A program made the translations under genes and the position numbers. Source: Phycisphaerales bacterium (GTDB lineage Bacteria; Planctomycetota; Phycisphaerae; Phycisphaerales; UBA1924). From it: 64,000 nucleotides of DNA. Below, piece after piece: positions 1 through 64,000 of the stretch. The stretch lies in the NCBI GenBank assembly GCA_007693765.1, contig RECZ01000065.1, positions 1 to 64,000 of the forward strand, given 5' to 3'. A model generated the notes under the pieces. That model was not told the origin of the DNA and made no database searches. It saw nothing but the letters and a program-made list of their open reading frames with translations. Positions within the stretch are counted from its first letter, which is position 1, and each line of letters starts with the position of its first letter.

Positions 1-5
1 ATGAC

Positions 6-533
6 CTATCCGAGTAACGCCGCCGCGCTGCTGCAGCGGGCGGCCGCGCGGGGTGCGGTGATCTTGAACTCCTGATCGGGCCCGGCCTCGACCTCGACCA
101 CCTTGCCGCCCGCGAGCGCGATCTGCGGGGCGTAACTCACCCACGCGGGCACGGGCAGCACCGCCTCCTGGGGCGCCTCGCCCTCGCGGGGGGCGTCGAA
201 GAGACAGTGGAAGAGCACGAAGAGCGAGTGCTTGCCGCCGGCGGAGATGACGACGTGCTCCGGCTTCACGCCGGGGATGCCATTCTCGCGCGCGAGTTTT
301 TCGGCGACGACCTTCCGTGTCTCCATGTCGCCGGCGGTGGGCATGTACTTCGTCTGCCCCGCCAGCAGCGCCTCGATCGCGGCGTCCTTGATCTTGCGCG
401 GCGTATCGAAGTCCGGCTCGCCCGCCGAGAAGGACAACACGTCCACGCCCTGCGCGATGAGCGTCTTGGCGCGGTTCATCATCGCGACTGTGGAGGAAGG
501 GGCCAACGATCGCACGCGGTGGGAGACGTCCAT
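6..533 (-). pseudogene. N-terminal part of a class I/II PLP-dependent aminotransferase, broken at the window edge
   Basis: The first ~155 residues match the N-terminal half of aspartate aminotransferase-like (fold type I) enzymes: RVRSLAPSSTVAMMNRA, the FSAGEPDFDTP substrate loop, and KYMPTAGDMETRKVVAEK. Such proteins are usually about 390 residues. Here the similarity stops near position 62 and the frame closes at a TAG at 6-8, after an Ala/Arg-rich tail unlike the family, so the PLP lysine and C-terminal domain are missing. This could be a real frameshift, a rearrangement, or a poor contig end; the window edge makes it undecidable. I take the ATG at 531-533 because MDVSHRV is a typical start for the family and a TACGCT hexamer lies 7 nt upstream with no ribosome binding site, suggesting a leaderless message. 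Confidence 0.7.
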
Positions 534-585
534 GGGGGGAAGCGTATCAGGGGGGAGGGGGGTGGTGTGGTGATAACTCTGGGTG

Positions 586-613
586 CCACTGCTGACCCGC
601 AGGGCAGCAGTGG
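586..613. repeat. Palindromic repeat, 9-bp arms (REP-like)
   Basis: CCACTGCTG at 586-594 pairs perfectly with CAGCAGTGG at 605-613 around a 10-nt loop. It lies between the aminotransferase start and the serA stop. There is no T-tract, so it is not a standard intrinsic terminator. It looks like a dispersed palindromic element, but copy number cannot be seen from this window. Confidence 0.6.
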
Positions 614-706
614 TTGAGCGCTGGAGGCACAAGTTGCTTTCAACACGCCTGCCGCTGCGCGGTCAGGCGTGGCGCCCGGCGGTGTGAAGGATTATGGAAG
701 GGGAAG

Positions 707-733
707 CACACCACAGCCTCCGGCTGTGGTGTG
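707..733. repeat. Palindromic repeat, 12-bp perfect arms with 3-nt loop
   Basis: CACACCACAGCC at 707-718 and GGCTGTGGTGTG at 722-733 are perfect inverted repeats separated by TCC. The hairpin sits 56 nt beyond the serA stop codon and could end or protect that transcript. It lacks a T-run on either side. It may belong to the same class of dispersed palindromes as the element at 586-613. Confidence 0.65.
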
Positions 734-788
734 GCGCCCTGAGTCTTCTATGACGGCCAGACGAGAAGACCAATCTCCCATTGGCGCA

Positions 789-2417
789 TCACTCCGGCAA
801 CGGACCCAGTTCGACGGACGCCACGCCCAGCAGGGCGGGGAGGCCGCGCAGGGCGTCGAGCACCTCTCGCGGCGCTGGGGCGTCCAGGCGGATGAGCATG
901 AGCGCCGAGGGCGCCTCTCCCTCCCCGGGTTTGCGCCGGCAGATCGTCATGTCCGCGATGTTTACGCCGGCCCCGCCGAAGACGGCGCCGACACGGCCGA
1001 TCACGCCCGGCTCGTCGCGGTTGCGCAGGGCGACGACGTGGCCGGTGGGCACGAGGTCCACCGCGCAGCCGTCGATCGAGCGCAGGCGGGGCAGGCCGTC
1101 CTGCAGGACGACGCCCTCGGCCCTCTGCACGCCGCGGCCGGTTTCGATTTCGATCGCGAGGCGGGCGGGGGCGCCGTCGTCGCTCGTCTCGTGCGTGTTG
1201 TGGAACTCGAGGCCGCGCCGACGGGCGACAACGGAGGCGTTGACAAGGTTGACTGGGTCATCCATCGCGGCGCTGAGGGTCTCGGCGAGGGCGATGCGCC
1301 CGAGGGTGTCGGTGGCCCCCGTGAGTTCTTCGCCGACGGCGTGGATGCTGAGCGTGGCCGGCGGGGCGTCGCACAGGGCCACGGCGAGGCGGGCCATGCG
1401 TGTCGCGAGGTCGATGTAGGCCCTCTGACGGGGGGAGAGATCGAAGCGCACGCCCCCAGCGTTGACGGCGCCCCGCACGCCCTCGCCGCGCAGGTACTCG
1501 ACGATGGCGCGGCAGGCGTCCACCGACACGGCCTCCTGCGCCTCGCTGGTGGATGCGCCGAGGTGGGGCGTGCAGATGATCTTCGGATGCGTGCGCAGGG
1601 GGGAGTCGGCCGGGGGCGGCTCGGTCGTGAAGACGTCCAGCGCTGCGCCGGCGCAGCGGCCCTCGTCGAGGGCGGTGGGGAGGTGCTCCTCATCGACCAC
1701 GCCGCCCCGGGCCGCGTTGATGATGAGCAGGTGCGGGCGCGTGTGGGCGAAGGCCTCGCGCCCGAGCATGTTGCGCGTGTGGTCGTTGAGGGGGACGTGG
1801 AAGGACACGGCGTCGATGCGCGAAAGGAAGTCGTGCCAGTCGGTCGCCATCGGCACGCGCCCGTCCAGCACGTGGTCGCTCTTGATGTACGGGTCGTAGC
1901 CCAGCACATCCATCCCGAACGCCAGCGCCCGCTCCGCGACCGTCTGCCCGATGCGTCCGAGCCCGACCACGCCCAGCGTGCGCCCGTGCAACTGCACGCC
2001 GACGTGCTTGTTGCGGTCCCACCCGCCCGAGCGCATCGCGGCGTCCCCCTGCGGGATGTTGCGCGCCATGGCCATGAGCAGCGCGAAGGCGTGCTCGGCG
2101 GTGGTGATGGTCGAGGCGCTGGCGGAGTTCATGACCATCACGCCGAACTCGGTGGCGGCGTCGAGGTCGATGTTGTCCACGCCCACGCCGGCGCGGGCGA
2201 TGGCCTTCAGACGGGCCCCGGGCTGCGCGAACGCGGCACGGAGGGCGTCCCCCGTCACACGGACGCCGGAACGCACGACCAGCCCCTCGGCGGAGCGAAG
2301 CGCCTGCGGCAGTTCGTCCGGCGTGAGGCCGAGGCGGACCTCGACGTCGACGCCCTCCTGCGATTCGAGGTAGGCGAGGCCCTCGGGTGCGAGCTTGTCG
2401 GCGATGAGGATGCGCAT
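789..2417 (-). CDS. serA: D-3-phosphoglycerate dehydrogenase
   Basis: Catalyses NAD-dependent oxidation of 3-phosphoglycerate to 3-phosphohydroxypyruvate, the first step of cytosolic serine synthesis. The 542-residue protein has the long (type 1) architecture: catalytic domain split around a Rossmann domain (LGVVGLGRIGQTVAE, ~residues 145-160), the catalytic Arg in NAARGGVVDEEHL and His in PHLGASTSEAQ, then an intervening ASB-like domain and a C-terminal ACT domain starting near DEPGVIGRVGAVFGGAGVNI. The ACT domain suggests allosteric control by serine, as in other long SerA enzymes. Length fits the family (~525-535). It follows mnmG on the same strand after 74 bp; whether they are cotranscribed is unclear. 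A perfect hairpin lies just downstream. Confidence 0.95.
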   Translation of the reverse strand: MRILIADKLAPEGLAYLESQEGVDVEVRLGLTPDELPQALRSAEGLVVRSGVRVTGDALRAAFAQPGARLKAIARAGVGVDNIDLDAATEFGVMVMNSASASTITTAEHAFALLMAMARNIPQGDAAMRSGGWDRNKHVGVQLHGRTLGVVGLGRIGQTVAERALAFGMDVLGYDPYIKSDHVLDGRVPMATDWHDFLSRIDAVSFHVPLNDHTRNMLGREAFAHTRPHLLIINAARGGVVDEEHLPTALDEGRCAGAALDVFTTEPPPADSPLRTHPKIICTPHLGASTSEAQEAVSVDACRAIVEYLRGEGVRGAVNAGGVRFDLSPRQRAYIDLATRMARLAVALCDAPPATLSIHAVGEELTGATDTLGRIALAETLSAAMDDPVNLVNASVVARRRGLEFHNTHETSDDGAPARLAIEIETGRGVQRAEGVVLQDGLPRLRSIDGCAVDLVPTGHVVALRNRDEPGVIGRVGAVFGGAGVNIADMTICRRKPGEGEAPSALMLIRLDAPAPREVLDALRGLPALLGVASVELGPLPE

Positions 2418-2491
2418 GGTGTTTCTTGCGTGCTGGAGGTTGGGGTTCTGTGCGAGGCGGGATGCGCACCCTAGCAGAGTGCGGGGAGTGC

Positions 2492-4342
2492 TCAGTATGT
2501 GCCGACGCCGGATGCGCTGCGTCGAACCCGCTCGGCAGCGACGAGCAGGATCGTGACGTCCGCCGGCGTCACGCCCTCGAGGCGCGAGGCCTGGCCAAAG
2601 GTCTCAGGATTAAACCTCGCGAGCACGGCGCGGCACTCGGCGCGGAGGCCGGGCACGGCGTTGATGTTCAGCGCATCGGGGATGCGGCGGCGTTCCATGT
2701 CGGCCTGCCGACGAACCTCGGCGCGCTGCAGCGCGAGGTAGCCCTCGTACTGGCGATCGATGACAACGGTCTCCGCGGCGCCGCGGTCGAAGCGGTCGCC
2801 CAGCAGGCCGAGGAGTTCGTCGACGCCGTAGCCGGGGCGCTTGATGCGCTGCGCGAGCGGCTCGCCCCCGATGCGGGCGCTGTCGATGCGGGCGTTGAGC
2901 GCCTCGATATCCGCGCGTCGGCGCTCGTACCGGGACCAGCGGTCGCCGCCGACGAGGCCGAACTGGCGGGCGAGCGGTGTGAGGCGGTCGGCGCTGTTGT
3001 CGGCGCGCAGCGACAAGCGGTGCTCGGCGCGGCTGGTGAACATGCGGTAGGGCTCGACGGGGGTGCGGGTGACGAGGTCGTCCATCATCACGCCGATGTA
3101 CGCGGCGTCGCGCCCGAGCGTGACGGGCTCGAGCCCGGCGCTCCACCGGGCCGCGTTGAGCCCCGCGAGCAGCCCCTGCCCCGCGGCTTCCTCGTAGCCG
3201 CTGGTGCCGTTGATCTGCCCGGCGAGGAAGAGGCCGTCCACCAGTTTGGTCATCGCCCCGGCGTGGATCTGGTGCGGGCGCACCATGTCGTACTCGACGG
3301 CGTAGCCGAACCGAAGGATGCGCGCCCGCTCGCAGCCGGGCATGCGGCGCACGATCTCCTCCTGCACGTCGGCGGGGAGGGACGTGCTGACGCCGTTGCA
3401 GTACACGCTGTCGTCCTCGTGGCTCTCGGGTTCGAGGAAGACGTGGTGGCTCGACCGGTCGGCGAAACGCACGACCTTGTCCTCGATCGAGGGGCAGTAG
3501 CGGGGTCCGGCGGATTCGATCTGCCCCGAGTACATCGGCGCCCGGTGGAGGTTGGCGCGGATGACGTCGTGCACAGCCTGATTCGTGGCGGTGATGCGGC
3601 ACTCCACCTGCTCGAGCCTCGGGAACTCCGCGAGAGGCGTCATGTCGCTGAAGGGAACGGGGCGGTCGTCGCCGGTCTGTGCTTCGAGGGCATCCCAGTC
3701 GATGGAATCTCGCGCGAGGCGTGGCGGCGTGCCCGTCTTGAGGCGGCCGAGTTCGAAGCCGAGCGCGCGGAGGGCGTCGCTGATGGTGTCGGCGGGGGCC
3801 TCGCCTGTGCGCCCGCCGGGGGTGCGGGCGTCGCCGGTGTGCATGAGGCCGCGCATGAACGTGCCCGTGGTCAGGACCACGGCCCCGGCGCGGAGCGTCA
3901 GCAGCGCATCCGCGGCGCGAACAGACACGCCCGTCGCCCGCCCGTGCTCGACGATGATGCGCTCGACGGCTCCGGCGACGACGGTGATCTCCGGGCGCGA
4001 GGCGATGAGGCGCCGCACCTCGCGGGCGTAGGCGTGTTTGTCGCACTGGGCGCGGGGCCCGCGCACCGCGGCTCCGCGGGATTGATTCAGCACCTTGAAC
4101 ATGATGCCCGTGGCGTCGGCCGCGAGCCCCATGAGGCCGCCCATGGCGTCCACCTCGCGCACCATCTGGCCCTTGGCGAGGCCGCCGATGGCGGGGTTGC
4201 AGGACATCACCCCGATCTTGGCGGGTTCGAGCGTCACCAAGGCGGCGTTCGCGCCGAGGTTCGCGCACGCCCACGCGGCCTCGACGCCGGCGTGGCCGCC
4301 GCCGACAACGATGACATCGAATGTCCGCACCTCTTCATGCAT
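2492..4342 (-). CDS. mnmG: tRNA uridine-5-carboxymethylaminomethyl modification enzyme MnmG (GidA)
   Basis: FAD-dependent partner of MnmE; together they install the cmnm5 group on U34 of certain tRNAs. The 616-residue protein matches the usual ~620. Visible are the N-terminal dinucleotide-binding motif VVGGGHAGVEAA, the diagnostic GVMSCNPAIGGLAKGQ, and the second FAD motif DGLFLAGQINGTSGYEEA, with the helical C-terminal MnmE-interacting domain ending ASGVGTY. I start at the ATG at 4340-4342 because MHEEVRTFDVIVV precedes the Rossmann strand directly; 102 further codons of open frame upstream show no family similarity. No ribosome binding site precedes it; TACGCT lies 8 nt upstream, so a leaderless message is possible. 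mnmE is not in the window. Confidence 0.95.
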   Translation of the reverse strand: MHEEVRTFDVIVVGGGHAGVEAAWACANLGANAALVTLEPAKIGVMSCNPAIGGLAKGQMVREVDAMGGLMGLAADATGIMFKVLNQSRGAAVRGPRAQCDKHAYAREVRRLIASRPEITVVAGAVERIIVEHGRATGVSVRAADALLTLRAGAVVLTTGTFMRGLMHTGDARTPGGRTGEAPADTISDALRALGFELGRLKTGTPPRLARDSIDWDALEAQTGDDRPVPFSDMTPLAEFPRLEQVECRITATNQAVHDVIRANLHRAPMYSGQIESAGPRYCPSIEDKVVRFADRSSHHVFLEPESHEDDSVYCNGVSTSLPADVQEEIVRRMPGCERARILRFGYAVEYDMVRPHQIHAGAMTKLVDGLFLAGQINGTSGYEEAAGQGLLAGLNAARWSAGLEPVTLGRDAAYIGVMMDDLVTRTPVEPYRMFTSRAEHRLSLRADNSADRLTPLARQFGLVGGDRWSRYERRRADIEALNARIDSARIGGEPLAQRIKRPGYGVDELLGLLGDRFDRGAAETVVIDRQYEGYLALQRAEVRRQADMERRRIPDALNINAVPGLRAECRAVLARFNPETFGQASRLEGVTPADVTILLVAAERVRRSASGVGTY

Positions 4343-4594
4343 GGGGCTACAGCGTAGAGGTCCATTGACCCGGTGGCGAGAGGCGTGGGGGTGTTGTTTG
4401 TGCAGGCTAGGGGGCGACCCCGCCGACAGTATCCGGACGGGACGCGGAGCGTCCCACCCGGCGCAGGTCGTACGATCCACGCCGATATCCCCCCGCCCGG
4501 CGGAGCCGGCCGTCCCAGACACGCCATCGTGTCGATGGACGCCGAGACACCCCGCGGCGTGAAGGACCACGCCGCGCCGAGGCCAGGCACGGAC

Positions 4595-4843
4595 GTGGAC
4601 ACCACACCCCGCTCTCAACACTTCGTCCGCGCTGTATGCGCCGCCCATCTACTTGTCGCTGTCGCTGCGCTCTGCGGGTGCTCCACCCCCGATCGCGACC
4701 GCCACTTCGCGTTGCGAGCGGAGGCGGTGGCGCCGCAACTCGGCTCGGGAGTCGCGTTGACCGAGCGTCTGCCTGTCGAGGGCCTCCTCGTCGAGGCCAC
4801 AAGCGTGCGGGCCTCCTCCGAGCGGCTCAACGACATCGAGTGA
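4595..4843 (+). CDS. Small hypothetical lipoprotein
   Basis: Not recognised. An 82-residue frame begins at a GTG and shows a short basic N-terminus, a hydrophobic core ([13 protein letters not shown]) and a lipobox-like LCGC with the acceptor cysteine near residue 29, followed by a polar mature part of about 54 residues. An ATG 60 nt upstream (4535) would give a longer and less convincing signal peptide. There is no clear ribosome binding site. It lies divergent from mnmG and upstream of kynA on the same strand. The gene could be spurious; the lipobox is its main support. Confidence 0.4.
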
Positions 4844-4988
4844 TGCTCCGGCCTCCACCGGACTGACGACCGTCCGGCGTGCGTTCCGGGGGGTGTTCCG
4901 GGGGCCTTCCGGGGGCGCGAACCCGGCGATTCGCCCGGGGCGGTATGCTCGCCTCCGCAACGAATGCGGATCGAAAGGACGGACGAGC

Positions 4989-5831
4989 ATGAGCGCGCGT
5001 GAACTCGAGCCGGGGGTGCATCGCGATTTCGCCAAGGACATGAACTACGCCGATTACCTGTGCCTCGGCCAGGTGCTCTCGGCGCAGAAGCCTGTCTCCG
5101 ACCATCACGATGAGATGCTGTTCATCATCCAGCACCAGACTTCGGAGCTCTGGATGAAGCTGGTGATCCACGAGTTGGCCTGCGCGATCGAGTGCGTGCG
5201 GCGTGACGAGCTCGAAACGGTGTTCAAGGTCCTGGCGCGGGTGAAGCACATCCAGCAGCAGCTCTTCTCGCAATGGGCGGTGCTCGAGACGCTCACGCCC
5301 TCGGAGTACGTGCAGTTCCGCGACAAGCTGGGCCGGGCCAGCGGGTTCCAGTCGGTGCAGTACCGGCAGATCGAGTTCCTGCTGGGCAACAAGGACGCCG
5401 CGTCGATCGAGGTGCACCGGTCCCGCCCGGACGACTTCGCCGCGCTCGACGCCGTGCTGCGGGCGCCGAGCCTGTACGACGAGTTCCTCCGGCACATGTC
5501 GCGCCGCGGCCTGCCCATCCCGCCCGAGCGCATGGAGCGCGACTGGTCGCTGCCCTACGAGACGCACGAGGGCGTGATCGCGGCGCTGAAGCGGGTGTAC
5601 GAGTCGCCGGACGAGTGGTGGGACGTCTACGAGATGGCCGAGAAGCTGGTCGATGTCGAGCAGCAGTTCCAGCTCTGGCGGTTCCGGCACATGAAGACGG
5701 TGCACCGGATCATCGGGCTCAAGAAGGGCACAGGCGGTTCATCCGGCGTGGGCTTCCTCCGGCGGGCGCTCGACCACGTCTTCTTCCCCGAGCTGTGGGA
5801 TGTGCGCACCGAGATCGAAAACCGCGCGTGA
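4989..5831 (+). CDS. kynA: Tryptophan 2,3-dioxygenase
   Basis: Haem enzyme that opens the indole ring of L-tryptophan with O2 to give N-formylkynurenine, the first step of the kynurenine pathway, in the cytoplasm. The 280-residue protein carries the family hallmark [14 protein letters not shown] near residue 40, whose histidine is the active-site base in characterised bacterial enzymes, and the [20 protein letters not shown] and [12 protein letters not shown] blocks; length matches (~280-300). The ATG at 4989 gives the conserved [16 protein letters not shown] region about 18 residues in; GAAAGGA lies upstream as a ribosome binding site. No other kynurenine gene is in the window, so the fate of the product is unknown. 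Its stop lies 9 nt from the convergent kinase gene. Confidence 0.93.
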
Positions 5832-5840
5832 GGCGGCGCC

Positions 5841-6692
5841 TTATTCGGGGCTCGCCAGCGGCAGCGTGATCGCGAAGTCCGTGCCGCGCCCCGGCTCGGA
5901 GTGGACGTCGATCCGCCCGCCGTGCTCCTCGACGATGCGGCGCGCGATGGGCAGGCCGAGGCCGCTGCCGCCGGACTTTGTCGTGAAGTACGGGGTGAAG
6001 ACCTTGTCCGCCTTGTCCGCGGGGATGCCGGGCCCGGTGTCGATGACATGCACGCGGCAGACGCGATCGGGCTCGTCCCGGCCCGGCTCGACGCGCAGCA
6101 TCAGTTCGCGTGGGGCGACCGGGGGGGCGCCCGTCTTGGCATCCGTCATCGCCTGCATCGCGTTGAGCATGAGGTTGAGCAGCGCCTGCTTGAGGTGCGG
6201 CGCATCGACGCTGGCGATGAGGGGCTCGGCCGCGAGGTCCACGCGGACGCGGACGCCGGCCTGCTCGGCCTGTGGGGCGAAGAAGTCGGCGATCTCCTCC
6301 ACGACGCCGCGCACGTCGGCCTCGCGGCGTTCGAGCCGCAGAGCGCCGGCGAAGCGCAGGAAGTCGGCGAGGATGTCCCGCAGGCGGTCGACCTCGCGGC
6401 GGAGCGCGCCGATGCGCCGGGCGAGCCTGGTGCGGTCGTCGTCGTCCACCGGCAGTTCGGCGATCGCCTCGCCCAGCAGTTGCGCGTTGAGACCGATGCT
6501 CGAGAGGGGGTTCTTGATCTCGTGGGCGAGCCCCCCGGTCATGGCCCCGATCTCGGCGAGACGCTGGGCGTCGCGGGCGCGGCGTTCCGCGGCCCTCGCG
6601 CGGCGGGCGAGACGGGTCGCGAGAAGCCACGTCAGCGGGGCGCCGAGCAGTAGCCCCACGCAGATACCGATCGCCAGTGTGGTCCACGCCAT
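5841..6692 (-). CDS. Orphan sensor histidine kinase (NtrB/PAS-less type)
   Basis: Membrane-anchored signalling kinase. One N-terminal transmembrane segment (residues ~5-25) is followed by a short Arg-rich coiled linker, the HisKA dimerisation/phosphoacceptor helix with GGLAHEIKNPLSSIGLNAQL (His ~57), and a HATPase_c domain with the N box HLKQALLNLMLNAMQAM, G1 IDTGPGIP, F box FTPYFTTK and G2 GGSGLGLPIARRIV. At 283 residues there is essentially no sensor domain, so the input is either membrane-based or comes from a partner. No response regulator is adjacent: neighbours are convergent kynA and the cold-shock gene, 69 bp upstream and probably separately transcribed. The signal is unknown. Confidence 0.9.
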   Translation of the reverse strand: MAWTTLAIGICVGLLLGAPLTWLLATRLARRARAAERRARDAQRLAEIGAMTGGLAHEIKNPLSSIGLNAQLLGEAIAELPVDDDDRTRLARRIGALRREVDRLRDILADFLRFAGALRLERREADVRGVVEEIADFFAPQAEQAGVRVRVDLAAEPLIASVDAPHLKQALLNLMLNAMQAMTDAKTGAPPVAPRELMLRVEPGRDEPDRVCRVHVIDTGPGIPADKADKVFTPYFTTKSGGSGLGLPIARRIVEEHGGRIDVHSEPGRGTDFAITLPLASPE

Positions 6693-6761
6693 GAAGTGCA
6701 GACGATACCCGCAGAGCGCCCCCGCCGGTGCAGGATGGTGTGCCCGGCGGTCGGGCCCGGC

Positions 6762-7049
6762 TCAGCGTCGAGGGGAGCGGGCGTAGCCGCGTTTCTCTCG
6801 CACCGTGATCTCGGAGTCGGGCAGGCGCACGATGCGTGTCGCCTGCCAGCCCTTCTCGCCGTGCTCGGCGTCGTACGTCACGCGCGAACCGTCCTTGAGC
6901 ACACGGAACCCGTCGCCCTCGATCTTGGAGAAGTGGGCGAAGACATCCTGCCCGTCGGGGCCGATGATGAATCCGTACCCCTTGCGGGGGTCGAACCACT
7001 TCACTTCGCCCTCGACGTCCTGCAGGCGGCGTTCGGGGTTGTCGTTCAT
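6762..7049 (-). CDS. Cold-shock domain protein
   Basis: A 95-residue OB-fold RNA-binding protein of the CspA type. The RNP1-like motif KGYGFIIG and RNP2-like DVFAHFSKI are both intact, preceded by EGEVKWFDPR. It is ~25 residues longer than CspA (about 70) because of a charged C-terminal tail (RIVRLPDSEITVREKRGYARSPRR) that may add RNA affinity. The ATG at 7047-7049 has a near-perfect GGGGAGGTG site 8 nt upstream. A promoter about 200 nt upstream implies a long 5' leader, as in cold-shock genes whose leaders refold with temperature. Confidence 0.9.
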   Translation of the reverse strand: MNDNPERRLQDVEGEVKWFDPRKGYGFIIGPDGQDVFAHFSKIEGDGFRVLKDGSRVTYDAEHGEKGWQATRIVRLPDSEITVREKRGYARSPRR

Positions 7050-7220
7050 GCGACACCTCCCCACTCGCGATCTCTAGGACGCCAAGCCGTCACGGCGGCG
7101 TTGATCGCGATGCATCCCCGACACGTGCGTGGACGCCGCGTTTGTCGCGACGCCTGCCGGGAGACCCCGGGCAAGGAACGCCCGTCGCGACGCACGCGGC
7201 ACGACGGAACCGAACGCGAG

Positions 7221-7242
7221 CATGGCGTACGAATGCGCCATG
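7221..7242 (-). promoter_or_regulatory. Hairpin at the 5' end of the cold-shock mRNA leader
   Basis: CATGGCG (7221-7227) and CGCCATG (7236-7242) are perfect inverted repeats separated by 8 nt. They fall within the first few nucleotides of the transcript predicted from the promoter at 7254-7282. A 5'-terminal stem could stabilise the mRNA or take part in temperature-dependent refolding of the leader; neither is shown by the sequence. Confidence 0.4.
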
Positions 7243-7253
7243 TTCTTGCGCCC

Positions 7254-7282
7254 AGCCTAGCAACGCCCGCGTCGTTGTTCAA
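7254..7282 (-). promoter_or_regulatory. Predicted sigma-70-type promoter of the cold-shock gene
   Basis: On the minus strand TTGAAC (7277-7282) and TAGGCT (7254-7259) are separated by exactly 17 nt. Transcription would begin near 7247, leaving a leader of about 198 nt before the start codon at 7049. The 398-bp stretch between the cold-shock gene and pnp (7050-7447) holds this promoter, the leader and the hairpin at 7377-7404, and no gene. Confidence 0.55.
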
Positions 7283-7376
7283 TGGTCAAGTGCCCGGAGT
7301 CAATAGAACAACGCCCGGCGGGTCGGCAGATGTTGCGCGACCGCGCCAGGCGGTTCAAAACGAAGGGTTCAGCAGT

Positions 7377-7404
7377 CCCCGACGGGCCATGAGGCCCGCA
7401 GGGG
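7377..7404 (-). terminator. GC-rich hairpin downstream of pnp, possible terminator
   Basis: GGGCC and GGCCC around an ATGA loop, extended by outer CCCC/GGGG pairs across 3-nt internal bulges, form a stable stem about 45 nt past the pnp stop codon. No T-run follows, so factor-dependent ending or 3'-end protection is as likely as intrinsic termination. Confidence 0.35.
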
Positions 7405-7447
7405 GGCGATCCGTCGCGACCGAGCGGACGCGGCGGGGAGATGTTCG

Positions 7448-9613
7448 TTACGCGTTCGCCTCTTCGGTGGTCTCAGACTCGTCGCGGAGGACGGCCTTGC
7501 GGCTGAGCTTGATGCGGCCCTGGTCGTCGACGTTGATGACCTTGACCTTGATCACGTCGCCGATCTTCACCACGTCGTGCACGTTCTTGACGTAGCCGTC
7601 GGCCAGCTCGGAGATGTGGCACATGCCGTCGGTGCCGGGGGCGAGCTCGATGAAGGCGCCGAAGTCCTTCGTCGAGACGACCTTGCCCTCGAAGACGGTG
7701 CCGACCTTGATCTCGGCGCACATGGCCTCGATCTCGGCCTGCGCGCCGCGCATGCCGTCGGCGTCGTTGCCGGAGAGAACGACCTTGCCGTCGTCGTCGA
7801 CGTCGATCTGCACCTCGTACTTGTCCTGCAGGCCGCGGATCATCTTGCCGCCGGGGCCGATGAGCTTTCCGATCTTCTCCGGGTCGATCATGATGGTGAC
7901 CATGCGCGGGGCGTACTTGCTGACGTCCTCGCGAGGCGCGGGGATCACGGCCTCCATCTGCTCGATGATGTCGAGGCGACCCTTGCGTGCCTGCTCGAAG
8001 GTGCGCGTGATCTGGTCCATATTCAGGCCGCGGGCCTTGAGGTCGAGCTGCACGCCGGTGATGCCCTCGCGCGAGCCGGAGACCTTGAAGTCCATGTCGC
8101 CGAAGAAGTCCTCTTCACCGATGATGTCGGTGACGAAGACTTCCTTGCTGTCGTCGTCGTTGCTGAAGCGCCCGATGGAGATGCCGGCGACGGTGTTGCG
8201 GATGGGGACGCCGGCGTCCATCATCGCCAGGCAGCCGCCGCAGACGGACGCCATCGAGGACGACCCGTTGGACTCGGTGATGTCCGAGACGATGCGCACG
8301 GTGTAGCCGAACTGTTCGGGGTCTGGCAGCACGCCCACGAGCGAGCGCTCCGCGAGGGCGCCGTGGCCGATCTCACGACGGCCGGGACCCATGATGCGGC
8401 GGGCCTCGCCGGTGCAGAAGGGGGGGAAGTTGTAGTGCAGATAGAACTTTTTGGCGTACTCGGGCATCAGGCCGTCGACGATCTGCTCGTCCTTGCCGGT
8501 GCCGAGTGTGCAGGAGACGAGCGATTGCGTCTCGCCGCGCTGGAAGAAGGCCGAGCCGTGCGTGCGGGGGAAGATGCCGACGCTCATCTCGAGCGGGCGG
8601 ATCTCCTCGTACTTGCGGCCGTCGGCGCGGATGCCCTTCTCGACGATGAGGCGACGCGTGACCTTCTTCTCGAGCGTGCGGAGGGCCTCCTTGGCCATGG
8701 CGCGGCGCTTGGTGGATTCCTTCCACTCGGCGACGTTGCCGTCGGTCTTCTCGGGGAAGTGCTCGTCGAGGATCTGCTTCTTGAGCTCGTCGACGCGGGT
8801 GTTGCGCTCGTCCTTGCCCTTGATCTGGCGCGCCTCGGTCATGGCCTTCTCGGCCTTGTCCTTGACGAGCTTGACGACGTCGTCGCTGGGGAGCAGCAGC
8901 GAGGAGGCCATGCGCTTGGGGACGCCGGCCTTCGAGACGAGTTCGTCGATCATGCCGATGATCTCGAGGATGTGCTTGTAGCCGAACTCGATTGCCTCGA
9001 GCATCTCGGCCTCGGGGATCTCGGCGGCGCCGACCTCGATCATGTTCATGCCGTCCTTGTGGCCGGAGAGCACGAGGTCGAGGTCGCTGTAGTCGAGTTG
9101 CGTCGTGGTCGGGAAGAGCACGAAACGGGGGCCGTCGTCGGTGTGGATGCGGCCGACGCGGACGGTGGCGATCGGGCCGTCGAAGGGCGCATCCGAGATC
9201 GCCAGAGCCGCCGAGGCGCCGATGCCGGAGATCACGTCGGTGTCGTTCTGGCCGTCGTGGCTCATGACCCAGCACTGGATCTGGATCTCGTCGACGAACC
9301 CGTCCGGGAACAGCGGGCGGATCGGGCGGTCGATCATCCGCATCGTCAGGATTTCCTTCTCGTTCGGCGCGCCCTCACGCTTGCGGAAGCCGCCGGGGAA
9401 CTTGCCCGCGGCGGAGGTCTTCTCGCGGTAGTCGACGGCGAGGGGGAAGAAGTCGAGGCCCTCACGCGGGTCGGCGCGGACGACGGTCGCGAGCACGGAG
9501 CTCTCGCCGTACGTGACCATGACCGCGCTGCTGGCGAGCTTGGCGATCTTGCCCGTCTCGAACGTGAGCGTGCGCCCGCCGATCTCGCGGGAAATCTTGA
9601 TCTCTTTGGACAT
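7448..9613 (-). CDS. pnp: Polyribonucleotide nucleotidyltransferase (PNPase)
   Basis: Phosphorolytic 3'-5' exoribonuclease of mRNA turnover. The 721-residue protein has two RNase PH domains (the second from RRLIVEKGIRADGRKYEEIRP, ~residue 320, with the FFQRGETQSL active-site region), an all-alpha linker between them, a KH domain (IGKLIGPGGKMIRGLQ, ~residues 575-620) and a C-terminal S1 domain (EGKVVSTKDFGAFIEL to GRIKLSRKAVL). All are full length. It lies 209 bp downstream of rpsO on the same strand, the classic conserved rpsO-pnp order; in other bacteria the enzyme controls its own message through this leader. The start ATG is at 9611-9613. Confidence 0.97.
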   Translation of the reverse strand: MSKEIKISREIGGRTLTFETGKIAKLASSAVMVTYGESSVLATVVRADPREGLDFFPLAVDYREKTSAAGKFPGGFRKREGAPNEKEILTMRMIDRPIRPLFPDGFVDEIQIQCWVMSHDGQNDTDVISGIGASAALAISDAPFDGPIATVRVGRIHTDDGPRFVLFPTTTQLDYSDLDLVLSGHKDGMNMIEVGAAEIPEAEMLEAIEFGYKHILEIIGMIDELVSKAGVPKRMASSLLLPSDDVVKLVKDKAEKAMTEARQIKGKDERNTRVDELKKQILDEHFPEKTDGNVAEWKESTKRRAMAKEALRTLEKKVTRRLIVEKGIRADGRKYEEIRPLEMSVGIFPRTHGSAFFQRGETQSLVSCTLGTGKDEQIVDGLMPEYAKKFYLHYNFPPFCTGEARRIMGPGRREIGHGALAERSLVGVLPDPEQFGYTVRIVSDITESNGSSSMASVCGGCLAMMDAGVPIRNTVAGISIGRFSNDDDSKEVFVTDIIGEEDFFGDMDFKVSGSREGITGVQLDLKARGLNMDQITRTFEQARKGRLDIIEQMEAVIPAPREDVSKYAPRMVTIMIDPEKIGKLIGPGGKMIRGLQDKYEVQIDVDDDGKVVLSGNDADGMRGAQAEIEAMCAEIKVGTVFEGKVVSTKDFGAFIELAPGTDGMCHISELADGYVKNVHDVVKIGDVIKVKVINVDDQGRIKLSRKAVLRDESETTEEANA

Positions 9614-9822
9614 GTGTACTGCCTTCTGCGTGTGCGCGGCGCCGTGTGTCCCGTGGACGAACGGACGGGGGCGTCGCGGCCGTGTTGCGCGGCGGGCCTC
9701 AACTATGAGGGGCAGAAGGCATGGTCCAGCAAGCGCGATCGTCGCGGCGTCTGGCTCGTGCCCACTGCCGCTCGGTCAAGCGCCAAGCCGCAGGGTGGAG
9801 GGTCGTCCTGCGTGCCGCTCGC

Positions 9823-10092
9823 TTACTTGCGCAAGCCGAGCCGCTGGATAAGTGACAGGTACCGCTCGCGCTCGGTGCGCGCGAGGTATCGGAGCAGCCG
9901 GTTGCGCTTGCTGACCATCATCAGCAGGCCTCGACGGCTGGCGAAGTCGTGCTTGTGGAGCTTCAGGTGCTCGGTGAGCTCCTTGATGCGCGCCGTCAGG
10001 ATCGCGACCTGGACCTCGGGCGATCCCGTGTCGTTGTCGTGAACGCGGTTCTCTTGGACAACAGATGCTCGACGCTCGGCGGTGATGGACAC
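9823..10092 (-). CDS. rpsO: 30S ribosomal protein S15
   Basis: Binds the central domain of 16S rRNA early in small-subunit assembly. The family block [16 protein letters not shown], then [19 protein letters not shown] and the C-terminal [12 protein letters not shown], are intact. Choosing the GTG at 10090-10092 gives exactly 89 residues, the usual S15 length, beginning (V)[11 protein letters not shown] as in homologues; the longer open frame upstream has no similarity. It heads the rpsO-pnp pair. A promoter at 10207-10235 predicts a leader of about 108 nt, where S15 represses its own translation in several bacteria; that control is an inference here. Confidence 0.95.
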
Positions 10093-10206
10093 AGAGAATT
10101 TCTCGCTGCACGGCGCGACGTGGGCGTGAGCCCCGCTCGCCTGAGGTGACCGGATTGAAAGACAACGACACCGCAAAGCCCGGCGCGGGCAGGGCGGAAT
10201 CGCCTC

Positions 10207-10235
10207 AGGATAGCCGGAACTCCCCCGTCAATCAA
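10207..10235 (-). promoter_or_regulatory. Predicted promoter of rpsO-pnp
   Basis: On the minus strand TTGATT (10230-10235) and TATCCT (10207-10212) are 17 nt apart, about 115 nt upstream of the rpsO GTG. The leader contains CCTCAGG (complement of 10140-10146), which could pair with CCTGAGG just at the transcript 5' end. Confidence 0.5.
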
Positions 10236-10329
10236 CCAAACGCCCCCGCCGCACCCGCCACCCCCAGGGCGCCGTAGCCACGCCCCAGCCTCGGATGCCC
10301 CTTACGGCCAGCGGGGAGCCCGGGCAGGC

Positions 10330-11250
10330 TCACATGAGGGCTAGGGAGTCGCGGACGCCCAGCGTGGCGTAGATCTCCCGCGTCGCCTTCGAGCGATTGA
10401 GGGTGTAGAGGTGGATGCCGCGGACGTTGTGGTCCAGAAGCTCCATGCACTGCTGAGTGGCCCAGTGGACGCCGACCCGGCGGGCCCCGGCGTCGTCGGC
10501 GCAGCGGTCGAGGGCCCTGAGCAGCGGGGCGGGGAAGCGGGAGCAGAGCGCCAGCTCGGCCATCCGCTTCATGCCGCCGATGGAGGTGATGGGCATGACC
10601 CCGGCGATGATGGGGACGGTGATGCCCGCGATCTCGCAGCGCTCGCGGAAGTCGTAAAAGTCGCGATTGTCGAAGAAGAGCTGGGTGATGATGAAGTCGG
10701 CGCCCTCGTCCACCTTGGCCTTGAGGTGGTCCATCTCGTGCAGTCGGTTGGGGGTGGCGGGGTGGCCCTCGGGGAAACCGGCCACGCCTACGCCGAAGCC
10801 CCGCGGGTCGGGGATCAGGCCTCCGGCGTGGCGGTCCTTGAACTGGCGGATGAAGCGGACGAGGTCGGAGGCGTACCGGAACGCGTCGCGGGAGCGGTCG
10901 TGGTCGGGCATGCCGCGAGGGGTGTCGCCGCCCAGCGCGAGGATGTTCGAGACGCCCGCTCGCGCGTAATTCTCAAGAAGGTCGTAGATCTCCGCCTCGG
11001 TGTGACAGACGCACGTCAGGTGCGGCATGGGGTCGAGAGCGGTCTCCTTCTTGATGCGCAGGACGAGATCGTGCGTCACCTGACGCGTGCCGCCGCCCGC
11101 CCCGTAGGTCACGGAGACGAAGGAGGGCCGGAGCGCCTCGAGCTCGGCGATGGCGTTGAACAGCGACTCCGCGGCCCCGTCGTCCTTGGGGGGGAAGAAC
11201 TCGAAGGAGACCGTCGTCGAACGCTGCTTGAAGATGTCTTGGATGTGCAT
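10330..11250 (-). CDS. metF: 5,10-methylenetetrahydrofolate reductase
   Basis: Flavoenzyme reducing methylene-THF to methyl-THF, the methyl donor for methionine synthesis. The 306-residue TIM-barrel protein has the N-terminal VSFEFFPPKDDGAAESLF (catalytic Glu in the FEFFPP motif), PSFVSVTYGAGGG, the NILALGGDTP flavin region and FIITQLFFDNRDFYDF; length matches MetF (~290-300). It starts 17 nt after the DoxX-like gene and lies downstream of ahcY, so it belongs with the methyl cycle: AhcY regenerates homocysteine and MetF supplies the methyl group to turn it back to methionine. A methionine synthase is not in the window. Confidence 0.96.
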   Translation of the reverse strand: MHIQDIFKQRSTTVSFEFFPPKDDGAAESLFNAIAELEALRPSFVSVTYGAGGGTRQVTHDLVLRIKKETALDPMPHLTCVCHTEAEIYDLLENYARAGVSNILALGGDTPRGMPDHDRSRDAFRYASDLVRFIRQFKDRHAGGLIPDPRGFGVGVAGFPEGHPATPNRLHEMDHLKAKVDEGADFIITQLFFDNRDFYDFRERCEIAGITVPIIAGVMPITSIGGMKRMAELALCSRFPAPLLRALDRCADDAGARRVGVHWATQQCMELLDHNVRGIHLYTLNRSKATREIYATLGVRDSLALM

Positions 11251-11266
11251 GGGCTGTCGTCTGTGG

Positions 11267-11731
11267 TTATCCGCCGCGGATGCGATTGGTCGCGCTGCGG
11301 ACGATGTAATCGGCGGTGATGTAGTCCCTGGGGCCGGCGACCCACGCGAGGCCGACGAGGCCGATGGCGATCGCGAGCGTGTTGGCGGGCAGGGCGCTCA
11401 TGGGGTTCTGGATCTGATGCGCCGCGGCGCCCACGACGATCACCAGCATGAGCAGCCACGAGGAAAAACGCACGAGGAAGCCCAGCAGCACGAGGCCGCC
11501 GCACACCAGCGAGATCCACGCGTCGGCGTACCCTGCGGCCCACGCCATCCACGTCGGTAGGCCCGATCCGGCCAGCGGGTCCGCGTAGTGCGTCTTGGCC
11601 GCCCGCTCGCCGAGGCCGCCCATGGTCAGCACCATGTGCCAGCCGCGGATGAAGAACCACCCGCCGACGAGCAGGCGCAGGAAGAAACCGACCTGAGCAT
11701 GGGCGAGCGTGGAGTTGGCGGACTCTGGCAT
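11267..11731 (-). CDS. DoxX-like integral membrane protein
   Basis: A 154-residue inner-membrane protein with four predicted transmembrane segments: residues ~15-32, ~63-84 (MAWAAGYADAWISLVCGGLVLLG region), ~88-105 and ~113-132. The order and the FFLRLLVGGWFFIRG opening resemble the DoxX/SURF4-like family, whose members are often poorly defined redox-linked proteins. It has a strong AGGAG ribosome binding site at 11741-11747 directly after the T-run of the ahcY terminator, and its stop lies 17 nt from metF, so doxX-metF form one unit. Why such a protein sits inside a methyl-cycle cluster is unknown. Confidence 0.7.
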   Translation of the reverse strand: MPESANSTLAHAQVGFFLRLLVGGWFFIRGWHMVLTMGGLGERAAKTHYADPLAGSGLPTWMAWAAGYADAWISLVCGGLVLLGFLVRFSSWLLMLVIVVGAAAHQIQNPMSALPANTLAIAIGLVGLAWVAGPRDYITADYIVRSATNRIRGG

Positions 11732-11747
11732 CTTCGGGCGTCTCCTG

Positions 11748-11786
11748 AAAAAGGGCCGATCGACGCGTGTGCGCCGACCGGCCCTT
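11748..11786 (-). terminator. Intrinsic terminator after ahcY
   Basis: AAGGGCCG and CGGCCCTT (arms at 11751-11758 and 11779-11786) form a stem that continues inward with TCG/CGA and CGC/GCG pairs across single mismatches. On the minus strand the stem is followed by TTTTT. It lies 27-65 nt past the ahcY stop, and the T-run touches the ribosome binding site of the next gene, so read-through would be needed for ahcY-doxX-metF cotranscription. Confidence 0.75.
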
Positions 11787-11812
11787 GGATCGTCCGTACG
11801 GGGCGGCGCGGA

Positions 11813-13330
<1,518 letters not shown>

Positions 13331-13420
13331 GAGTGAGTCTCCTTGCGGTGTCGTGTCGTTGCGTGTGGTTTGCGAGATGCTTCGACGGGCGGGTGTGTTC
13401 GCCGGCGCCGACGCGTTGGA

Positions 13421-14380
13421 TCATGCATCCGCGGGGTTTCTGCCCGTCGCGGCGAAAAGACTAGGGCCCTTGGCGTTGGGATGGCCGGGCAGCGGCACGA
13501 CGCGCGCGCCGACGTACCCGGCTTCTTCGAAGGCCTCGACGATTGCTTCCTCATTGAAGCCGAGCCGCCGATGGCCCATGGAGTGGCGGTACTCGACGCG
13601 GTCGTGCTCGAACATGTCGATGACGAGCGCCACGCCGCCCGGCCGGAGCGTGCGCCGGATCGAGGCCAACGCCGCGGCGGGGGAATCGACGTGGTGCAGC
13701 AACAACGCGCAGACCGCGCCGTCGAGCGAGTTCGGTTCGAGCGGGAGATCCTCCACGCTCGCGCGCACGAACTCGACGTTGGTGTGATCGCGCAACCGCT
13801 TTTTGGCCGCCTTCAGCATCGCGGCGGACTGATCGACGGCGATCACGCGGCGCACGTGCCCGGCGAGCAGCTCGCACACGTTGCCCGTGCCGCAGCCGAT
13901 GTCGGCGACCGACCACTCCGAGGGCAGCAGCGCGAGCAATGCGTTGGCGGTGAACCCATCGCCGAAGAGCTCGTTGCGGACGTCGTCCCACGCCCCGGCG
14001 ACGCGCCCGAAGAAGGCCTGGCTGTCGGTCCGGCGGGCGCTCAGGACGAGGTCGAGCCGGCGCGCATCCTCTCGGAGGTCGGCGTTCTCGCCGAGCTGGG
14101 CGCGAACGGTCAGCCACAGGGCGCGCATCTCGGGGGGTAGATCGTCGTGGATCAGGCGGTACAGCGTCGCCGTGCCCTCGGAACGCTTCACCAGCCAGCC
14201 CCCGTCGCTCAATAGCTTCAGGTGGCGGCTGACGGTGGACTGGGGCATCTGCACGATCTGGGCGACCTCGCCAACGCTCAGTTCCGTCTGCTCGAGCATG
14301 CGGCAGATGCGCAGGCGGACCATCTCGCTCAGCACGGCGAGACGCTCGGTGACGGGGGCTTGGGAGGGGGATCGCTTCAT
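13421..14380 (-). CDS. ArsR-family regulator fused to a SAM-dependent methyltransferase domain (SahR-like)
   Basis: Probable repressor of the methyl-cycle genes. Residues ~8-90 form a winged helix of the ArsR type (LAVLSEMVRLRICRMLEQ, recognition helix in MPQSTVSRHLKLLSDGG); residues ~145-260 form a class I methyltransferase fold with motif I VADIGCGTGNVCELL, acidic VDQSAAMLKAA and the ALLLHHVDSPAAAL region. In Proteobacteria, ArsR regulators called SahR, some with this fusion, sense S-adenosylhomocysteine and control ahcY and metF; the same fold and the location just upstream of ahcY make that the best guess. The ATG at 14378-14380 gives 319 residues and overlaps the operator. Whether the methyltransferase domain is catalytic or only a sensor is unknown. 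Confidence 0.8.
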   Translation of the reverse strand: MKRSPSQAPVTERLAVLSEMVRLRICRMLEQTELSVGEVAQIVQMPQSTVSRHLKLLSDGGWLVKRSEGTATLYRLIHDDLPPEMRALWLTVRAQLGENADLREDARRLDLVLSARRTDSQAFFGRVAGAWDDVRNELFGDGFTANALLALLPSEWSVADIGCGTGNVCELLAGHVRRVIAVDQSAAMLKAAKKRLRDHTNVEFVRASVEDLPLEPNSLDGAVCALLLHHVDSPAAALASIRRTLRPGGVALVIDMFEHDRVEYRHSMGHRRLGFNEEAIVEAFEEAGYVGARVVPLPGHPNAKGPSLFAATGRNPADA

Positions 14381-14397
14381 CCGTTTATCCGGATGAA
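14376..14397 (-). promoter_or_regulatory. Operator overlapping the -10 box and start codon of the ArsR-methyltransferase gene
   Basis: A perfect inverted repeat, arms TTCATCCG (14376-14383) and CGGATGAA (14390-14397) with a 6-nt spacer. One arm touches the -10 hexamer and the other contains the ATG. Occupancy by a dimeric winged-helix repressor would block both RNA polymerase and initiation, the expected layout for autorepression. No second copy was found in front of ahcY or doxX-metF. Confidence 0.7.
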
Positions 14398-14425
14398 TTG
14401 TAGAAGCAATCCCCGGCCGCTTCAA
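14397..14425 (-). promoter_or_regulatory. Promoter of the ArsR-methyltransferase/ahcY transcript
   Basis: TTGAAG (14420-14425) and TACAAT (14397-14402) on the minus strand, spaced by 17 nt. The -10 box ends only 16 nt before the ATG, so the message would have a leader of roughly 9 nt and no room for a Shine-Dalgarno site. Confidence 0.7.
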
Positions 14426-14481
14426 GCCGGGCACGGCCCATCCACGTCGGGGACGGCCGGGGGGTCGCCTCCCGCTGAGGC

Positions 14482-15162
14482 TTACTCGCGTTCGGCGGGC
14501 ACCTGAACGAAGGTCGGGCCCGGCGTGCCGCCCAGATCGCGGATCATCCCGATCACGCGCTGGTCGCCGGCGTCCAGCCAGGAAGCCATGCGGAGACGCT
14601 TGATCGCACGCGGCTCATCTCCGATCGCCGCGTAGAACTCGGCGAGGGCGAACTGCGGCTCGACACTGACGCCGCCGTCGATCCGAGCCGCGGTGAGCAG
14701 GGCCCGTTCCGCGGTGTCGGCGTCGCCGGTGCGGGCGGCGAACCGCCCGAAGCGGACCCAATCGACGGGGGACTGGCGCTCCTCGGCGCGTTCCCGAAGG
14801 AATCGCATCGCGGCGCCCGTGTCGCCGCCACGGTGCATGGCCTCGGCGAGCAGGCCGACCGCCGCGTCCCGATCCGGGAAGAGCGTGTGGGCGACTTCGA
14901 GGTGGTCGCGTGCGTGACGGGGGCGGTCCAGCGCCAGCAAGGCACGGCCCATCCCGACGCGGGACTCGTAGCGACCCGGGGAGCGGTCGATCGATTCTTC
15001 GAAGTCGGACGCCGCTTCGGCGTAGCGGCCTCGTTCGAGGTTCTTCATGCCGCTCTCTTCGAGCATGAGGATCGACCGCTGGCCGCAGCCACCGAGGGCG
15101 AGCAAGGTGGTGAGGACGGTGATCAGGGCGAACGCGGGTGCGGCGCCGGGCGTGATGCGCAT
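14482..15162 (-). CDS. TPR-repeat lipoprotein
   Basis: A 226-residue exported protein of unknown specific role. Residues 1-28 are a lipoprotein signal ending in the lipobox LGGC; the rest is helical with tetratricopeptide-like units (KNLERGRYAEAASDFEESID, then GRALLALDRPRHARDHLEVA, and DTAERALLTAARID). TPR lipoproteins usually act as scaffolds at the outer membrane. The ATG at 15160-15162 has GGAG about 8 nt upstream; 146 further in-frame codons upstream look non-coding. It is downstream of nothing on its strand that would make an operon and is 101 bp from the ArsR-methyltransferase promoter. Confidence 0.75.
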   Translation of the reverse strand: MRITPGAAPAFALITVLTTLLALGGCGQRSILMLEESGMKNLERGRYAEAASDFEESIDRSPGRYESRVGMGRALLALDRPRHARDHLEVAHTLFPDRDAAVGLLAEAMHRGGDTGAAMRFLRERAEERQSPVDWVRFGRFAARTGDADTAERALLTAARIDGGVSVEPQFALAEFYAAIGDEPRAIKRLRMASWLDAGDQRVIGMIRDLGGTPGPTFVQVPAERE

Positions 15163-15336
15163 TCGAGAATCTCCGGGTGTCGCCGCACGCCGCCCCGCTG
15201 CGGAGGGGGGCGACCGAACGGGGACGGTACTGGCGTGGATCACCCATCCTATCGGACGCCCCCGCCCCTGCCCATGACCGACCTCCCTCCAAGCCCCGGG
15301 TGAGCAGGGGAGCGGGGTACGCCGCACAATGCCCGG

Positions 15337-15720
15337 ATGCCGCGTGCCGTTCTGCTCCATCACGAACTGCCCGACGGCACATCGCACTTCGATTGGCTGC
15401 TCGAACGCGTGGGCGGCGAGCAGGAGGGCCGGTGCCCGACGTGGCGGGTGTCGGAGCGGATCGACCGCGGCGACGCGGGACGCTTCAGCGCAGAACGGCT
15501 GCCCGACCACCGGACCTTCTATCTCACCCACGAGGGCCCCGTGAGCGGCGGACGGGGCGAGGTGATGCGGGTCGCTTCGGGCGTCGTCCGCGAGATGCAC
15601 GAAGCCCCGGAGATGGTCACGGCCGTCGTCGCTTGGGACACCGGCGCGACCGTGGCGTACAGGGGGGAGCCCACGGGCGATGGCCAGACGTGGGTGTTCC
15701 GAGCGACGCCAACCGACTGA
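15337..15720 (+). CDS. Stand-alone LigD_N-like (3'-phosphoesterase fold) protein
   Basis: A 127-residue protein that resembles the N-terminal phosphoesterase domain of bacterial ligase D and its short planctomycete relatives. Seen are LLHHELPDGTSHFDWLLE near the N-terminus, where LigD domains have a His-x-x-x-(His/Phe)-Asp-(Leu/Trp)-x-Leu-Glu core, and LPDHRTFYL followed by HEGPVSGGRGEVMR, a block I associate with this small family. In LigD the domain trims 3' ends during non-homologous end joining; here no ligase or Ku gene is nearby, so the substrate is unknown. It starts 174 bp from the divergent TPR gene and precedes asnB by 52 bp. Confidence 0.55.
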   Translation: MPRAVLLHHELPDGTSHFDWLLERVGGEQEGRCPTWRVSERIDRGDAGRFSAERLPDHRTFYLTHEGPVSGGRGEVMRVASGVVREMHEAPEMVTAVVAWDTGATVAYRGEPTGDGQTWVFRATPTD

Positions 15721-15772
15721 TCACGGCGCCGCTGTGATGCCGGGGTGTGCGCCTCGCCGATAGTGAGCCCAT

Positions 15773-17734
15773 ATGTGCGGCATCTTCGGCGTCGTCGCTG
15801 CGCGCGGGCGCACCCCCTCCATCTCGGCGACGCAGGCGGACCGCCTCCGCGACATGCTCGCGCACCGGGGACCCGACGGCGCCGGCACGTGGTCGCATGA
15901 GAACGCGATCATCGCCCACCGGCGCCTCGCGGTGCTCGACCCCTCGCCCGCCGGCGCCCAGCCCATGCGGACCCCCGACGGGCGCTACGTGCTGTCCTAC
16001 AACGGGGAGCTCTACAACGACCTCGAACTGCGGCGCGACCTTCGCGAGCGCGGCGTCCGCTTCGTCTCCGACTGCGACGCCGAGACCGTGCTGCACGCCC
16101 TGGCGCAGTGGGGGCGCGGCGCGCTGGCGCGTTTCCGCGGGATGTACGCGCTGGCGTTCTACGACGCCCGCGAGCACACGCTGCTGCTCGCCCGCGACCC
16201 GCTGGGCGTGAAGCCGCTGTACCTGCACGCGGGCGCGCACGAACTGGTGTTCGCCAGCGAGCCGGCGCCGATCGTCGCGCACCCGGGCGTCGGGGCGCGG
16301 CCGAACATCGCGATGATCAGCGCGTACCTCACGACGATCCGCACCGTGCTGGGCAACGACACGCTCTTTGAGGGCGTGCACGCCCTGGCGCCGGGGCAGG
16401 GGGCGCTGGTGCGGTTCGAGCGGGGCGTCGAGATCGAGACGTTCGATCACTGGGCCGGCCCCGCGACGCGCGACGACGGCGCGGACGAGGTGGCGACCGC
16501 CGCGCTGGTGCGCCGCGCCGTCGAAGAGAGCGTCCGCCTGCACCTGCGCGCGGACGTGCCGACGTGCGCCCTGCTCAGCGGCGGGCTGGACAGCGCGGTG
16601 GTGGCCTCGATCGCGTGCGGCGCCGTCCGCGGCCTGCGGACGTACTGCGCCGGCGCCTGCAGCCCCAACGACGACGAGATCGACGACCTCGCCTGCGCCC
16701 GCCTCATGGCCTCGACCCTGCGGACGCGTCACAGCGAGGCGATCATCACCGAGTCATCGTTCGCGCATGACTGGGCGTGGATGGTGGAGCGGATGGGCGT
16801 CCCGCTCAGCACGCCCAACGAGGTGGCGATCCACGCCGTGTCGTCCAGACTGCGCGCCGACGGCTGCGTCGTGACGATCTCCGGCGAGGGCGCGGACGAG
16901 CTCTTCGCCGGGTACGAGGCCCCGATGCGCAGCGCGCTCGAGCACGTGCAGCGCGCCGCGGCGGGCGGTGGCGTGCGGGGCGGCCGGTTCGAGCTCGACG
17001 CCAACGCGTGGATCCCCTCGGGCGTGAAGCCCGCGCTGCTGCGCCCCGAGGTGTGGCGCGCGATCGACGGCGATGCATCGCTGGTGCGCACGTACGACGA
17101 CATCTACGCCGCCTGCGCACACGAGGCCGCCGGGTCCGGCCGCGGCGTGGCGCCGGACACGCTCGATGCGCACCTGCGTTTCCACCGGCGCGTGAACCTC
17201 GCCGGCCTGCTCCAACGGTTGGACACCGCCACGATGCTCGCCGGCGTCGAGGGCCGCACGCCCTTCGCGGATGCCCGGTTCGCGGAGTTGGCCGAGTCGT
17301 TGCCCATGCGGGTGAAGTTCGAGTTGGCCGCGGCGGGTGTCGTCGTGGGTGAAGAGCACGGGGCCGCTGCGCGGACCCGTGGCACACTGGAGCATGGGGT
17401 CACTGCGCTGGCCCGTGGCAGACCGGAGCATGGGGCCGGTGGAACACTGGAGATTGGTGAGGCGGCGCCCGCATGCCGAACGAAGATCGCGCTGCGGGAG
17501 GCGTTCCGTGACGCCCTGCCCCGTGAGATCGTGGAGCGGCCCAAGGCGTCCTTCCCGCTGCCCTTCCAGGGGTGGATGGCCGCCCACGCCCCCGCGCTCT
17601 CGCGCTCGGCGCTGTCACAAGAGGTCTTCACACCCGAGATGATCGAGCGCGTGCAGGCCGAGCCGTCAACGCACTGGCGCTTCGCGTGGCCGATGATCAA
17701 CATCGCGATGTGGGGCGAGCGGTGGTGGGGGTGA
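15773..17734 (+). CDS. asnB: Asparagine synthetase (glutamine-hydrolysing) with an in-frame repeat insertion
   Basis: Makes asparagine from aspartate, ATP and glutamine. The start MCGIFGVV places the glutaminase nucleophile at Cys2; the glutaminase domain runs to about residue 210, with YNGELYNDLELR and the DPLGVKPLYLH block. The synthetase domain has the PP-loop LLSGGLDSAVVAS and the GEGADELFAGYEAP pocket. At 653 residues it is longer than usual, partly because of about 40 residues (roughly 524-563) between SLPMRVKFELAAAG and TKIALREAFRDALP containing the repeated motif (T/P)EHG. This insert is absent from the family and is built from a short DNA repeat. The remaining C-terminus, PKASFPLPFQGW, is normal. 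Other AsnB-like enzymes amidate different acids, so asparagine is likely but not proven. Confidence 0.88.
   Translation: MCGIFGVVAARGRTPSISATQADRLRDMLAHRGPDGAGTWSHENAIIAHRRLAVLDPSPAGAQPMRTPDGRYVLSYNGELYNDLELRRDLRERGVRFVSDCDAETVLHALAQWGRGALARFRGMYALAFYDAREHTLLLARDPLGVKPLYLHAGAHELVFASEPAPIVAHPGVGARPNIAMISAYLTTIRTVLGNDTLFEGVHALAPGQGALVRFERGVEIETFDHWAGPATRDDGADEVATAALVRRAVEESVRLHLRADVPTCALLSGGLDSAVVASIACGAVRGLRTYCAGACSPNDDEIDDLACARLMASTLRTRHSEAIITESSFAHDWAWMVERMGVPLSTPNEVAIHAVSSRLRADGCVVTISGEGADELFAGYEAPMRSALEHVQRAAAGGGVRGGRFELDANAWIPSGVKPALLRPEVWRAIDGDASLVRTYDDIYAACAHEAAGSGRGVAPDTLDAHLRFHRRVNLAGLLQRLDTATMLAGVEGRTPFADARFAELAESLPMRVKFELAAAGVVVGEEHGAAARTRGTLEHGVTALARGRPEHGAGGTLEIGEAAPACRTKIALREAFRDALPREIVERPKASFPLPFQGWMAAHAPALSRSALSQEVFTPEMIERVQAEPSTHWRFAWPMINIAMWGERWWG
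17366..17460 (+). repeat. Imperfect tandem repeat inserted in asnB
   Basis: Two adjacent ~36-bp units share CCGTGGCA, then AC(A/C)(C/T)GGAGCATGGGG; a third, partial unit follows with ACACTGGAGATTGG. They encode RGTLEHGVTA, RGRPEHGAG and GTLEIGE in the asnB frame without a stop. The sequence is absent from normal asnB alleles and may be a dispersed repeat that landed in frame. Confidence 0.55.
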
Positions 17735-17791
17735 AACGCGAGATTGTGAACGCCAACAACCGTGCGGCGGTGTGATGTGCTCACAAATTCA

Positions 17792-17821
17792 TTGATCTCA
17801 GTGGGCGCGAACAGTTAGAAT
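17792..17821 (+). promoter_or_regulatory. Predicted promoter of the DUF2007-like gene
   Basis: TTGATC (17792-17797) and TAGAAT (17816-17821) are separated by 18 nt, giving a start near 17828 and a ~30-nt leader before the ATG at 17859. Confidence 0.5.
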
Positions 17822-17858
17822 CCTGCATGCCGCGACACGCCACTCGGGGAGCGACGCC

Positions 17859-18389
17859 ATGAGCAACCGGCGGGACAAGCACGTGCTGCTGATGACCTAC
17901 GCCGATGAGCCGGAGGCCAACCTGCTCGCCGCGCGGTTGCGAGAGGCGGGCATCGGGGCGGAGGTTGTCGGCGGCGTCAGCGCGACCACCATGGGCCCCT
18001 ACGCGGGCCACAACTCTCCAGTCCGTGTCATGGTGCTCGCCGAACAGCACGAGGCGGCGTTGCGGCTGCTCGATGAAATCAGGTCCCAGGGTGTGATCGA
18101 GTATGCGGCGGATGAGATGCAGGAGGCGGATACATATGCCGCCAGAAAGAGCGCGATGGAGATGAGCGCGGCCTATGGCCGTTACGCCGTGATCGGCATT
18201 CTGACGCTCTCCGTGTTCATGCTCTCGTTCGGGATCTACCAATACCTGGCGTCGCAGTTCAGGCCGCCGAGATACAACGATGAGCCGGAAGTCTGGGTGT
18301 TCATAGCCATTTCCACTATCGCGTTTGCGGTGATCGTGGTCGGCGTTGTGGGGTTCTGTAGGCTGGTGTTCCGGTTGCTCAGAGGGTGA
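17859..18389 (+). CDS. DUF2007-domain membrane protein
   Basis: A 176-residue protein. Residues ~8-75 (VLLMTYADEPEANLLAARLREAGIGAEVVG to VRVMVLAEQHEAALRLLDEI) form the small ferredoxin-like DUF2007 domain, described as a putative signal-transducing or PII-like module; two transmembrane segments follow (~111-132 and ~147-170) with a short loop between them. The N-terminal domain should therefore face the cytoplasm. Function is unknown. It is convergent with the OppF-type ATPase gene and has its own predicted promoter. Confidence 0.7.
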   Translation: MSNRRDKHVLLMTYADEPEANLLAARLREAGIGAEVVGGVSATTMGPYAGHNSPVRVMVLAEQHEAALRLLDEIRSQGVIEYAADEMQEADTYAARKSAMEMSAAYGRYAVIGILTLSVFMLSFGIYQYLASQFRPPRYNDEPEVWVFIAISTIAFAVIVVGVVGFCRLVFRLLRG

Positions 18390-18438
18390 ACAGTGGCCGC
18401 GCTGATCGGCGTTCTCGTATCCCCGGCGCGATCAACAA

Positions 18439-19305
18439 CTACCCCGCCGCCTCCTCGTACACGATCCGCGTGCGCACCCGTCTCGGGTCCGGTTCGGGCA
18501 CGGCGCTGAGCAGGGCCTGTGTGTAGCGGTGCTGCGGGTCGCCGATGACCGCGTCCCGCGGGCCCTCCTCCACGATGCGGCCGCGCAGCATCACCGCGAT
18601 GCGGTCGCACATGTGCTGGACCACCGCCATGTCGTGGCTGATGAACAGGTACGACAGGCCGAAGTCCTTCTGCAGGTCCTTGAGCAGGTTCAGGATCTGG
18701 CTCTGGATCGAAACATCCAGCGCGCTCGTGGGCTCGTCGCACACGATGAAACGCGGCCGCAGCGCCAGCGCCCGGGCGATGCCGATGCGTTGGCGCTGGC
18801 CCCCGGAGAACTCGTGCGGGTAGCGTTCCGCGGCGCCCGGGGGCATGCCGCAGGTTTCGAGGAGCGTCCGCACGCGCTGGCGCAGGTCGTCGCGCCCCTT
18901 GCAGACGCGGTGCACGATCAGCGGCTCGGCGACGATGTCCGCCACGCGCATCCGCGGGTTGAGCGAGCCCGCGGGGTCCTGGAAGACGATCTGCATCTCC
19001 CGGCGCAGGCGACGCATGGTCTGGGCGCCGGCGGCCATGACGTCGACGCCGTCGAACTCGACGCGCCCCGAGGTCGCGGGGATCAGTCGGAGAATCGTGC
19101 GCCCCACGGTCGTCTTGCCGCAGCCGGATTCGCCGACGAGGCCCAGCGTCTCGCCGGGGGCGACGGAGAACGACACATCGTCCACCGCGCGCACGTGATC
19201 GACGATGCGCCGGGTGACGCCCGCGCGCACCGGGAAGTGGGTGCTGAGTCGATCGACGCGGAGCAGCGGCGCGTTCGTGGGCGTGTTCTTGTCGGGGTCG
19301 GGCAC
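18439..19305 (-). CDS. Oligopeptide/dipeptide-type ABC transporter ATP-binding protein (OppF/DppF class)
   Basis: Energises peptide or similar solute import. The 288-residue protein has Walker [12 protein letters not shown] (~residues 58-68), signature [15 protein letters not shown], Walker [14 protein letters not shown] and the H-loop FISHDMAVV, then the C-terminal oligopeptide-transporter motif [15 protein letters not shown]. Length is a little short for OppF (~310-330). No permease, binding protein or OppD partner lies nearby, so the rest of the transporter must be elsewhere. The GTG start at 19303-19305 has a TACACT hexamer 6 nt before it and no ribosome binding site, suggesting a leaderless transcript. 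Confidence 0.88.
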
Positions 19306-19363
19306 ACGCGGAGTGTACCCGACGCGGCGGCCGGGCTTGGCGTTGCGGCGAGGGTTCGGCGCG

Positions 19364-19690
19364 TCAGCGAGCGGTGTTCTTGACCCGTTTCACGCCGCCG
19401 CCCGAGGTCTTGAGGACGTACACCCGGCGCCCGCTGTAGGCGCCGTTGCCGTAGGACCCGAGGTCGAAGAGCACGGCCAGCACGACCACGACCAGGTAGA
19501 TCCCCGCGACGGAGCCGTTGCTGTTGATCGCCCACGCGTAGGCCAGCGTCGTGAAGGGCATGAAGAAGAAGCCCAGCAGCGGCCAGAGGAGGGTGTTGTA
19601 CGCGCTGCTCATGTACGTCGTGAAGAGCGCGAGCACCAGGATGATCAGGCGCGGGAAGAAGAGGGCGATGAGGCCGATGAGACAGGGCAT
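19364..19690 (-). CDS. Small integral membrane protein, unknown function
   Basis: A 108-residue protein with three to four hydrophobic segments (residues ~2-25, ~28-50, ~60-78) and a short basic C-terminus ([19 protein letters not shown]) that should face the cytoplasm. I do not recognise a family. The ATG at 19688-19690 has a good GGAGG site 8 nt upstream. It lies 22 nt after pgpA on the same strand, so it is probably the last gene of the pgsA-pgpA unit. Confidence 0.65.
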
Positions 19691-19712
19691 GTGCTTGGTC
19701 CTCCGTTGCGAC

Positions 19713-20231
19713 TTACGGCGCCGCGTTGATCACCAGCGGGACGATGTACCGAACCACGATCTGGAGCACGATCGCGGCGTAGAGCCCCGCGATGAGGTCG
19801 TCGACGAGCACGCCCCAGCCGTGTCGGAGGCGTTGTAGCCCGTGCGCGGGCCAAGGCTTGATGATGTCCATGATGCGAAAGAGCACGAACGCCCCGCCGA
19901 TGGTGAACGAGGCCGCCCAGAAGCCGTCGAGCGCGAACGCGGGCAGGAACATCAGTGGGATGCACTGGCCCGCGGTTTCGTCGGCGACGATCTCGCTGGC
20001 GTCCTTGCGCCCGAACCGCTTCTCGCCCCACGCCCCCCAGACAACGCACGCGGCGCTGAATACGAGCAGGATCACGACGAGCAGCGCGTGCGTGAGGCCG
20101 GCGGGCGCCGCGGCCAGGGCGCACAACCACGCCACGCCGCAGGGGGGCAGCGAGCCCCACGTGCCGGGAGCGGGGCGCATGAAGCCGAGCCCGAAGGTGG
20201 TCAGCCCGGCGACACGGAGTCGATCGTTCAT
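19713..20231 (-). CDS. pgpA: Phosphatidylglycerophosphatase A
   Basis: Removes the phosphate from phosphatidylglycerophosphate to give phosphatidylglycerol at the inner membrane. The 172-residue protein starts with LTTFGLGFMRPAPGTWGS, the PgpA N-terminal hallmark (T-x-F-x-x-G-x-x-P-x-A-P-G-T-x-G-S), and continues with EIVADETAGQ, the (V/I)-x-D-E-x-x-G-Q metal-binding motif, and VLVDDLIAGLYA. Length matches the family (~160-175). Its ATG overlaps the pgsA stop by four bases (ATGA), so translation is coupled: PgsA makes the substrate, PgpA dephosphorylates it. Confidence 0.92.
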   Translation of the reverse strand: MNDRLRVAGLTTFGLGFMRPAPGTWGSLPPCGVAWLCALAAAPAGLTHALLVVILLVFSAACVVWGAWGEKRFGRKDASEIVADETAGQCIPLMFLPAFALDGFWAASFTIGGAFVLFRIMDIIKPWPAHGLQRLRHGWGVLVDDLIAGLYAAIVLQIVVRYIVPLVINAAP

Positions 20232-20899
20232 TTGGTCGTTCGCTCCGAGGTCGGGGCGCGAAGCACCTGCATCGCGCGGGTGATGTAGGGGATGGCCGAG
20301 CCTGCGGTGAGCAGCGTCGTCGCCAAAGCCAATGCAGCGCACACACGCGGCGCCCATGCGGCGTCATCGGGCTCGCGGCTGTGCATCCAGACCAGCACGA
20401 GTATCACCGGAAGGACGACGGACTGCGCGATCATCTTCGCCTTGCCCGACCACGTCGCCGCGAAAGACACGCCGCGTGACTCCACCATCCCCCGCAGCGA
20501 GGTGATGAGCAGTTCGCGGGCGAGAATGACGACCGCCATCCACGGGGCCACGCCGGAGACCTGCACGCGCGACCCGTCCAGCATCACCGATGCGAAGCCC
20601 GGGCCGGCGAGCAGGATGAACGCGCCCAGCACCAGCACCTTGTCGGCGAGGGGGTCCATCACCCGCCCAAAGACGCTCACCGCGTCCCACTTGCGGGCCA
20701 GGTAGCCGTCGAGGGCGTCCGTCACCGCGGCGACCGTGAACAGGATCGCCGCGAGGAGGGCGAGTCCGCCGGCGTTGTGCCCGTGGCTGTAGAAACTGAG
20801 CACCACGACGAACACCCCGGTCAGCAAGAGCCGGAGCACGGTCAGCGCGTTGGGGACATCGCGTCGGTCCAAGCGTTTGCGGGGGGCGTTCGGGGTCAC
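20228..20899 (-). CDS. pgsA: CDP-diacylglycerol-glycerol-3-phosphate 3-phosphatidyltransferase
   Basis: Transfers the phosphatidyl group from CDP-diacylglycerol to glycerol-3-phosphate, the first committed step to phosphatidylglycerol. The CDP-alcohol phosphatidyltransferase motif D-x2-D-G-x2-A-R-x8-G-x3-D-x3-D is complete: DALDGYLARKW then GRVMDPLADK around residues 62-87. Five or six transmembrane helices span 223 residues, and the ESRG region (GMVESRGVSFAATWSGKAK) fits PgsA rather than phosphatidylserine synthase. The GTG start at 20897-20899 has TAGGAT 9 nt upstream and no ribosome binding site. It is divergent from nuoJ. Confidence 0.93.
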   Translation of the reverse strand: MTPNAPRKRLDRRDVPNALTVLRLLLTGVFVVVLSFYSHGHNAGGLALLAAILFTVAAVTDALDGYLARKWDAVSVFGRVMDPLADKVLVLGAFILLAGPGFASVMLDGSRVQVSGVAPWMAVVILARELLITSLRGMVESRGVSFAATWSGKAKMIAQSVVLPVILVLVWMHSREPDDAAWAPRVCAALALATTLLTAGSAIPYITRAMQVLRAPTSERTTK

Positions 20900-20954
20900 G
20901 TCGCGCCGATCCTACCGGAGCGGCGAGCCCGGGTCGCGCCGGTCGGTAGTCGTC

Positions 20955-20990
20955 CATGTCGGAGCCTTGTGCGGCTCCATCCACGACATG
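20955..20990. repeat. Inverted repeat between pgsA and nuoJ
   Basis: CATGTCGGAGCC at 20955-20966 faces GGCTCC at 20972-20977 and CGACATG at 20984-20990: a 6-bp inner stem with a 6-nt loop and a 7-bp outer stem interrupted by a one-sided bulge. There is no T-run. It may be another dispersed palindrome or part of the divergent control region. Confidence 0.45.
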
Positions 20991-21011
20991 CAGCGGGAAG
21001 CCCCCGCCGAG

Positions 21012-21040
21012 TTGCCCATACGGGGCGCCCTCCGTATTCT
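21012..21040 (+). promoter_or_regulatory. Predicted promoter of nuoJKLMN
   Basis: TTGCCC (21012-21017) and TATTCT (21035-21040) are separated by 17 nt, so the complex I membrane-arm genes can be transcribed on their own. The ~100-nt leader contains two hairpins: GAGGCT/AGCCTC (21062-21076) and GGCTGG/CCAGCC (21089-21110). Confidence 0.6.
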
Positions 21041-21146
21041 GCCCGCCCGGCATGCCGCGGAGAGGCTCGGAGCCTCCCCACACGCACCGGCTGGGCATGG
21101 ATGTCCAGCCACCGCGGCTGCTCGGTTTCGCGGAGCGAAGCGGACT

Positions 21147-22103
21147 TTGAGCCTCGTTGCCAACCCCTTCGTGCTGTATCTCGGCATCGCGCTCGGCGCG
21201 ATCGGTGTCGTTGTGGCCATGCCCCGGCGGGGCCTGAGCCCACAGGTCATCGGGGCGCTGGTGGCCGCGGCGGGGCTCGGCCTGGCTCTGCTCTCGATGG
21301 GCATCAAGGCCGGCGAGAACGCCCCGAGCCTCTACTTTTATGTCTTCGCGCTCATCGCTCTGGGGGCGTCGCTGCGGGTCATCACGCACCCGCGGCCGGT
21401 GTACGCCGCGCTCTACTTCATCCTGACGATCCTCGCCTCCGCGGGCCTCTATCTCATACTGGCGGCGGAATTCCTCGCCTTCGCGCTGATCATCATCTAC
21501 GCCGGGGCGATCCTCATCACGTACCTCTTCGTGATCATGCTGGCCACCGAGTCGCCCAGCGCCGAGGAGCCCGAGGCCCAGGGCGCGTACGACCGCTACA
21601 GCCGCGAGCCGATCGCCTCCGCGGTCGCCGGCTTCGCGCTGCTTGCGGCCATCGTCGGCCTGATCGCCACGGGTCTGGGAACGGCCCCTCCCGAGCGCCG
21701 CCCCATGGACACGTCGTCGCTGATCGAGCGCATGCCCCGCAAGGTTGAGCGCTCCCTCGTCGAGGCCGGCCTGCCGGCCAACATCCGCGTCGAACGGGTG
21801 CTGGACGACATGACGGCCCAGGTCGCCTTCCCGCGCGGCTACGAAGGCGATGCGTTGATCTTCCCCCGGCCCGTCGAGGCCGGGCAGACGGTCAACGTGC
21901 CGCTGCCCGAGGGGTTCACGATCGACAACATCGAACTCGTCGGCTGGCAGCTCGTGGGCGGTCACCCGCTGGGGCTCGAGCTCGCGGGCATCATCCTGCT
22001 CATGGCCCTGCTCGGCGCCGTGGTGCTCTCGCGGAAGCAGATCCAGATCGATGACGACCGCAAGATCGAGGCCGCGGCCACCATGCGGGGGGGTGCGGCG
22101 TGA
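21147..22103 (+). CDS. nuoJ: NADH-quinone oxidoreductase subunit J
   Basis: Membrane subunit of the respiratory complex I proton pump, holding the helix that links quinone reduction to pumping. Family blocks are VITHPRPVYAALYFILTIL, YLILAAEFLAFALIIIYAGAILITYLF and the last helix GIILLMALLGAVVLSRKQ. At about 318 residues it is far longer than E. coli NuoJ (184): some 110 soluble residues lie between the penultimate and last helices (RRPMDTSSLIERMPRK to NIELVGWQLVGGHPLG). I choose the TTG at 21147, the first plausible start before LVANPFVLYLG, with GGAG 12 nt upstream; a GTG a few codons later is an alternative. Its stop overlaps nuoK (GTGA). Confidence 0.85.
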   Translation: MSLVANPFVLYLGIALGAIGVVVAMPRRGLSPQVIGALVAAAGLGLALLSMGIKAGENAPSLYFYVFALIALGASLRVITHPRPVYAALYFILTILASAGLYLILAAEFLAFALIIIYAGAILITYLFVIMLATESPSAEEPEAQGAYDRYSREPIASAVAGFALLAAIVGLIATGLGTAPPERRPMDTSSLIERMPRKVERSLVEAGLPANIRVERVLDDMTAQVAFPRGYEGDALIFPRPVEAGQTVNVPLPEGFTIDNIELVGWQLVGGHPLGLELAGIILLMALLGAVVLSRKQIQIDDDRKIEAAATMRGGAA

Positions 22104-22471
22104 CCGAACTGCTCCCGATGCTCACCACCGGCGCCACGCTCGCCCAGATCGGCGACGTGTTCATGCACGAGGTGACGCTCTTCCACTACCTGTTCGTCTC
22201 GGCGGCGATGTTCGCGCTGGGCGTGATCGGGTTTCTGAGCCGCCGCAACATCATCATCATGTTCCTCTGCACCGAGATGATGTTCCAGGGCGCCGGTCTG
22301 GCGATGATCGCCTTCGGGCGCTACCACATGAACCTCACCGGGGACGTGTTCGTGATTTTCATCCTGACGATCGCCGCGGCCGAGTCCGCTCTGGCGCTGG
22401 CGCTCGTCGTGTTGCTCTACCGCAGACGCGAAACGCTCGACGCCTCGGCGTGGGCGGAACTGAGAGGCTGA
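22100..22471 (+). CDS. nuoK: NADH-quinone oxidoreductase subunit K
   Basis: Small antiporter-like membrane subunit of complex I. It has three transmembrane helices in 123 residues, with the conserved membrane glutamates in FLCTEMMFQGAGLAM (helix 2) and IAAAESALALALVVLLYRR (helix 3), both needed for proton transfer in characterised enzymes. About 20 residues are added at the N-terminus compared with E. coli NuoK (100). It starts with GTG overlapping the nuoJ stop by four bases and ends 7 nt before the start of nuoL. Confidence 0.94.
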   Translation: MTELLPMLTTGATLAQIGDVFMHEVTLFHYLFVSAAMFALGVIGFLSRRNIIIMFLCTEMMFQGAGLAMIAFGRYHMNLTGDVFVIFILTIAAAESALALALVVLLYRRRETLDASAWAELRG

Positions 22472-22478
22472 CGCCCGC

Positions 22479-24574
<2,096 letters not shown>

Positions 24575-24575
<1 letters not shown>

Positions 24576-26218
24576 TGCTGCTGCTGCTGGTCGTCATCCC
24601 GATCGTCGCGGCGCTGCTGATCGCCTTCGCCTCCCCCGCGCTCGCGCGTCGGATCGCGGGCGCCTCGTCGCTGCTGTTCTTCGCGCTCACGGTGGCGTGC
24701 GCATTCGTCTTTGATTGGTCCGACGGCGCCGCGTTCCAGATGCCCTTCCGCCTCCCCCTGGGCCTCGGCGACGACGGCGCGGCGGGCGTGGCCCTCGAGT
24801 TCGGCGTCGACGGCGTCGCCATGCTGCTCATCATGCTCACCGGGCTGCTGGCGCCGCTGTGCGTCTTCGGCTCGTTCAGCAGCATCACCGATCGCGTGCG
24901 CACATACTACGCGTGGCTGCTGGCGCTGCAGGCGCCGATGGTCGCCGTGTTCCTCGCCCGCGACCTCATCACCTTCTACGTGGCGTTCGAGTTCACCCTC
25001 GTGCCCATGTACGTGCTTATCAGCCTCTTCGGCAGCACCAACCGCAAGCACGCGGCGACCAAGTTCTTCCTGTTCACGTTCACCGGCTCGCTCATGACGC
25101 TCGCTGGCCTGCTCTACGTGGTGTGGTTCAACGCCACGCAGCTGCCGCTGAGCGGCCTCGGCGCCGGGGAGTGGTCGTTCAACATCGGCGTGCTGATGGA
25201 GGCTGCGCGGCAGATGTCCGCCACCGAGCAGGCGTGGGTGCTGCTGGCGATGATGTGCGGCTTCGCGGTCAAGACGCCGCTCTTCCCCGTGCACACGTGG
25301 CTCCCGCTGGCGCACACCGAGGCGCCCACGGCCGGCTCGGTCGTGCTCGCGGGCGTGCTGCTCAAGCTCGGCACCTACGGCCTGTACCGGTTCGTGATCC
25401 CCTTCGTGCCGGTGGCGGTGGCCGAGTACGCCCCGCTCATCGCGATCATCTCGATCATCGGCATCGTCTACGCCGGGCTGATCTGCTGGGTGCAGCGCGA
25501 CGTCAAGAAGCTCGTCGCGTACTCCTCCGTCAGCCACCTGGGCTTCTGCGTGCTGGGGCTCTTCGCGCTCAACTCGGTGGGCTCGGTCGGGTCGGTCATG
25601 TACATGATCAACCACGGCCTCTCGACGGGCGCCCTCTTCTTCTGCGTCGGCATGATGTACGAGCGCTACCACACACGCTCGCTCGAAGAAGTGGGGGGGC
25701 TGGCCAAGAAGATGCCCGTGTGGGCGTTCTTCACGGTCTTCTTCACGCTGGCCTCGGTGGGTCTGCCCGGGCTCAACGGCTTCGTGAGCGAGATCATGTG
25801 CCTGCTCGGCGCGTTCCAGTCCGGCGCGACATGGGGCGTTGGCGGTACGCCCGGCCCGCTTGGCCCCTGGTTCGCCGCGGTCGCCGCGACGGGCATGATC
25901 ATCGCCGCCATCTACCTCCTGTACATGGTCGGGCGCATCGTCTTCGGCCCGCTGCGCGAGCCCGAGGGCCACGAGCACCACGGCCCGCTGCCGGTCGACC
26001 TGAACCGTCGCGAGATCCTGGTCCTCGCGCCGCTCGCGGCCCTCTGCCTCTTCCTCGGCCTCTACCCCCGCCCGGCGCTCAAGGCGCTCGAGGCCCCCGT
26101 CGCCCACGCCCTCGCCGGCGTGCACGAGCACCGCGCCACCATGACAGCCAACACGGCCGGAGCCCTCGTCCTCGTTGAAACGCCGCCCCTTGGCGCCCGC
26201 GAGGAGGCGACGCCGTGA
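24575..26218 (+). CDS. nuoM: NADH-quinone oxidoreductase subunit M
   Basis: Middle antiporter-like pumping subunit of complex I. Conserved blocks: LITFYVAFEFTLVPMYVLI (membrane Glu), MCGFAVKTPLFPVHTWLPLAHTEAPTAGSV, the lysine region VKKLVAYSSVSHLGF and INHGLSTGALFFCVGMMYER. The 547-residue length suits NuoM (~500-510) with a modest C-terminal extension. The ATG at 24575 overlaps the nuoL stop by one base (TGATG); a GTG five codons earlier is also open. The end overlaps nuoN. Confidence 0.96.
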
Positions 26219-27819
26219 TCGAGAAACTCGCCCTCATCCAGCCCGAGATCGTGCTCTTCATCACCACCTGCGTGGTGATGGTGATCGGTCTGTCGCGGAC
26301 GTACAGCGTGCGCAAGGCGTGCGCCACCGTCAGCGGCGTGGGCATCGCCATCGCCGGCGTGCTGGCCATTTTCACCCCGCAAACAGACTCCGCCCTCCTG
26401 CCGGGCCTGATCCCCTACGCCAAGACGCTCGTCGCCGGCGTGGGGCTGCTGCTGCTCCTGCTGCTCAGCGGCGTGATCGACCGCGATCTCGAACTGCGCG
26501 TTACACGCGGCGAGGCCTTCGAACCCGCCCGTGCAAACCGCGGCGAGTTCTACTCATTCTTCCTCTTCAGCCTCACCGGCGTCATGCTCTGCGCCACCGC
26601 GGACGACCTGATCTGGCTCTTCCTCGCTCTCGAACTCGCCAGCCTCCCGACCTACGTGATGGTCGCCATCTCCACGCCCCGCCTCCGCTCGCAGGAGGCC
26701 GCGGTGAAGTACTTCTTCCTCGGCGCGTTCGGCGCCGCGACGTTCCTCTACGGCTTCGCGCTGATCTACGGCGCCACCGGCACCACGTACCTGAGCGAGA
26801 TCCGCGACATCATCGGAACGGACGGCCTCGGCGCGATCGGCACGGCCGGCTTTGCGCTGGCGCTGCTCGGCATCGCGTTCAAGATCGCCGCCGTGCCCAT
26901 GCACTTCTATACGCCGGATGTCTACGAGGGCGCCGCGACGCCCGTGGCGGCGTACCTCGCGTTCGCGCCCAAGGCGGCGGGCTTCCTCGCCTTCCTGCTG
27001 CTCACTTCGACCATCGGGTGGACGTGGGGCGCCAACGGCGACGCGCTGCCCGACGCCATCCGCGTCATTCTCTGGATCATGGCGGCGTTGACGATGACCA
27101 TCGGCAACGTGCTGGCGCTGCTGCAGACCAGCGTAAAGCGGATGCTGGCGTACTCCTCCGTCGCCCACTCCGGGTACATGCTCGTCGGCATCGTCGTCGG
27201 CCCCGGCGACGGCTCGTTCTGGCAGAACGGCCTCAGCGCCATGCTGTTCTACCTGCTCTGCTACGGCTTCATGAACATGGGCGCCTTCGCCGTGCTCGCC
27301 TGCGTCGAACGCATGACCGGCCCCGACGGCGAGCCGATCGAACTCGAAACCCTCGACGACATCCGCGGCCTCTGCCACACCCATCCCGTGATGGGATGGT
27401 CGATGGTCCTCAGCGCGCTCTCTCTACTGGGCCTGCCCCCACTCTTGGGCTTCATGGGCAAGTTGTTGCTCGTCACCGCGGGCCTCAGCGGCGGCGAGTA
27501 CCTGCTGGTGGTCGTGCTGCTGCTCAACTCGGCGGTCGCCGCGTTCTACTACCTGCGCATCGTCGCCGGCGCGATGTTCGAGGCGCCCGACGCCCGGGCC
27601 GGCGACGGCGTCCTGACGACGCACCGCGGACGCATGATCGCCGCGGTCGCCTCCGCCGCGTCTGTGGTCGTGCTGTTGCCCTTCGTGGGCCCGCTCGTCC
27701 GCGCCTCCCAGCGCGCCGTCGCGCTGCAGCCCACGACGGCCATCGTCACGATGAGCGAAGAAGTGAGCGATGCCTCGCCGCTCGTCCGCGTCGACGACGA
27801 CGTCACGCAAGATCGCTGA
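26215..27819 (+). CDS. nuoN: NADH-quinone oxidoreductase subunit N
   Basis: Third antiporter-like pumping subunit of complex I and last gene of the cluster. Blocks such as LIWLFLALELASLPTYVMVA, FKIAAVPMHFYTPDVYEGAATPVAAYLAFAPK and VKRMLAYSSVAHSGYMLVG identify it. It has about 14 transmembrane segments over 534 residues plus an acidic C-terminal tail. The GTG at 26215-26217 overlaps the nuoM stop (GTGA) and has an excellent GAGGAGG site 8-14 nt upstream. The convergent membrane gene begins 27 nt after its stop. Confidence 0.96.
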   Translation: MIEKLALIQPEIVLFITTCVVMVIGLSRTYSVRKACATVSGVGIAIAGVLAIFTPQTDSALLPGLIPYAKTLVAGVGLLLLLLLSGVIDRDLELRVTRGEAFEPARANRGEFYSFFLFSLTGVMLCATADDLIWLFLALELASLPTYVMVAISTPRLRSQEAAVKYFFLGAFGAATFLYGFALIYGATGTTYLSEIRDIIGTDGLGAIGTAGFALALLGIAFKIAAVPMHFYTPDVYEGAATPVAAYLAFAPKAAGFLAFLLLTSTIGWTWGANGDALPDAIRVILWIMAALTMTIGNVLALLQTSVKRMLAYSSVAHSGYMLVGIVVGPGDGSFWQNGLSAMLFYLLCYGFMNMGAFAVLACVERMTGPDGEPIELETLDDIRGLCHTHPVMGWSMVLSALSLLGLPPLLGFMGKLLLVTAGLSGGEYLLVVVLLLNSAVAAFYYLRIVAGAMFEAPDARAGDGVLTTHRGRMIAAVASAASVVVLLPFVGPLVRASQRAVALQPTTAIVTMSEEVSDASPLVRVDDDVTQDR

Positions 27820-27846
27820 TCGGCGAGGCCGCGTCGGAGCGTTCGC

Positions 27847-28770
27847 TCAGGCTTCGGCCTTTGGCGGCGCGGGTGTTGCCCGTGCCCGCTTGCGTCCCTT
27901 CGCGATCGGCGCCCACTGGAACGCGGCGCCCGCGAAGGCCACCACGAACCAGATCGCCAGCCACGCCAACGCGCTCGACGGCAGTCGGTCGGCGTCCTCC
28001 GGGCGGAACGAACGCAGCGTCCACACCCCGGCCCCCAGCCACAGCGCCGCCCCGGCGCCGGCGGTCACACCGCCCGCGGCGAAGCGCGGCGCCACGATCC
28101 CGGCGAAGAACCCGAGCAGCGCCCCGATCACGCTCGATGCGAAGAGCGCCCGCCGGTTGTTCTGATCAATGGACTTCCAACGCTCGCCGACTTCCTCCGT
28201 CATGGCCGCGGCGAAGGCGTAGGCACGCTCCCTGGCGTCGCGCGTGACGGCCTCGATGCCGCGCAGCGTGTCGTCGTCGTCTTCGGCGGTCTCTTCGTGC
28301 GTCGCGTCGTCACGCTCCACGGGCACGCCGCGGAGCAGCATGAATTCCTCACTCAGGGAACCGTGCGCGGCCGAGCCGTTGACGGTGCGATGCATGTCCA
28401 TCGCCAACCCGACGCCCACGGGCGCCGCCAGCCCCAGCACTGCCGCCAGCAGCACCGCCACAGAGAGGCGGAAGAGCGCGAAGCCCAGCGCGAGGCCCAC
28501 AATCAGGAAGATGACGCCCCCGATGACGGGGTCGACCGCGCTCCACAGTGCCGGGAGTTGCGTCGCCCCGAACCACGCCCCGGCCACGCCGCCCGCCAGG
28601 ACGGCCCCGGGGCGCATCATCCGTCCGCCGACCAGCCACAGCGTGAGGCCGATGCCGATGGCCACCGGCCCGGCGACCAGCGCCAGCCACGAGACGGAGT
28701 CGGTCCACGCGGCGATGCTCTCGCCGTACTGCGCGAAGGCGCCGAAATGGTCCGATCCTGTGCTGGCCAA
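27847..28770 (-). CDS. Polytopic membrane protein of unknown function
   Basis: A 307-residue protein with about eight hydrophobic segments in two blocks: residues ~28-125 (AIGIGLTLWLVGGRMMRPG, VIGGVIFLIVGLALGFALF) and ~207-290. Between them is an acidic soluble stretch of ~80 residues (RDDATHEETAEDDDDTLRG). The C-terminus is basic (KGRKRARATPAPP). The first block resembles the Gly-rich helices of DUF4203/TMEM198-like proteins, but I am not sure of a family. It is convergent with nuoN and divergent from pheA. Confidence 0.65.
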   Translation of the reverse strand: MASTGSDHFGAFAQYGESIAAWTDSVSWLALVAGPVAIGIGLTLWLVGGRMMRPGAVLAGGVAGAWFGATQLPALWSAVDPVIGGVIFLIVGLALGFALFRLSVAVLLAAVLGLAAPVGVGLAMDMHRTVNGSAAHGSLSEEFMLLRGVPVERDDATHEETAEDDDDTLRGIEAVTRDARERAYAFAAAMTEEVGERWKSIDQNNRRALFASSVIGALLGFFAGIVAPRFAAGGVTAGAGAALWLGAGVWTLRSFRPEDADRLPSSALAWLAIWFVVAFAGAAFQWAPIAKGRKRARATPAPPKAEA

Positions 28771-28895
28771 GGGGGCTCCGTAGGCTGCGGGGAGGCGTCT
28801 CGAACTATACGTTGATCGGCGCCCCCGGCCCTCGATTCCGGTCGAAACGCGGATTCCTTTCCGGACGCGTTTGCACCCGCCACGCCCGCTGGTCG

Positions 28896-30047
28896 ATGAT
28901 GACCCTGATGCCCCCCGATCAAACCGCCCCGAACACCCCGGAAAGTCGCCCGCCCCCCCTCGACGACCTGCGCCGCCGCATCGACGAGATCGACCGGCGG
29001 CTCGTGGAACTGCTCAACGAGCGGGCGAGCATCGTGGTCGACGTGGGCCGCTCCAAGCGGGCGTCGGGCGCCCCGATCTACGCCCCGCACCGCGAGGCTG
29101 CGGTGCTCGAGAAGGTGCTCAGCGCCAGCCGCGGCCCGCTGCCGGCGCGCACGATCGAGGCCATCTACCGCGAGTTGATGAGCGGCTCCTTCGCGCTCGA
29201 GCAGCCCCTGCGGATCGGCTATCTCGGGCCGCAGGGATCGTTCAGCCACCAGGCGGCGGTGCTGCAGTTCGGTTCCTCGGTCAGTTTCGAGGATCTGCAC
29301 ACCATCGGCGGCGTCTTCACCGAGGTGCGGCGTGCGCACGTGGACTACGGGCTTGTCCCCATCGAGAACTCCACCGGCGGCGGCATCGTCGAGACGCTCG
29401 ACGCCTTCCGCGAGTCGCGCGCCGAGGCGACCATTTACGCCGAAGTGCTCATCAACATCCACCACAACCTGCTCGGCGCCTGCGAGCCGCGCGATGTGCG
29501 ACGCATCCACTCGAAACCCGAGATCTTCTCCCAGTGCCGCCAATGGCTGACGACGCAGTACCCGCGCGCCGAGCTGATCGCCTCGCCCAGCAGCAGCCGC
29601 GCCGTCATCGACGCCAGATCCGAGCTCGACGCGGACCCGGCACGCGGCAGCGCGGCCATCGCCTCGCTCCTCGCCGGTCAGCTCCACGGGCTGGAGCCGC
29701 TCTTCGAGAAGATCGAGGACAACCCCAACAATATCACCCGGTTCTTCGTGATCTCGCGTCAGCGCGCCGAGCTCTCCGGCGACGACAAGACGTCGATCAT
29801 GTTCCAGACCGACGACAAGCCCGGCGCCCTCGTGCGCGTGCTGAGCGTCTTCGACCGCGCGGGGGTGAACCTCTCGCACATCGACAAGCGCCCCAGCGGG
29901 CGCGAAAACTGGACGTACACGTTCTTCATCGATGCGCAGGGCCACCGCGACGACGCACGCGTGCGCGGCGCCATCGAGGAAGCCTCGGCGCACTGCGTCG
30001 ACCTGATCGTGCTCGGGAGCTACCCGCGCGCCAAGCGCATCCTCTGA
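28896..30047 (+). CDS. pheA: Bifunctional chorismate mutase/prephenate dehydratase (P-protein)
   Basis: Converts chorismate to prephenate and then to phenylpyruvate for phenylalanine synthesis. Residues ~20-100 form an AroQ-type chorismate mutase (DDLRRRIDEIDRRLVELLNE); ~105-285 the prephenate dehydratase (RIGYLGPQGSFSHQAA, PIENSTGGGIVETLDAF, and the NNITRFFVI motif with the TRF signature); ~298-375 an ACT domain with KPGALVRVL. The usual ESRP of the phenylalanine site reads DKRP here, so feedback strength may differ. Three close ATGs (28896, 28899, 28908) are possible starts; none has a strong ribosome binding site. The next gene is convergent. Confidence 0.95.
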   Translation: MMTLMPPDQTAPNTPESRPPPLDDLRRRIDEIDRRLVELLNERASIVVDVGRSKRASGAPIYAPHREAAVLEKVLSASRGPLPARTIEAIYRELMSGSFALEQPLRIGYLGPQGSFSHQAAVLQFGSSVSFEDLHTIGGVFTEVRRAHVDYGLVPIENSTGGGIVETLDAFRESRAEATIYAEVLINIHHNLLGACEPRDVRRIHSKPEIFSQCRQWLTTQYPRAELIASPSSSRAVIDARSELDADPARGSAAIASLLAGQLHGLEPLFEKIEDNPNNITRFFVISRQRAELSGDDKTSIMFQTDDKPGALVRVLSVFDRAGVNLSHIDKRPSGRENWTYTFFIDAQGHRDDARVRGAIEEASAHCVDLIVLGSYPRAKRIL

Positions 30048-30083
30048 GCGCTTTGCCCGGGCGTAGACGCCGCGGGGCGCTCA
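30045..30083. terminator. Bidirectional hairpin spanning the convergent stops of pheA and the DUF3467 gene
   Basis: TGAGCGC at 30045-30051 and GCGCTCA at 30077-30083 are perfect inverted repeats that contain the two stop codons themselves. Inside is a second stem, GGCGT/ACGCC. There is no T-run. It could slow polymerases converging from both sides. Confidence 0.35.
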
Positions 30084-30380
30084 GCCCTGCTGCGGCGGCT
30101 GACGCTGGAGCTGGATCTCGCCCACCTGATCCTCGTACTGCTTGACGATCTGCTGGAGCGACATCATCAGCCGCTTGGCGCCGACCCAGTTCATCACCAC
30201 ACGCGAGCCGACCGAGAACTGCATCGCCTGCTTGCCGTCCTGGCTCTGCGTTGGCATGTTGAGGCCGAAGTCGAGCACGACCTCGTCCTGCGTGGTCGAG
30301 GTGCGGATCGTGTTCGCGTACGACGTCGTCATACGCGATTCATCGATGCGGATCTGAACTTGACGTTGCTGGTCTGCCAT
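30081..30380 (-). CDS. DUF3467 family protein
   Basis: A 99-residue soluble protein. The pattern RTSTTQDEVVLDFG then VGSRVVMNWVGAKRLMMSLQQIVKQYE matches the small DUF3467 family, found across many bacteria and often near stress genes; its structure and role are not established. Met/Gln content is high. The ATG at 30378-30380 follows AAAGGCGAT as a ribosome binding site. The 256 bp between it and the tRNA-Leu gene hold no gene that I can support. Confidence 0.8.
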   Translation of the reverse strand: MADQQRQVQIRIDESRMTTSYANTIRTSTTQDEVVLDFGLNMPTQSQDGKQAMQFSVGSRVVMNWVGAKRLMMSLQQIVKQYEDQVGEIQLQRQPPQQG

Positions 30381-30636
30381 GATCGCCTTTCAGGCCCGCG
30401 CCGCGGGCCGTCGTTGTTGGTTGTGCAAGAGCGGCTGCCCCCCGCAGCGTAAACCGAGCCGCGGATGGGCCAAACATCATCGGGCGCCGCGCCTGCGGAC
30501 GCAAGCGGGCGTTGGCTGCAACCCGTGGCGGGAATCCGAGCGATTTCGGACAGAACCCTCGGTCTGCGAGCGTGAACGAGGTGTATGCCGACGGCTTCGG
30601 TATCCCCCCACACACGCCGCCCTGTCCCCATCGCAA

Positions 30637-30720
30637 TGCCGGAGGCGGGAGTCGAACCCGCACACCCTTTCGGGCAACGGATTTTGAATCCGTCGCGTCT
30701 GCCAATTCCGCCACTCCGGC
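30637..30720 (-). tRNA. tRNA-Leu (anticodon CAA)
   Basis: An 84-nt class II tRNA. Acceptor arms GCCGGAG/CTCCGGC pair fully, discriminator A. The anticodon loop TTCAAAA gives CAA, reading UUG. A long variable arm (TGCCCGAAAGGGTG) and GGTTCGACTCC T-loop are present. CCA is not encoded. Confidence 0.95.
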
Positions 30721-30732
30721 GAGTGGGCGGCG

Positions 30733-30761
30733 ATTGTACCCGCTCCTCGGCCGCCGCTCAG
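30733..30761 (-). promoter_or_regulatory. Promoter of tRNA-Leu
   Basis: TACAAT at 30733-30738 on the minus strand lies 12 nt before the tRNA. CTGAGC, 17 nt further upstream (30756-30761), is a weak -35 box that overlaps the stop codon of the upstream membrane gene. Confidence 0.5.
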
Positions 30762-31168
30762 CCGGGCGGATGCGCCCTGCGCCACGCCGCGAGCAGGATC
30801 AACCCGAAGGGAACCCACCAGACCAGATCGTTGGTCACGATCGTCCAGCCGAACGCCCATGGCAGCGTGCCCCGCAACGCGGCGTCGATGAACCCGATCG
30901 GCCCGAACACCTTGCCGAGCAGTCCGACGAGCACGATCGGCCAGTGCCGGACCGGGTCGCGCGCTGCGCATAAATAGCCGACGCCGTACACGCCGACGAT
31001 CATCCCCACGCACTGCCAGATCTCGGGGTAGTTCGGGGCCTCAAGCCCCATCCATCGGAATGGGGCCTGCGGGAATACCACGACAAACGCGCCCCAGACG
31101 AGGTTGTAGACCCCCGCGAGCACGAGCGTGCGGCGCATCCATACCGGGGATGATGCTGGAGAACGCAT
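30758..31168 (-). CDS. Small membrane protein (four-helix, sometimes labelled alkyl hydroperoxide reductase)
   Basis: A 136-residue protein with four transmembrane segments and short loops: RRTLVLAGVYNLVWGAFVVVFP, ECVGMIVGVYGVGYL-like second helix, IVLVGLLGKVFGPIGF and DLVWWVPFGLILLAAW. Close relatives occur widely in Planctomycetota and Bacteroidota and are often named alkyl hydroperoxide reductase, for which I see no catalytic cysteine. Function unknown. I start at the ATG at 31166-31168; an ATG 10 codons later (31138) directly before the first helix is equally likely. It is divergent from the NAD-binding/DUF2867 gene. Confidence 0.65.
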   Translation of the reverse strand: MRSPASSPVWMRRTLVLAGVYNLVWGAFVVVFPQAPFRWMGLEAPNYPEIWQCVGMIVGVYGVGYLCAARDPVRHWPIVLVGLLGKVFGPIGFIDAALRGTLPWAFGWTIVTNDLVWWVPFGLILLAAWRRAHPPG

Positions 31169-31270
31169 ATGATCTGCTATCGCCGCCATCGACCGGGCGG
31201 ATTCGCATCGGGCCGCCGCACCCGGCGAAGAGTCTCCTCCCCGACGACGCCCACACCGCCCGGCGCGATC

Positions 31271-32824
31271 ATGACCACACCCACACACATCGACATCCCG
31301 CACGACGTCCTGCCCGAGCGCGATGTGCGCCATCCTCCCGGCCCGCCGCGCGGCGTGCTGCTGCTCACCGGCGCCACCGGCTACATCGGGGGCCGGCTCG
31401 CGCCGCGGCTTCTCGAATCAGGGTGGGCCCTGCGCTGCCTCGTGCGCTCGCCCGACAAACTCCGGGCCCGCGCGTGGGCCAGCAGCGAGCGCGTCGAGAT
31501 CATCGAGTCCGACCTCTCCGACGAAGCGGTGCTCACGCAGGCCATGCGCGGCTGCGACGCGGCGTACTACCTCGTCCACTCCATGCTGGCCGTCGGCCAG
31601 CAGTACGCCAATGCCGACCGCGAGATGGCCGAGCGCTTCGCCCGCGCCGCGGCGCAGGCCGGCACACCCCGCATCATCTATCTCGGCGGCCTCGGCGAAC
31701 TCGGCGCCGGACTAAGCGAGCACCTCCGCTCTCGGCGCGACGTCGAGGAGGCGCTGGCCTCCACCGGCGTTCCGCTCACCGCGTTGCGGGCGGCCATGAT
31801 CATCGGCTCCGGGTCGGCGTCCTTCGAGATCCTCCGCTACCTCGTCGAACGGCTGCCGATCATGATCACTCCTCGCTGGGTGAGCACGCGCAGCCAGCCC
31901 ATCGCCGTGCGCAACGTGCTGCACTACCTGCAGGCGTGCCTCACCACGCCCGACACCACGGGACGCGTGCTCGACATCGGTGGCCCCGATGTCCTCACGT
32001 ATCTCGATCTGATGCATGTCATGGCCGCGGAGTTGCGGCTGCGGAAGCGGATCGTGCTGCCCGTGCCCCTGCTCACGCCGCGGCTCTCGTCGCTGTGGAT
32101 CCACCTGGTCACGCCCCTCAGCGCCCGCCTCGCCCGCCCGCTCGCCGAGGGTCTCCGCAACGAGGTCGTATGTCGCGACGACGAAGCGGCCCGACTCATG
32201 CCCCAGCAGCTCCTGGGCGTGCGCGAGGCGATCGGCGCCGCGCTGGGCAAGATCGCCAGCGCCGATGTGGAGACGTTCTGGTCCGACGCGGGGCCCATCC
32301 CCGGCGACCCCGACTGGGCCGGCGGCACGGTGTTCTTGGACGAACGGACCATCGAGATCGACGCGTCCCCCGATCGCGTCTTCAAGGCCGTCTGCCGTGT
32401 AGGCGGCGGGCACGGGTGGTACGCGGCCGACTGGCTGTGGCGCGTCCGAGGGTTCATGGACCGGATCATCGGCGGGCCCGGCCTCCGACGCGGCCGGCGT
32501 CACCCCGAGGATGTGGTGTACGGCGACGCCCTCGACTTCTGGCGCGTCATCGGCCTTGAGCGCAACCGTCGCCTCACCCTCCGCGCCGAGATGAAGCTCC
32601 CCGGCGACGCCGTGCTGGAATTCCGCATCGCACCCCCGGAGCGCGATGGGGGCCCGTCGATGCTCACCCAGGCCGCCCGGTTCAAGCCCCGCGGACTGCT
32701 GGGGCTGCTGTACTGGTACGCCGTGCTGCCGCTCCACGGCGTCGTGTTCAGCGGCATGCAGCGTGGGATCAAACGAGCCGCCGAGAAGCCCATCGAGGCC
32801 GCGCAAGGCGCCCCCTCGGTCTGA
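31271..32824 (+). CDS. NAD(P)-binding Rossmann protein with C-terminal DUF2867 domain
   Basis: A 517-residue two-domain protein. Residues ~30-290 are an extended/atypical short-chain dehydrogenase (LLTGATGYIGGRLAPRLLE for the cofactor; YLVHSMLAVG, with Tyr nearby, as in YbjT-like NAD(P)H-binding proteins). Residues ~350-500 match DUF2867 (SRPBCC-like; ETFWSDAGPIPG, FKAVCRVGGGHGWYAADWLW, LGLLYWYAVLPLHGVVF). Proteins of this architecture are common in light-induced gene sets beside photolyases, and the next genes here are two photolyases. Substrate unknown. The ATG at 31271 is chosen as the last start before the conserved region. Confidence 0.8.
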   Translation: MTTPTHIDIPHDVLPERDVRHPPGPPRGVLLLTGATGYIGGRLAPRLLESGWALRCLVRSPDKLRARAWASSERVEIIESDLSDEAVLTQAMRGCDAAYYLVHSMLAVGQQYANADREMAERFARAAAQAGTPRIIYLGGLGELGAGLSEHLRSRRDVEEALASTGVPLTALRAAMIIGSGSASFEILRYLVERLPIMITPRWVSTRSQPIAVRNVLHYLQACLTTPDTTGRVLDIGGPDVLTYLDLMHVMAAELRLRKRIVLPVPLLTPRLSSLWIHLVTPLSARLARPLAEGLRNEVVCRDDEAARLMPQQLLGVREAIGAALGKIASADVETFWSDAGPIPGDPDWAGGTVFLDERTIEIDASPDRVFKAVCRVGGGHGWYAADWLWRVRGFMDRIIGGPGLRRGRRHPEDVVYGDALDFWRVIGLERNRRLTLRAEMKLPGDAVLEFRIAPPERDGGPSMLTQAARFKPRGLLGLLYWYAVLPLHGVVFSGMQRGIKRAAEKPIEAAQGAPSV

Positions 32825-32856
32825 ATCCGTCAGAAACCCTTATCGAAAGGACGCGC

Positions 32857-33495
32857 ATGGCGCGCTCATCACACACACATGCCGTTTCCACATCCCGGGG
32901 CGCTCTCGCCGCGCTCTGGACGATCGGAACGATGCTCGGCGTCGTGTTCGTCTCCGGTTGCTCGTCGAGCGTGCCGAACCGCGACCCAAGCGGCGAACCA
33001 TTCCCCAGCGTGCGGGGCGAGGGTCTCGACGGCGTCAAGTGGACGATCCCCGACGACTTTGCCGGCGAGCACGTGCTGCTCCTCGTCGGCTACAAGCAGA
33101 ACGCCCAGTTCGACATCGACCGCTGGATGATGGGCCTCCTGCAGGCCGAGACGCCGGTGGACTTCTACGAGATCCCGACGATCAAGGGCCTGGCGCCGCG
33201 GGTGATCGGCGGATGGATCGACGACGGCATGCGTAAGGGCATCCCGCGCGAGACGTGGGGCGTGGTCATCACGGTTTACGCCGACGCCGACAGGATCGTC
33301 GACCTCACGGGGAACGAGCTCGGCAACAACGCCCGCGTCCTTCTGCTTGATCCCGACGGAACGATCGTCTGGTTCTGGGATCAAGGCTACTCGCCCTCGG
33401 CGCTGCTCGATATGGATCGCCTGCTGCGCAACGCGATCGGCGCCCCAGCACGGCTCACGCCTGAGCAGAGTTTGGAGAGAGAGGACGGCGAGTGA
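32857..33495 (+). CDS. Thioredoxin-fold lipoprotein
   Basis: A 212-residue exported protein. An N-terminal signal ends in a lipobox, FVSGCSSS (Cys ~35). The mature part is thioredoxin-like: SVRGEGLDGVKWTIPDDF, HVLLLVGYKQNAQFDIDRW, YEIPTIKG and, near the C-terminus, NARVLLLDPDGTIVWFWDQGY. The layout recalls the ATP10/peroxiredoxin-like group, in which an exported domain assists membrane-protein assembly. No CxxC pair is present, so thiol exchange is doubtful. It ends in a GTGA overlap with the next gene and follows the NAD-binding gene by 32 bp. Confidence 0.65.
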   Translation: MARSSHTHAVSTSRGALAALWTIGTMLGVVFVSGCSSSVPNRDPSGEPFPSVRGEGLDGVKWTIPDDFAGEHVLLLVGYKQNAQFDIDRWMMGLLQAETPVDFYEIPTIKGLAPRVIGGWIDDGMRKGIPRETWGVVITVYADADRIVDLTGNELGNNARVLLLDPDGTIVWFWDQGYSPSALLDMDRLLRNAIGAPARLTPEQSLEREDGE

Positions 33496-33962
33496 TCATC
33501 GACGCGGCCGTCCTGAGCGTGCACGCCGGCGCCACGCTGGCCATGATGGGCCTCATCTGGTTCGTGCAGATCGTGCACTACCCGCTCTACCCGAAGGTGG
33601 GGGAGGAAGGGTTCACCGAATACGAACGCGCCCACACCCGGCGCACAGGTTTCGTCGTTCTGCCGCTCATGGCCACCGAACTCTGTGCCGTCGCGATCCT
33701 GTGCTTCCTGCTGCCCGCAAACGTCGCCCCGGCGTTGATCTGGACGGGCCTCGCGCTGGTGGTGCTGATCTGGGTCTCAACGTTCGGCGTGCAGGTGCCC
33801 CTCCACATGCGCCTGGAGCGCTCGTGGGACTCCGCCACCGCGCGCCGGCTGGTGTTCACGAACTGGGTGCGCACACTCGCGTGGTCGGCGCGGGGCGTCA
33901 TCGCCTTGGTGATGATCGTGCAGAGCATGACGGGACAAGCCAACACCGGTGGCGCGGCGTGA
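33492..33962 (+). CDS. Four-helix membrane protein, unknown function
   Basis: A 156-residue integral membrane protein with four hydrophobic segments (residues ~4-25, ~53-73, ~80-100, ~130-148). Conserved-looking polar positions sit in the first loop (IVHYPLYPKVGEEGFTEYERAHTRR). Similar short proteins accompany photolyase genes in other bacteria, but I know no function. It starts with a GTG overlapping the upstream stop and ends in another GTGA overlap with the FeS-photolyase gene, so translation of these three genes is coupled. Confidence 0.7.
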   Translation: MIIDAAVLSVHAGATLAMMGLIWFVQIVHYPLYPKVGEEGFTEYERAHTRRTGFVVLPLMATELCAVAILCFLLPANVAPALIWTGLALVVLIWVSTFGVQVPLHMRLERSWDSATARRLVFTNWVRTLAWSARGVIALVMIVQSMTGQANTGGAA

Positions 33963-35560
33963 GCGAGGCCTCACCCACCGCCGGCCTGCGGCAGGACGGA
34001 GTCGCGCACACCGTGCGCACGCTCGTGGTCGTGTTGGGCGATCAACTCTCGCACGAGTATGCCGCGATCAAGGGAATCGACCCGGAGCGCGACGCCGTGC
34101 TGATGATGGAGGTCGCGCAGGAATCCGAGCACGTTCCCAGCCACGCGCAGCGCACGATCATGTTCCTCAGCGCGATGCGCCACTTCGCGTTGGAGCTGCA
34201 GGCACGCGGCGTGCCCGTCCGCTACGCCCGCCTCGAGGACCCGGCGAACACCCATTCATTCGACGGTGAGGTGGCCGCCGCGGTGCGCGACCTGCGACCC
34301 GAGCGCATCGTCGTCACCCACCCCGGCGAGCACCGCGTTTTGGCCATGGCCCGCGCGTGGGAGCAGGAACACGATATCTCCATCGAGATCCTTCCCGACA
34401 CGCACTTCCTCACGGATCTCGCCGACTTCAACGCGTGGACCGAAGGCAAGAAGGAAGTGCGCATGGAGCACTTCTACCGTCGACAGCGGCGCGCACTTCG
34501 TGTTCTCATGGACCAGCGCGGCGAGCCCGTCGGCGGCGCCTGGAACTTCGACAAGGACAACCGCAAGGCGTTCGGCAAGCACGGCCCCGACCCCGTCCCC
34601 ACGCCGCCACAGCGGTACGAACCCGACGCGGTGACCCGCGAGGTGATTTCCGCGGTCCGCGAGCGGTTGCCCGGCCTGCCCGGCAGGGCGGAGCGATTCG
34701 ACTGGCCCGTCACCCGCGCCGACGCTCTGCGCGCCCTCGATGACTTCATCACGCGCCGGCTCCCGATGTTCGGTCCCTTCGAGGACGCCATGTGGACGGG
34801 CGAGCCAGTCCTCTGGCACGCGCGGCTTTCCGCCCCGATGAACCTGAAGCTCCTCGACCCGCGTGAGGTTGTGAAGGCCGCGCTCGATGCGTACCGGCGG
34901 GGCAAGGCGCCGATCGAGTCCGTCGAGGGGTTCGTGCGCCAGGTGATCGGCTGGCGCGAGTTCATCCGCGCGATCTACTGGCGTGAGGGCCCCGGGTACG
35001 AACGCCGGAACGCGCTCGAACAGCACGCCAAACTCCCCGCGTTCTACTGGACCGCCGAGACCGACATGGCATGCCTGCGCGAGTGCGTCGGGCAGGTGCT
35101 CGACAACGCTTATGGCCACCACATCCAGCGTCTGATGGTCACGGGGAATTATGCGCTCATCGCCGGCGTGCATCCGAAGCGCGTCGCCGACTGGTATTTG
35201 GGCATGTACGCCGACGGTGTGGACTGGGTGACGCTGCCCAACACGCTGGGCATGGCCATGCACGCCGACGGGGGCGTCGTCGGCTCGAAGCCCTACGCCG
35301 CGAGCGGCAAGTACATCCAGCGGATGAGCAACTACTGCAAGGGCTGCCGCTACGACCCCGGCTCCCGCCACGGCGAGGGCGCGTGCCCCGTCACCGTCTT
35401 CTATTGGGACTTCCTCATCCGCAACGAGGAACGATTCCGCGCCAACACCCGTATGGCTCTCACCCTTAAGCACGTCGAGAAGATGCCCGCCGAGAAGCGC
35501 ACGCGGGTCACCGTCAGCGCCGGACGGCTCCGCGCGGCGATGGGCATCGGCGAAGTCTGA
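33959..35560 (+). CDS. FeS-containing cryptochrome/(6-4) photolyase (FeS-BCP, PhrB type)
   Basis: Light-driven repair of (6-4) photoproducts, with FAD, a lumazine-type antenna in characterised members and a [4Fe-4S] cluster. The 533-residue protein begins with the DPRP-like LVVVLGDQLSHE and has SVEGFVRQVIGWREFIRAIYW and GNYALIAGVHPKRVADWYLGMYADGVDWVTLPNT of the FAD domain. Cysteines at about 372, 460, 463 and 476 show spacings of 88, 3 and 13, the same as C350, C438, C441 and C454 of PhrB, so the cluster site is complete. The GTG at 33959 overlaps the upstream stop. A CPD photolyase follows 28 nt later. Confidence 0.9.
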   Translation: MSEASPTAGLRQDGVAHTVRTLVVVLGDQLSHEYAAIKGIDPERDAVLMMEVAQESEHVPSHAQRTIMFLSAMRHFALELQARGVPVRYARLEDPANTHSFDGEVAAAVRDLRPERIVVTHPGEHRVLAMARAWEQEHDISIEILPDTHFLTDLADFNAWTEGKKEVRMEHFYRRQRRALRVLMDQRGEPVGGAWNFDKDNRKAFGKHGPDPVPTPPQRYEPDAVTREVISAVRERLPGLPGRAERFDWPVTRADALRALDDFITRRLPMFGPFEDAMWTGEPVLWHARLSAPMNLKLLDPREVVKAALDAYRRGKAPIESVEGFVRQVIGWREFIRAIYWREGPGYERRNALEQHAKLPAFYWTAETDMACLRECVGQVLDNAYGHHIQRLMVTGNYALIAGVHPKRVADWYLGMYADGVDWVTLPNTLGMAMHADGGVVGSKPYAASGKYIQRMSNYCKGCRYDPGSRHGEGACPVTVFYWDFLIRNEERFRANTRMALTLKHVEKMPAEKRTRVTVSAGRLRAAMGIGEV

Positions 35561-35588
35561 ACCTATCTCAATAAGACAAAGTCATCCC

Positions 35589-37028
35589 ATGCGCACACTC
35601 GTCTGGTTCCGTCACGATCTCCGCACCAACGACAACACGGCGTTGCACCACGCGGCGCGCGCCGCGACCAATGGCGTCGTGGGGCTGTTCATCGTCTCTC
35701 CCGATGAGTGGCGCCGCCACGACGTCGCGCCGTGCAAGGTCGAGTTCATCCTGCGCACGCTGCGGGTACTCAGCGACGACCTGGCGTCGAAGAACATCCC
35801 GCTCCTGATCGAACGGGCCGAGAAGGCGGCCGATGTGCCCGCCCTTGTCCGCGACATCGCCCGGCGGCACGCGTGCGACGTCGTGCATTGCAACACCGAG
35901 TACGAGATTAACGAGACCATCCGCGACGAGAACGCCGCGGACCTGCTCCGCGAGATCGGCGCCGCGTTCCACGCCCACCACGACCAGTGCGTGATCGAGC
36001 CGGGGAGCGTCCGCACCAAGCAGGACGGGGCGTACACCGTCTTCACGCCCTTCAAGAAGACGTGGTTCACGGTCCACGACGATCGCGGCGGCGCCCCCGT
36101 CCTGCCGGCGCCGAAGAAGCAGCCGGAGATGCCTCAGGGCCTCGCGCCCAGTCCGGCGCCCGAACGGGTGGAGGGCTACACGTCCGACGTGCCCGCCGAA
36201 CTGCACCCCGGCGGCGAGCACGCCGCGATGCGACGCCTCACCGAGTTCGCGCAGCTCCGCATCGGCGACTACAAGACCGACCGCGACTACCCCGCGATCA
36301 ACGGCACCAGCGTGATCTCGCCCTACCTCGCCATCGGCGCGATCTCGCCCCGCCAGTGCCTCCGCGCCGCCCTCGACGCCAACGACGGGAGGCTCGATGC
36401 CGGCGCCCCCGGCGCCGTGCACTGGATTTCGGAGCTCGTGTGGCGCGAGTTCTACAAGCACATCCTCGTCGCCTTCCCGCGCGTCTGCATGCACCGCGCC
36501 TTCAAGCCGGAGACGGACCGCCTCCCGTGGCGCTACGACGAGGCTGAGTTCCAGCGCTGGTGCGACGGCCAAACCGGCGTGCCCATCGTGGACGCCGCGA
36601 TGCGCCAGTTGAGGGCGACCGGCTGGATGCACAACCGCTTGCGCATGATCGCGGCGATGTACCTCACGAAAGATCTTTTCATCGACTGGCGCTGGGGCGA
36701 GCGCTGGTTCATGCGCAACCTCGTTGACGGCGACCTCGCCAGCAACAACGGCGGGTGGCAGTGGTCCGCCTCCACCGGCACAGACGCCGCGCCCTATTTC
36801 CGCATCTTCAACCCCGTCAGCCAGAGCCGCCGCTGGGATGAACAAGGGGAGTTCATCCGCCATTTCGTCCACGAACTTATCGATCTCGATGACGCCGACA
36901 TCCACGACCCATCCGCCATCCCCGGCCTCCTGCGGTCGCAGATCGACTACCCCGAGCCCATGGTCGACCACCGCAAGGCCCGTGATCGGGTCATGGCGGC
37001 GTTCAGGGCCATCGCCGGCGACAAATGA
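35589..37028 (+). CDS. phrB: Deoxyribodipyrimidine photolyase (class I CPD)
   Basis: Uses blue light and FADH- to split cyclobutane pyrimidine dimers. The 479-residue length suits the class. It opens with LVWFRHDLRTNDNTAL (antenna domain) and has in the FAD domain YLAIGAISPRQCL, ELVWREFYKHIL, GVPIVDAAMRQLRATGWMHNRLRM and WQWSASTGTDAAPYFRIFNP, which carry the FAD contacts and the electron-transfer tryptophans. It follows the (6-4) photolyase closely, so one transcript probably supplies repair of both main UV lesions. No light-responsive regulator is seen beside it. Confidence 0.96.
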   Translation: MRTLVWFRHDLRTNDNTALHHAARAATNGVVGLFIVSPDEWRRHDVAPCKVEFILRTLRVLSDDLASKNIPLLIERAEKAADVPALVRDIARRHACDVVHCNTEYEINETIRDENAADLLREIGAAFHAHHDQCVIEPGSVRTKQDGAYTVFTPFKKTWFTVHDDRGGAPVLPAPKKQPEMPQGLAPSPAPERVEGYTSDVPAELHPGGEHAAMRRLTEFAQLRIGDYKTDRDYPAINGTSVISPYLAIGAISPRQCLRAALDANDGRLDAGAPGAVHWISELVWREFYKHILVAFPRVCMHRAFKPETDRLPWRYDEAEFQRWCDGQTGVPIVDAAMRQLRATGWMHNRLRMIAAMYLTKDLFIDWRWGERWFMRNLVDGDLASNNGGWQWSASTGTDAAPYFRIFNPVSQSRRWDEQGEFIRHFVHELIDLDDADIHDPSAIPGLLRSQIDYPEPMVDHRKARDRVMAAFRAIAGDK

Positions 37029-37213
37029 CCCGCCTTCCGGCGTGGGGCAAAAACCTGTATAGGGCGCTGAATCCACCCCATAACCCCCCGCGAAATCACC
37101 TCGGAAGGCACTGACCGGCGTGTTCCGCCCGGTCCTGACGCAGCGCGAGGCGTCCCGTCGCCGCACACAACACACCACACTCGCGCCAGCCCTCTCGCAT
37201 CCAGCAGTGGAGC

Positions 37214-37243
37214 GGGGGGGCTTTTTCCGTGAGAATCCCCCCC
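37214..37243 (+). promoter_or_regulatory. G7/C7 hairpin covering the translation start region of the hydrolase gene
   Basis: Seven G (37214-37220) and seven C (37237-37243) flank a 16-nt loop and end 2 nt before the ATG at 37246. The stem would hide the ribosome binding region, so translation may depend on its opening. Further upstream, GACCGG/CCGGTC (37113-37134) forms another stem. Confidence 0.4.
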
Positions 37244-37245
37244 AT

Positions 37246-38724
37246 ATGCGATTCCAAACCGCTTCCCTCGCCGCCGCACTCCTGATCGTCGCCAACTGCT
37301 GCCCGGCGCTCATGCGTCCGGCCTCCGGCCAGGTCACGCGGGCCGATCTCGCCGCGGCGTACCTGCGCGTCGACCACGCCTACGCCGAGGGCCATCCCGG
37401 CGCTGTGCCCGCGGTCGAGGCCCACCGCACGTTCGACAGGATCTCCCTCTCGTTCTTCTCCGGCGATTTCGCCTCCGCGGTGCGGGCCCTGGACGCCCTC
37501 TACCTCGCCCTGCGCCCCGACCTCGACTCCCCGGCGATGCGCGCCGCCCTCGCCCTGCGCATCGAGGCGGAGCCGCCGACGATTACGCCCGGCCGCGGCG
37601 TGGCGCCGACGCTGCAGGTCTCCGCCCGCTACGCGCCCGAGGGCGAGGAGGGCGCGCCACGAGTCTGGGTCAGGCTGCGCGACCCCGCTGGCGCGGTGGT
37701 CTTCTCCGCCCTGCTCCCGGACATCGACCCGGGGGCGCGGTTCGTGCCGCTCGCGGTCGATGCGCCGAGAGCCGGGTGGTCGCCGGGCGTGTACACGATC
37801 GAGATCGCCACGGCGCAGCGCACACTCCTCGATGCGGGGCGGCTGGTGGTCGCCGATTCCTCGCTCGACACCCAACGCGAAGCGCTGCTCGCCCGCCTGC
37901 GCGGGATGCGCCCTGCGAACGAGGCGATGGAGCGGGCCGCGCACGCGTGCGCCTCCCGCCTCGGCCTGCTCGCCGACCGGCCCTCGCCGATGCAGTCCGC
38001 CCAGTGGCTCGCGGATCAGCACGCGCTCCTCGCGGCGACGACCGCTGAGGTGGACGCGATCGAGGCCGGCTCCGATCCGTACATTCGTCGCACGGGCGAC
38101 GCGTGGATGTCCATCCGCGCCGCCGGGCAGGACGTGCCCCTGCGCATCTACGTCCCCGAAGAACTCGCCCACGCGCGGGTGCTGGCGCCGATCGTCGTCG
38201 CCATCCACGGCGCCGGAGGCGACGAGAACATGTTCATGGACGCCTACGGCGCCGGCGCCGTCAAGCGCCTCGCCGACGCCCACGGCCTCATCGTCGTCGC
38301 CCCGCTCAATACCCCCATCGCCAATCCCGCGGCCTTCGATGACATGATCGACTTCATCGCCGAGCGCTGGCCCGTGGACCGATCACGCATCATCCTCGTC
38401 GGCCACTCGATGGGCGCTGGCGTCGCCGCGGCGATCGGGCGGGCTCGCCCAGAGGGCGTGCGCGCCGTGGTCTGCATCGCCGGCCCCGGCATGATGGGCG
38501 GTGCGCCCGGAGCCGCGCCGACGCTCGTCATCGGCGCGGGGATGGACCCGATCATCCCGCTCGCACGCATCGAGCAGGGCGTGGAGCGGGCGCGGGGCGC
38601 CGGCGCGGACATCGAACTGCGCGTGAAGCCCGACATGGGCCACACGCTGGTCGTCACGGACACCATCGACGAGGCCCTGCGGTGGGCGCTCGCGCAGGAA
38701 GGCCGCGACCGCAATCAGCCGTGA
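37246..38724 (+). CDS. Secreted alpha/beta hydrolase
   Basis: A 492-residue protein with a Sec signal peptide (residues ~1-29, ending PASGQV). The N-terminal ~290 residues are Ala-rich with no clear domain; the C-terminal part (~300-485) is an alpha/beta hydrolase with the oxyanion strand IVVAIHGAGGDENMF and nucleophile elbow ILVGHSMGAGVAAAI (GxSxG). A late Asp (GAGMDPIIPLARI) and His (PDMGHTLVVT) complete a plausible triad. It resembles secreted esterase/poly(3-hydroxybutyrate) depolymerase-like enzymes; the substrate is unknown. It faces the metal-efflux operon, whose last gene ends 33 bp away. Confidence 0.8.
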   Translation: MRFQTASLAAALLIVANCCPALMRPASGQVTRADLAAAYLRVDHAYAEGHPGAVPAVEAHRTFDRISLSFFSGDFASAVRALDALYLALRPDLDSPAMRAALALRIEAEPPTITPGRGVAPTLQVSARYAPEGEEGAPRVWVRLRDPAGAVVFSALLPDIDPGARFVPLAVDAPRAGWSPGVYTIEIATAQRTLLDAGRLVVADSSLDTQREALLARLRGMRPANEAMERAAHACASRLGLLADRPSPMQSAQWLADQHALLAATTAEVDAIEAGSDPYIRRTGDAWMSIRAAGQDVPLRIYVPEELAHARVLAPIVVAIHGAGGDENMFMDAYGAGAVKRLADAHGLIVVAPLNTPIANPAAFDDMIDFIAERWPVDRSRIILVGHSMGAGVAAAIGRARPEGVRAVVCIAGPGMMGGAPGAAPTLVIGAGMDPIIPLARIEQGVERARGAGADIELRVKPDMGHTLVVTDTIDEALRWALAQEGRDRNQP

Positions 38725-38757
38725 CCCCCTTCGTTCAATGAGAGTCGGCGTGAGGCT

Positions 38758-39729
38758 TCAGTCCGCCTTCTGCTTCGCCACGAAGGCGTCCTTGTCCGCC
38801 TCCGACCACGCGTCGAAGGCCGTATCGCAGCCGGGGCAGCAGAAGCCGATCCGGTTGTCCTTGTACGTGAGGAAGGTCCGGCCGTCGATGGCTTCTTCGC
38901 CGATGGGGCACATGGCGTTGATGGCGCTCTTTGCGCGGCGCATCTCGCCGACTCTGGCGTCCTGCGCTTCGAACCCCAGCACGCGCCACGCGTTGACGGC
39001 CTTTTCATCTTTGAAGGCCACTACGGCGCCGCGGTGCGCAAGGCGCGGGCTCGACGAATCGACCTCGGCGCCGCTCACGGGGCACGCCGTGTTCATCGCG
39101 TCTTGCGTCATGATCTCGTTGACGTACGCCCGGCGACGGTCCTCGTCCCACGCTTCGAACCGCGGCGGGCAGCGTTCGCAGCAGAACCCGACCGCTTCAT
39201 CGCCCACCGCGATGGTCGGCGCATCCGCCGCGACGGGGCGGCCGCTCACGGGGCAGCCCTCGTTGATCGGGGCCCGCGGAGCACGGGCGGCGACGTAGGC
39301 GTTCCTCGCGTCCGTGTCCCATGCGCGGAATTGCGCCGGGCACCCGCCGCAGCAGAACGCGACGCTGTACGCGCCCACCCGCAGCGTCGGGGGCTCGGCG
39401 CCGATGGGCTGATCGCTGATGGGGCACGTGTCGTTGACGATCAACGCGGGTGACTCCGCCGCGGGCGCGGGCGACATCGCCGGGGCGCCGGCGGTTCGCA
39501 CCTTCGCCACGGCGGCGCGGCGCTCGTCTTCACCGAGCCGCTGGAACGCCGTGCGGCACATGGCGCAGCAGAACCCGACGGTGTCGCCGTCGAAGGCGAT
39601 GGTCGGCGCGCCCTCGGGCACCGCCTCGCCCGACATGGGGCACGCCGAGTTGATGGGCGCCGCGAGGGCGAGCGCAGGCGTCGCGCAGAAGGCGAACGCG
39701 AGGAAGATCGATCGAATGACGTGCGGCAT
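38758..39729 (-). CDS. Exported protein with five tandem TRASH/YHS-like metal-binding modules
   Basis: Last gene of the metal-efflux operon. After a signal peptide (residues ~1-24) it contains five ~55-residue modules of the form C-P-x-S-(G/D)...G-x-x-V-x-F-C-C-x-x-C...F-x-x-W. Module cysteines: 30/54/55/58, 102/126/127/130, 159/183/184/187, 216 only, and 274/297/298/301. Module 4 keeps the CPVSG start but has lost the CCxxC half, so it probably cannot bind metal. Four competent sites in one 323-residue chain suggest a periplasmic store or shuttle that hands Cu(I)/Ag(I)-like ions to the pump. The ATG at 39727-39729 has AAGGAG. I know no characterised protein with this layout. Confidence 0.75.
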   Translation of the reverse strand: MPHVIRSIFLAFAFCATPALALAAPINSACPMSGEAVPEGAPTIAFDGDTVGFCCAMCRTAFQRLGEDERRAAVAKVRTAGAPAMSPAPAAESPALIVNDTCPISDQPIGAEPPTLRVGAYSVAFCCGGCPAQFRAWDTDARNAYVAARAPRAPINEGCPVSGRPVAADAPTIAVGDEAVGFCCERCPPRFEAWDEDRRRAYVNEIMTQDAMNTACPVSGAEVDSSSPRLAHRGAVVAFKDEKAVNAWRVLGFEAQDARVGEMRRAKSAINAMCPIGEEAIDGRTFLTYKDNRIGFCCPGCDTAFDAWSEADKDAFVAKQKAD

Positions 39730-39785
39730 GGGGAGTGTCTCCTTCAGACTGGTGGTGGCGGTGCGCCACGGTGAACGAACGAATA

Positions 39786-42700
39786 TTAGCGCTCTGCCGT
39801 CGCGTTGAGAAGGCGCAGGCGCCACTCTTCGCGGAGGCAGTAGAGGGTGGGCACCACGAACATGGTGATGGCGACGACGAGCATGCCGCCCACGCTGGGC
39901 ACGGCCATTGGCGTCATGATGTCCGACCCGCGTCCGGTGCTCGTGAGGATGGGCAGCAGGGCGAGCAGGGTGGTGGCGGTCGTCATGAGGCAGGGTCGCA
40001 CGCGGCGGAGGCCGGCCGCGATCGTCGCGGCTCGGATCTGTTCGATGGTCTCGGTCGCGCGTTTCTCAAAGCTCTGTTTCAGGTACGTCGCGATGATCAC
40101 GCCGTCGTCGCAGGCGATGCCGAAGAGCGCCAGGAACCCCACCCAGACGGCGACGCTCAGGTTGATCTGGTTCACCCGGAAGAGCTCGCGCATGTTCCGG
40201 CCCAGCACGTCGAAGTCGAGGAACCACGGCTGCCCGTACAGCCACAGCATCAGGAACCCGCCCGCACCGGCGACGAAGATGCCCGTGAAGACCATCCCCG
40301 TCGTCAGCACGGAGCGGAACTGCATGTACATCAGCACGAAGATCGCAAACAGCGAGACGGGCAGCACCAGGGCCAGCGTCTTCTGCGCCCGCGCCTGATT
40401 CTCCCACGAGCCGGCGAACGTGTAGCTCACGCCCCCGGGGAGCACGAGCGAACCGTCGTCGATCTTCGATTGCAGGTAGGACGCGGCGTCCTCGACCGCG
40501 CGCACCTCGGGCACGTCGCGCCGCCGATCGAAGAGGACGTACCCGACAAGGAACGCGTCCTCGCCGCGGATCATCTCCGGCCCGCGCACCGAGCGAACGT
40601 CCGCCACTTCCTCCAACGGGATCTGCGCCCCGCTCTCTGTCGTGATGAGCACACGCGGCAGCGTCTCGAGCCCGTCTCGCAGTTCCCGCTGGTAGCGCAC
40701 CCGCACCGGGTAGCGCTCGCGCCCCTCAACGGTGGTGGTCGCGATGGCGCCGCCGATGGCCGTTTCGATCACCCGCTGGGCATCGGCGATGCGCACGCCG
40801 TGGCGGGCAAGGCGGTCGCGGTCGAGGTGGATCTCGATGTACGGCCGCCCCACGATCCTGTCGGCGATCACCGCCGCGGGCTCGACCGTGGGCACGTCGC
40901 GCAGCAACGCCTCGATCTCCATGGCGGCCCGCTCGATCGTTTCGAGGTCCGGGCCGCGCACCTGCACCGCCATGGGCGCACGGATGCCGCTCTGGAGCAT
41001 CACCAGCCGCGCCGAGATCGGCTGCAGGAAGGGGGCGCCGGTCACGCCAGGCACGGCCGCGGCCTTCTCGACCTCGTTCCAGATGTCGCGCGCCGAGCGG
41101 ATGTGGTCGCGCCACTGGCGGTAGGGGCGGCCGGCGGGATCGGGGATGAGCTCGCCGTGCTCGTCACGCGCGAACTCGCCCTCGGCGTCGTCGAAACGGA
41201 AGCGGATCCGTCTGCCGCTGTCGTCGGCGATGTACTCCGGCTTGTAGTTGATGACGGTCTCGATCATGGAGATCGGCGCCGGGTCCAGGGCGCTCTCCAC
41301 GCGCCCGAGCTTGCCCACCGCGGACTCCACCTCGGGGATCTGCGTGATCATCATGTCCTGCAGCGCCAGCGCCTCGGCCGCCTCCGCGATGGAGGCGTGC
41401 GGCATGACGGTGGGCATCAGCAGGAACGAGCCCTCGTCGAGCGGGGGCATGAACTCCTTGCCCAGCCCGGGGAAGGCGTGCGAGAGCGAGACCCAGAACG
41501 GGGCGCTGCGCACCGTGTCGCGCTCCACGCCAAGACGCTCCGTCGTCGCCGGCACGAACGCGAAGACGCGATCGAACCCCAGCCATACGCTGGCGCCCGT
41601 CGCGATGAGCAGCGTGGGCAGCGCAAGGAACGCCGCCTTGTGCGCCAGACAAACCCGAAGAATCGGCTCGTACGCCCACTCGAGCAGTTTGAAGACCACC
41701 AGCACCACCCCGATGACCCCGCCCACGAAGACCGCGTTGCGCAGGTAGCCCTCTGCGGGGCCGAGCGGCAGCCACACGTTCGTCAACAGCAGCCACACGC
41801 CGATGAGCACCGCGATGTTCGCCAGCGTTGGCCCCGCCCACCGGGCCGCGGGCGGCATGTGCGGCTTGGCCAGATGGAAGATCCCGATCAACGCCACGAT
41901 GGCGCCCGCCCACCACTCGACAAAGACCCCCAGCGCAAGGCCCAACGCGATCAGTCCCCACAGCACAACGCGGCGGGTGAGCCGCGAGGGGAAGGGGCGC
42001 GCGATCAGCAGGTACGCCGCGCCGGGGATCACCGCCAGGGCCAGAACCACGGAGGCGATCAACGCCAGGGTTTTCGTGTAGGCCAGCGGCGAGAAGAGCC
42101 GGCCCTCCTGCCCCGTCATCGCGAAGACGGGAAGGAAGCCGATGACCGTCGTGGCGATCGCCGTCAGCACCGCCGAACCGACCTCACGCGTCGACTCGTA
42201 CACGACCTCGATGCGCGGTGTGTCCGGGGGCGCCTCCTTGAGCCCCTTGAGGATGTTCTCCGTCAGCACGACGCCCATGTCCACCATCGTGCCGATGGCG
42301 ATGGCGATGCCCGCCAGCGCCACCACGTTGGCGTCCACGCCCAACCCCTTCATGCCCACGAAACACATCAGCACCGCGGCGGGGAGCAGGGCGCTGATCA
42401 GCAACGCCGCCCGCAGGTGCGAAACCATCACGATCACCACGATCACCGTGATGAGGATCTGATTGATGAGTGCGCTGTACAGCGTCTGCAGCGTCTCCTG
42501 GATCAGCCCGGATCGGTCGTAGAAGGGCACGATCGTCACGCGGCTGGTGCGGCCGTCCTCGAGTGTGCGCACGGGCAGGCCGGGGGCGATCTCGTCGATC
42601 TTGCGCTTGACGTTGTTGATCGTCTCCAGCGGGTTGGCGCCGTGACGAACCACCACGACGCCCCCGACGACCTCGGCGCCCTCCTTGTCCAGCACGCCCA

Positions 42701-43586
42701 GACGCTGCGCCGGGCCGAGGGCGACTCGCGCGACGTCGCGCAGCAGCACGGGCGCGCCGCCGGTGGCGCGCACCACGCTGCGTTCGAGGTCGTCCACGCT
42801 CTTGACGAAGCCGAGGCCCCGCACCGTGTATTCGACGCGGTTGACCTCGATCGTGCGGGCGCCGACATCGAGGTTCGCGTCGCGCACCGCGCTGTAGACA
42901 TCATCGAGCGTCACCCCCCACGCGCGCATGGCGTCGGGGTCGACGTCCACCTGGTACTCCTGCACATACCCGCCCACGCTGGCGACTTCGCTCACGCCCT
43001 CCGCGGACTGCAGCGCGTACCGCACGACCCAGTCCTGGACAGAGCGCAGTTCGTGCAGATCCCAACCACCGGCGGGGTTCCCCTCCGCGTCGCGCCCCTC
43101 GAGCGTGTACCAGTACACTTGCCCCAGCGCCGTCGCGTCCGGGCCCAGCGCCGGCGTCACGCCCTCCGGCAACGCCCCCGCGGGCAGGCTGTTGAGTTTC
43201 TCGAGGATCCGCGCCCGCGACCAGTAGAACTCGACGCCCTCGTCGAAGATCAAGTAGATCGACGAAAAGCCGAACATCGAGATGCTGCGCACCGTCTTCA
43301 CGCCCGGCACGCCCATCATCGCAGTCGTCAGCGGATACGTGACCTGATCCTCGACGTCCTGCGGCGAGCGCCCCGGCCAGTCCGTGAAGACGATCTGCTG
43401 GTTCTCACCGATGTCCGGGATCGCGTCCACCGCCACCGGGTTGCGCGGCATGCCCCACGGGTCCCAGTCGAAGGGCGCCACCAGCACGCCCGCGAGCACC
43501 GCGAACGCGAGCAACAGCGCCACCACGACCTTCTGCTCGAGGCAGACACGGATCAGCCTGTCCAGCGGTGAGAGACGATCATTCAT
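39786..43586 (-). CDS. CusA/CzcA-type heavy-metal efflux RND transporter
   Basis: Inner-membrane proton-driven pump that expels metal ions through a tripartite channel. The 1266 residues exceed CusA (1047); the extra length is partly an insertion of membrane segments around residues 560-720 (FVEWWAGAIVALIGIFHLAKP region). Family features: PDIGENQQIVFTDWPGRSPQ near the start, VTYPLTTAMMGVPGVKTVRS, GGYVQEYQVDVDP and, in helix 4, GIAIAIGTMVDMGVVLTENI. Methionines near the periplasmic cleft suggest Cu/Ag, but Zn/Co/Cd is not excluded. The ATG at 43584-43586 overlaps the adaptor gene by 8 bp, and AAGGAG-like purines precede it. Confidence 0.93.
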   Translation of the reverse strand: MNDRLSPLDRLIRVCLEQKVVVALLLAFAVLAGVLVAPFDWDPWGMPRNPVAVDAIPDIGENQQIVFTDWPGRSPQDVEDQVTYPLTTAMMGVPGVKTVRSISMFGFSSIYLIFDEGVEFYWSRARILEKLNSLPAGALPEGVTPALGPDATALGQVYWYTLEGRDAEGNPAGGWDLHELRSVQDWVVRYALQSAEGVSEVASVGGYVQEYQVDVDPDAMRAWGVTLDDVYSAVRDANLDVGARTIEVNRVEYTVRGLGFVKSVDDLERSVVRATGGAPVLLRDVARVALGPAQRLGVLDKEGAEVVGGVVVVRHGANPLETINNVKRKIDEIAPGLPVRTLEDGRTSRVTIVPFYDRSGLIQETLQTLYSALINQILITVIVVIVMVSHLRAALLISALLPAAVLMCFVGMKGLGVDANVVALAGIAIAIGTMVDMGVVLTENILKGLKEAPPDTPRIEVVYESTREVGSAVLTAIATTVIGFLPVFAMTGQEGRLFSPLAYTKTLALIASVVLALAVIPGAAYLLIARPFPSRLTRRVVLWGLIALGLALGVFVEWWAGAIVALIGIFHLAKPHMPPAARWAGPTLANIAVLIGVWLLLTNVWLPLGPAEGYLRNAVFVGGVIGVVLVVFKLLEWAYEPILRVCLAHKAAFLALPTLLIATGASVWLGFDRVFAFVPATTERLGVERDTVRSAPFWVSLSHAFPGLGKEFMPPLDEGSFLLMPTVMPHASIAEAAEALALQDMMITQIPEVESAVGKLGRVESALDPAPISMIETVINYKPEYIADDSGRRIRFRFDDAEGEFARDEHGELIPDPAGRPYRQWRDHIRSARDIWNEVEKAAAVPGVTGAPFLQPISARLVMLQSGIRAPMAVQVRGPDLETIERAAMEIEALLRDVPTVEPAAVIADRIVGRPYIEIHLDRDRLARHGVRIADAQRVIETAIGGAIATTTVEGRERYPVRVRYQRELRDGLETLPRVLITTESGAQIPLEEVADVRSVRGPEMIRGEDAFLVGYVLFDRRRDVPEVRAVEDAASYLQSKIDDGSLVLPGGVSYTFAGSWENQARAQKTLALVLPVSLFAIFVLMYMQFRSVLTTGMVFTGIFVAGAGGFLMLWLYGQPWFLDFDVLGRNMRELFRVNQINLSVAVWVGFLALFGIACDDGVIIATYLKQSFEKRATETIEQIRAATIAAGLRRVRPCLMTTATTLLALLPILTSTGRGSDIMTPMAVPSVGGMLVVAITMFVVPTLYCLREEWRLRLLNATAER

Positions 43587-45582
43587 GGCCGTGCCCCTCA
43601 TGCCCCCGCTGCGCCGGTTGATCTCGTGCCGGCGGCGGCGAAGCGTGGGGGGCGCCGAGGGCGGGGACACGCTCGTCCACGACGCCGCACCGCAGCATGG
43701 AGGCGCCGAAGTAGGGGTTGGCGATCTCTTCCTGACGGGCAAGCCACTCGGCGCGGCGGCCATCGAAGGCCATGGGGCAGTGGGCGATGTACGAGACACC
43801 CCCGCCGGGTCGCCCGAACGTGCGCACGAGGGCGATCATCGCGTCGGCGTGCGTCTCGAACAGCGCCCGTGCCTCCCCGATATCGAGCAGGTCGTCGAGC
43901 CCGCCACGCCCGGCGGCCAGTCGTTCGCGCAGCGCCCTCCACTCGTCGCGCGGAGCGCCGAAGAGGCCCGAATCGTCGACGCGCATCGCTGCGCTGTGCA
44001 GTTCCTCCGTCGCGTCGAGGAAATCGAAGAAGTCGTCGTCCGCGAGCGCCTCCTGGGCGGCGAAGTACGCCTTGTAGAGCGCCGGGAGCGAGTCGAGGAA
44101 CGACGCGGGCGCCCTATGGCGGGGTGCGTGCGAGGGTTCGCGGGCCGGGCTCATCAGGCTGTGCTTGCCGGCGATCTGGGCGGCGCTGTCGATCTTGAAG
44201 GCGCCCGTGGTCACGACGCGCTCGCCTTCGCTCAGACCATCAAGCACCACGTAGGCGTCGCCGACGCGCGAACCGAGCCGCACATCACGGGCCTCGAAAA
44301 CGCCCTGTTCGGCCTCCACGTACACGAGCGCACGCCGCCCGGTGATCAACGGCGCCGAGGCGGGAATCAACAGCGGGTCGGTGTGCGGCCCGGCGCGGAG
44401 GCCGCCGGCGCCGGCGAGCACTTGCTCGGCGGGTTCGAGCGCCATGCCGCACACGTCGCAAGCGCCCGGCTCGTCCTTGACGATCTCGGGGTGCATGGGG
44501 CTGATCCACTTGCCACGAAGATCCGGCCCGATGGCGTGGCCGGCGTCGTCCACGCGCGATTCGACCCGCGCCCGCACGTACATGCCGGGTTTGAGCGCGC
44601 CATCGGCGTTGGGCACATTGAGTCGCACCTTGACGCTGCGCGTCATTTCGTCGAAGGCGGGGGGGATGTAGGCGATCACGCCTCGGAACTCGCGCCCCGG
44701 CACGGCGTCGGTCGTGACGATCACCGGCTGGGCGTAGCGGAGCAGCGGCAGGTCGCGCTCGTAGGCGTCGAGCAGGGCCCACACGCCGGTGTAGTCGGTG
44801 ATCTCAGCGAGGTCCTCGCCCCGGTCGAGCCAGTGCCCCTCGTGCCCGCCCAGCATCGTGATCACGCCCGTCGCGGGGCTGTGGATGCGGAAGGTCTTCT
44901 TCACGAGGCCCGTGCGCACGACCTCGTCGATGTCGGCGTCGGTGACGCCCAGCAGGCGCAGTTTCTGGCGCGAGGTCTCGACGAGATCCAACGCCGGGTC
45001 GACGCGCGACTGGCGGCGCGTGTCGAGTGCGGCGACCAGTTCGTACGCCGCGGTGAGCACATCGGGAGAGTAGAACTCCGCGATCACGTCGCCCACGCGC
45101 ACCGGCGCGCCGACGTAGTTGGCGTGGAGACGTTCGATGACGCCGTCGGTCAGCACCACGAGATCGCGGATGCGTGTCTCGTCCGTCTCGATGCGCCCGA
45201 ACAGACGCAGCTCAACGGAGGCGGGTCGTCGTTCGACGCGGCTGGTGCGCACATCGGCGAGCGCCCGCGCCGTGGCCCCGAATCGGACGCGGACCACGCC
45301 GTCCTCGTCGTCGTCCTCCGCCTCGCCAGCGGGGATGAGGTCCATGAAGCAGATCGGGCACTGGCCCATGCGGTCCATGCGGATCTGGGGGTGCATGGAG
45401 CAGGTGTAGACCGTCTTGTCAGCGGCGCTCGCCGGCGCCTCGGCGCCGTTGGCGGACTCGGCGCGAGGAGCAAACTGTCGCCCGAGCACGAAGGCCACGA
45501 TGAGCAGCACGAGCACCAGAACGATCGTGCCGGCGTGCGCTGCCACACGTCGGAGGATGGATACGGGGGCGCGCCGGTTCAT
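43579..45582 (-). CDS. CusB-type periplasmic adaptor with two HMBD motifs and DUF3347 tail
   Basis: Bridges the pump and the outer-membrane channel. The 667-residue protein has an N-terminal anchor (~residues 18-35), a first heavy-metal-binding domain (YTCSMHPQI then GQCPICFMDL, Cys61-Met63-His64, Cys75/78, Met80), the adaptor core (RVRFGATARALADVRTSRVE onward), a second HMBD inside the core (ISPMHPEIV then ACDVCGMAL, ~359-384) and a C-terminal DUF3347 domain (~498-637, ALYKAYFAAQEALADDDF, CPMAF). The tail ends HEGHGHE. Typical CusB is about 400 residues, so this is a fusion of three extra metal sites. The ATG at 45580-45582 has AAGGAG and overlaps the TolC gene stop. Confidence 0.9.
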   Translation of the reverse strand: MNRRAPVSILRRVAAHAGTIVLVLVLLIVAFVLGRQFAPRAESANGAEAPASAADKTVYTCSMHPQIRMDRMGQCPICFMDLIPAGEAEDDDEDGVVRVRFGATARALADVRTSRVERRPASVELRLFGRIETDETRIRDLVVLTDGVIERLHANYVGAPVRVGDVIAEFYSPDVLTAAYELVAALDTRRQSRVDPALDLVETSRQKLRLLGVTDADIDEVVRTGLVKKTFRIHSPATGVITMLGGHEGHWLDRGEDLAEITDYTGVWALLDAYERDLPLLRYAQPVIVTTDAVPGREFRGVIAYIPPAFDEMTRSVKVRLNVPNADGALKPGMYVRARVESRVDDAGHAIGPDLRGKWISPMHPEIVKDEPGACDVCGMALEPAEQVLAGAGGLRAGPHTDPLLIPASAPLITGRRALVYVEAEQGVFEARDVRLGSRVGDAYVVLDGLSEGERVVTTGAFKIDSAAQIAGKHSLMSPAREPSHAPRHRAPASFLDSLPALYKAYFAAQEALADDDFFDFLDATEELHSAAMRVDDSGLFGAPRDEWRALRERLAAGRGGLDDLLDIGEARALFETHADAMIALVRTFGRPGGGVSYIAHCPMAFDGRRAEWLARQEEIANPYFGASMLRCGVVDERVPALGAPHASPPPARDQPAQRGHEGHGHE

Positions 45583-46985
45583 TGTTCGTCTCCTTCGGTC
45601 GATTGCGCGTCGTTGTAGGCGTCGATCCGGCGCGGCAGGGGCACGCCGCTGAGCGACTCCAACTGCGCCAGGGTCGATGCGCGGTCGGCCACGGCGCGGG
45701 CTTCTTCGAGGCGCAGGGAAAGCAGGGTGCGCTCGGCGTCGAGGGCGTCCTGCAGGCCGGTGTTGCCCGCCGCGCAGCACGCCAGTACGGCGCGCATCGC
45801 CTCCTCGGCCTTGGGGATCAGCGTGTCACGCAGCAGCACGATGCGACGCTGGGCGTCGTGGTGCTGGAAGAGTAGGTCGGAGGCCTCCGCCCGCAGCCGG
45901 TGGCGGGCGTCCTCTCGCTCGTGCGCGGCGGCGAGCCGGTTCGAGGTCGCTTCCCGCACCCGCCCCTCGTTGCGCTCGCGCCAGATCGGCACACGCATCG
46001 AGACGGCGAAGATGTACTCGTCCGTGGTGACGTCAGCGCCGGCGCCGAGGGTGAAATCCGGGTTGTTCTCGGCGCGGGCCACGGCCTGCCCCTGTCGGAG
46101 CGATTCGACGAGCGCGCTTTGTGCGCGCAGCGTCGGGTTGTGATCCTCGAGCCACGCGACCACGTCATCATCGTGTGCGTCCAGCACCTCGTCGGGCGAC
46201 GCCCACGCCTCGGGGAGGGGGGCGTCCGCGGGGCGGCTGAGCATCGCGTTGAGTCGGGCCGCGAGCGGAACGCGCCGAGCGACGAGGCTTTCCAACTCGT
46301 TCTCCAGCCTGCCCACCTCCACCTGCGCCCGCACGACCGCGGCGTACATGTCCGGCTGTGTCATGTACTGGGCGCGAAGGGATGATTCGAGCTGCGTCAC
46401 GAGCTCCGCCGTGTCACGGGTGAGGGCGATGCGGGCGTCGAGGTAGCCCAGTTCGAGCACGTTCTCGATGATGCGCGCTCGGATGGCGAGCCACTGTTCG
46501 CTCACCCTCGCCAACTCCGCCTCGGCGGCGTATGTGGCCGCATCGCGTCGGCGCTCGATTGTGCCGAACCACGGGAAGGCCTGCTCGACCATGATCTCCT
46601 GCTTGCGCGGGCGCCCGTCGCGTTCGTGCAGGTAGGAGACCCGCGGGTCGGGCAGGAAGCGGGCCGAGTCGATGCGGGCCGCGGCCGCCTGCCACCGCTC
46701 CTGCGCGGCTCGGAGGGCGACGCTGTGCGTCTGCGCGTAGGTCAGCACGTCCTCGAGCGTCGCGTTGGCGGGCAGCGGGTCGGTGTCGGCGCGGTGCGCA
46801 CCGTCTCTGGGATTGGCGGGCGACCCGTTCGCGCGGGGAGGCGGCGGGCGCTGCATATCGAGCCACGGGTCTTGCCACGAGGCCGCGGGGGGTCGCCGCT
46901 CGTCGAGGGGCGATGCGCAGCCTGTGAGCACGGCGCCGACGCACAATGCGCCGAGGGGGACGCGCCACGGGGTATTCGGCGTCAT
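45579..46985 (-). CDS. TolC-family outer-membrane efflux lipoprotein (CusC type)
   Basis: Outer-membrane channel of the tripartite efflux system. The 468-residue protein has a lipobox VLTGCASP (Cys ~23), a Pro-rich linker, then two tandem OEP repeats of long helices (NATLEDVLTYAQTHSVALRAAQERWQ region at ~80; LEDHNPTLRAQSALVESLRQG region at ~270). Length matches CusC (~460). The ATG at 46983-46985 has AAGGAG; its stop overlaps the adaptor start by four bases (ATGA). It follows the Cys-rich gene by 111 bp on the same strand, where I see no promoter or terminator. Confidence 0.9.
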   Translation of the reverse strand: MTPNTPWRVPLGALCVGAVLTGCASPLDERRPPAASWQDPWLDMQRPPPPRANGSPANPRDGAHRADTDPLPANATLEDVLTYAQTHSVALRAAQERWQAAAARIDSARFLPDPRVSYLHERDGRPRKQEIMVEQAFPWFGTIERRRDAATYAAEAELARVSEQWLAIRARIIENVLELGYLDARIALTRDTAELVTQLESSLRAQYMTQPDMYAAVVRAQVEVGRLENELESLVARRVPLAARLNAMLSRPADAPLPEAWASPDEVLDAHDDDVVAWLEDHNPTLRAQSALVESLRQGQAVARAENNPDFTLGAGADVTTDEYIFAVSMRVPIWRERNEGRVREATSNRLAAAHEREDARHRLRAEASDLLFQHHDAQRRIVLLRDTLIPKAEEAMRAVLACCAAGNTGLQDALDAERTLLSLRLEEARAVADRASTLAQLESLSGVPLPRRIDAYNDAQSTEGDEQ

Positions 46986-47096
46986 GAGACGCTCCTTGTC
47001 GGTGTCACGCGATGCCCCGCGGTGCGGGCGCATCGATCAACGCCCCGAACGCGCACGCGTGCGGGGGGTCAGGTGCGAAGCGACAACGACAGGGAA

Positions 47097-47480
47097 CTAG
47101 GTCAGCCAGCGACACAGCGACGCCTGGGTACGGCGCGTGTGCGGCGAGAGCGTCCATTCGGGGGCCGGCGAGCGCCGTTCATAGGCGATCCGTGGCTCGT
47201 GCCCGGCGGTGCGATCCACGAGGGTCTGGGGCTGTCCGGGCTTCTCCGCGAGCGTTGGGAGGATCGGCGCCGGCACGAGGTCCATGCACGGGCAGCCGAG
47301 TTCCTGGTCCGGGGCGGGCGCATCGGTGTCGCAGCACGAGGGCGCCTCGGGGACGGCCGGGACACAACAGCAGGCGTCGCTCGGCCCCAGATCTGCGCTG
47401 CGGAGGCTGCAGACCGCTTGCGTGCCCAGCATCGCGGGCGGGAGCACCAACGTCAGCAGCAGGATGAGGCGGATCAGCAT
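47097..47480 (-). CDS. Small exported Cys-rich protein, first gene of the metal-efflux operon
   Basis: Not a recognised family. The 127-residue protein has a signal peptide (residues ~1-22) and nine cysteines, at 24, 37, 38, 39, 49, 50, 63, 65 and near 123, in CCC, CC and CxC clusters (SDACCCVP, APSCCDTD, LGCPCMD). Such spacing suits binding of thiophilic metals, and the four genes below it are a metal-efflux pump. A weak promoter (TTGACT at 47511-47516, GACGAT 17 nt later) lies just before it, giving a very short leader; GAGGTG abuts the ATG. A role as metal trap or sensor is inferred from composition and position. Confidence 0.55.
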   Translation of the reverse strand: MLIRLILLLTLVLPPAMLGTQAVCSLRSADLGPSDACCCVPAVPEAPSCCDTDAPAPDQELGCPCMDLVPAPILPTLAEKPGQPQTLVDRTAGHEPRIAYERRSPAPEWTLSPHTRRTQASLCRWLT

Positions 47481-47676
47481 CACCTCAATCGTCGGACGTG
47501 CGGGAGCAAGAGTCAAACGAGGGTCGGCGGGAGCGGAGGTCTCGGGGCCCGATCAGCCTTGGGGGCCGATCGCGTAAGGGTCTGTGCGGGCTGGGCAAGG
47601 TGGGCGGTTTCCGGGGGCTCGGGGGCCGCTCCGAGGACATCCAGCGGCCTTCGCGTTGTGCCGATGTCGCGCACGG

Positions 47677-48822
47677 ATGCGATACCGCATGAACATCACG
47701 AACGGGGCGGCGTGGGCGGCGGCGAGCCTGTGTGTGGTCGCTCTGTTCGCCTGCGGCCTGATGGGGCCGCGTCTGGCGACGGCGTACACGGCGCCCTCGG
47801 CCCCGCCCGGAGGCCACGCCGCCTCGTCGACCTTCGGCCCCAACGGAGCGTCGCTGGGGCCGGGCTTCCTGAGCGTGAGGGTTGGTCCGTTCCGGTTGCT
47901 GACGGATGCGCCCGGCGACCGGCTCGCCGAGTATGCGCAGGTGCTGCATAGGCTGGTCTCGGCGTTCGAGCACGAGATGCGGGAGCTCGGCGTTGACGCT
48001 CGCAGCCCCGAAACGCCGCTGGTGTGCATCGTCTTCGCCTCTGTAGAGGGATTCGAGCGCTTCGCGCGCGAGCACGACGGCGTCGACGCCGGCGCGATGG
48101 GGGGGTACTACAGCGCCCGCGCGAACCACGCGGTGCTCTTCGACGAGTTGGGGTCGCCAGAATCTCTCACGGCGTTGCGCTCCATCGCGCATACCCGAGC
48201 GCTCGCCTACGAGGCGATGCGCCGTGCCGCGCATTCCAGCGACGCCGGCCTCGCGGCACGCCTGCGCGACTGGGCGACCCGGAGCCTCGCGGAGGCCGAC
48301 TCCGAAGAGGAGCGACTCCAGCGCGACGCCCTCCGAACCACGCTCCGTCGGCTTGCGCACGAGGGCGTGCACCTGCTGGCGTACAACACGGGCGTGATGG
48401 ACAGGGCGCCCGAACCGACCACGCGGCACGGCGTCGCTTCGGGTCCGTCGCACCCGGCGTGGCTGTGCGAGGGCATGGCCGAGAGCATCGCCCGCCGGCT
48501 CGTCGAAGACACGATCCCGTTCGACGGACTGCTCGAGGAGATCGACCGCGGCCTGTCGTTTCTCGACACCGAGACGCCCCCGCTGGGGTGCGCGGCGCAG
48601 GCGTACGGCTTCTATGCGCACAGCGCGGCGCTCTACGAGGCCCTCCGCCTGGGCCGTCCGGGGTCGCTCGCGGCAATGATCGTGGACCCGGAATCCGGGG
48701 CGTCGGCGCTGCGCGATCTGGCGTTCGGGGGTGGGGGGCTCAGGGCGGTGGTCGCCGCGGCTGCGGGCGGCGACGGGGCCGGCGTGCTGGCTGAGGTGGC
48801 CCTGGACGCCGTGGCGGATTGA
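47677..48822 (+). CDS. DUF1570-family putative metallopeptidase
   Basis: A 381-residue exported protein. After an N-terminal hydrophobic signal (~residues 8-28) comes a domain with ETPLVCIVFASVEGFERFAREH, GGYYSARANHAVLFDE, and the putative zinc motif LAHEGVHLLAYNTGV (HExxH), followed by HPAWLCEGMAESIARR, where the Glu could be a third ligand. This matches DUF1570, abundant in Planctomycetota and resembling gluzincin peptidases; activity has not been shown to my knowledge. Two close ATGs (47677, 47689) are possible. It is divergent from the Cys-rich metal gene, 196 bp away, but nothing links the two functionally. Confidence 0.8.
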   Translation: MRYRMNITNGAAWAAASLCVVALFACGLMGPRLATAYTAPSAPPGGHAASSTFGPNGASLGPGFLSVRVGPFRLLTDAPGDRLAEYAQVLHRLVSAFEHEMRELGVDARSPETPLVCIVFASVEGFERFAREHDGVDAGAMGGYYSARANHAVLFDELGSPESLTALRSIAHTRALAYEAMRRAAHSSDAGLAARLRDWATRSLAEADSEEERLQRDALRTTLRRLAHEGVHLLAYNTGVMDRAPEPTTRHGVASGPSHPAWLCEGMAESIARRLVEDTIPFDGLLEEIDRGLSFLDTETPPLGCAAQAYGFYAHSAALYEALRLGRPGSLAAMIVDPESGASALRDLAFGGGGLRAVVAAAAGGDGAGVLAEVALDAVAD

Positions 48823-48844
48823 CCCGGGTCGGAGGCGGCGTGGC

Positions 48845-48873
48845 TCGACCGTGGGTCGCGACACGTTTATCCT
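48845..48873 (+). promoter_or_regulatory. Promoter of tRNA-Thr
   Basis: TCGACC (48845-48850) and TATCCT (48868-48873) with a 17-nt spacer; the tRNA begins 10 nt after the -10 box. Confidence 0.55.
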
Positions 48874-48883
48874 TGCGGCTGTC

Positions 48884-48956
48884 GCCACCGTAGCTCAATT
48901 GGCAGAGCAGGGCTTTTGTAAAGCTCAGGTTGCAGGTTCGACTCCTGTCGGTGGCT
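48884..48956 (+). tRNA. tRNA-Thr (anticodon TGT)
   Basis: 73 nt. Acceptor GCCACCG/CGGTGGC pairs fully; discriminator T. Anticodon stem GGGCT/AGCTC with loop TTTGTAA gives TGT. T-arm GCAGGTTCGACTCCTGT. CCA is not encoded. Confidence 0.95.
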
Positions 48957-49005
48957 CTTGATGGGTCCGCGCCGGCGTGGGGAGGGGCATGGGGGCGTCC
49001 TCCGG

Positions 49006-49034
49006 TTGAAGAACGCCGCCGGGAGGGGTATTCT
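49006..49034 (+). promoter_or_regulatory. Promoter of tRNA-Tyr
   Basis: TTGAAG (49006-49011) and TATTCT (49029-49034), 17-nt spacer, 17 nt before the tRNA. It lies in the 95 bp between the two tRNA genes, so each is separately transcribed. Confidence 0.6.
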
Positions 49035-49051
49035 CTCCCCCTTCACCCTGA

Positions 49052-49134
49052 GGGGGTATGCCCGAGCGGCCAAAGGGGACAGACTGTAAATCTGTTGGCG
49101 AAAGCCTTCGCAGGTTCGAATCCTGCTGCCCCCA
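49052..49134 (+). tRNA. tRNA-Tyr (anticodon GTA)
   Basis: 83-nt class II tRNA. Acceptor GGGGGTA/TGCCCCC, discriminator A; anticodon stem-loop CAGACTGTAAATCTG gives GTA; long variable arm TTGGCGAAAGCCTTC; T-arm GCAGGTTCGAATCCTGC. CCA is not encoded. Confidence 0.95.
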
Positions 49135-49294
49135 CTTTCCGAGACGGCCGCGGCGCCCGCCGCGGCCGCTTTCGTATCCACGCACGCCCGGAACCGCACC
49201 AAGAGGCCTCCGAACCGGGCGGGGCGCCGGTGCGAACAATAACGGGGCGTTCACGCGTAGAAACACGTCGGACCGATTCAGTCAGCAGCAGATT

Positions 49295-50311
49295 ATGAAG
49301 CCAGACACCCACGCACGCCCCGGAACGTCGTTCGCCTTCACGCTCGTCGAGATGCTGGTCGTCGTGGCCGTCATCGGCATCCTGATCGGCATCCTCCTGC
49401 CGACGATCGGCGCTGCGCGCACGCGGGCGCAGTCGGCGGCGTGCGCCTCGAACCTCCGCCAGATCGGCATCGCGACGCGGGCCTATCTCAACGACAACGA
49501 CGAGCGCCTGCCGCAGGTGTGGATCGAGAACGCACAAACGAATCCGACGAGCTCCACAATCGTCCCCCGTGGCACGGAGGGCGCCTCGCCCATCGGCACC
49601 CTGTTCGCTGGCAAGCGGGGCCTGCTGCCGCTCTACGGCATCGACCGCATCGGCGCCCAGCGGCGTCCCCTCAACAGCTACCTCGGCGTGACGGACCCGC
49701 CCCGCGACGAGGACGAATTCGCCCAGTCCCCGACGCTCGACGCCGATGACCGGTTTCAGGTGGAGATCCTGCGCGACCCCGCCGACCGTGGAGGCTTCAT
49801 CAACTACGTGACCGCTTTCGGTCTCGACGCGAACGTGCCGAGCATGTACGACCTCGTCGGTTCGAGCTACGTGATGAACGATCACGCGCTGCAGCCCAAC
49901 CCGAGCAACGGCACGCCGGTGGGAGACGAGTTGCCGACGCTCGTGCCGGTGCTGGTTGACGGCTACCTGCCGCGTGACGGACGCATGCCGCGCGTCGTCA
50001 GCCCCGGCAAGACGTGGCTCATGGGCGACCAGCCGATCTACAACTACGACCGCTTTGATTACGACGAATCAGCGCGCGAAACGCGGTTCGGGCGCAACCT
50101 GCGCTGGCACTCGCGATCCGACATCCGCACGAACCTGCTCTTCGTCGACCTGAGCGTCGGCACGGGGCTGGAGGTCCCGAGCCCGTTCTCGGTGAGCGAC
50201 GGCGACGGCTTTTCGAACGAGGACATCCGCTCGCTCAACACCACGCCGGACTACACGTTCCTGCCGCGCCCGGACTGGCGGGAGCGGTATGAGAACAGAC
50301 ACTTCGACTGA
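49295..50311 (+). CDS. Type II secretion/prepilin-type N-terminal cleavage protein (planctomycete pseudopilin-like)
   Basis: A 338-residue exported pseudopilin-like protein. Residues ~13-35 are the type IV prepilin leader and helix, SFAFTLVEMLVVVAVIGILI, with the conserved Glu5 after the cleavage point; the helix continues to about residue 60 with the NLRQIGIATRAYLNDN block seen in many planctomycete members. The rest is a mostly beta head that ends with a Tyr/Arg-rich tail. Dozens of such proteins occur per genome in this phylum and their assembly is unclear. The ATG at 49295 is chosen because the leader then is short and basic. It is convergent with the nuclease gene. Confidence 0.85.
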   Translation: MKPDTHARPGTSFAFTLVEMLVVVAVIGILIGILLPTIGAARTRAQSAACASNLRQIGIATRAYLNDNDERLPQVWIENAQTNPTSSTIVPRGTEGASPIGTLFAGKRGLLPLYGIDRIGAQRRPLNSYLGVTDPPRDEDEFAQSPTLDADDRFQVEILRDPADRGGFINYVTAFGLDANVPSMYDLVGSSYVMNDHALQPNPSNGTPVGDELPTLVPVLVDGYLPRDGRMPRVVSPGKTWLMGDQPIYNYDRFDYDESARETRFGRNLRWHSRSDIRTNLLFVDLSVGTGLEVPSPFSVSDGDGFSNEDIRSLNTTPDYTFLPRPDWRERYENRHFD

Positions 50312-50332
50312 GTCGGCGCCGGTCGCGCGCCG

Positions 50333-51310
50333 CTAAGTCACCGCGTCAAGAACGCTCTTGATGCCATCCGAGAGGCGCTTCGCGCCAGAAGCGTCGAGAA
50401 TCATGTCCTCGCGGGGCTCCCCGATGTGAGCCCTAAATGTCTCCTCTGTGACCCCGTAGAATTGCTCGAACGCTTCGGCGGCGACGTACACCCGCGCGCA
50501 GCCAGGCTCTCGCGCGCGTTTGTCAGACCACACGACGTACAGGCACCTCGTCTTTTGCATCGGCGGCGCGAACATCAGGCTGCGCGACCATGTTCTTGTG
50601 TGAAGACCGAGATCGTTCGCGCATTCATAGAGAGTTCGAACGATTTCTCCGACGCCGTTCTCCTCTGCTTTCCGCAAGACGACATCCGGGGTGAGGCCGC
50701 CCCTTGCCGCGTTCGCCGGGGTCACGGCTGATTTTGTTGCTGCCTCATGGATCTTCCGCGCGAGAAAGGTTCTGTGGGAAGCGTCTTGGTAGGCGCTGAA
50801 CGTGACGATTCGGATCGCCAGATCGGAGAGTTCCTGCAAGTAGTCGACCATCCGGGAGAGCCCGGCGTCGTGACTCGCGCCGACCAGATACATGATGATC
50901 TCACGATTATCGTCGGCGTCATCGAGCGAGCGACCACGTTCGTTCAACAACTCATCGAGGGTGTGCCTGTTTCCCCGCGAGCGAAGGTACGCGTCGCACG
51001 CGGTCCTGAGTTGCTCGGGATCGAGCGTGCGCAGGCATGACGCATAATCGATGGCCTGCGCGATGACTTCCCGACGCAGTCTCTCCCGTTTGATCTCGAT
51101 GAGCGCCCATCTCCCCTGCGGGTCCAACGCCAGCAGATCGAGCGGGCCTCCCTCCAGACGGATTTGCCGCCCGACGACCACCAAGCCCTGTTCGAGCATG
51201 GCGGGATCGTTCTCGATCCAAGACTCGAGATCACGCTCAGCCCCGATCGCCGCTGTGGTGACGCGCACGGGTGAGCCGGAGTCGATTTGCCAAAGGCCGA
51301 TCGTGTCCAT
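50333..51310 (-). CDS. NucS/DUF91-like PD-(D/E)XK nuclease
   Basis: A 325-residue protein. Residues ~20-120 match the DUF91/NucS nuclease fold: AERDLESWIENDPAML, GPLDLLALDPQGRWALIEIKRERLRREVIAQAIDYAS, giving the Asp...Glu-x-Lys catalytic set. NucS/EndoMS cleaves mismatched DNA in archaea and actinobacteria, but those enzymes have an additional N-terminal binding domain that is lacking here. The remaining ~200 residues are unassigned. Third positions look less GC-rich than in neighbours, which hints at acquisition. The ATG at 51308-51310 has a TACCTT hexamer 4 nt upstream and no ribosome binding site. It follows the DegT gene on the same strand by 38 bp. Confidence 0.65.
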   Translation of the reverse strand: MDTIGLWQIDSGSPVRVTTAAIGAERDLESWIENDPAMLEQGLVVVGRQIRLEGGPLDLLALDPQGRWALIEIKRERLRREVIAQAIDYASCLRTLDPEQLRTACDAYLRSRGNRHTLDELLNERGRSLDDADDNREIIMYLVGASHDAGLSRMVDYLQELSDLAIRIVTFSAYQDASHRTFLARKIHEAATKSAVTPANAARGGLTPDVVLRKAEENGVGEIVRTLYECANDLGLHTRTWSRSLMFAPPMQKTRCLYVVWSDKRAREPGCARVYVAAEAFEQFYGVTEETFRAHIGEPREDMILDASGAKRLSDGIKSVLDAVT

Positions 51311-51348
51311 AATCAAGGTATCTCGCTGCGTGAATGAGGCGACACGAT

Positions 51349-52524
51349 TTAGGTCCGCTTGATGTTTTCGCGCGAGATCATCAGTTCGAGCGTCTGCACG
51401 GCCATGTCCTGATCGCGCTCGGTCAGGGCGTTGTAGAAGGGCAGGGCGATGGTGCGCTGGCTGACGCTCTCGGCGATGGGGAACATGCCGGGCCGGAAGC
51501 CGAACCGCTCGCGGTAGAAGGGCTGCAGGTGGATGCACGGGAAGTAGTCGGAAGCGCCCACGTCGTGGCGGCGCATCCCGTCGATGATCCGGTCGCGTTC
51601 TTCCTGCGTGTACTCGTGTGCGAGGCGCACGACGAAGACGAACCAACTCATCACCGTGTCGGTGTGCATGGTGGGCAGGATGACGTCGGTGTGGTCCATG
51701 AGGCGCATCATGTAGCGCTGGGCCACCTCGTCGCGCCGCTTGATGATCTCGTCGAGCCGCTGCATCTGGGCCACGCCCAGCGCCGCGTTGACCTCGGAGA
51801 GGCGGTAGTTGTAGCCGAGACGCTCGTGCCGGAGCCACGCCCCGGCCGCGGGCGATGACCCGGGGGCCGGCGTCATGGTGCTCTCCGCGCGTCCCTGGTT
51901 GCGGAGTGAGCGGCAGGTCTCGGCGAGGCGGTCGTCGTCGGTGACGATCATGCCGCCCTCGCCGGTGGTGATCTGCTTGTTGGGGTAGAAACCGAAGACG
52001 CCCACGCGACCGAAGGCGCCCACGGGCCGGCCGCGCCACGCGCCGCCGAGGCCCTCGCAGCAATCTTCGATGAGGGGGATCTCGTGGCGTGCCGCGATGG
52101 CGCGGTAAGCGTCCATGTGCTGTGGATTGCCAAAGGTCTCGACGGCGACGATCGCCTTGGTGCGGGGCGTGATCGCCTGCTCGACGAGTTCGGGGTCCAT
52201 GTTCAGCGAGCGGGGGTCGATGTCGACGAAGACGGGGGTGGCGTTGACGTAGAGGATGCAGTTGGCGCTGGCGATGAACGAAAATGGCGTGGTGACGACC
52301 TCGTCGCCGGGGCCCACGCCCAGCGCCAGCAGGGCCATGTGCAGGCCCGCGGTGCCGCTGGAGCAGGAGACGCCGAACTGGCGCCCCGTGCGTCTGGCGA
52401 CGAGGCTTTCGAACTCTTCACGCATGGGCCCGATCGAGAGCCTGCCCGAGCGCAGCACACGCACGACGTGCTCGATCTCGGTCTCGGTGATGTCGGGCTG
52501 GCTGAGGGGGATATCGCTGGACAT
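51349..52524 (-). CDS. DegT/DnrJ/EryC1/StrS-family aminotransferase
   Basis: PLP-dependent aminotransferase of the type that installs amino groups on nucleotide-linked keto sugars for surface polysaccharides. The 391-residue protein has DIPLSQPDITETEIEHVV, the SCSSGTAGLHMALLALGVGPGDEVVTT phosphate-loop region, ETFGNPQHMDAYR and the PLP lysine in FYPNKQITTGEGG, with GYNYRLSEVNAALGVAQM after it. Length fits (~370-400). No nucleotide-sugar genes surround it, so the substrate is unknown. The ATG at 52522-52524 gives the standard start; GGAGA lies 12 nt upstream. Confidence 0.9.
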   Translation of the reverse strand: MSSDIPLSQPDITETEIEHVVRVLRSGRLSIGPMREEFESLVARRTGRQFGVSCSSGTAGLHMALLALGVGPGDEVVTTPFSFIASANCILYVNATPVFVDIDPRSLNMDPELVEQAITPRTKAIVAVETFGNPQHMDAYRAIAARHEIPLIEDCCEGLGGAWRGRPVGAFGRVGVFGFYPNKQITTGEGGMIVTDDDRLAETCRSLRNQGRAESTMTPAPGSSPAAGAWLRHERLGYNYRLSEVNAALGVAQMQRLDEIIKRRDEVAQRYMMRLMDHTDVILPTMHTDTVMSWFVFVVRLAHEYTQEERDRIIDGMRRHDVGASDYFPCIHLQPFYRERFGFRPGMFPIAESVSQRTIALPFYNALTERDQDMAVQTLELMISRENIKRT

Positions 52525-52669
52525 GCGCGGGTTGGTCTCCAGGGCGTCTGAGTACGTGCGGCCCGCCCCGGAGTACGCACGGGCAGGCCGGAGCAACCGG
52601 GACCGCCGCCGGGACGCCTCTTGCATCGGCACACACGAGGCGCGGTCCGCACTTGTCCCCGGGCGCTGC

Positions 52670-54178
52670 TCAGGGCATCTCGGTGAGGATGCGGGCGATC
52701 GCGGCGCGATCGTGGCCTTCTCGCCGGAGCAGCATCCACGCGGCCTGCACCCGGCGCGCGTGGGAGAGCCCGCCCCAGCCGAAGGCAACGCGGCGGAGAC
52801 GATCGAGACGGTCCTCGCTCAGCGCACCCTCACGCTGGGCGTGGAGGAGGGCTGTGAGGGCACGGCTTTCGGCGTCTGGAGGCGAGTACGACTCGAGCAC
52901 GTCTTCGGGACGTGGGGCGTTCACATCGCGCAGCAGCCCCAGAAGGAGGGCGAGGCGGTGTGCATCGCGCTGCTCGGTCTCGGAGTCGCGCAGCAGATTC
53001 GCGAAGACCGCGGGATCACGGGCCGCGAGGCGTGAAGCGGCGACGACGGCTTGGTCCATCAGTTCTACGCCGAGTCGTTCGCTGGATAGGGGCAGCCCGG
53101 AGAGCTCGGTGAGCAACTCAACGGCCTCGTCATCGGGGAGTTCGGCGGACACGGCGACGAGCCACGCAATACCCGGGGTGTATCGGGTGCGTGCGAGGGC
53201 CAGCAGGGGCTCGACACGGGCGCGGCCTTCTTCGCGGAGGGCGAGGCCGGCCTTGCCGATGGTGCTGAGCAGGGATTGGTCGGTCTGGCTGGCGAGGGTG
53301 GAGAAAATCGTATCTGGGGTGTGTTGGTGCGCTTCGAGTGCGATCAGCGCGAGCCGGAGCCGGCGCGCAAGGTCGTCGGAGGCGCCGTAGGCGTCGGCCC
53401 AGAGCGGAGTGCCTGTCTCGGGAGCGACGCTCATGAGTGTGAAGAGCGCCTCGGAGCGCAGCGCGCCGTTCTCGCTCCACTTGTCGTACGCGCGGTGCGC
53501 AAGGCCCGCGGCGCTGGACAGGTCGGAGGTTCGGATGTCCTGCAGGAGAAGGGCGATGCGCCATTCGCCGCGGGTGGAATCGTCGAGCATGATGCGCTCG
53601 AGAACTGGGGAGGCGAGTTCGCTTTGGCCGGCGTCGTGCAGCAGCAGCGCAGCGCGCCCGGACGTGAGCAGCGACTCGGCGTCGAGGAGCGCACGCAGGC
53701 GGGCTTCGGTCGCCGGCTCCCCCTTGCGGGCGTTGAGCAGGTGCAGGTACGCCTCGAGCACGGGCGGGAGACCGGGACGGGCCAGGAGCTCTTCCACGGC
53801 GTCATCGGCGAGCATGCCATGGTTGCGGGCGGAGCTGATGAGCGCGGTCTGCTCCGCGGCGTCGTTGAGCTGAGAGACGAGAAAGAGATCGAGGGCCGGC
53901 GGTTGCTCCAGTTCACCGACGCCCAGCACGCCGTGGAGGCGGTGGTCGTCGCGATCGCTCGCCGCGAGTTGGGCGAAGAACGGTCGCAGCGCCGGGTCGC
54001 GGAGCTGGCGCAGCGCGAGGAGTGCGGCGTCGGCGCGTTCCTCCGGGCCGTGGATCGCTCGGCGGATGATCTCGGCGAGGTCGCTGTAGGGCGAAGCGTT
54101 TGCGCCGTGGCCGCTCAATACGCCAAAGAGGACGACAAGGAGCACGCCGAGGCGACGTCGTGTGGGGGTGGCCGTCAT
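52670..54178 (-). CDS. Exported alpha-helical repeat protein
   Basis: A 502-residue protein, unrecognised. A Sec signal (residues ~1-28, ending GHGANA) is followed by a solenoid of short helices rich in Leu/Ala (DDAVEELLARPGLPPVLEAYLHLL, DAESLLTSGRAALLLHDAGQ, DEAVELLTELSGLPLSSE) typical of HEAT- or TPR-like repeats. It could be a periplasmic scaffold. The ATG at 54176-54178 has TATTAT 7 nt upstream and no ribosome binding site, so it may be leaderless. It lies 60 nt below the dnaA terminator and is probably a separate transcript. Confidence 0.65.
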   Translation of the reverse strand: MTATPTRRRLGVLLVVLFGVLSGHGANASPYSDLAEIIRRAIHGPEERADAALLALRQLRDPALRPFFAQLAASDRDDHRLHGVLGVGELEQPPALDLFLVSQLNDAAEQTALISSARNHGMLADDAVEELLARPGLPPVLEAYLHLLNARKGEPATEARLRALLDAESLLTSGRAALLLHDAGQSELASPVLERIMLDDSTRGEWRIALLLQDIRTSDLSSAAGLAHRAYDKWSENGALRSEALFTLMSVAPETGTPLWADAYGASDDLARRLRLALIALEAHQHTPDTIFSTLASQTDQSLLSTIGKAGLALREEGRARVEPLLALARTRYTPGIAWLVAVSAELPDDEAVELLTELSGLPLSSERLGVELMDQAVVAASRLAARDPAVFANLLRDSETEQRDAHRLALLLGLLRDVNAPRPEDVLESYSPPDAESRALTALLHAQREGALSEDRLDRLRRVAFGWGGLSHARRVQAAWMLLRREGHDRAAIARILTEMP

Positions 54179-54236
54179 CGGGGAAATAATAGTCGACAGT
54201 GGCGGGCGCGACGTCGGGACCGTCGTCTCGGCCCCC

Positions 54237-54291
54237 AAAAAACGAGAAGCGGTCGTCGCGCCTACGTCTTGGTGGGCGTGACGACCGCTTC
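54237..54291 (-). terminator. Strong intrinsic terminator of dnaA
   Basis: GAAGCGGTCGTC (54246-54257) and GACGACCGCTTC (54280-54291) are 12-bp perfect inverted repeats with further inner pairs GCGCC/GGGCGT. On the minus strand the stem is followed after 3 nt by TTTTTT. It begins 60 nt after the dnaA stop. Confidence 0.9.
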
Positions 54292-54350
54292 GGAGGAGGC
54301 TGGCGCCCGGCGCATCCTGCGCCGTGGCGCCGAAAGGGAGAGAGCGTGAT

Positions 54351-55847
54351 TCAGGCCGTCTCCGGGAGACCGGCCTGACGGCGGAGCCTGTCGACGAATT
54401 CCTGCACGGTGGGGGTCGTGTGCGGGTAGGCGGCGCCGGCGTGGGGGGGGTCGTTGATGAGCGATGGGTCGCAGCGCTCTGCGCGCTCGATCTGCGACAC
54501 GACGCGGTTGCAGGCGGTGATGATGGTCGAGTGGTTGGGCCGGTTCATGGCCCGGGCGATCTCCGGGTAGCTGAGCGTGGTCATCACGCGGGAGAGGTGC
54601 GCGGTGAGGGCCCGGGCGAACACGACGCGCTTGTGCCTGCTGCGCCCGAGCATTTCGGATGGATCGACGCGCAGTTCGTCGCACACGACCTGAGCGATGC
54701 GCGCCACGCTGACGGGCTTGCTGACGTATCGCCGGGCGACGCCCAGCGCACGCTCGACGGCGATGACGCCAACTGGCAAGCCGATGTGGGCGCCGTGCGA
54801 GGGCGCGTCCGACTGCTCGACAAGCCTGTGCATCGCGTCGACGCGGGCGACGGCGCCCTCGAGATCACGGACAGATTCGACGAAGCGGTCGGCGATCAGT
54901 CGTGCCGCGGCCGCCTCGACGCGCAGCCCGCGGCGCTCGAAGAGGGCGGCCACGATGCGCTCGCGGAGCGCATCGTCGGGCGGGTCGATGGCGACGACCA
55001 TGCCGGCCATGAACCGGGAGATGAGTTTCTCGCTCATCATGCGGATCTGACGCGGGTGCTCGTCGGAGGCGAGGACCACGCGCGCTCCGCTGAGTTCGAT
55101 GGCGTCGAACGTGTGCAGGAACTCGCTCTGCGTCGCACCCTTGCGGGCGAGGAAATGGACGTCGTCGATGCACAGCACGTCGATGTCGCGGAAGGCGCGC
55201 CGGAACTCGTCGATGCGGCCGGACCGGAGCGAGGCGATGAAGCCGTTGGTGAACGCCTCGCCGGTGGTGTAGCGCACGCGCACGCCCGGACGCTCGCGCC
55301 GGGCGCGGTCGATGATCCCCTGCAGCAGGTGCGTCTTGCCGAGCCCGCACCCGCCGTGGACGAAGAGCGGGCTCACGCCGCCGCCGCCCCGCCCCGTCGC
55401 GACGGCCATGGCCGCGTTCCACGCCAGAGAGTTCGAGGGGCCGACGAGGAAGTCGTCGAGGCTGCGCAGGCGCATCCCCGGGCGACGCTGCCGGCCTTTG
55501 GGACGGGTAGTGACCGCGTTGGCCGCGGCGGCCTGCGTCGCGCGCTCGTTGATCGTCGCGGCCTCCGTCGCCTGATCGTCGAACGCGCCGGGATCGACGG
55601 CGATGTCGACGCCCGCGCCCTCGTCGCCCGTTTCCTCACGCACGGCCTGCTCGAAGGCGCTGGCGAATCGCCGGGCGATCAGGTCGGCCGCGAAGGTGCT
55701 CGATGCGGCGACACGGAGCCGGCGCTGGTCGTAGGAGACCTTGGTGGCGCCCTCGATGTATTTGCGTTGTTTGTCTTCGCCGATCAGCCGCGAGAGTCGC
55801 CGCATGATGGCGGAGCACACCGTTCCGTCGGTGGTCATTGATTGCAC
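54351..55847 (-). CDS. dnaA: Chromosomal replication initiator protein DnaA
   Basis: AAA+ protein that opens the replication origin. The 498-residue protein has a short domain I, a linker of ~60 residues, Walker A GGCGLGKTHLL (165-175), Walker B DVLCIDDVHF (223-232), sensor motifs in SRFMAGMVVAIDPPD, and domain IV with SVARIAQVVCDELRVDPSEML then the signature ARALTAHLSRVMTTLSYPEIARAMNRPNHSTIITA. A C-terminal extension of ~45 residues follows. The frame starts at the GTG at 55845-55847, with GGAAGGG about 7 nt upstream, or an ATG three codons later. It is unusual that dnaN is not next to it. Confidence 0.95.
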   Translation of the reverse strand: MQSMTTDGTVCSAIMRRLSRLIGEDKQRKYIEGATKVSYDQRRLRVAASSTFAADLIARRFASAFEQAVREETGDEGAGVDIAVDPGAFDDQATEAATINERATQAAAANAVTTRPKGRQRRPGMRLRSLDDFLVGPSNSLAWNAAMAVATGRGGGGVSPLFVHGGCGLGKTHLLQGIIDRARRERPGVRVRYTTGEAFTNGFIASLRSGRIDEFRRAFRDIDVLCIDDVHFLARKGATQSEFLHTFDAIELSGARVVLASDEHPRQIRMMSEKLISRFMAGMVVAIDPPDDALRERIVAALFERRGLRVEAAAARLIADRFVESVRDLEGAVARVDAMHRLVEQSDAPSHGAHIGLPVGVIAVERALGVARRYVSKPVSVARIAQVVCDELRVDPSEMLGRSRHKRVVFARALTAHLSRVMTTLSYPEIARAMNRPNHSTIITACNRVVSQIERAERCDPSLINDPPHAGAAYPHTTPTVQEFVDRLRRQAGLPETA

Positions 55848-56536
55848 AGCACAGCCCTTCCATAGATCGCTGCGCGCGCCGCCGGTGCGGCGCGTCTCCT
55901 GCCACGAATGTGAGACTTCGAGTCCGTTCGAACTCGAACGCGCGATCGGAAGCGGCGCACTCGAAGGGCGCAGCCACAGCGCTCGGTAGGGGATTGCGCC
56001 CTCCGGCCTTGAGCACCGCGTGTGGTTGCAAAGTCGAGTGTCCCGCCAGGGCCTCCGCCCTCTAGCTGACGTTCGTCCGGCCGTCCTTGAGCCGGTTCGT
56101 GAAAGTACGATGAGCAGCGGCCGCGCTCAACCCCCACAACGTTGTGACTTCACAGATTTCCTCGTCCGACTCGGTGCAGACGGGAGTTACGACGCGCACT
56201 TTTCTGCGTGTACGGTTTTCAACTGTGGGCAAATCCTGTGGACATCCGGGGCACTCGCGGCGGTGAACGCCTGCGCCCGCGATCCGCTGCAAAAAGACCG
56301 CCCCGATCTCCGTCACGGCGTCGTCAGTCCGGCTCCATCTGCGGGCGTTGCGACCCCCCCGCGTCGGGGTGATCCCGAGAGGTCCGGGCCAGAAATAAAA
56401 AGTCCCCCGCGGGGCGTTGGCCCGGAGGGGGACTGGAGGAGAGAACACTCGCCATTCTGTACGCAGATCAGCCTGTTCAGGTTCTGGTTGTTGGCTCTGG
56501 GAGCCGAGAATCCCCTGCTGGACCGCGTACGGCCGC
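55848..56536. other. 690-bp intergenic region upstream of dnaA, possible partial oriC
   Basis: No gene is supported here. From left: an 8-bp hairpin (CGCGCCGC/GCGGCGCG, 55875-55894) in the dnaA leader; nested inverted repeats CGTTCGA/TCGAACG and CGAGT/ACTCG at 55919-55940, about 75-95 nt before dnaA; two DnaA-box-like 9-mers 13 nt apart, TGTGGGCAA (56224) and TGTGGACAT (56237), each 7/9 to TGTGGATAA; and the sco1 terminator. There is no strong AT-rich stretch. An origin here is possible but only weakly supported. Confidence 0.35.
56393..56434 (-). terminator. Intrinsic terminator of the ctaB-ABC-sco1 operon
   Basis: AGTCCCCC (56401-56408) and GGGGGACT (56427-56434) form an 8-bp stem with a partly paired GC-rich loop. 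On the minus strand it is followed by TTTTTATTT. It lies about 100 nt after the sco1 stop. Confidence 0.8.
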
Positions 56537-57247
56537 TCAGCGGGCGCCGGTGGCGGTGCGGAGTCGGGCGGCGAGTCGGTCAACATCATCGCGATCGGTG
56601 CCCGTGTAGAGGCCGATGACGCGGAGATCGGGGCCGATGACCACGAACTTCCCCGTGTGGGCGACGTTGTCGATCACGCTGCCGTCGCCCAGGGTGATGG
56701 GCGTCTCGGGGTCGAGAGAGAGGGCCAGTTTCAGGCCGCCCTCGCTCAATCGCATGATCTCGTCGAACTCGCCGGTGAGGAAGGTCCAGGTCGTGAGGTC
56801 GGCGCCGATGGACGCGGCGTATTCGCGGAGACGCTCCGGTGTGTCGTTCCCGGGGTCGACGCTGATGCTCAGATAGCGCACGCCCGTTCCCACGAGTTCG
56901 CGCTGGAGATGGAGCATGTTGCGGCTCAGCGTCGGGCAGATGAAGGGGCAGTTGGTGAAGATGAAATCGACCACGGTGATGTGGCCGCGGAGGTCTTCTC
57001 GCGAGAAGGGCGCTTCGTCCTGATCGATGAGGTGAAAGTCGGTGACGGAGAGAACATCCATCCCTTCATCCGGCGCCATGGCGAGCCGTTGCTCGCGACG
57101 CGGTACCGCGGCGCTCCACGCGAACGCGATGGCCAGCACGCCGGCGATCAGTGCGCAGACGAGCACCACGAGCATCAGCGGCCCTTTGAGGCCGATCGAG
57201 CGTTTGGACGTATCTTCGGGTTGGCGTTGAGGTGTGGCGTCAGTCAT
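56537..57247 (-). CDS. SCO1/SenC copper chaperone
   Basis: Membrane-anchored, thioredoxin-fold copper chaperone for the CuA site of cytochrome c oxidase. The 236-residue protein has one N-terminal transmembrane segment (~residues 22-45) and the family motif TNCPFICPTLS (CxxxC) plus the copper-binding His of HTGKFVVIGPD; all three ligands are present. It is the last gene of the ctaB-ABC unit, overlapping the permease gene by 8 bp. With ctaB in the same transcript, the operon joins haem modification and copper delivery for oxidase assembly. Confidence 0.92.
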   Translation of the reverse strand: MTDATPQRQPEDTSKRSIGLKGPLMLVVLVCALIAGVLAIAFAWSAAVPRREQRLAMAPDEGMDVLSVTDFHLIDQDEAPFSREDLRGHITVVDFIFTNCPFICPTLSRNMLHLQRELVGTGVRYLSISVDPGNDTPERLREYAASIGADLTTWTFLTGEFDEIMRLSEGGLKLALSLDPETPITLGDGSVIDNVAHTGKFVVIGPDLRVIGLYTGTDRDDVDRLAARLRTATGAR

Positions 57248-58025
57248 TTCGTCTGCTTTCGTGTGCGCCCATGGCGAGTAATGCGACGGCGATCGACGCC
57301 GCGCTCAGGCCCAGCGTGAGGCCCCACGCGACGGGGGAGGGTTCGCCGGCGAGCGCGGAACGGATGGCGTCCGTCGTCCAGCGAAGCGGGTTCAGGTTCA
57401 TGAGCACGGCGAGCCAGCGGGATGCGCCCTCGGCGGGAAAAAACGCGCCGCTGAGCAGCCACATGGGCATGAGCACCAGATTCATCACGCCGTGGAAGCC
57501 CTGCGAAGAGTTCACCCACCACGCGAACGTCAGCCCCAGCGAGGTGATGAACACGGCCGACAGCGTCGCGCCCAGCAGGGCCAGCGCGAGGCCGAAGGGC
57601 CCGGGCCACAGGCCCACGAGCGGGGCGCTGCACAGCAGCACAGCGCCCTGCACCGCCGCGACGGCCGCGCCGCCGAGGATCTTGGCGCCGATGATCGCCC
57701 AGCGCGGCGCCGGGCTGACGATCGCGCCCTGCAGGAACCCGGCGTTGCGGTCGTCGATCAGCGACATCGACGAGAACATGGCGCTGAACATCACGACGAG
57801 CGAGACCATGCCGGGCAGCAGCCATGCGGCGTAACCGCCCGTGGCGCCGTCTGCTGAGGGCGGGTTGAACGAGGCGGCGAAGCCGCCGGCGAGGAAGACC
57901 CAGAGCAGCAGGGGGGCGCCGAGCGTGGCGATCACGCGGCTGGGCTGCCTGAGCATGCGAACGAGTTCGCGCCGCGTGAGGGCGCAGAGCGCCGGGAGGC
58001 CGGGGGTCGTGGGTGCGGCGCTCAC
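57240..58025 (-). CDS. ABC-2 type transporter permease
   Basis: Membrane half of a two-gene ABC exporter. The 261-residue protein has six transmembrane segments and the ABC-2 signature MVSLVVMFSAMFSSMSLIDDRNAGFL, plus the family LNPLRWTTDAIRSA close to the C-terminus. Overlaps on both sides (GTGA with the ATPase, 8 bp with sco1) show tight coupling. Related pairs export drugs, polysaccharide or haem-linked compounds; position inside an oxidase-assembly operon suggests a role there, but the cargo is unknown. Confidence 0.85.
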   Translation of the reverse strand: MSAAPTTPGLPALCALTRRELVRMLRQPSRVIATLGAPLLLWVFLAGGFAASFNPPSADGATGGYAAWLLPGMVSLVVMFSAMFSSMSLIDDRNAGFLQGAIVSPAPRWAIIGAKILGGAAVAAVQGAVLLCSAPLVGLWPGPFGLALALLGATLSAVFITSLGLTFAWWVNSSQGFHGVMNLVLMPMWLLSGAFFPAEGASRWLAVLMNLNPLRWTTDAIRSALAGEPSPVAWGLTLGLSAASIAVALLAMGAHESRRND

Positions 58026-58975
58026 GCGTTCGCTCCGGCGGTTTGCGGTGCGCTGTCGCTGCGAGACGCGTCGAGGCCGCGGCCGGTGAGGGAGAGGTAG
58101 ACGTCGGCGAGCGTGGCGCCGGCGTGCTCGAAATCGGCGCCCCTGTCGAGGAGTTCGCGCGCGACGGTTTCGAGTTGGGCCGCATCGCCCGCGCCGGATG
58201 CGCGTCCGCCCGCGAGCGTGACCCGCAGGCCGGCGCTGCGCAGAACGTCGGCGAACGCTTCGCCGCAGCGGATCAGCCGCTCGCCGATGCCGAGACGCAG
58301 CGCGTCCGGCGCATCGTCGGCGACGATCCGGCCCTCGCTGAGCATGACGACGCGCCCCGCGCGGTCCGCTTCGTCCATCAGGTGCGTGCTCATGACGATG
58401 GTGATCTCGCGATCCTTGCGGATGGCGTCGAGCGTGTCGAGAAAGCCGACGCGGGCGTCGTGGTCAAGGCCGGCGGTGGGTTCGTCGAGCAGGAGGAGTT
58501 CCGGGTCGCTCAGCAGCGCTCGCGCGAGGTCGACGCGCCGGACCATGCCGCCCGAGAGCGTACGCACGCGGTCGTCGAGGCGGTCGGTGAGCGTGAGCCG
58601 CTGGGCCTCGCGTTCGATGCGATCGGCGGGCGCCGCGTGCAGGGCGCACTGATTGGCGAGGTTCTCGCGGACGGTCAGCAGCGGGTCGAGGCCGGGGCGC
58701 TGGAAGACGACGCCGAGCCCGGCGCGGGCGTCACGCACGCGGCTCGCCCCGAGGATCTCGACCGCGCCCTGATCGGGCGCTTCGAGGGTGGCGAAGATGC
58801 GCATGAGGGTGGATTTCCCGGAGCCGTTCGGGCCGAGCAGGGCCACCCACTCGCCGCGCTGCACGCGCATGGAGACTTCGTGCAGGGCGACTCGCGCCGG
58901 GACGCCGCGGCGGGCGCGGTACGTCCTGCGGACGGCGTCGAGGATGATCGCGGGGGCGCCCACGCGTCCGCTCAC
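58022..58975 (-). CDS. ABC transporter ATP-binding protein (DrrA/CcmA-like)
   Basis: The ATPase of the exporter. The 317-residue protein has Walker A LLGPNGSGKSTLMRIF (~residues 44-58), signature TLSGGMVRRVDLARAL, Walker B ELLLLDEPTAGLDHD and the H-loop VMSTHLMDEADRAG, then a C-terminal extension typical of ABC-2 ATPases. The GTG at 58973-58975 overlaps the ctaB stop (GTGA) and gives VSGRVGAPAIILDAV; the long upstream open frame is antisense to nothing useful and overlaps ctaB, so it is not coding. Confidence 0.88.
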   Translation of the reverse strand: MSGRVGAPAIILDAVRRTYRARRGVPARVALHEVSMRVQRGEWVALLGPNGSGKSTLMRIFATLEAPDQGAVEILGASRVRDARAGLGVVFQRPGLDPLLTVRENLANQCALHAAPADRIEREAQRLTLTDRLDDRVRTLSGGMVRRVDLARALLSDPELLLLDEPTAGLDHDARVGFLDTLDAIRKDREITIVMSTHLMDEADRAGRVVMLSEGRIVADDAPDALRLGIGERLIRCGEAFADVLRSAGLRVTLAGGRASGAGDAAQLETVARELLDRGADFEHAGATLADVYLSLTGRGLDASRSDSAPQTAGANA

Positions 58976-59952
58976 AGCAGGACACTGGCCGCCGCGTCGG
59001 CGACCATCGCGAGCAGGAGCAGGGGCAGGTAGATGATCGACGCGAAGAAGAGGCGCCGCGCGTGCACATCGGTGCGGCTCAGCGCCAGTTGAGCGGCGAA
59101 GAAGAACATGCCGGCGCCGAGCACGAGCGCCGCCAAGGCGTAGGGCCAGCCCAGCACGCCGTTCATGGCGCTGACGGGCGCCAGCGACACGGGCAGCAGC
59201 GCTACGGACCAGAGCATGACCGCCCACGACGTGCGCACGCCGGAGGGATCGACGACGGGCAGCACCTTGAACCCGCCCCGGGCGTAGTCGTCGCGGTGCT
59301 TCCACGCGATGGCGAGAAAGTGGGGGATCTGCCAGACGAACATGATCAGGAAGAGCGACCACCCGCCGGCCGCTCCGAGGCCGTGCCACGGGCCGCCGGC
59401 GACGGCCGTCCACCCGATGAGCGGAGGCAGGGCGCCCGGCACGGCGCCGACCAGCGTGGCCAGCGGCGTGTGCGGCTTCATGGGTGTGTAGATGAGGACG
59501 TAGGACACGATCGTCACCAGAGCGACCAGTGCGGCCGTCCAGTTGGCTCCGACCCATAGAAGGCCAACGCCCGCGACCGATGTCGCCAGACCCACCCACA
59601 GGGCTGCACGGGGCGTGAGACGCCCTTCAGGGATCGGGCGGGTGCGGGTGCGGTGCATGCGGGCGTCTCGCGCTCGCTCCCACCATTCGTTGAGGGCGCC
59701 GGCGCCCGAGGACGACAGGGCTGTGCCGAGCGCGACGGCGAAGGTGATCCAGAGCAGGCCGGCAAGGGTGAAGCCCGAGGCCGGACCAACACCCGCAACG
59801 AGCGCCATGGCGAAGCCCACACCCGCGGTGATGGTCACCATCTTGGTGATGCGGGGTTTGGTGAGTTCGACGGCGTGGAGCAGCGGCGCCAGCCACAGCG
59901 GGCGCGCGGCGGGGGCGTCTGGTGGTGACACGACGACGCTGATGCGCTCCAT
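58972..59952 (-). CDS. ctaB: Protoheme IX farnesyltransferase
   Basis: Converts haem B to haem O by adding a farnesyl group; needed for haem A/O-dependent oxidases. The 326-residue polytopic enzyme of the UbiA superfamily has LTKPRITKMVTITAG, ALNEWWERARDARMHRTRTRP (the N-x3-D-x-x-x-D-like catalytic loop with Arg/His) and the second motif VGAVPGALPPLIGW. The length is usual for CtaB/CyoE. I choose the ATG at 59950-59952 because a TACACT hexamer at 60034-60039 would place the transcript start after the upstream in-frame ATG (60030). It opens the ctaB-ABC-ABC-sco1 operon; ctaA is not in the window. Confidence 0.9.
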   Translation of the reverse strand: MERISVVVSPPDAPAARPLWLAPLLHAVELTKPRITKMVTITAGVGFAMALVAGVGPASGFTLAGLLWITFAVALGTALSSSGAGALNEWWERARDARMHRTRTRPIPEGRLTPRAALWVGLATSVAGVGLLWVGANWTAALVALVTIVSYVLIYTPMKPHTPLATLVGAVPGALPPLIGWTAVAGGPWHGLGAAGGWSLFLIMFVWQIPHFLAIAWKHRDDYARGGFKVLPVVDPSGVRTSWAVMLWSVALLPVSLAPVSAMNGVLGWPYALAALVLGAGMFFFAAQLALSRTDVHARRLFFASIIYLPLLLLAMVADAAASVLL

Positions 59953-60087
59953 CTGGGTCACGGTGTGCTCGTAACGAAAGCCGCGTGCTGCCAGACGGCG
60001 CCTGTTCCCGTCTGACAAGAAACTATGCATACGAGTGTAGCGTACAGCCGCAGCGGGGGCGAGCGGGGAGGGGCGTTGTGGGGACAG

Positions 60088-60126
60088 AAAAAAGGGGCGA
60101 GGCTCCCGTTGTAGAGAACCCGCCCC
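60088..60126 (-). terminator. Intrinsic terminator of the M16 peptidase operon
   Basis: GGGGCG (60094-60099) and CGCCCC (60121-60126) form the stem. On the minus strand it is followed by TTTTTT. It lies about 58 nt beyond the stop of the second peptidase gene. Confidence 0.7.
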
Positions 60127-60183
60127 TGTGTGGGGGTATGGGAAAGTGGCGGCCCTTTGGGGGGCGTCGGGGGGTGGTACAGG

Positions 60184-61671
60184 TCACTCGGCGATGGGTT
60201 GCATCGTCAGCGGGTCGCGGAGAGGAATTCGGTTCCGCTGGCCGGCGAAGAAGTCCTGCATGGAGGCGCGGCCGGTGTGGTCGCCGGGGGCGATCTCCTC
60301 CCACTTGCCGACGACCAGGATGGCCATCTCCTCGGGGCGGAGGTGCTCACGGGCGACGCGCTGGATGTCCTCGACGGTGACGGCCCGGATGTTCTCGCGG
60401 TAGGTCTGCCAGTAGTCGGGATCGCGGCCGGTCCACTCATCGGAGGCGAAGATGGAGACGACGCCCTGCCGGGATTCGAAGGAGCGGGGGAAGGTCTCGA
60501 TGAAGGAGTTGATCGACGTGGTGCGCTCCTCCTCGGTGACGGGCTGGTTGCGGATCTTCTCGATCTCTTCCTTGACGATCTTGATCGCGAGGGCGACGGT
60601 GGAGTTCTTGGACTGGAAGCCGGCGCGGAACACGCCGGGGAAGTAGGCGGGCATGCTCATAGACGAGCCGGCGCCGTAGGCGAGGCCCTCGTCGGATCGC
60701 ACGCGGTTGGTGATGCGGCTGGTGAAGCCGCCGCCGCCGAGGATGTCGTTCATGACGAGCAGGGGGAAGTAGTCGGGGTGATCGCGGTCGACGCCGCGCA
60801 TGCCGATGGCGACGCTGCCCTGGGGGATGTCCATCTCGACGTGGTAGACGCCGGGCGTGAGCGTGGCGGTGGGGGCGGGGGGCTCTGGCATGCGTTCGCC
60901 GTGGGCCCAGCCCTCGAGCGCGTGCTCGATGCGGGCGAGCATGTCGTCGACCTCGAAATCGCCGGTGACGGTGATGATGAGGTTGCCGGGCTGGAAAACC
61001 TTGGCGTGGAAGGCGCGCATGTCGTCGGTGGTGATGGACTCGAGCGAGTTCCTGGTGGGGACGCGGGAGGAGTAGTGATCCCACCCGTTCACGAGGCCCG
61101 ACCACTCGCGCCCGAGGATCGGGCCGGGGTTGTCGTTGCGCTGGCGCATGCGCTCGATGCTCTCGTTGCGGTAGATGCGGACTTTCTCCTGCTCGAAGCC
61201 GGGGCGCCGGAGCATGTCGATGAAGAGCTCGAGCGATTCGTCGAGGTTCCACGTGAGGGTGTTGAGCGAGGCGGACGACATGACGTCGCCGGAGCCCGTG
61301 GAGACGTTGGCGGCGAGGAAGTCGAAGCGCTCGTCGAGCTCGTCGGCGGAGACGCTGACGGTGCCGCCGCGGCGGATCATGGCGCCCGTCATCGAGGCGA
61401 GGCCGGCCTTGTCCGCGGGTTCGAGGTAGGCGCCGCCGCGGAAGGAGAAGTTGATCTGGACAAGGGGGAACTCGCGGCTCGGCGCGAGGTAGACGGGCAC
61501 GCCGGAGCGTGTCTCGTGGCGGTGGTCGGCCGCGTTGGGGGGCTGGAAGTCGAGCGGGCGGAACTCGATGTTCTCGGGGCGCTCGGGCAGGTTGCCGGCG
61601 TGCGCGCCCGCGTTGGCGAACGCGAGGGCCGCGGCGGCGATGATCGTGAGGCAGGCGTGATTGCGACGCAT
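60184..61671 (-). CDS. M16 peptidase homologue lacking the zinc motif (non-catalytic partner)
   Basis: A 495-residue exported protein with a Sec signal (to AHA, ~residue 24). It has the two-domain M16 fold (VQINFSFRGGAYLEP..., GNLIITVTGDFEVDDMLARI), but the HxxEH zinc motif is replaced by SMTGAM (GLASMTGAMIRRGG). It retains the C-terminal R/Y pair region (SRITNRVRSDEGLAYGAGS), used by inactive subunits to contact substrate and help the active one. The active partner lies 71 bp upstream on the same strand, as in mitochondrial-processing-peptidase-like bacterial pairs. Start at the ATG at 61669-61671. Confidence 0.88.
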   Translation of the reverse strand: MRRNHACLTIIAAAALAFANAGAHAGNLPERPENIEFRPLDFQPPNAADHRHETRSGVPVYLAPSREFPLVQINFSFRGGAYLEPADKAGLASMTGAMIRRGGTVSVSADELDERFDFLAANVSTGSGDVMSSASLNTLTWNLDESLELFIDMLRRPGFEQEKVRIYRNESIERMRQRNDNPGPILGREWSGLVNGWDHYSSRVPTRNSLESITTDDMRAFHAKVFQPGNLIITVTGDFEVDDMLARIEHALEGWAHGERMPEPPAPTATLTPGVYHVEMDIPQGSVAIGMRGVDRDHPDYFPLLVMNDILGGGGFTSRITNRVRSDEGLAYGAGSSMSMPAYFPGVFRAGFQSKNSTVALAIKIVKEEIEKIRNQPVTEEERTTSINSFIETFPRSFESRQGVVSIFASDEWTGRDPDYWQTYRENIRAVTVEDIQRVAREHLRPEEMAILVVGKWEEIAPGDHTGRASMQDFFAGQRNRIPLRDPLTMQPIAE

Positions 61672-61742
61672 GGTGTGTCTCGCTTGATGCGTGCGGTTTG
61701 TTGTGCGGGTGCTGCGTGAGGTGTCGGGCGCTGCCGGCGGCC

Positions 61743-63479
61743 TCACTCGGCGTCTTCGAGCTCGGCGATGCGCTCCTCGATCTTCTTGGCGATGTACTCC
61801 ATCACGGGCGCGTACTCGGGCGGGAGCTGCGAGGCGGGCATGGAGCGCATGCGGTTCAGGCCCTCGCGCAGGGCGGCGGGGTCATTGACCGCGGCGATCT
61901 GGGCGAGCTGCTGCTGAACCATCGGACGCATCTCGGCGGGGATGGCGGCGAGCATCGGGTCGATGGTCGTGCCCTCGCGTCGGGTGTAGACGGCGACGGA
62001 GCGGTTGCTGCGATCGAAGTAGGTGTTGGCGACGCGCTGGATGTCCTCGGCCGTCACTTCCTGCAGGCGGCGCGGGCCCTCGTTGAGCTCTTCCCACGAG
62101 CCGAGGCCCTCGAAGTAGCCGAGCTGGACGAGCAGGAAGAAGTTGCTCTGGAGGCGCCGGTACGAGTCCGCCGCGATCTGGTTCTTGACCTTCTGGAGCT
62201 CGCGGTCGGTGACGGGGTTCTCCTGCAGTTCGGCGAGGACGCGGGCCCAGACCTTTTCGATGTCCTGGGGCGTGGCGTCGCCCTTGGTCTCGGCGCGGAA
62301 CTCGAAGGCGCCGGCGTACTTGCGGGCGTCGACGCCGGCCGAGGCGCTGGAGGCGACCTCGTCGCCCTCGACCATGGCGCGGTAGAGGCGCCCGGTGCGG
62401 CCGTTGAGGATCTCGGACATCACCGAGAGGGGGTAGGAGTCGGCGTGCATGAAGGGCACGGCGTGGTAGCGGATGCGGATCTGGGGCTGGCAGTCGCACT
62501 CGCCGTACATGCGCTTCTCGGCGAGCGAGGGCATCTCGGAGGTGACGACGGGCGGGGGCGTGGGGCCGGGCTTGAGGCGGGAGAAGTAGCGGGTGATCTG
62601 CTCGCGCACCTCGGAGGGCTCGAAGTCGCCGACGACGACGCCCACGAGGTTGTTGGGCACGTAGTACGTGGCGTAGAACTCCTCGGCCTGCTCACGCGTG
62701 TAGGACGTGATGTCGCTGGGCCAGCCGATCACGGGCCACTTGTAGGGCGAGGAGACCCAGAACATGGCGTCGAACTGCTCGTCGAGACGCCCGGTGGGGG
62801 TGGCCTCGACGCGGAGGCGGCGTTCCTCGTGGACGACGTCGCGCTCGGTGTAGAACTCGCGGAAGACGGAGTCGTACAGGCGGTCGGACTCCATCCACGC
62901 CCACAACTCGAAGCGGTTGCTGGGCACGTTGATGAAGTAGAACGTGAGGTCGTAGGACGTGAAGGCGTTCATGCCCGAGGCGCCCATGGTGGTGTACACC
63001 CGGTCAAACTCGTTGGTGACGATCTCGGCGCCGTGCTCGTCCATCAGGGACTTGAGCTCGGCGCGGAGCTTGGCCATCTCCGGGGTGTCGTTGCGGGGGT
63101 TCCAGGGGTCGTCGATCTCGCCGCGCTTCCAGCGCTCGAACTGCACGCCGTGCTGGAGGGCCATGAGCTGCTCGTGGACTTCCTGCTGGCGCTGGGTGAA
63201 GCGCTTGTCGGCCTCGGCGTCGCGGGTGCCGATGGTGGTCGTGCCCTTGAACATCATGTGCTCGAAGAAGTGGGCGAGGCCGGTGATGCCGGGGCGTTCA
63301 TCGACGCTGCCCACCTTCGCCAGCCAGCCGGCGGCGATGATGTTGGGCTGGTCCTGACGGGGGACGAGGAGGAAGGTCATGCCGTTGTCGAGGGTGAACT
63401 CCTCGACTTCGACTTGCTGGGCGCTGGCGGCGGCGCAGAGGCCGACGAGAAGGGTGGCGCTGAGGATCCAACGGCGCAT
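61743..63479 (-). CDS. M16-family zinc metallopeptidase (catalytic subunit)
   Basis: Exported zinc peptidase of the pitrilysin/processing-peptidase family. The 578-residue protein has a signal peptide (~residues 1-21, ending ASAQ), the inverted zinc motif HFFEHMMFKGT (HxxEH, ~residue 70) and a downstream Glu in ERDVVHEERRLRVE as the third ligand. The domain pair continues with NLVGVVVGDFEPSEVREQI and GRTGRLYRAMVEG. A ~70-residue insertion (EVHEQLMALQHGVQ to NDTPEMAKLRAEL) separates the motif from the third ligand. The ATG at 63477-63479 has GGAG. A 28-nt perfect palindrome lies in its leader. The substrate is unknown. Confidence 0.92.
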   Translation of the reverse strand: MRRWILSATLLVGLCAAASAQQVEVEEFTLDNGMTFLLVPRQDQPNIIAAGWLAKVGSVDERPGITGLAHFFEHMMFKGTTTIGTRDAEADKRFTQRQQEVHEQLMALQHGVQFERWKRGEIDDPWNPRNDTPEMAKLRAELKSLMDEHGAEIVTNEFDRVYTTMGASGMNAFTSYDLTFYFINVPSNRFELWAWMESDRLYDSVFREFYTERDVVHEERRLRVEATPTGRLDEQFDAMFWVSSPYKWPVIGWPSDITSYTREQAEEFYATYYVPNNLVGVVVGDFEPSEVREQITRYFSRLKPGPTPPPVVTSEMPSLAEKRMYGECDCQPQIRIRYHAVPFMHADSYPLSVMSEILNGRTGRLYRAMVEGDEVASSASAGVDARKYAGAFEFRAETKGDATPQDIEKVWARVLAELQENPVTDRELQKVKNQIAADSYRRLQSNFFLLVQLGYFEGLGSWEELNEGPRRLQEVTAEDIQRVANTYFDRSNRSVAVYTRREGTTIDPMLAAIPAEMRPMVQQQLAQIAAVNDPAALREGLNRMRSMPASQLPPEYAPVMEYIAKKIEERIAELEDAE

Positions 63480-63501
63480 GGGGGAGTTCTCCGGGGAGGT
63501 T

Positions 63502-63529
63502 GGCGCCCTGCGGTGTGCGGGAGGGCGCC
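63502..63529. repeat. Palindrome in the leader of the M16 peptidase operon
   Basis: GGCGCCCT (63502-63509) and AGGGCGCC (63522-63529) are 8-bp perfect inverted repeats with a 12-nt loop, 23 nt upstream of the start codon. It could be a regulator site or a leader hairpin. Confidence 0.45.
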
Positions 63530-63700
63530 GGGGGGAAGAGTGTCGTTCAACTGATACCACAAGCGACGCCGGGGCGAGCGACGCCGCACGCGATGGCCGA
63601 CGCACGGTCGTCCTTGACCAATGGGGGGCGGTCCTGCGGGCCGGGCCCGTCGACAGGTGTACCGAGCGTCCGGGGGCGCGGATGCGTGCCCGATCGGCGA

Positions 63701-63729
63701 TTGTCCGGGGGGGAGCCTCTGGCTAGGCT
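63701..63729 (+). promoter_or_regulatory. Promoter of tRNA-Arg
   Basis: TTGTCC (63701-63706) and TAGGCT (63724-63729), 17-nt spacer, 9 nt before the tRNA. Confidence 0.6.
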
Positions 63730-63738
63730 GCGCATCGT

Positions 63739-63812
63739 GCCCCGGTAGCTCAGTTGGATAGAGCAGCGGACTTCTAATCCGCAGGTCGCAGGTTCGAATC
63801 CTGCCCGGGGTG
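63739..63812 (+). tRNA. tRNA-Arg (anticodon TCT)
   Basis: 74 nt. Acceptor GCCCCGG/CCGGGGT, with a G1-T72 wobble; discriminator G. Anticodon stem GCGGA/TCCGC and loop CTTCTAA give TCT, reading AGA. T-arm GCAGGTTCGAATCCTGC. CCA is not encoded. Confidence 0.95.
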
Positions 63813-63841
63813 CTTCGAGGTCAGGGGTCTCGGCGCGTTCG

Positions 63842-64000
63842 TCATGCTTCCGTGGCGGGGATTCGGCGCGCGGACGGGCTGTTGGCGTCGTGCGTGTGGA
63901 TCTGCGACCCCTCCTCCGGGGTAGTCACATTCAGCACCGGCTTGTTCTTCTTGACCCCACAGATCACCCAGTAGTCGTTGGCCATGACCTCCAGCGTCTG
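63842..64000 (-). CDS. C-terminal end of an unknown gene (runs past the window)
   Basis: The last 52 codons of an open frame on the minus strand, ending in TGA at 63842-63844. The stretch MANDYWVICGVKKNKPVL followed by NVTTPEEGSQIHTHDA and a basic Ser/Arg-rich tail does not match a family I know. Codon use is like the neighbours, so it is probably a real gene whose bulk lies to the right of the window. Confidence 0.5.
   Translation of the reverse strand, partial: QTLEVMANDYWVICGVKKNKPVLNVTTPEEGSQIHTHDANSPSARRIPATEA

Follow-up and report, generated by a model that had tools for sequence, protein, structure and literature searches.

In the Cus system of E. coli, Cu(I) is carried in the periplasm by the chaperone CusF, a single OB-fold with Met/His/Trp ligands. 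The TRASH domain is a relative of the YHS domain; in L24e, Cd is bound via four cysteines, and copper sensing is the probable role of one YHS domain (PMC4626032). NosL and MerB have been described as fused TRASH-like treble clefs in which zinc binding was lost (PMC4999995), and TRASH/YHS domains have a known connection with the handling of heavy metals (Ettema, 2003, cited in PMC4999995).

The window analysed here (the whole stretch of 64,000 nucleotides from a Phycisphaerales genome) contains a five-module, metal-binding-type array beside a pump operon, with the coordinates and the description given in an earlier preliminary description confirmed (Table 1). The array gene has an ATG start, and its open reading frame was read as five modules of about 52 residues each. 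The protein is probably secreted, as suggested by an N-terminal hydrophobic stretch read by eye as a signal peptide. A CusC-CusB-CusA-like operon lies upstream on the same strand, separated from the array gene by 57 bp. The CusA-like pump scored 767.7 bits with TIGR00914 (cut-off 701), and the Met triad of E. coli CusA (Met573/623/672) was conserved in a phmmer alignment to 3t51. The base composition (G+C) of the pump operon gave no signal of horizontal transfer. The small protein encoded at the operon head carries CCCV, SCC and GCPC, and a phmmer comparison with related operons gave no match to it. The genes downstream of the array are convergent and encode an alpha/beta hydrolase and two cryptochrome/photolyase-type proteins.

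Table 1. Features of the array locus, and proteins with site-less modules at other loci. Positions without a locus prefix are those of the window.
Feature	Position	Strand	Basis or remark
Array gene, predicted secreted five-module TRASH-type protein, 323 aa	38758..39729	(-)	sequence and Pfam
Shine-Dalgarno-like AAGGAG	39739..39744	(-)	sequence
Putative signal peptide, residues 1 to about 24	39658..39729	(-)	predicted by eye
Module 1, intact, GFCCAMC, residues 26-77	39499..39654	(-)	
Module 2, intact, AFCCGGC, residues 98-149	39283..39438	(-)	
Module 3, intact, GFCCERC, residues 155-206	39112..39267	(-)	
Module 4, metal-site-less, CPVSG kept, AFKDEKA replaces FCCxxC, residues 212-263	38941..39096	(-)	
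Module 5, intact, canonical type-1 (CPIG...GFCCPGC), residues 270-320	38770..38922	(-)	
CusA/CzcA-family RND pump	39786..43586	(-)	TIGR00914 above cut-off; start inferred
CusB-like adaptor with two HMBD copies	43579..45582	(-)	start inferred
TolC/CusC-like outer membrane efflux protein	45579..46988	(-)	
Small Cys-rich secreted-looking protein, operon head	47097..47516	(-)	without family match
Large orthologous-looking proteins reading FHDAAS	L131:3357-5414, L132:2322-4379, L133:1317-3425, L134:3038-5152		
All-site-less four-module proteins	L141:5766-6599, L142:5685-6554, L191:5481-6356, L192:5876-6820, L193:5219-6097, L194:5666-6511		

Modules 1, 2, 3 and 5 share the pattern N-x-x-C-P...F-C-C-x-x-C with the spacing C-x(~24)-CCxxC, and thus match the TRASH/YHS motif Cys-x(about 20-25)-Cys-x3-Cys, which module 4 does not. 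With a profile built solely from modules of other genomes, modules 5, 3, 2 and 1 scored 85, 63, 56 and 50 bits, respectively. PF24273 (the HVO_1752 C-terminal TRASH domain) matched the whole chain in Pfam with an E-value of 7e-15 (55.4 bits, cut-off 27). The CusF family gave no Pfam or NCBIfam hit in the array protein, which does not classify as an OB-fold CusF. Pairwise identities were 33-48% among the four intact modules and 25-33% between module 4 and the rest. Because identities are just 25-48%, the modules appear to be old, and a recent tandem duplication as the origin of the array was ruled out. A weak sixth TRASH-like match (21.7 bits) was seen elsewhere in the same genome, in an open frame of 855 aa (G000:C174:2742-2909 (+)).

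Module 4 (NTACPVSG...VAFKDEKAVNAW) reads FKDEKA at the place of the FCCxxC of the other modules and is without three of the four presumed ligands. Its codons AAA GAT GAA AAG GCC stand against TGC TGC nnn nnn TGC of a CCxxC motif; the site loss thus amounts to at least eight base substitutions, with no stop and no frameshift, and a sequencing error or frameshift was ruled out on these grounds. Module 4 alone matched no Pfam family. With the profile described above it scored 20.6 bits (five sequences searched, E about 1e-7), and is therefore a genuine homologue and not a chance match. A module tree meant to date its origin comprised 52 columns and was without resolution, with module 4 on a very long branch, and no same-genus orthologue of module 4 was present among the relatives.

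The whole-chain AlphaFold model (pLDDT 75.7) showed one strand-strand-helix-helix unit in modules 1, 2, 3 and 5, which were modelled with confidence; module 4, which was without alignment cover, was of low confidence there. Modelled separately (pLDDT 77), module 4 had its strands and helices at the positions of those of the intact modules, with the qualification that the input alignment of site-less modules favours a shared fold. This model bears out the earlier statement that module 4 kept a fold-like remainder while losing CCxxC. Foldseek searches with the chain listed ribosomal L24e and the TRASH domain of ZMYM5, both weak and none at E<=0.001. Searches with the module 4 model returned nothing significant, with LIM, PHD and toluene/o-xylene monooxygenase hydroxylase matches as leads only, and a sequence search of the PDB with module profiles gave zinc-finger noise and a weak TA0938 hit only.

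Multi-module TRASH arrays proved to be common in Phycisphaerales when 163 genomes from the family, 400 drawn evenly from the order and 397 from the class were searched with profiles. Two kinds of module were distinguished: type 1, the chain-opening module (CPIG..., with a W near the end), and type 2, a longer kind that follows it (LGSMGDP...REVRFCC). The loci of the family were fetched with their flanks (n=60), and three or more modules were readable in 59. One type-1 plus three type-2 modules was the commonest make-up (44 loci). In ten loci there are four type-2 modules, and the second of these, third in the chain, is site-less. A further four loci have five modules with none site-less, and in one (G034) the second module is of type 1 and site-less. 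A make-up of five type-1 modules was found so far in this genome only, among the genomes surveyed. Used as a single query against the contigs of named genomes, the array protein retrieved no homologue; an alignment query retrieved 80 named loci, and the gene order TolC-CusB-CusA-array recurs in named Phycisphaerales genomes. Within the family, a CusA-type gene lies 5' of the array on the same strand at 45 of the 60 loci. Each of these 45 arrays has exactly four CCxxC modules, as has the array studied here despite its five modules. A universal rule of four intact sites was ruled out, as L143, from the sister family, has five intact modules beside CusA and three-module arrays exist. A five-fold array in a pump operon had been presented as apparently undescribed, and the open-licence papers searched contained no description of tandem TRASH arrays next to Cus pumps. 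The array as such is nevertheless not exceptional, as tandem arrays of four or five modules occur widely after cusA in the family. Single type-1-like TRASH modules fused to a multi-span membrane domain were also observed directly after or beside arrays (L013:1-777, L004:3-1049 and L023:2082-3029).

A search with the neighbouring photolyase as query identified G086 and G070, both of which carry a type-1 array at the same convergent place; neither has five modules of this type. All three modules of the G086 array are intact. The G070 array consists of four modules, of which the second is site-less and directly precedes the CPIG module, as module 4 precedes module 5. In G086 (69% complete) the array is directly followed by the gene that in the studied genome lies beyond the pump operon, and a search of G070 for a CusA relative gave none at E 1e-30. 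The array thus does not need this pump. Since both relatives have the array without the pump operon, the two are separable, and the adjacency seen here is either derived or was lost in the relatives. The two adjacent cryptochrome/photolyase-type genes of the window (33949-37028 (+)) are in the same order beside the type-1 array of G070.

Site-less modules were then considered as a class. Among 463 distinct modules, three, two, one or none of the CCxxC cysteines were present in 388, 26, 1 and 48, respectively (385/29/0/55 in an earlier count with a different profile). A strict all-or-none loss was ruled out by one exception (module 3 of L140), and the distribution is instead one of near-absence of intermediates. 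In 45 of the 46 zero-Cys modules that are readable at the place of the second Cys (position 30), this residue is Asp, Ser, Asn or Thr, against a background of about 19%. In the zero-Cys group the place of the third is mostly Ala or Ser, position 37 is aromatic in all 48, and the first Cys (C5) is retained in 46 of 48. The figures are descriptive and do not amount to a test, as modules of related genomes are non-independent and the profiles were partly built from site-less modules themselves. In the ten-locus clade, the pooled pN/pS was 0.28 for the site-less type-2 module and 0.22-0.34 for its intact neighbours, the pairs being non-independent and synonymous sites partly saturated. An apparent intermediate of site loss was noted in large, orthologous-looking proteins, where the same module reads FCDGDC in one (L135:1605-3647) and FHDAAS in four others (Table 1). 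In six genomes of the sister family, proteins of just four site-less modules are encoded directly upstream of an intact three-module array.

The state of module 4 had been put down to internal decay, in which a duplicate loses its ligands by drift and persists, on its way out, as at most a passive linker. Module 4 is indeed the most divergent module of the array, its branch in the tree of modules is very long, and the exact make-up of the array was met in no relative. However, its frame, hydrophobic pattern, C5 and position-37 aromatic are all retained, its substitutions agree with those of other site-less modules, half-lost sites are nearly absent among the 463 modules, and G070 too has a site-less module ahead of its CPIG module. 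The recurrent, conserved substitutions and the purifying selection in the parallel ten-locus clade argue against simple decay, which we regard as unlikely. Going by the relatives, site-less modules are best read as a recurring, conserved type and not as local decay, and the constraint seen in the ten-locus clade presumably also holds for module 4. A different functional site in module 4, formed by its single Cys with Asp, Lys or Met neighbours or with a Cys of another module, so that the chain would bind five ions or a bridging ion, appears decidedly improbable. A pure spacer exposed to an oxidising compartment would not be expected to retain C5, as nearly all zero-Cys modules do, and Asp, Ser or Asn at position 30 could act as a ligand. 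Against this, no second conserved Cys, His or Met was found within site-less modules, and the helix begins directly after position 30 in the module 4 model; with Asp, Ser and Asn interchangeable there, a helix cap fits better than a ligand. The Asp, Ser, Asn or Thr at this position may thus be a helix N-cap that substitutes for the metal as stabiliser.

It was also considered whether the array is an independent periplasmic metal sink or a structural protein that came to lie beside the pump by chance. The arrays without a pump in both syntenic relatives would suit such a role. The other type of array (one type-1 plus three or four type-2 modules), however, is beside cusA at three quarters of the family loci (45/60), which points to repeated linkage, and a sink or structural protein beside the pump by chance is considered very unlikely. 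The reading that we prefer, with slightly more confidence than doubt, is of a periplasmic array that handles Cu(I)/Ag(I), with four predicted metal sites and a stable site-less module 4. Modules 1, 2, 3 and 5 would be treble clefs of the TRASH type, each holding one soft metal ion via C5 and CCxxC, and the array would buffer metal or hand it on to the pump of CusCBA type whose genes lie immediately upstream. Module 4 would keep the fold without a complete site, with Asp capping the helix at the place of the second Cys and Ala at that of the third; it would be a stable spacer or docking surface and not a fifth site, and its lone retained Cys may give a weak or transient contact. We infer the identity of the metal, the stoichiometry of four ions and the hand-over to the pump.

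A broader proposition, for which we claim little probability, is that CusA-coupled arrays are held at four sites and that site-less TRASH modules are a working class of parts in planctomycete metal-handling arrays. If so, each added module would entail that one site is switched off, since hand-over would need a fixed stoichiometry. TRASH/YHS, usually a single metal-binding domain, is built into predicted secreted arrays beside copper pumps across Phycisphaerales, and the TRASH fold appears repeatedly to survive loss of its metal site through a predictable set of substitutions. The 388/26/1/48 distribution is a natural series in which to study how a zinc-finger-like fold can persist once its metal is gone, and whether delivery to an RND pump depends on the number of sites being fixed.

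The array protein adds a variant to a known domain family, and what most merits testing is the recurrence of site-less modules as a class and a possible restriction to four sites. With the TRASH/YHS superfamily (PF24273, PF08394 and PF04945) it shares the C-x(n)-C-x3-C core within FCCxxC, a module of about 50 residues and the strand-strand-helix-helix order; it differs in having five modules in one chain that is predicted to be secreted. The type-1 plus type-2 arrays downstream of cusA in Phycisphaerales are alike in position, predicted secretion and tandem modules, and in some (10 loci) in having one site-less module, but are composed of one type-1 and three or four type-2 modules, whereas this protein has five of type 1. 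NosL and MerB, likened here by description, are a precedent for a TRASH fold kept after loss of the zinc site, but are fused two-module folds with new functions. The array would work like CusF, as a small secreted metal carrier encoded with CusCBA, although no sequence relation between the two was seen.
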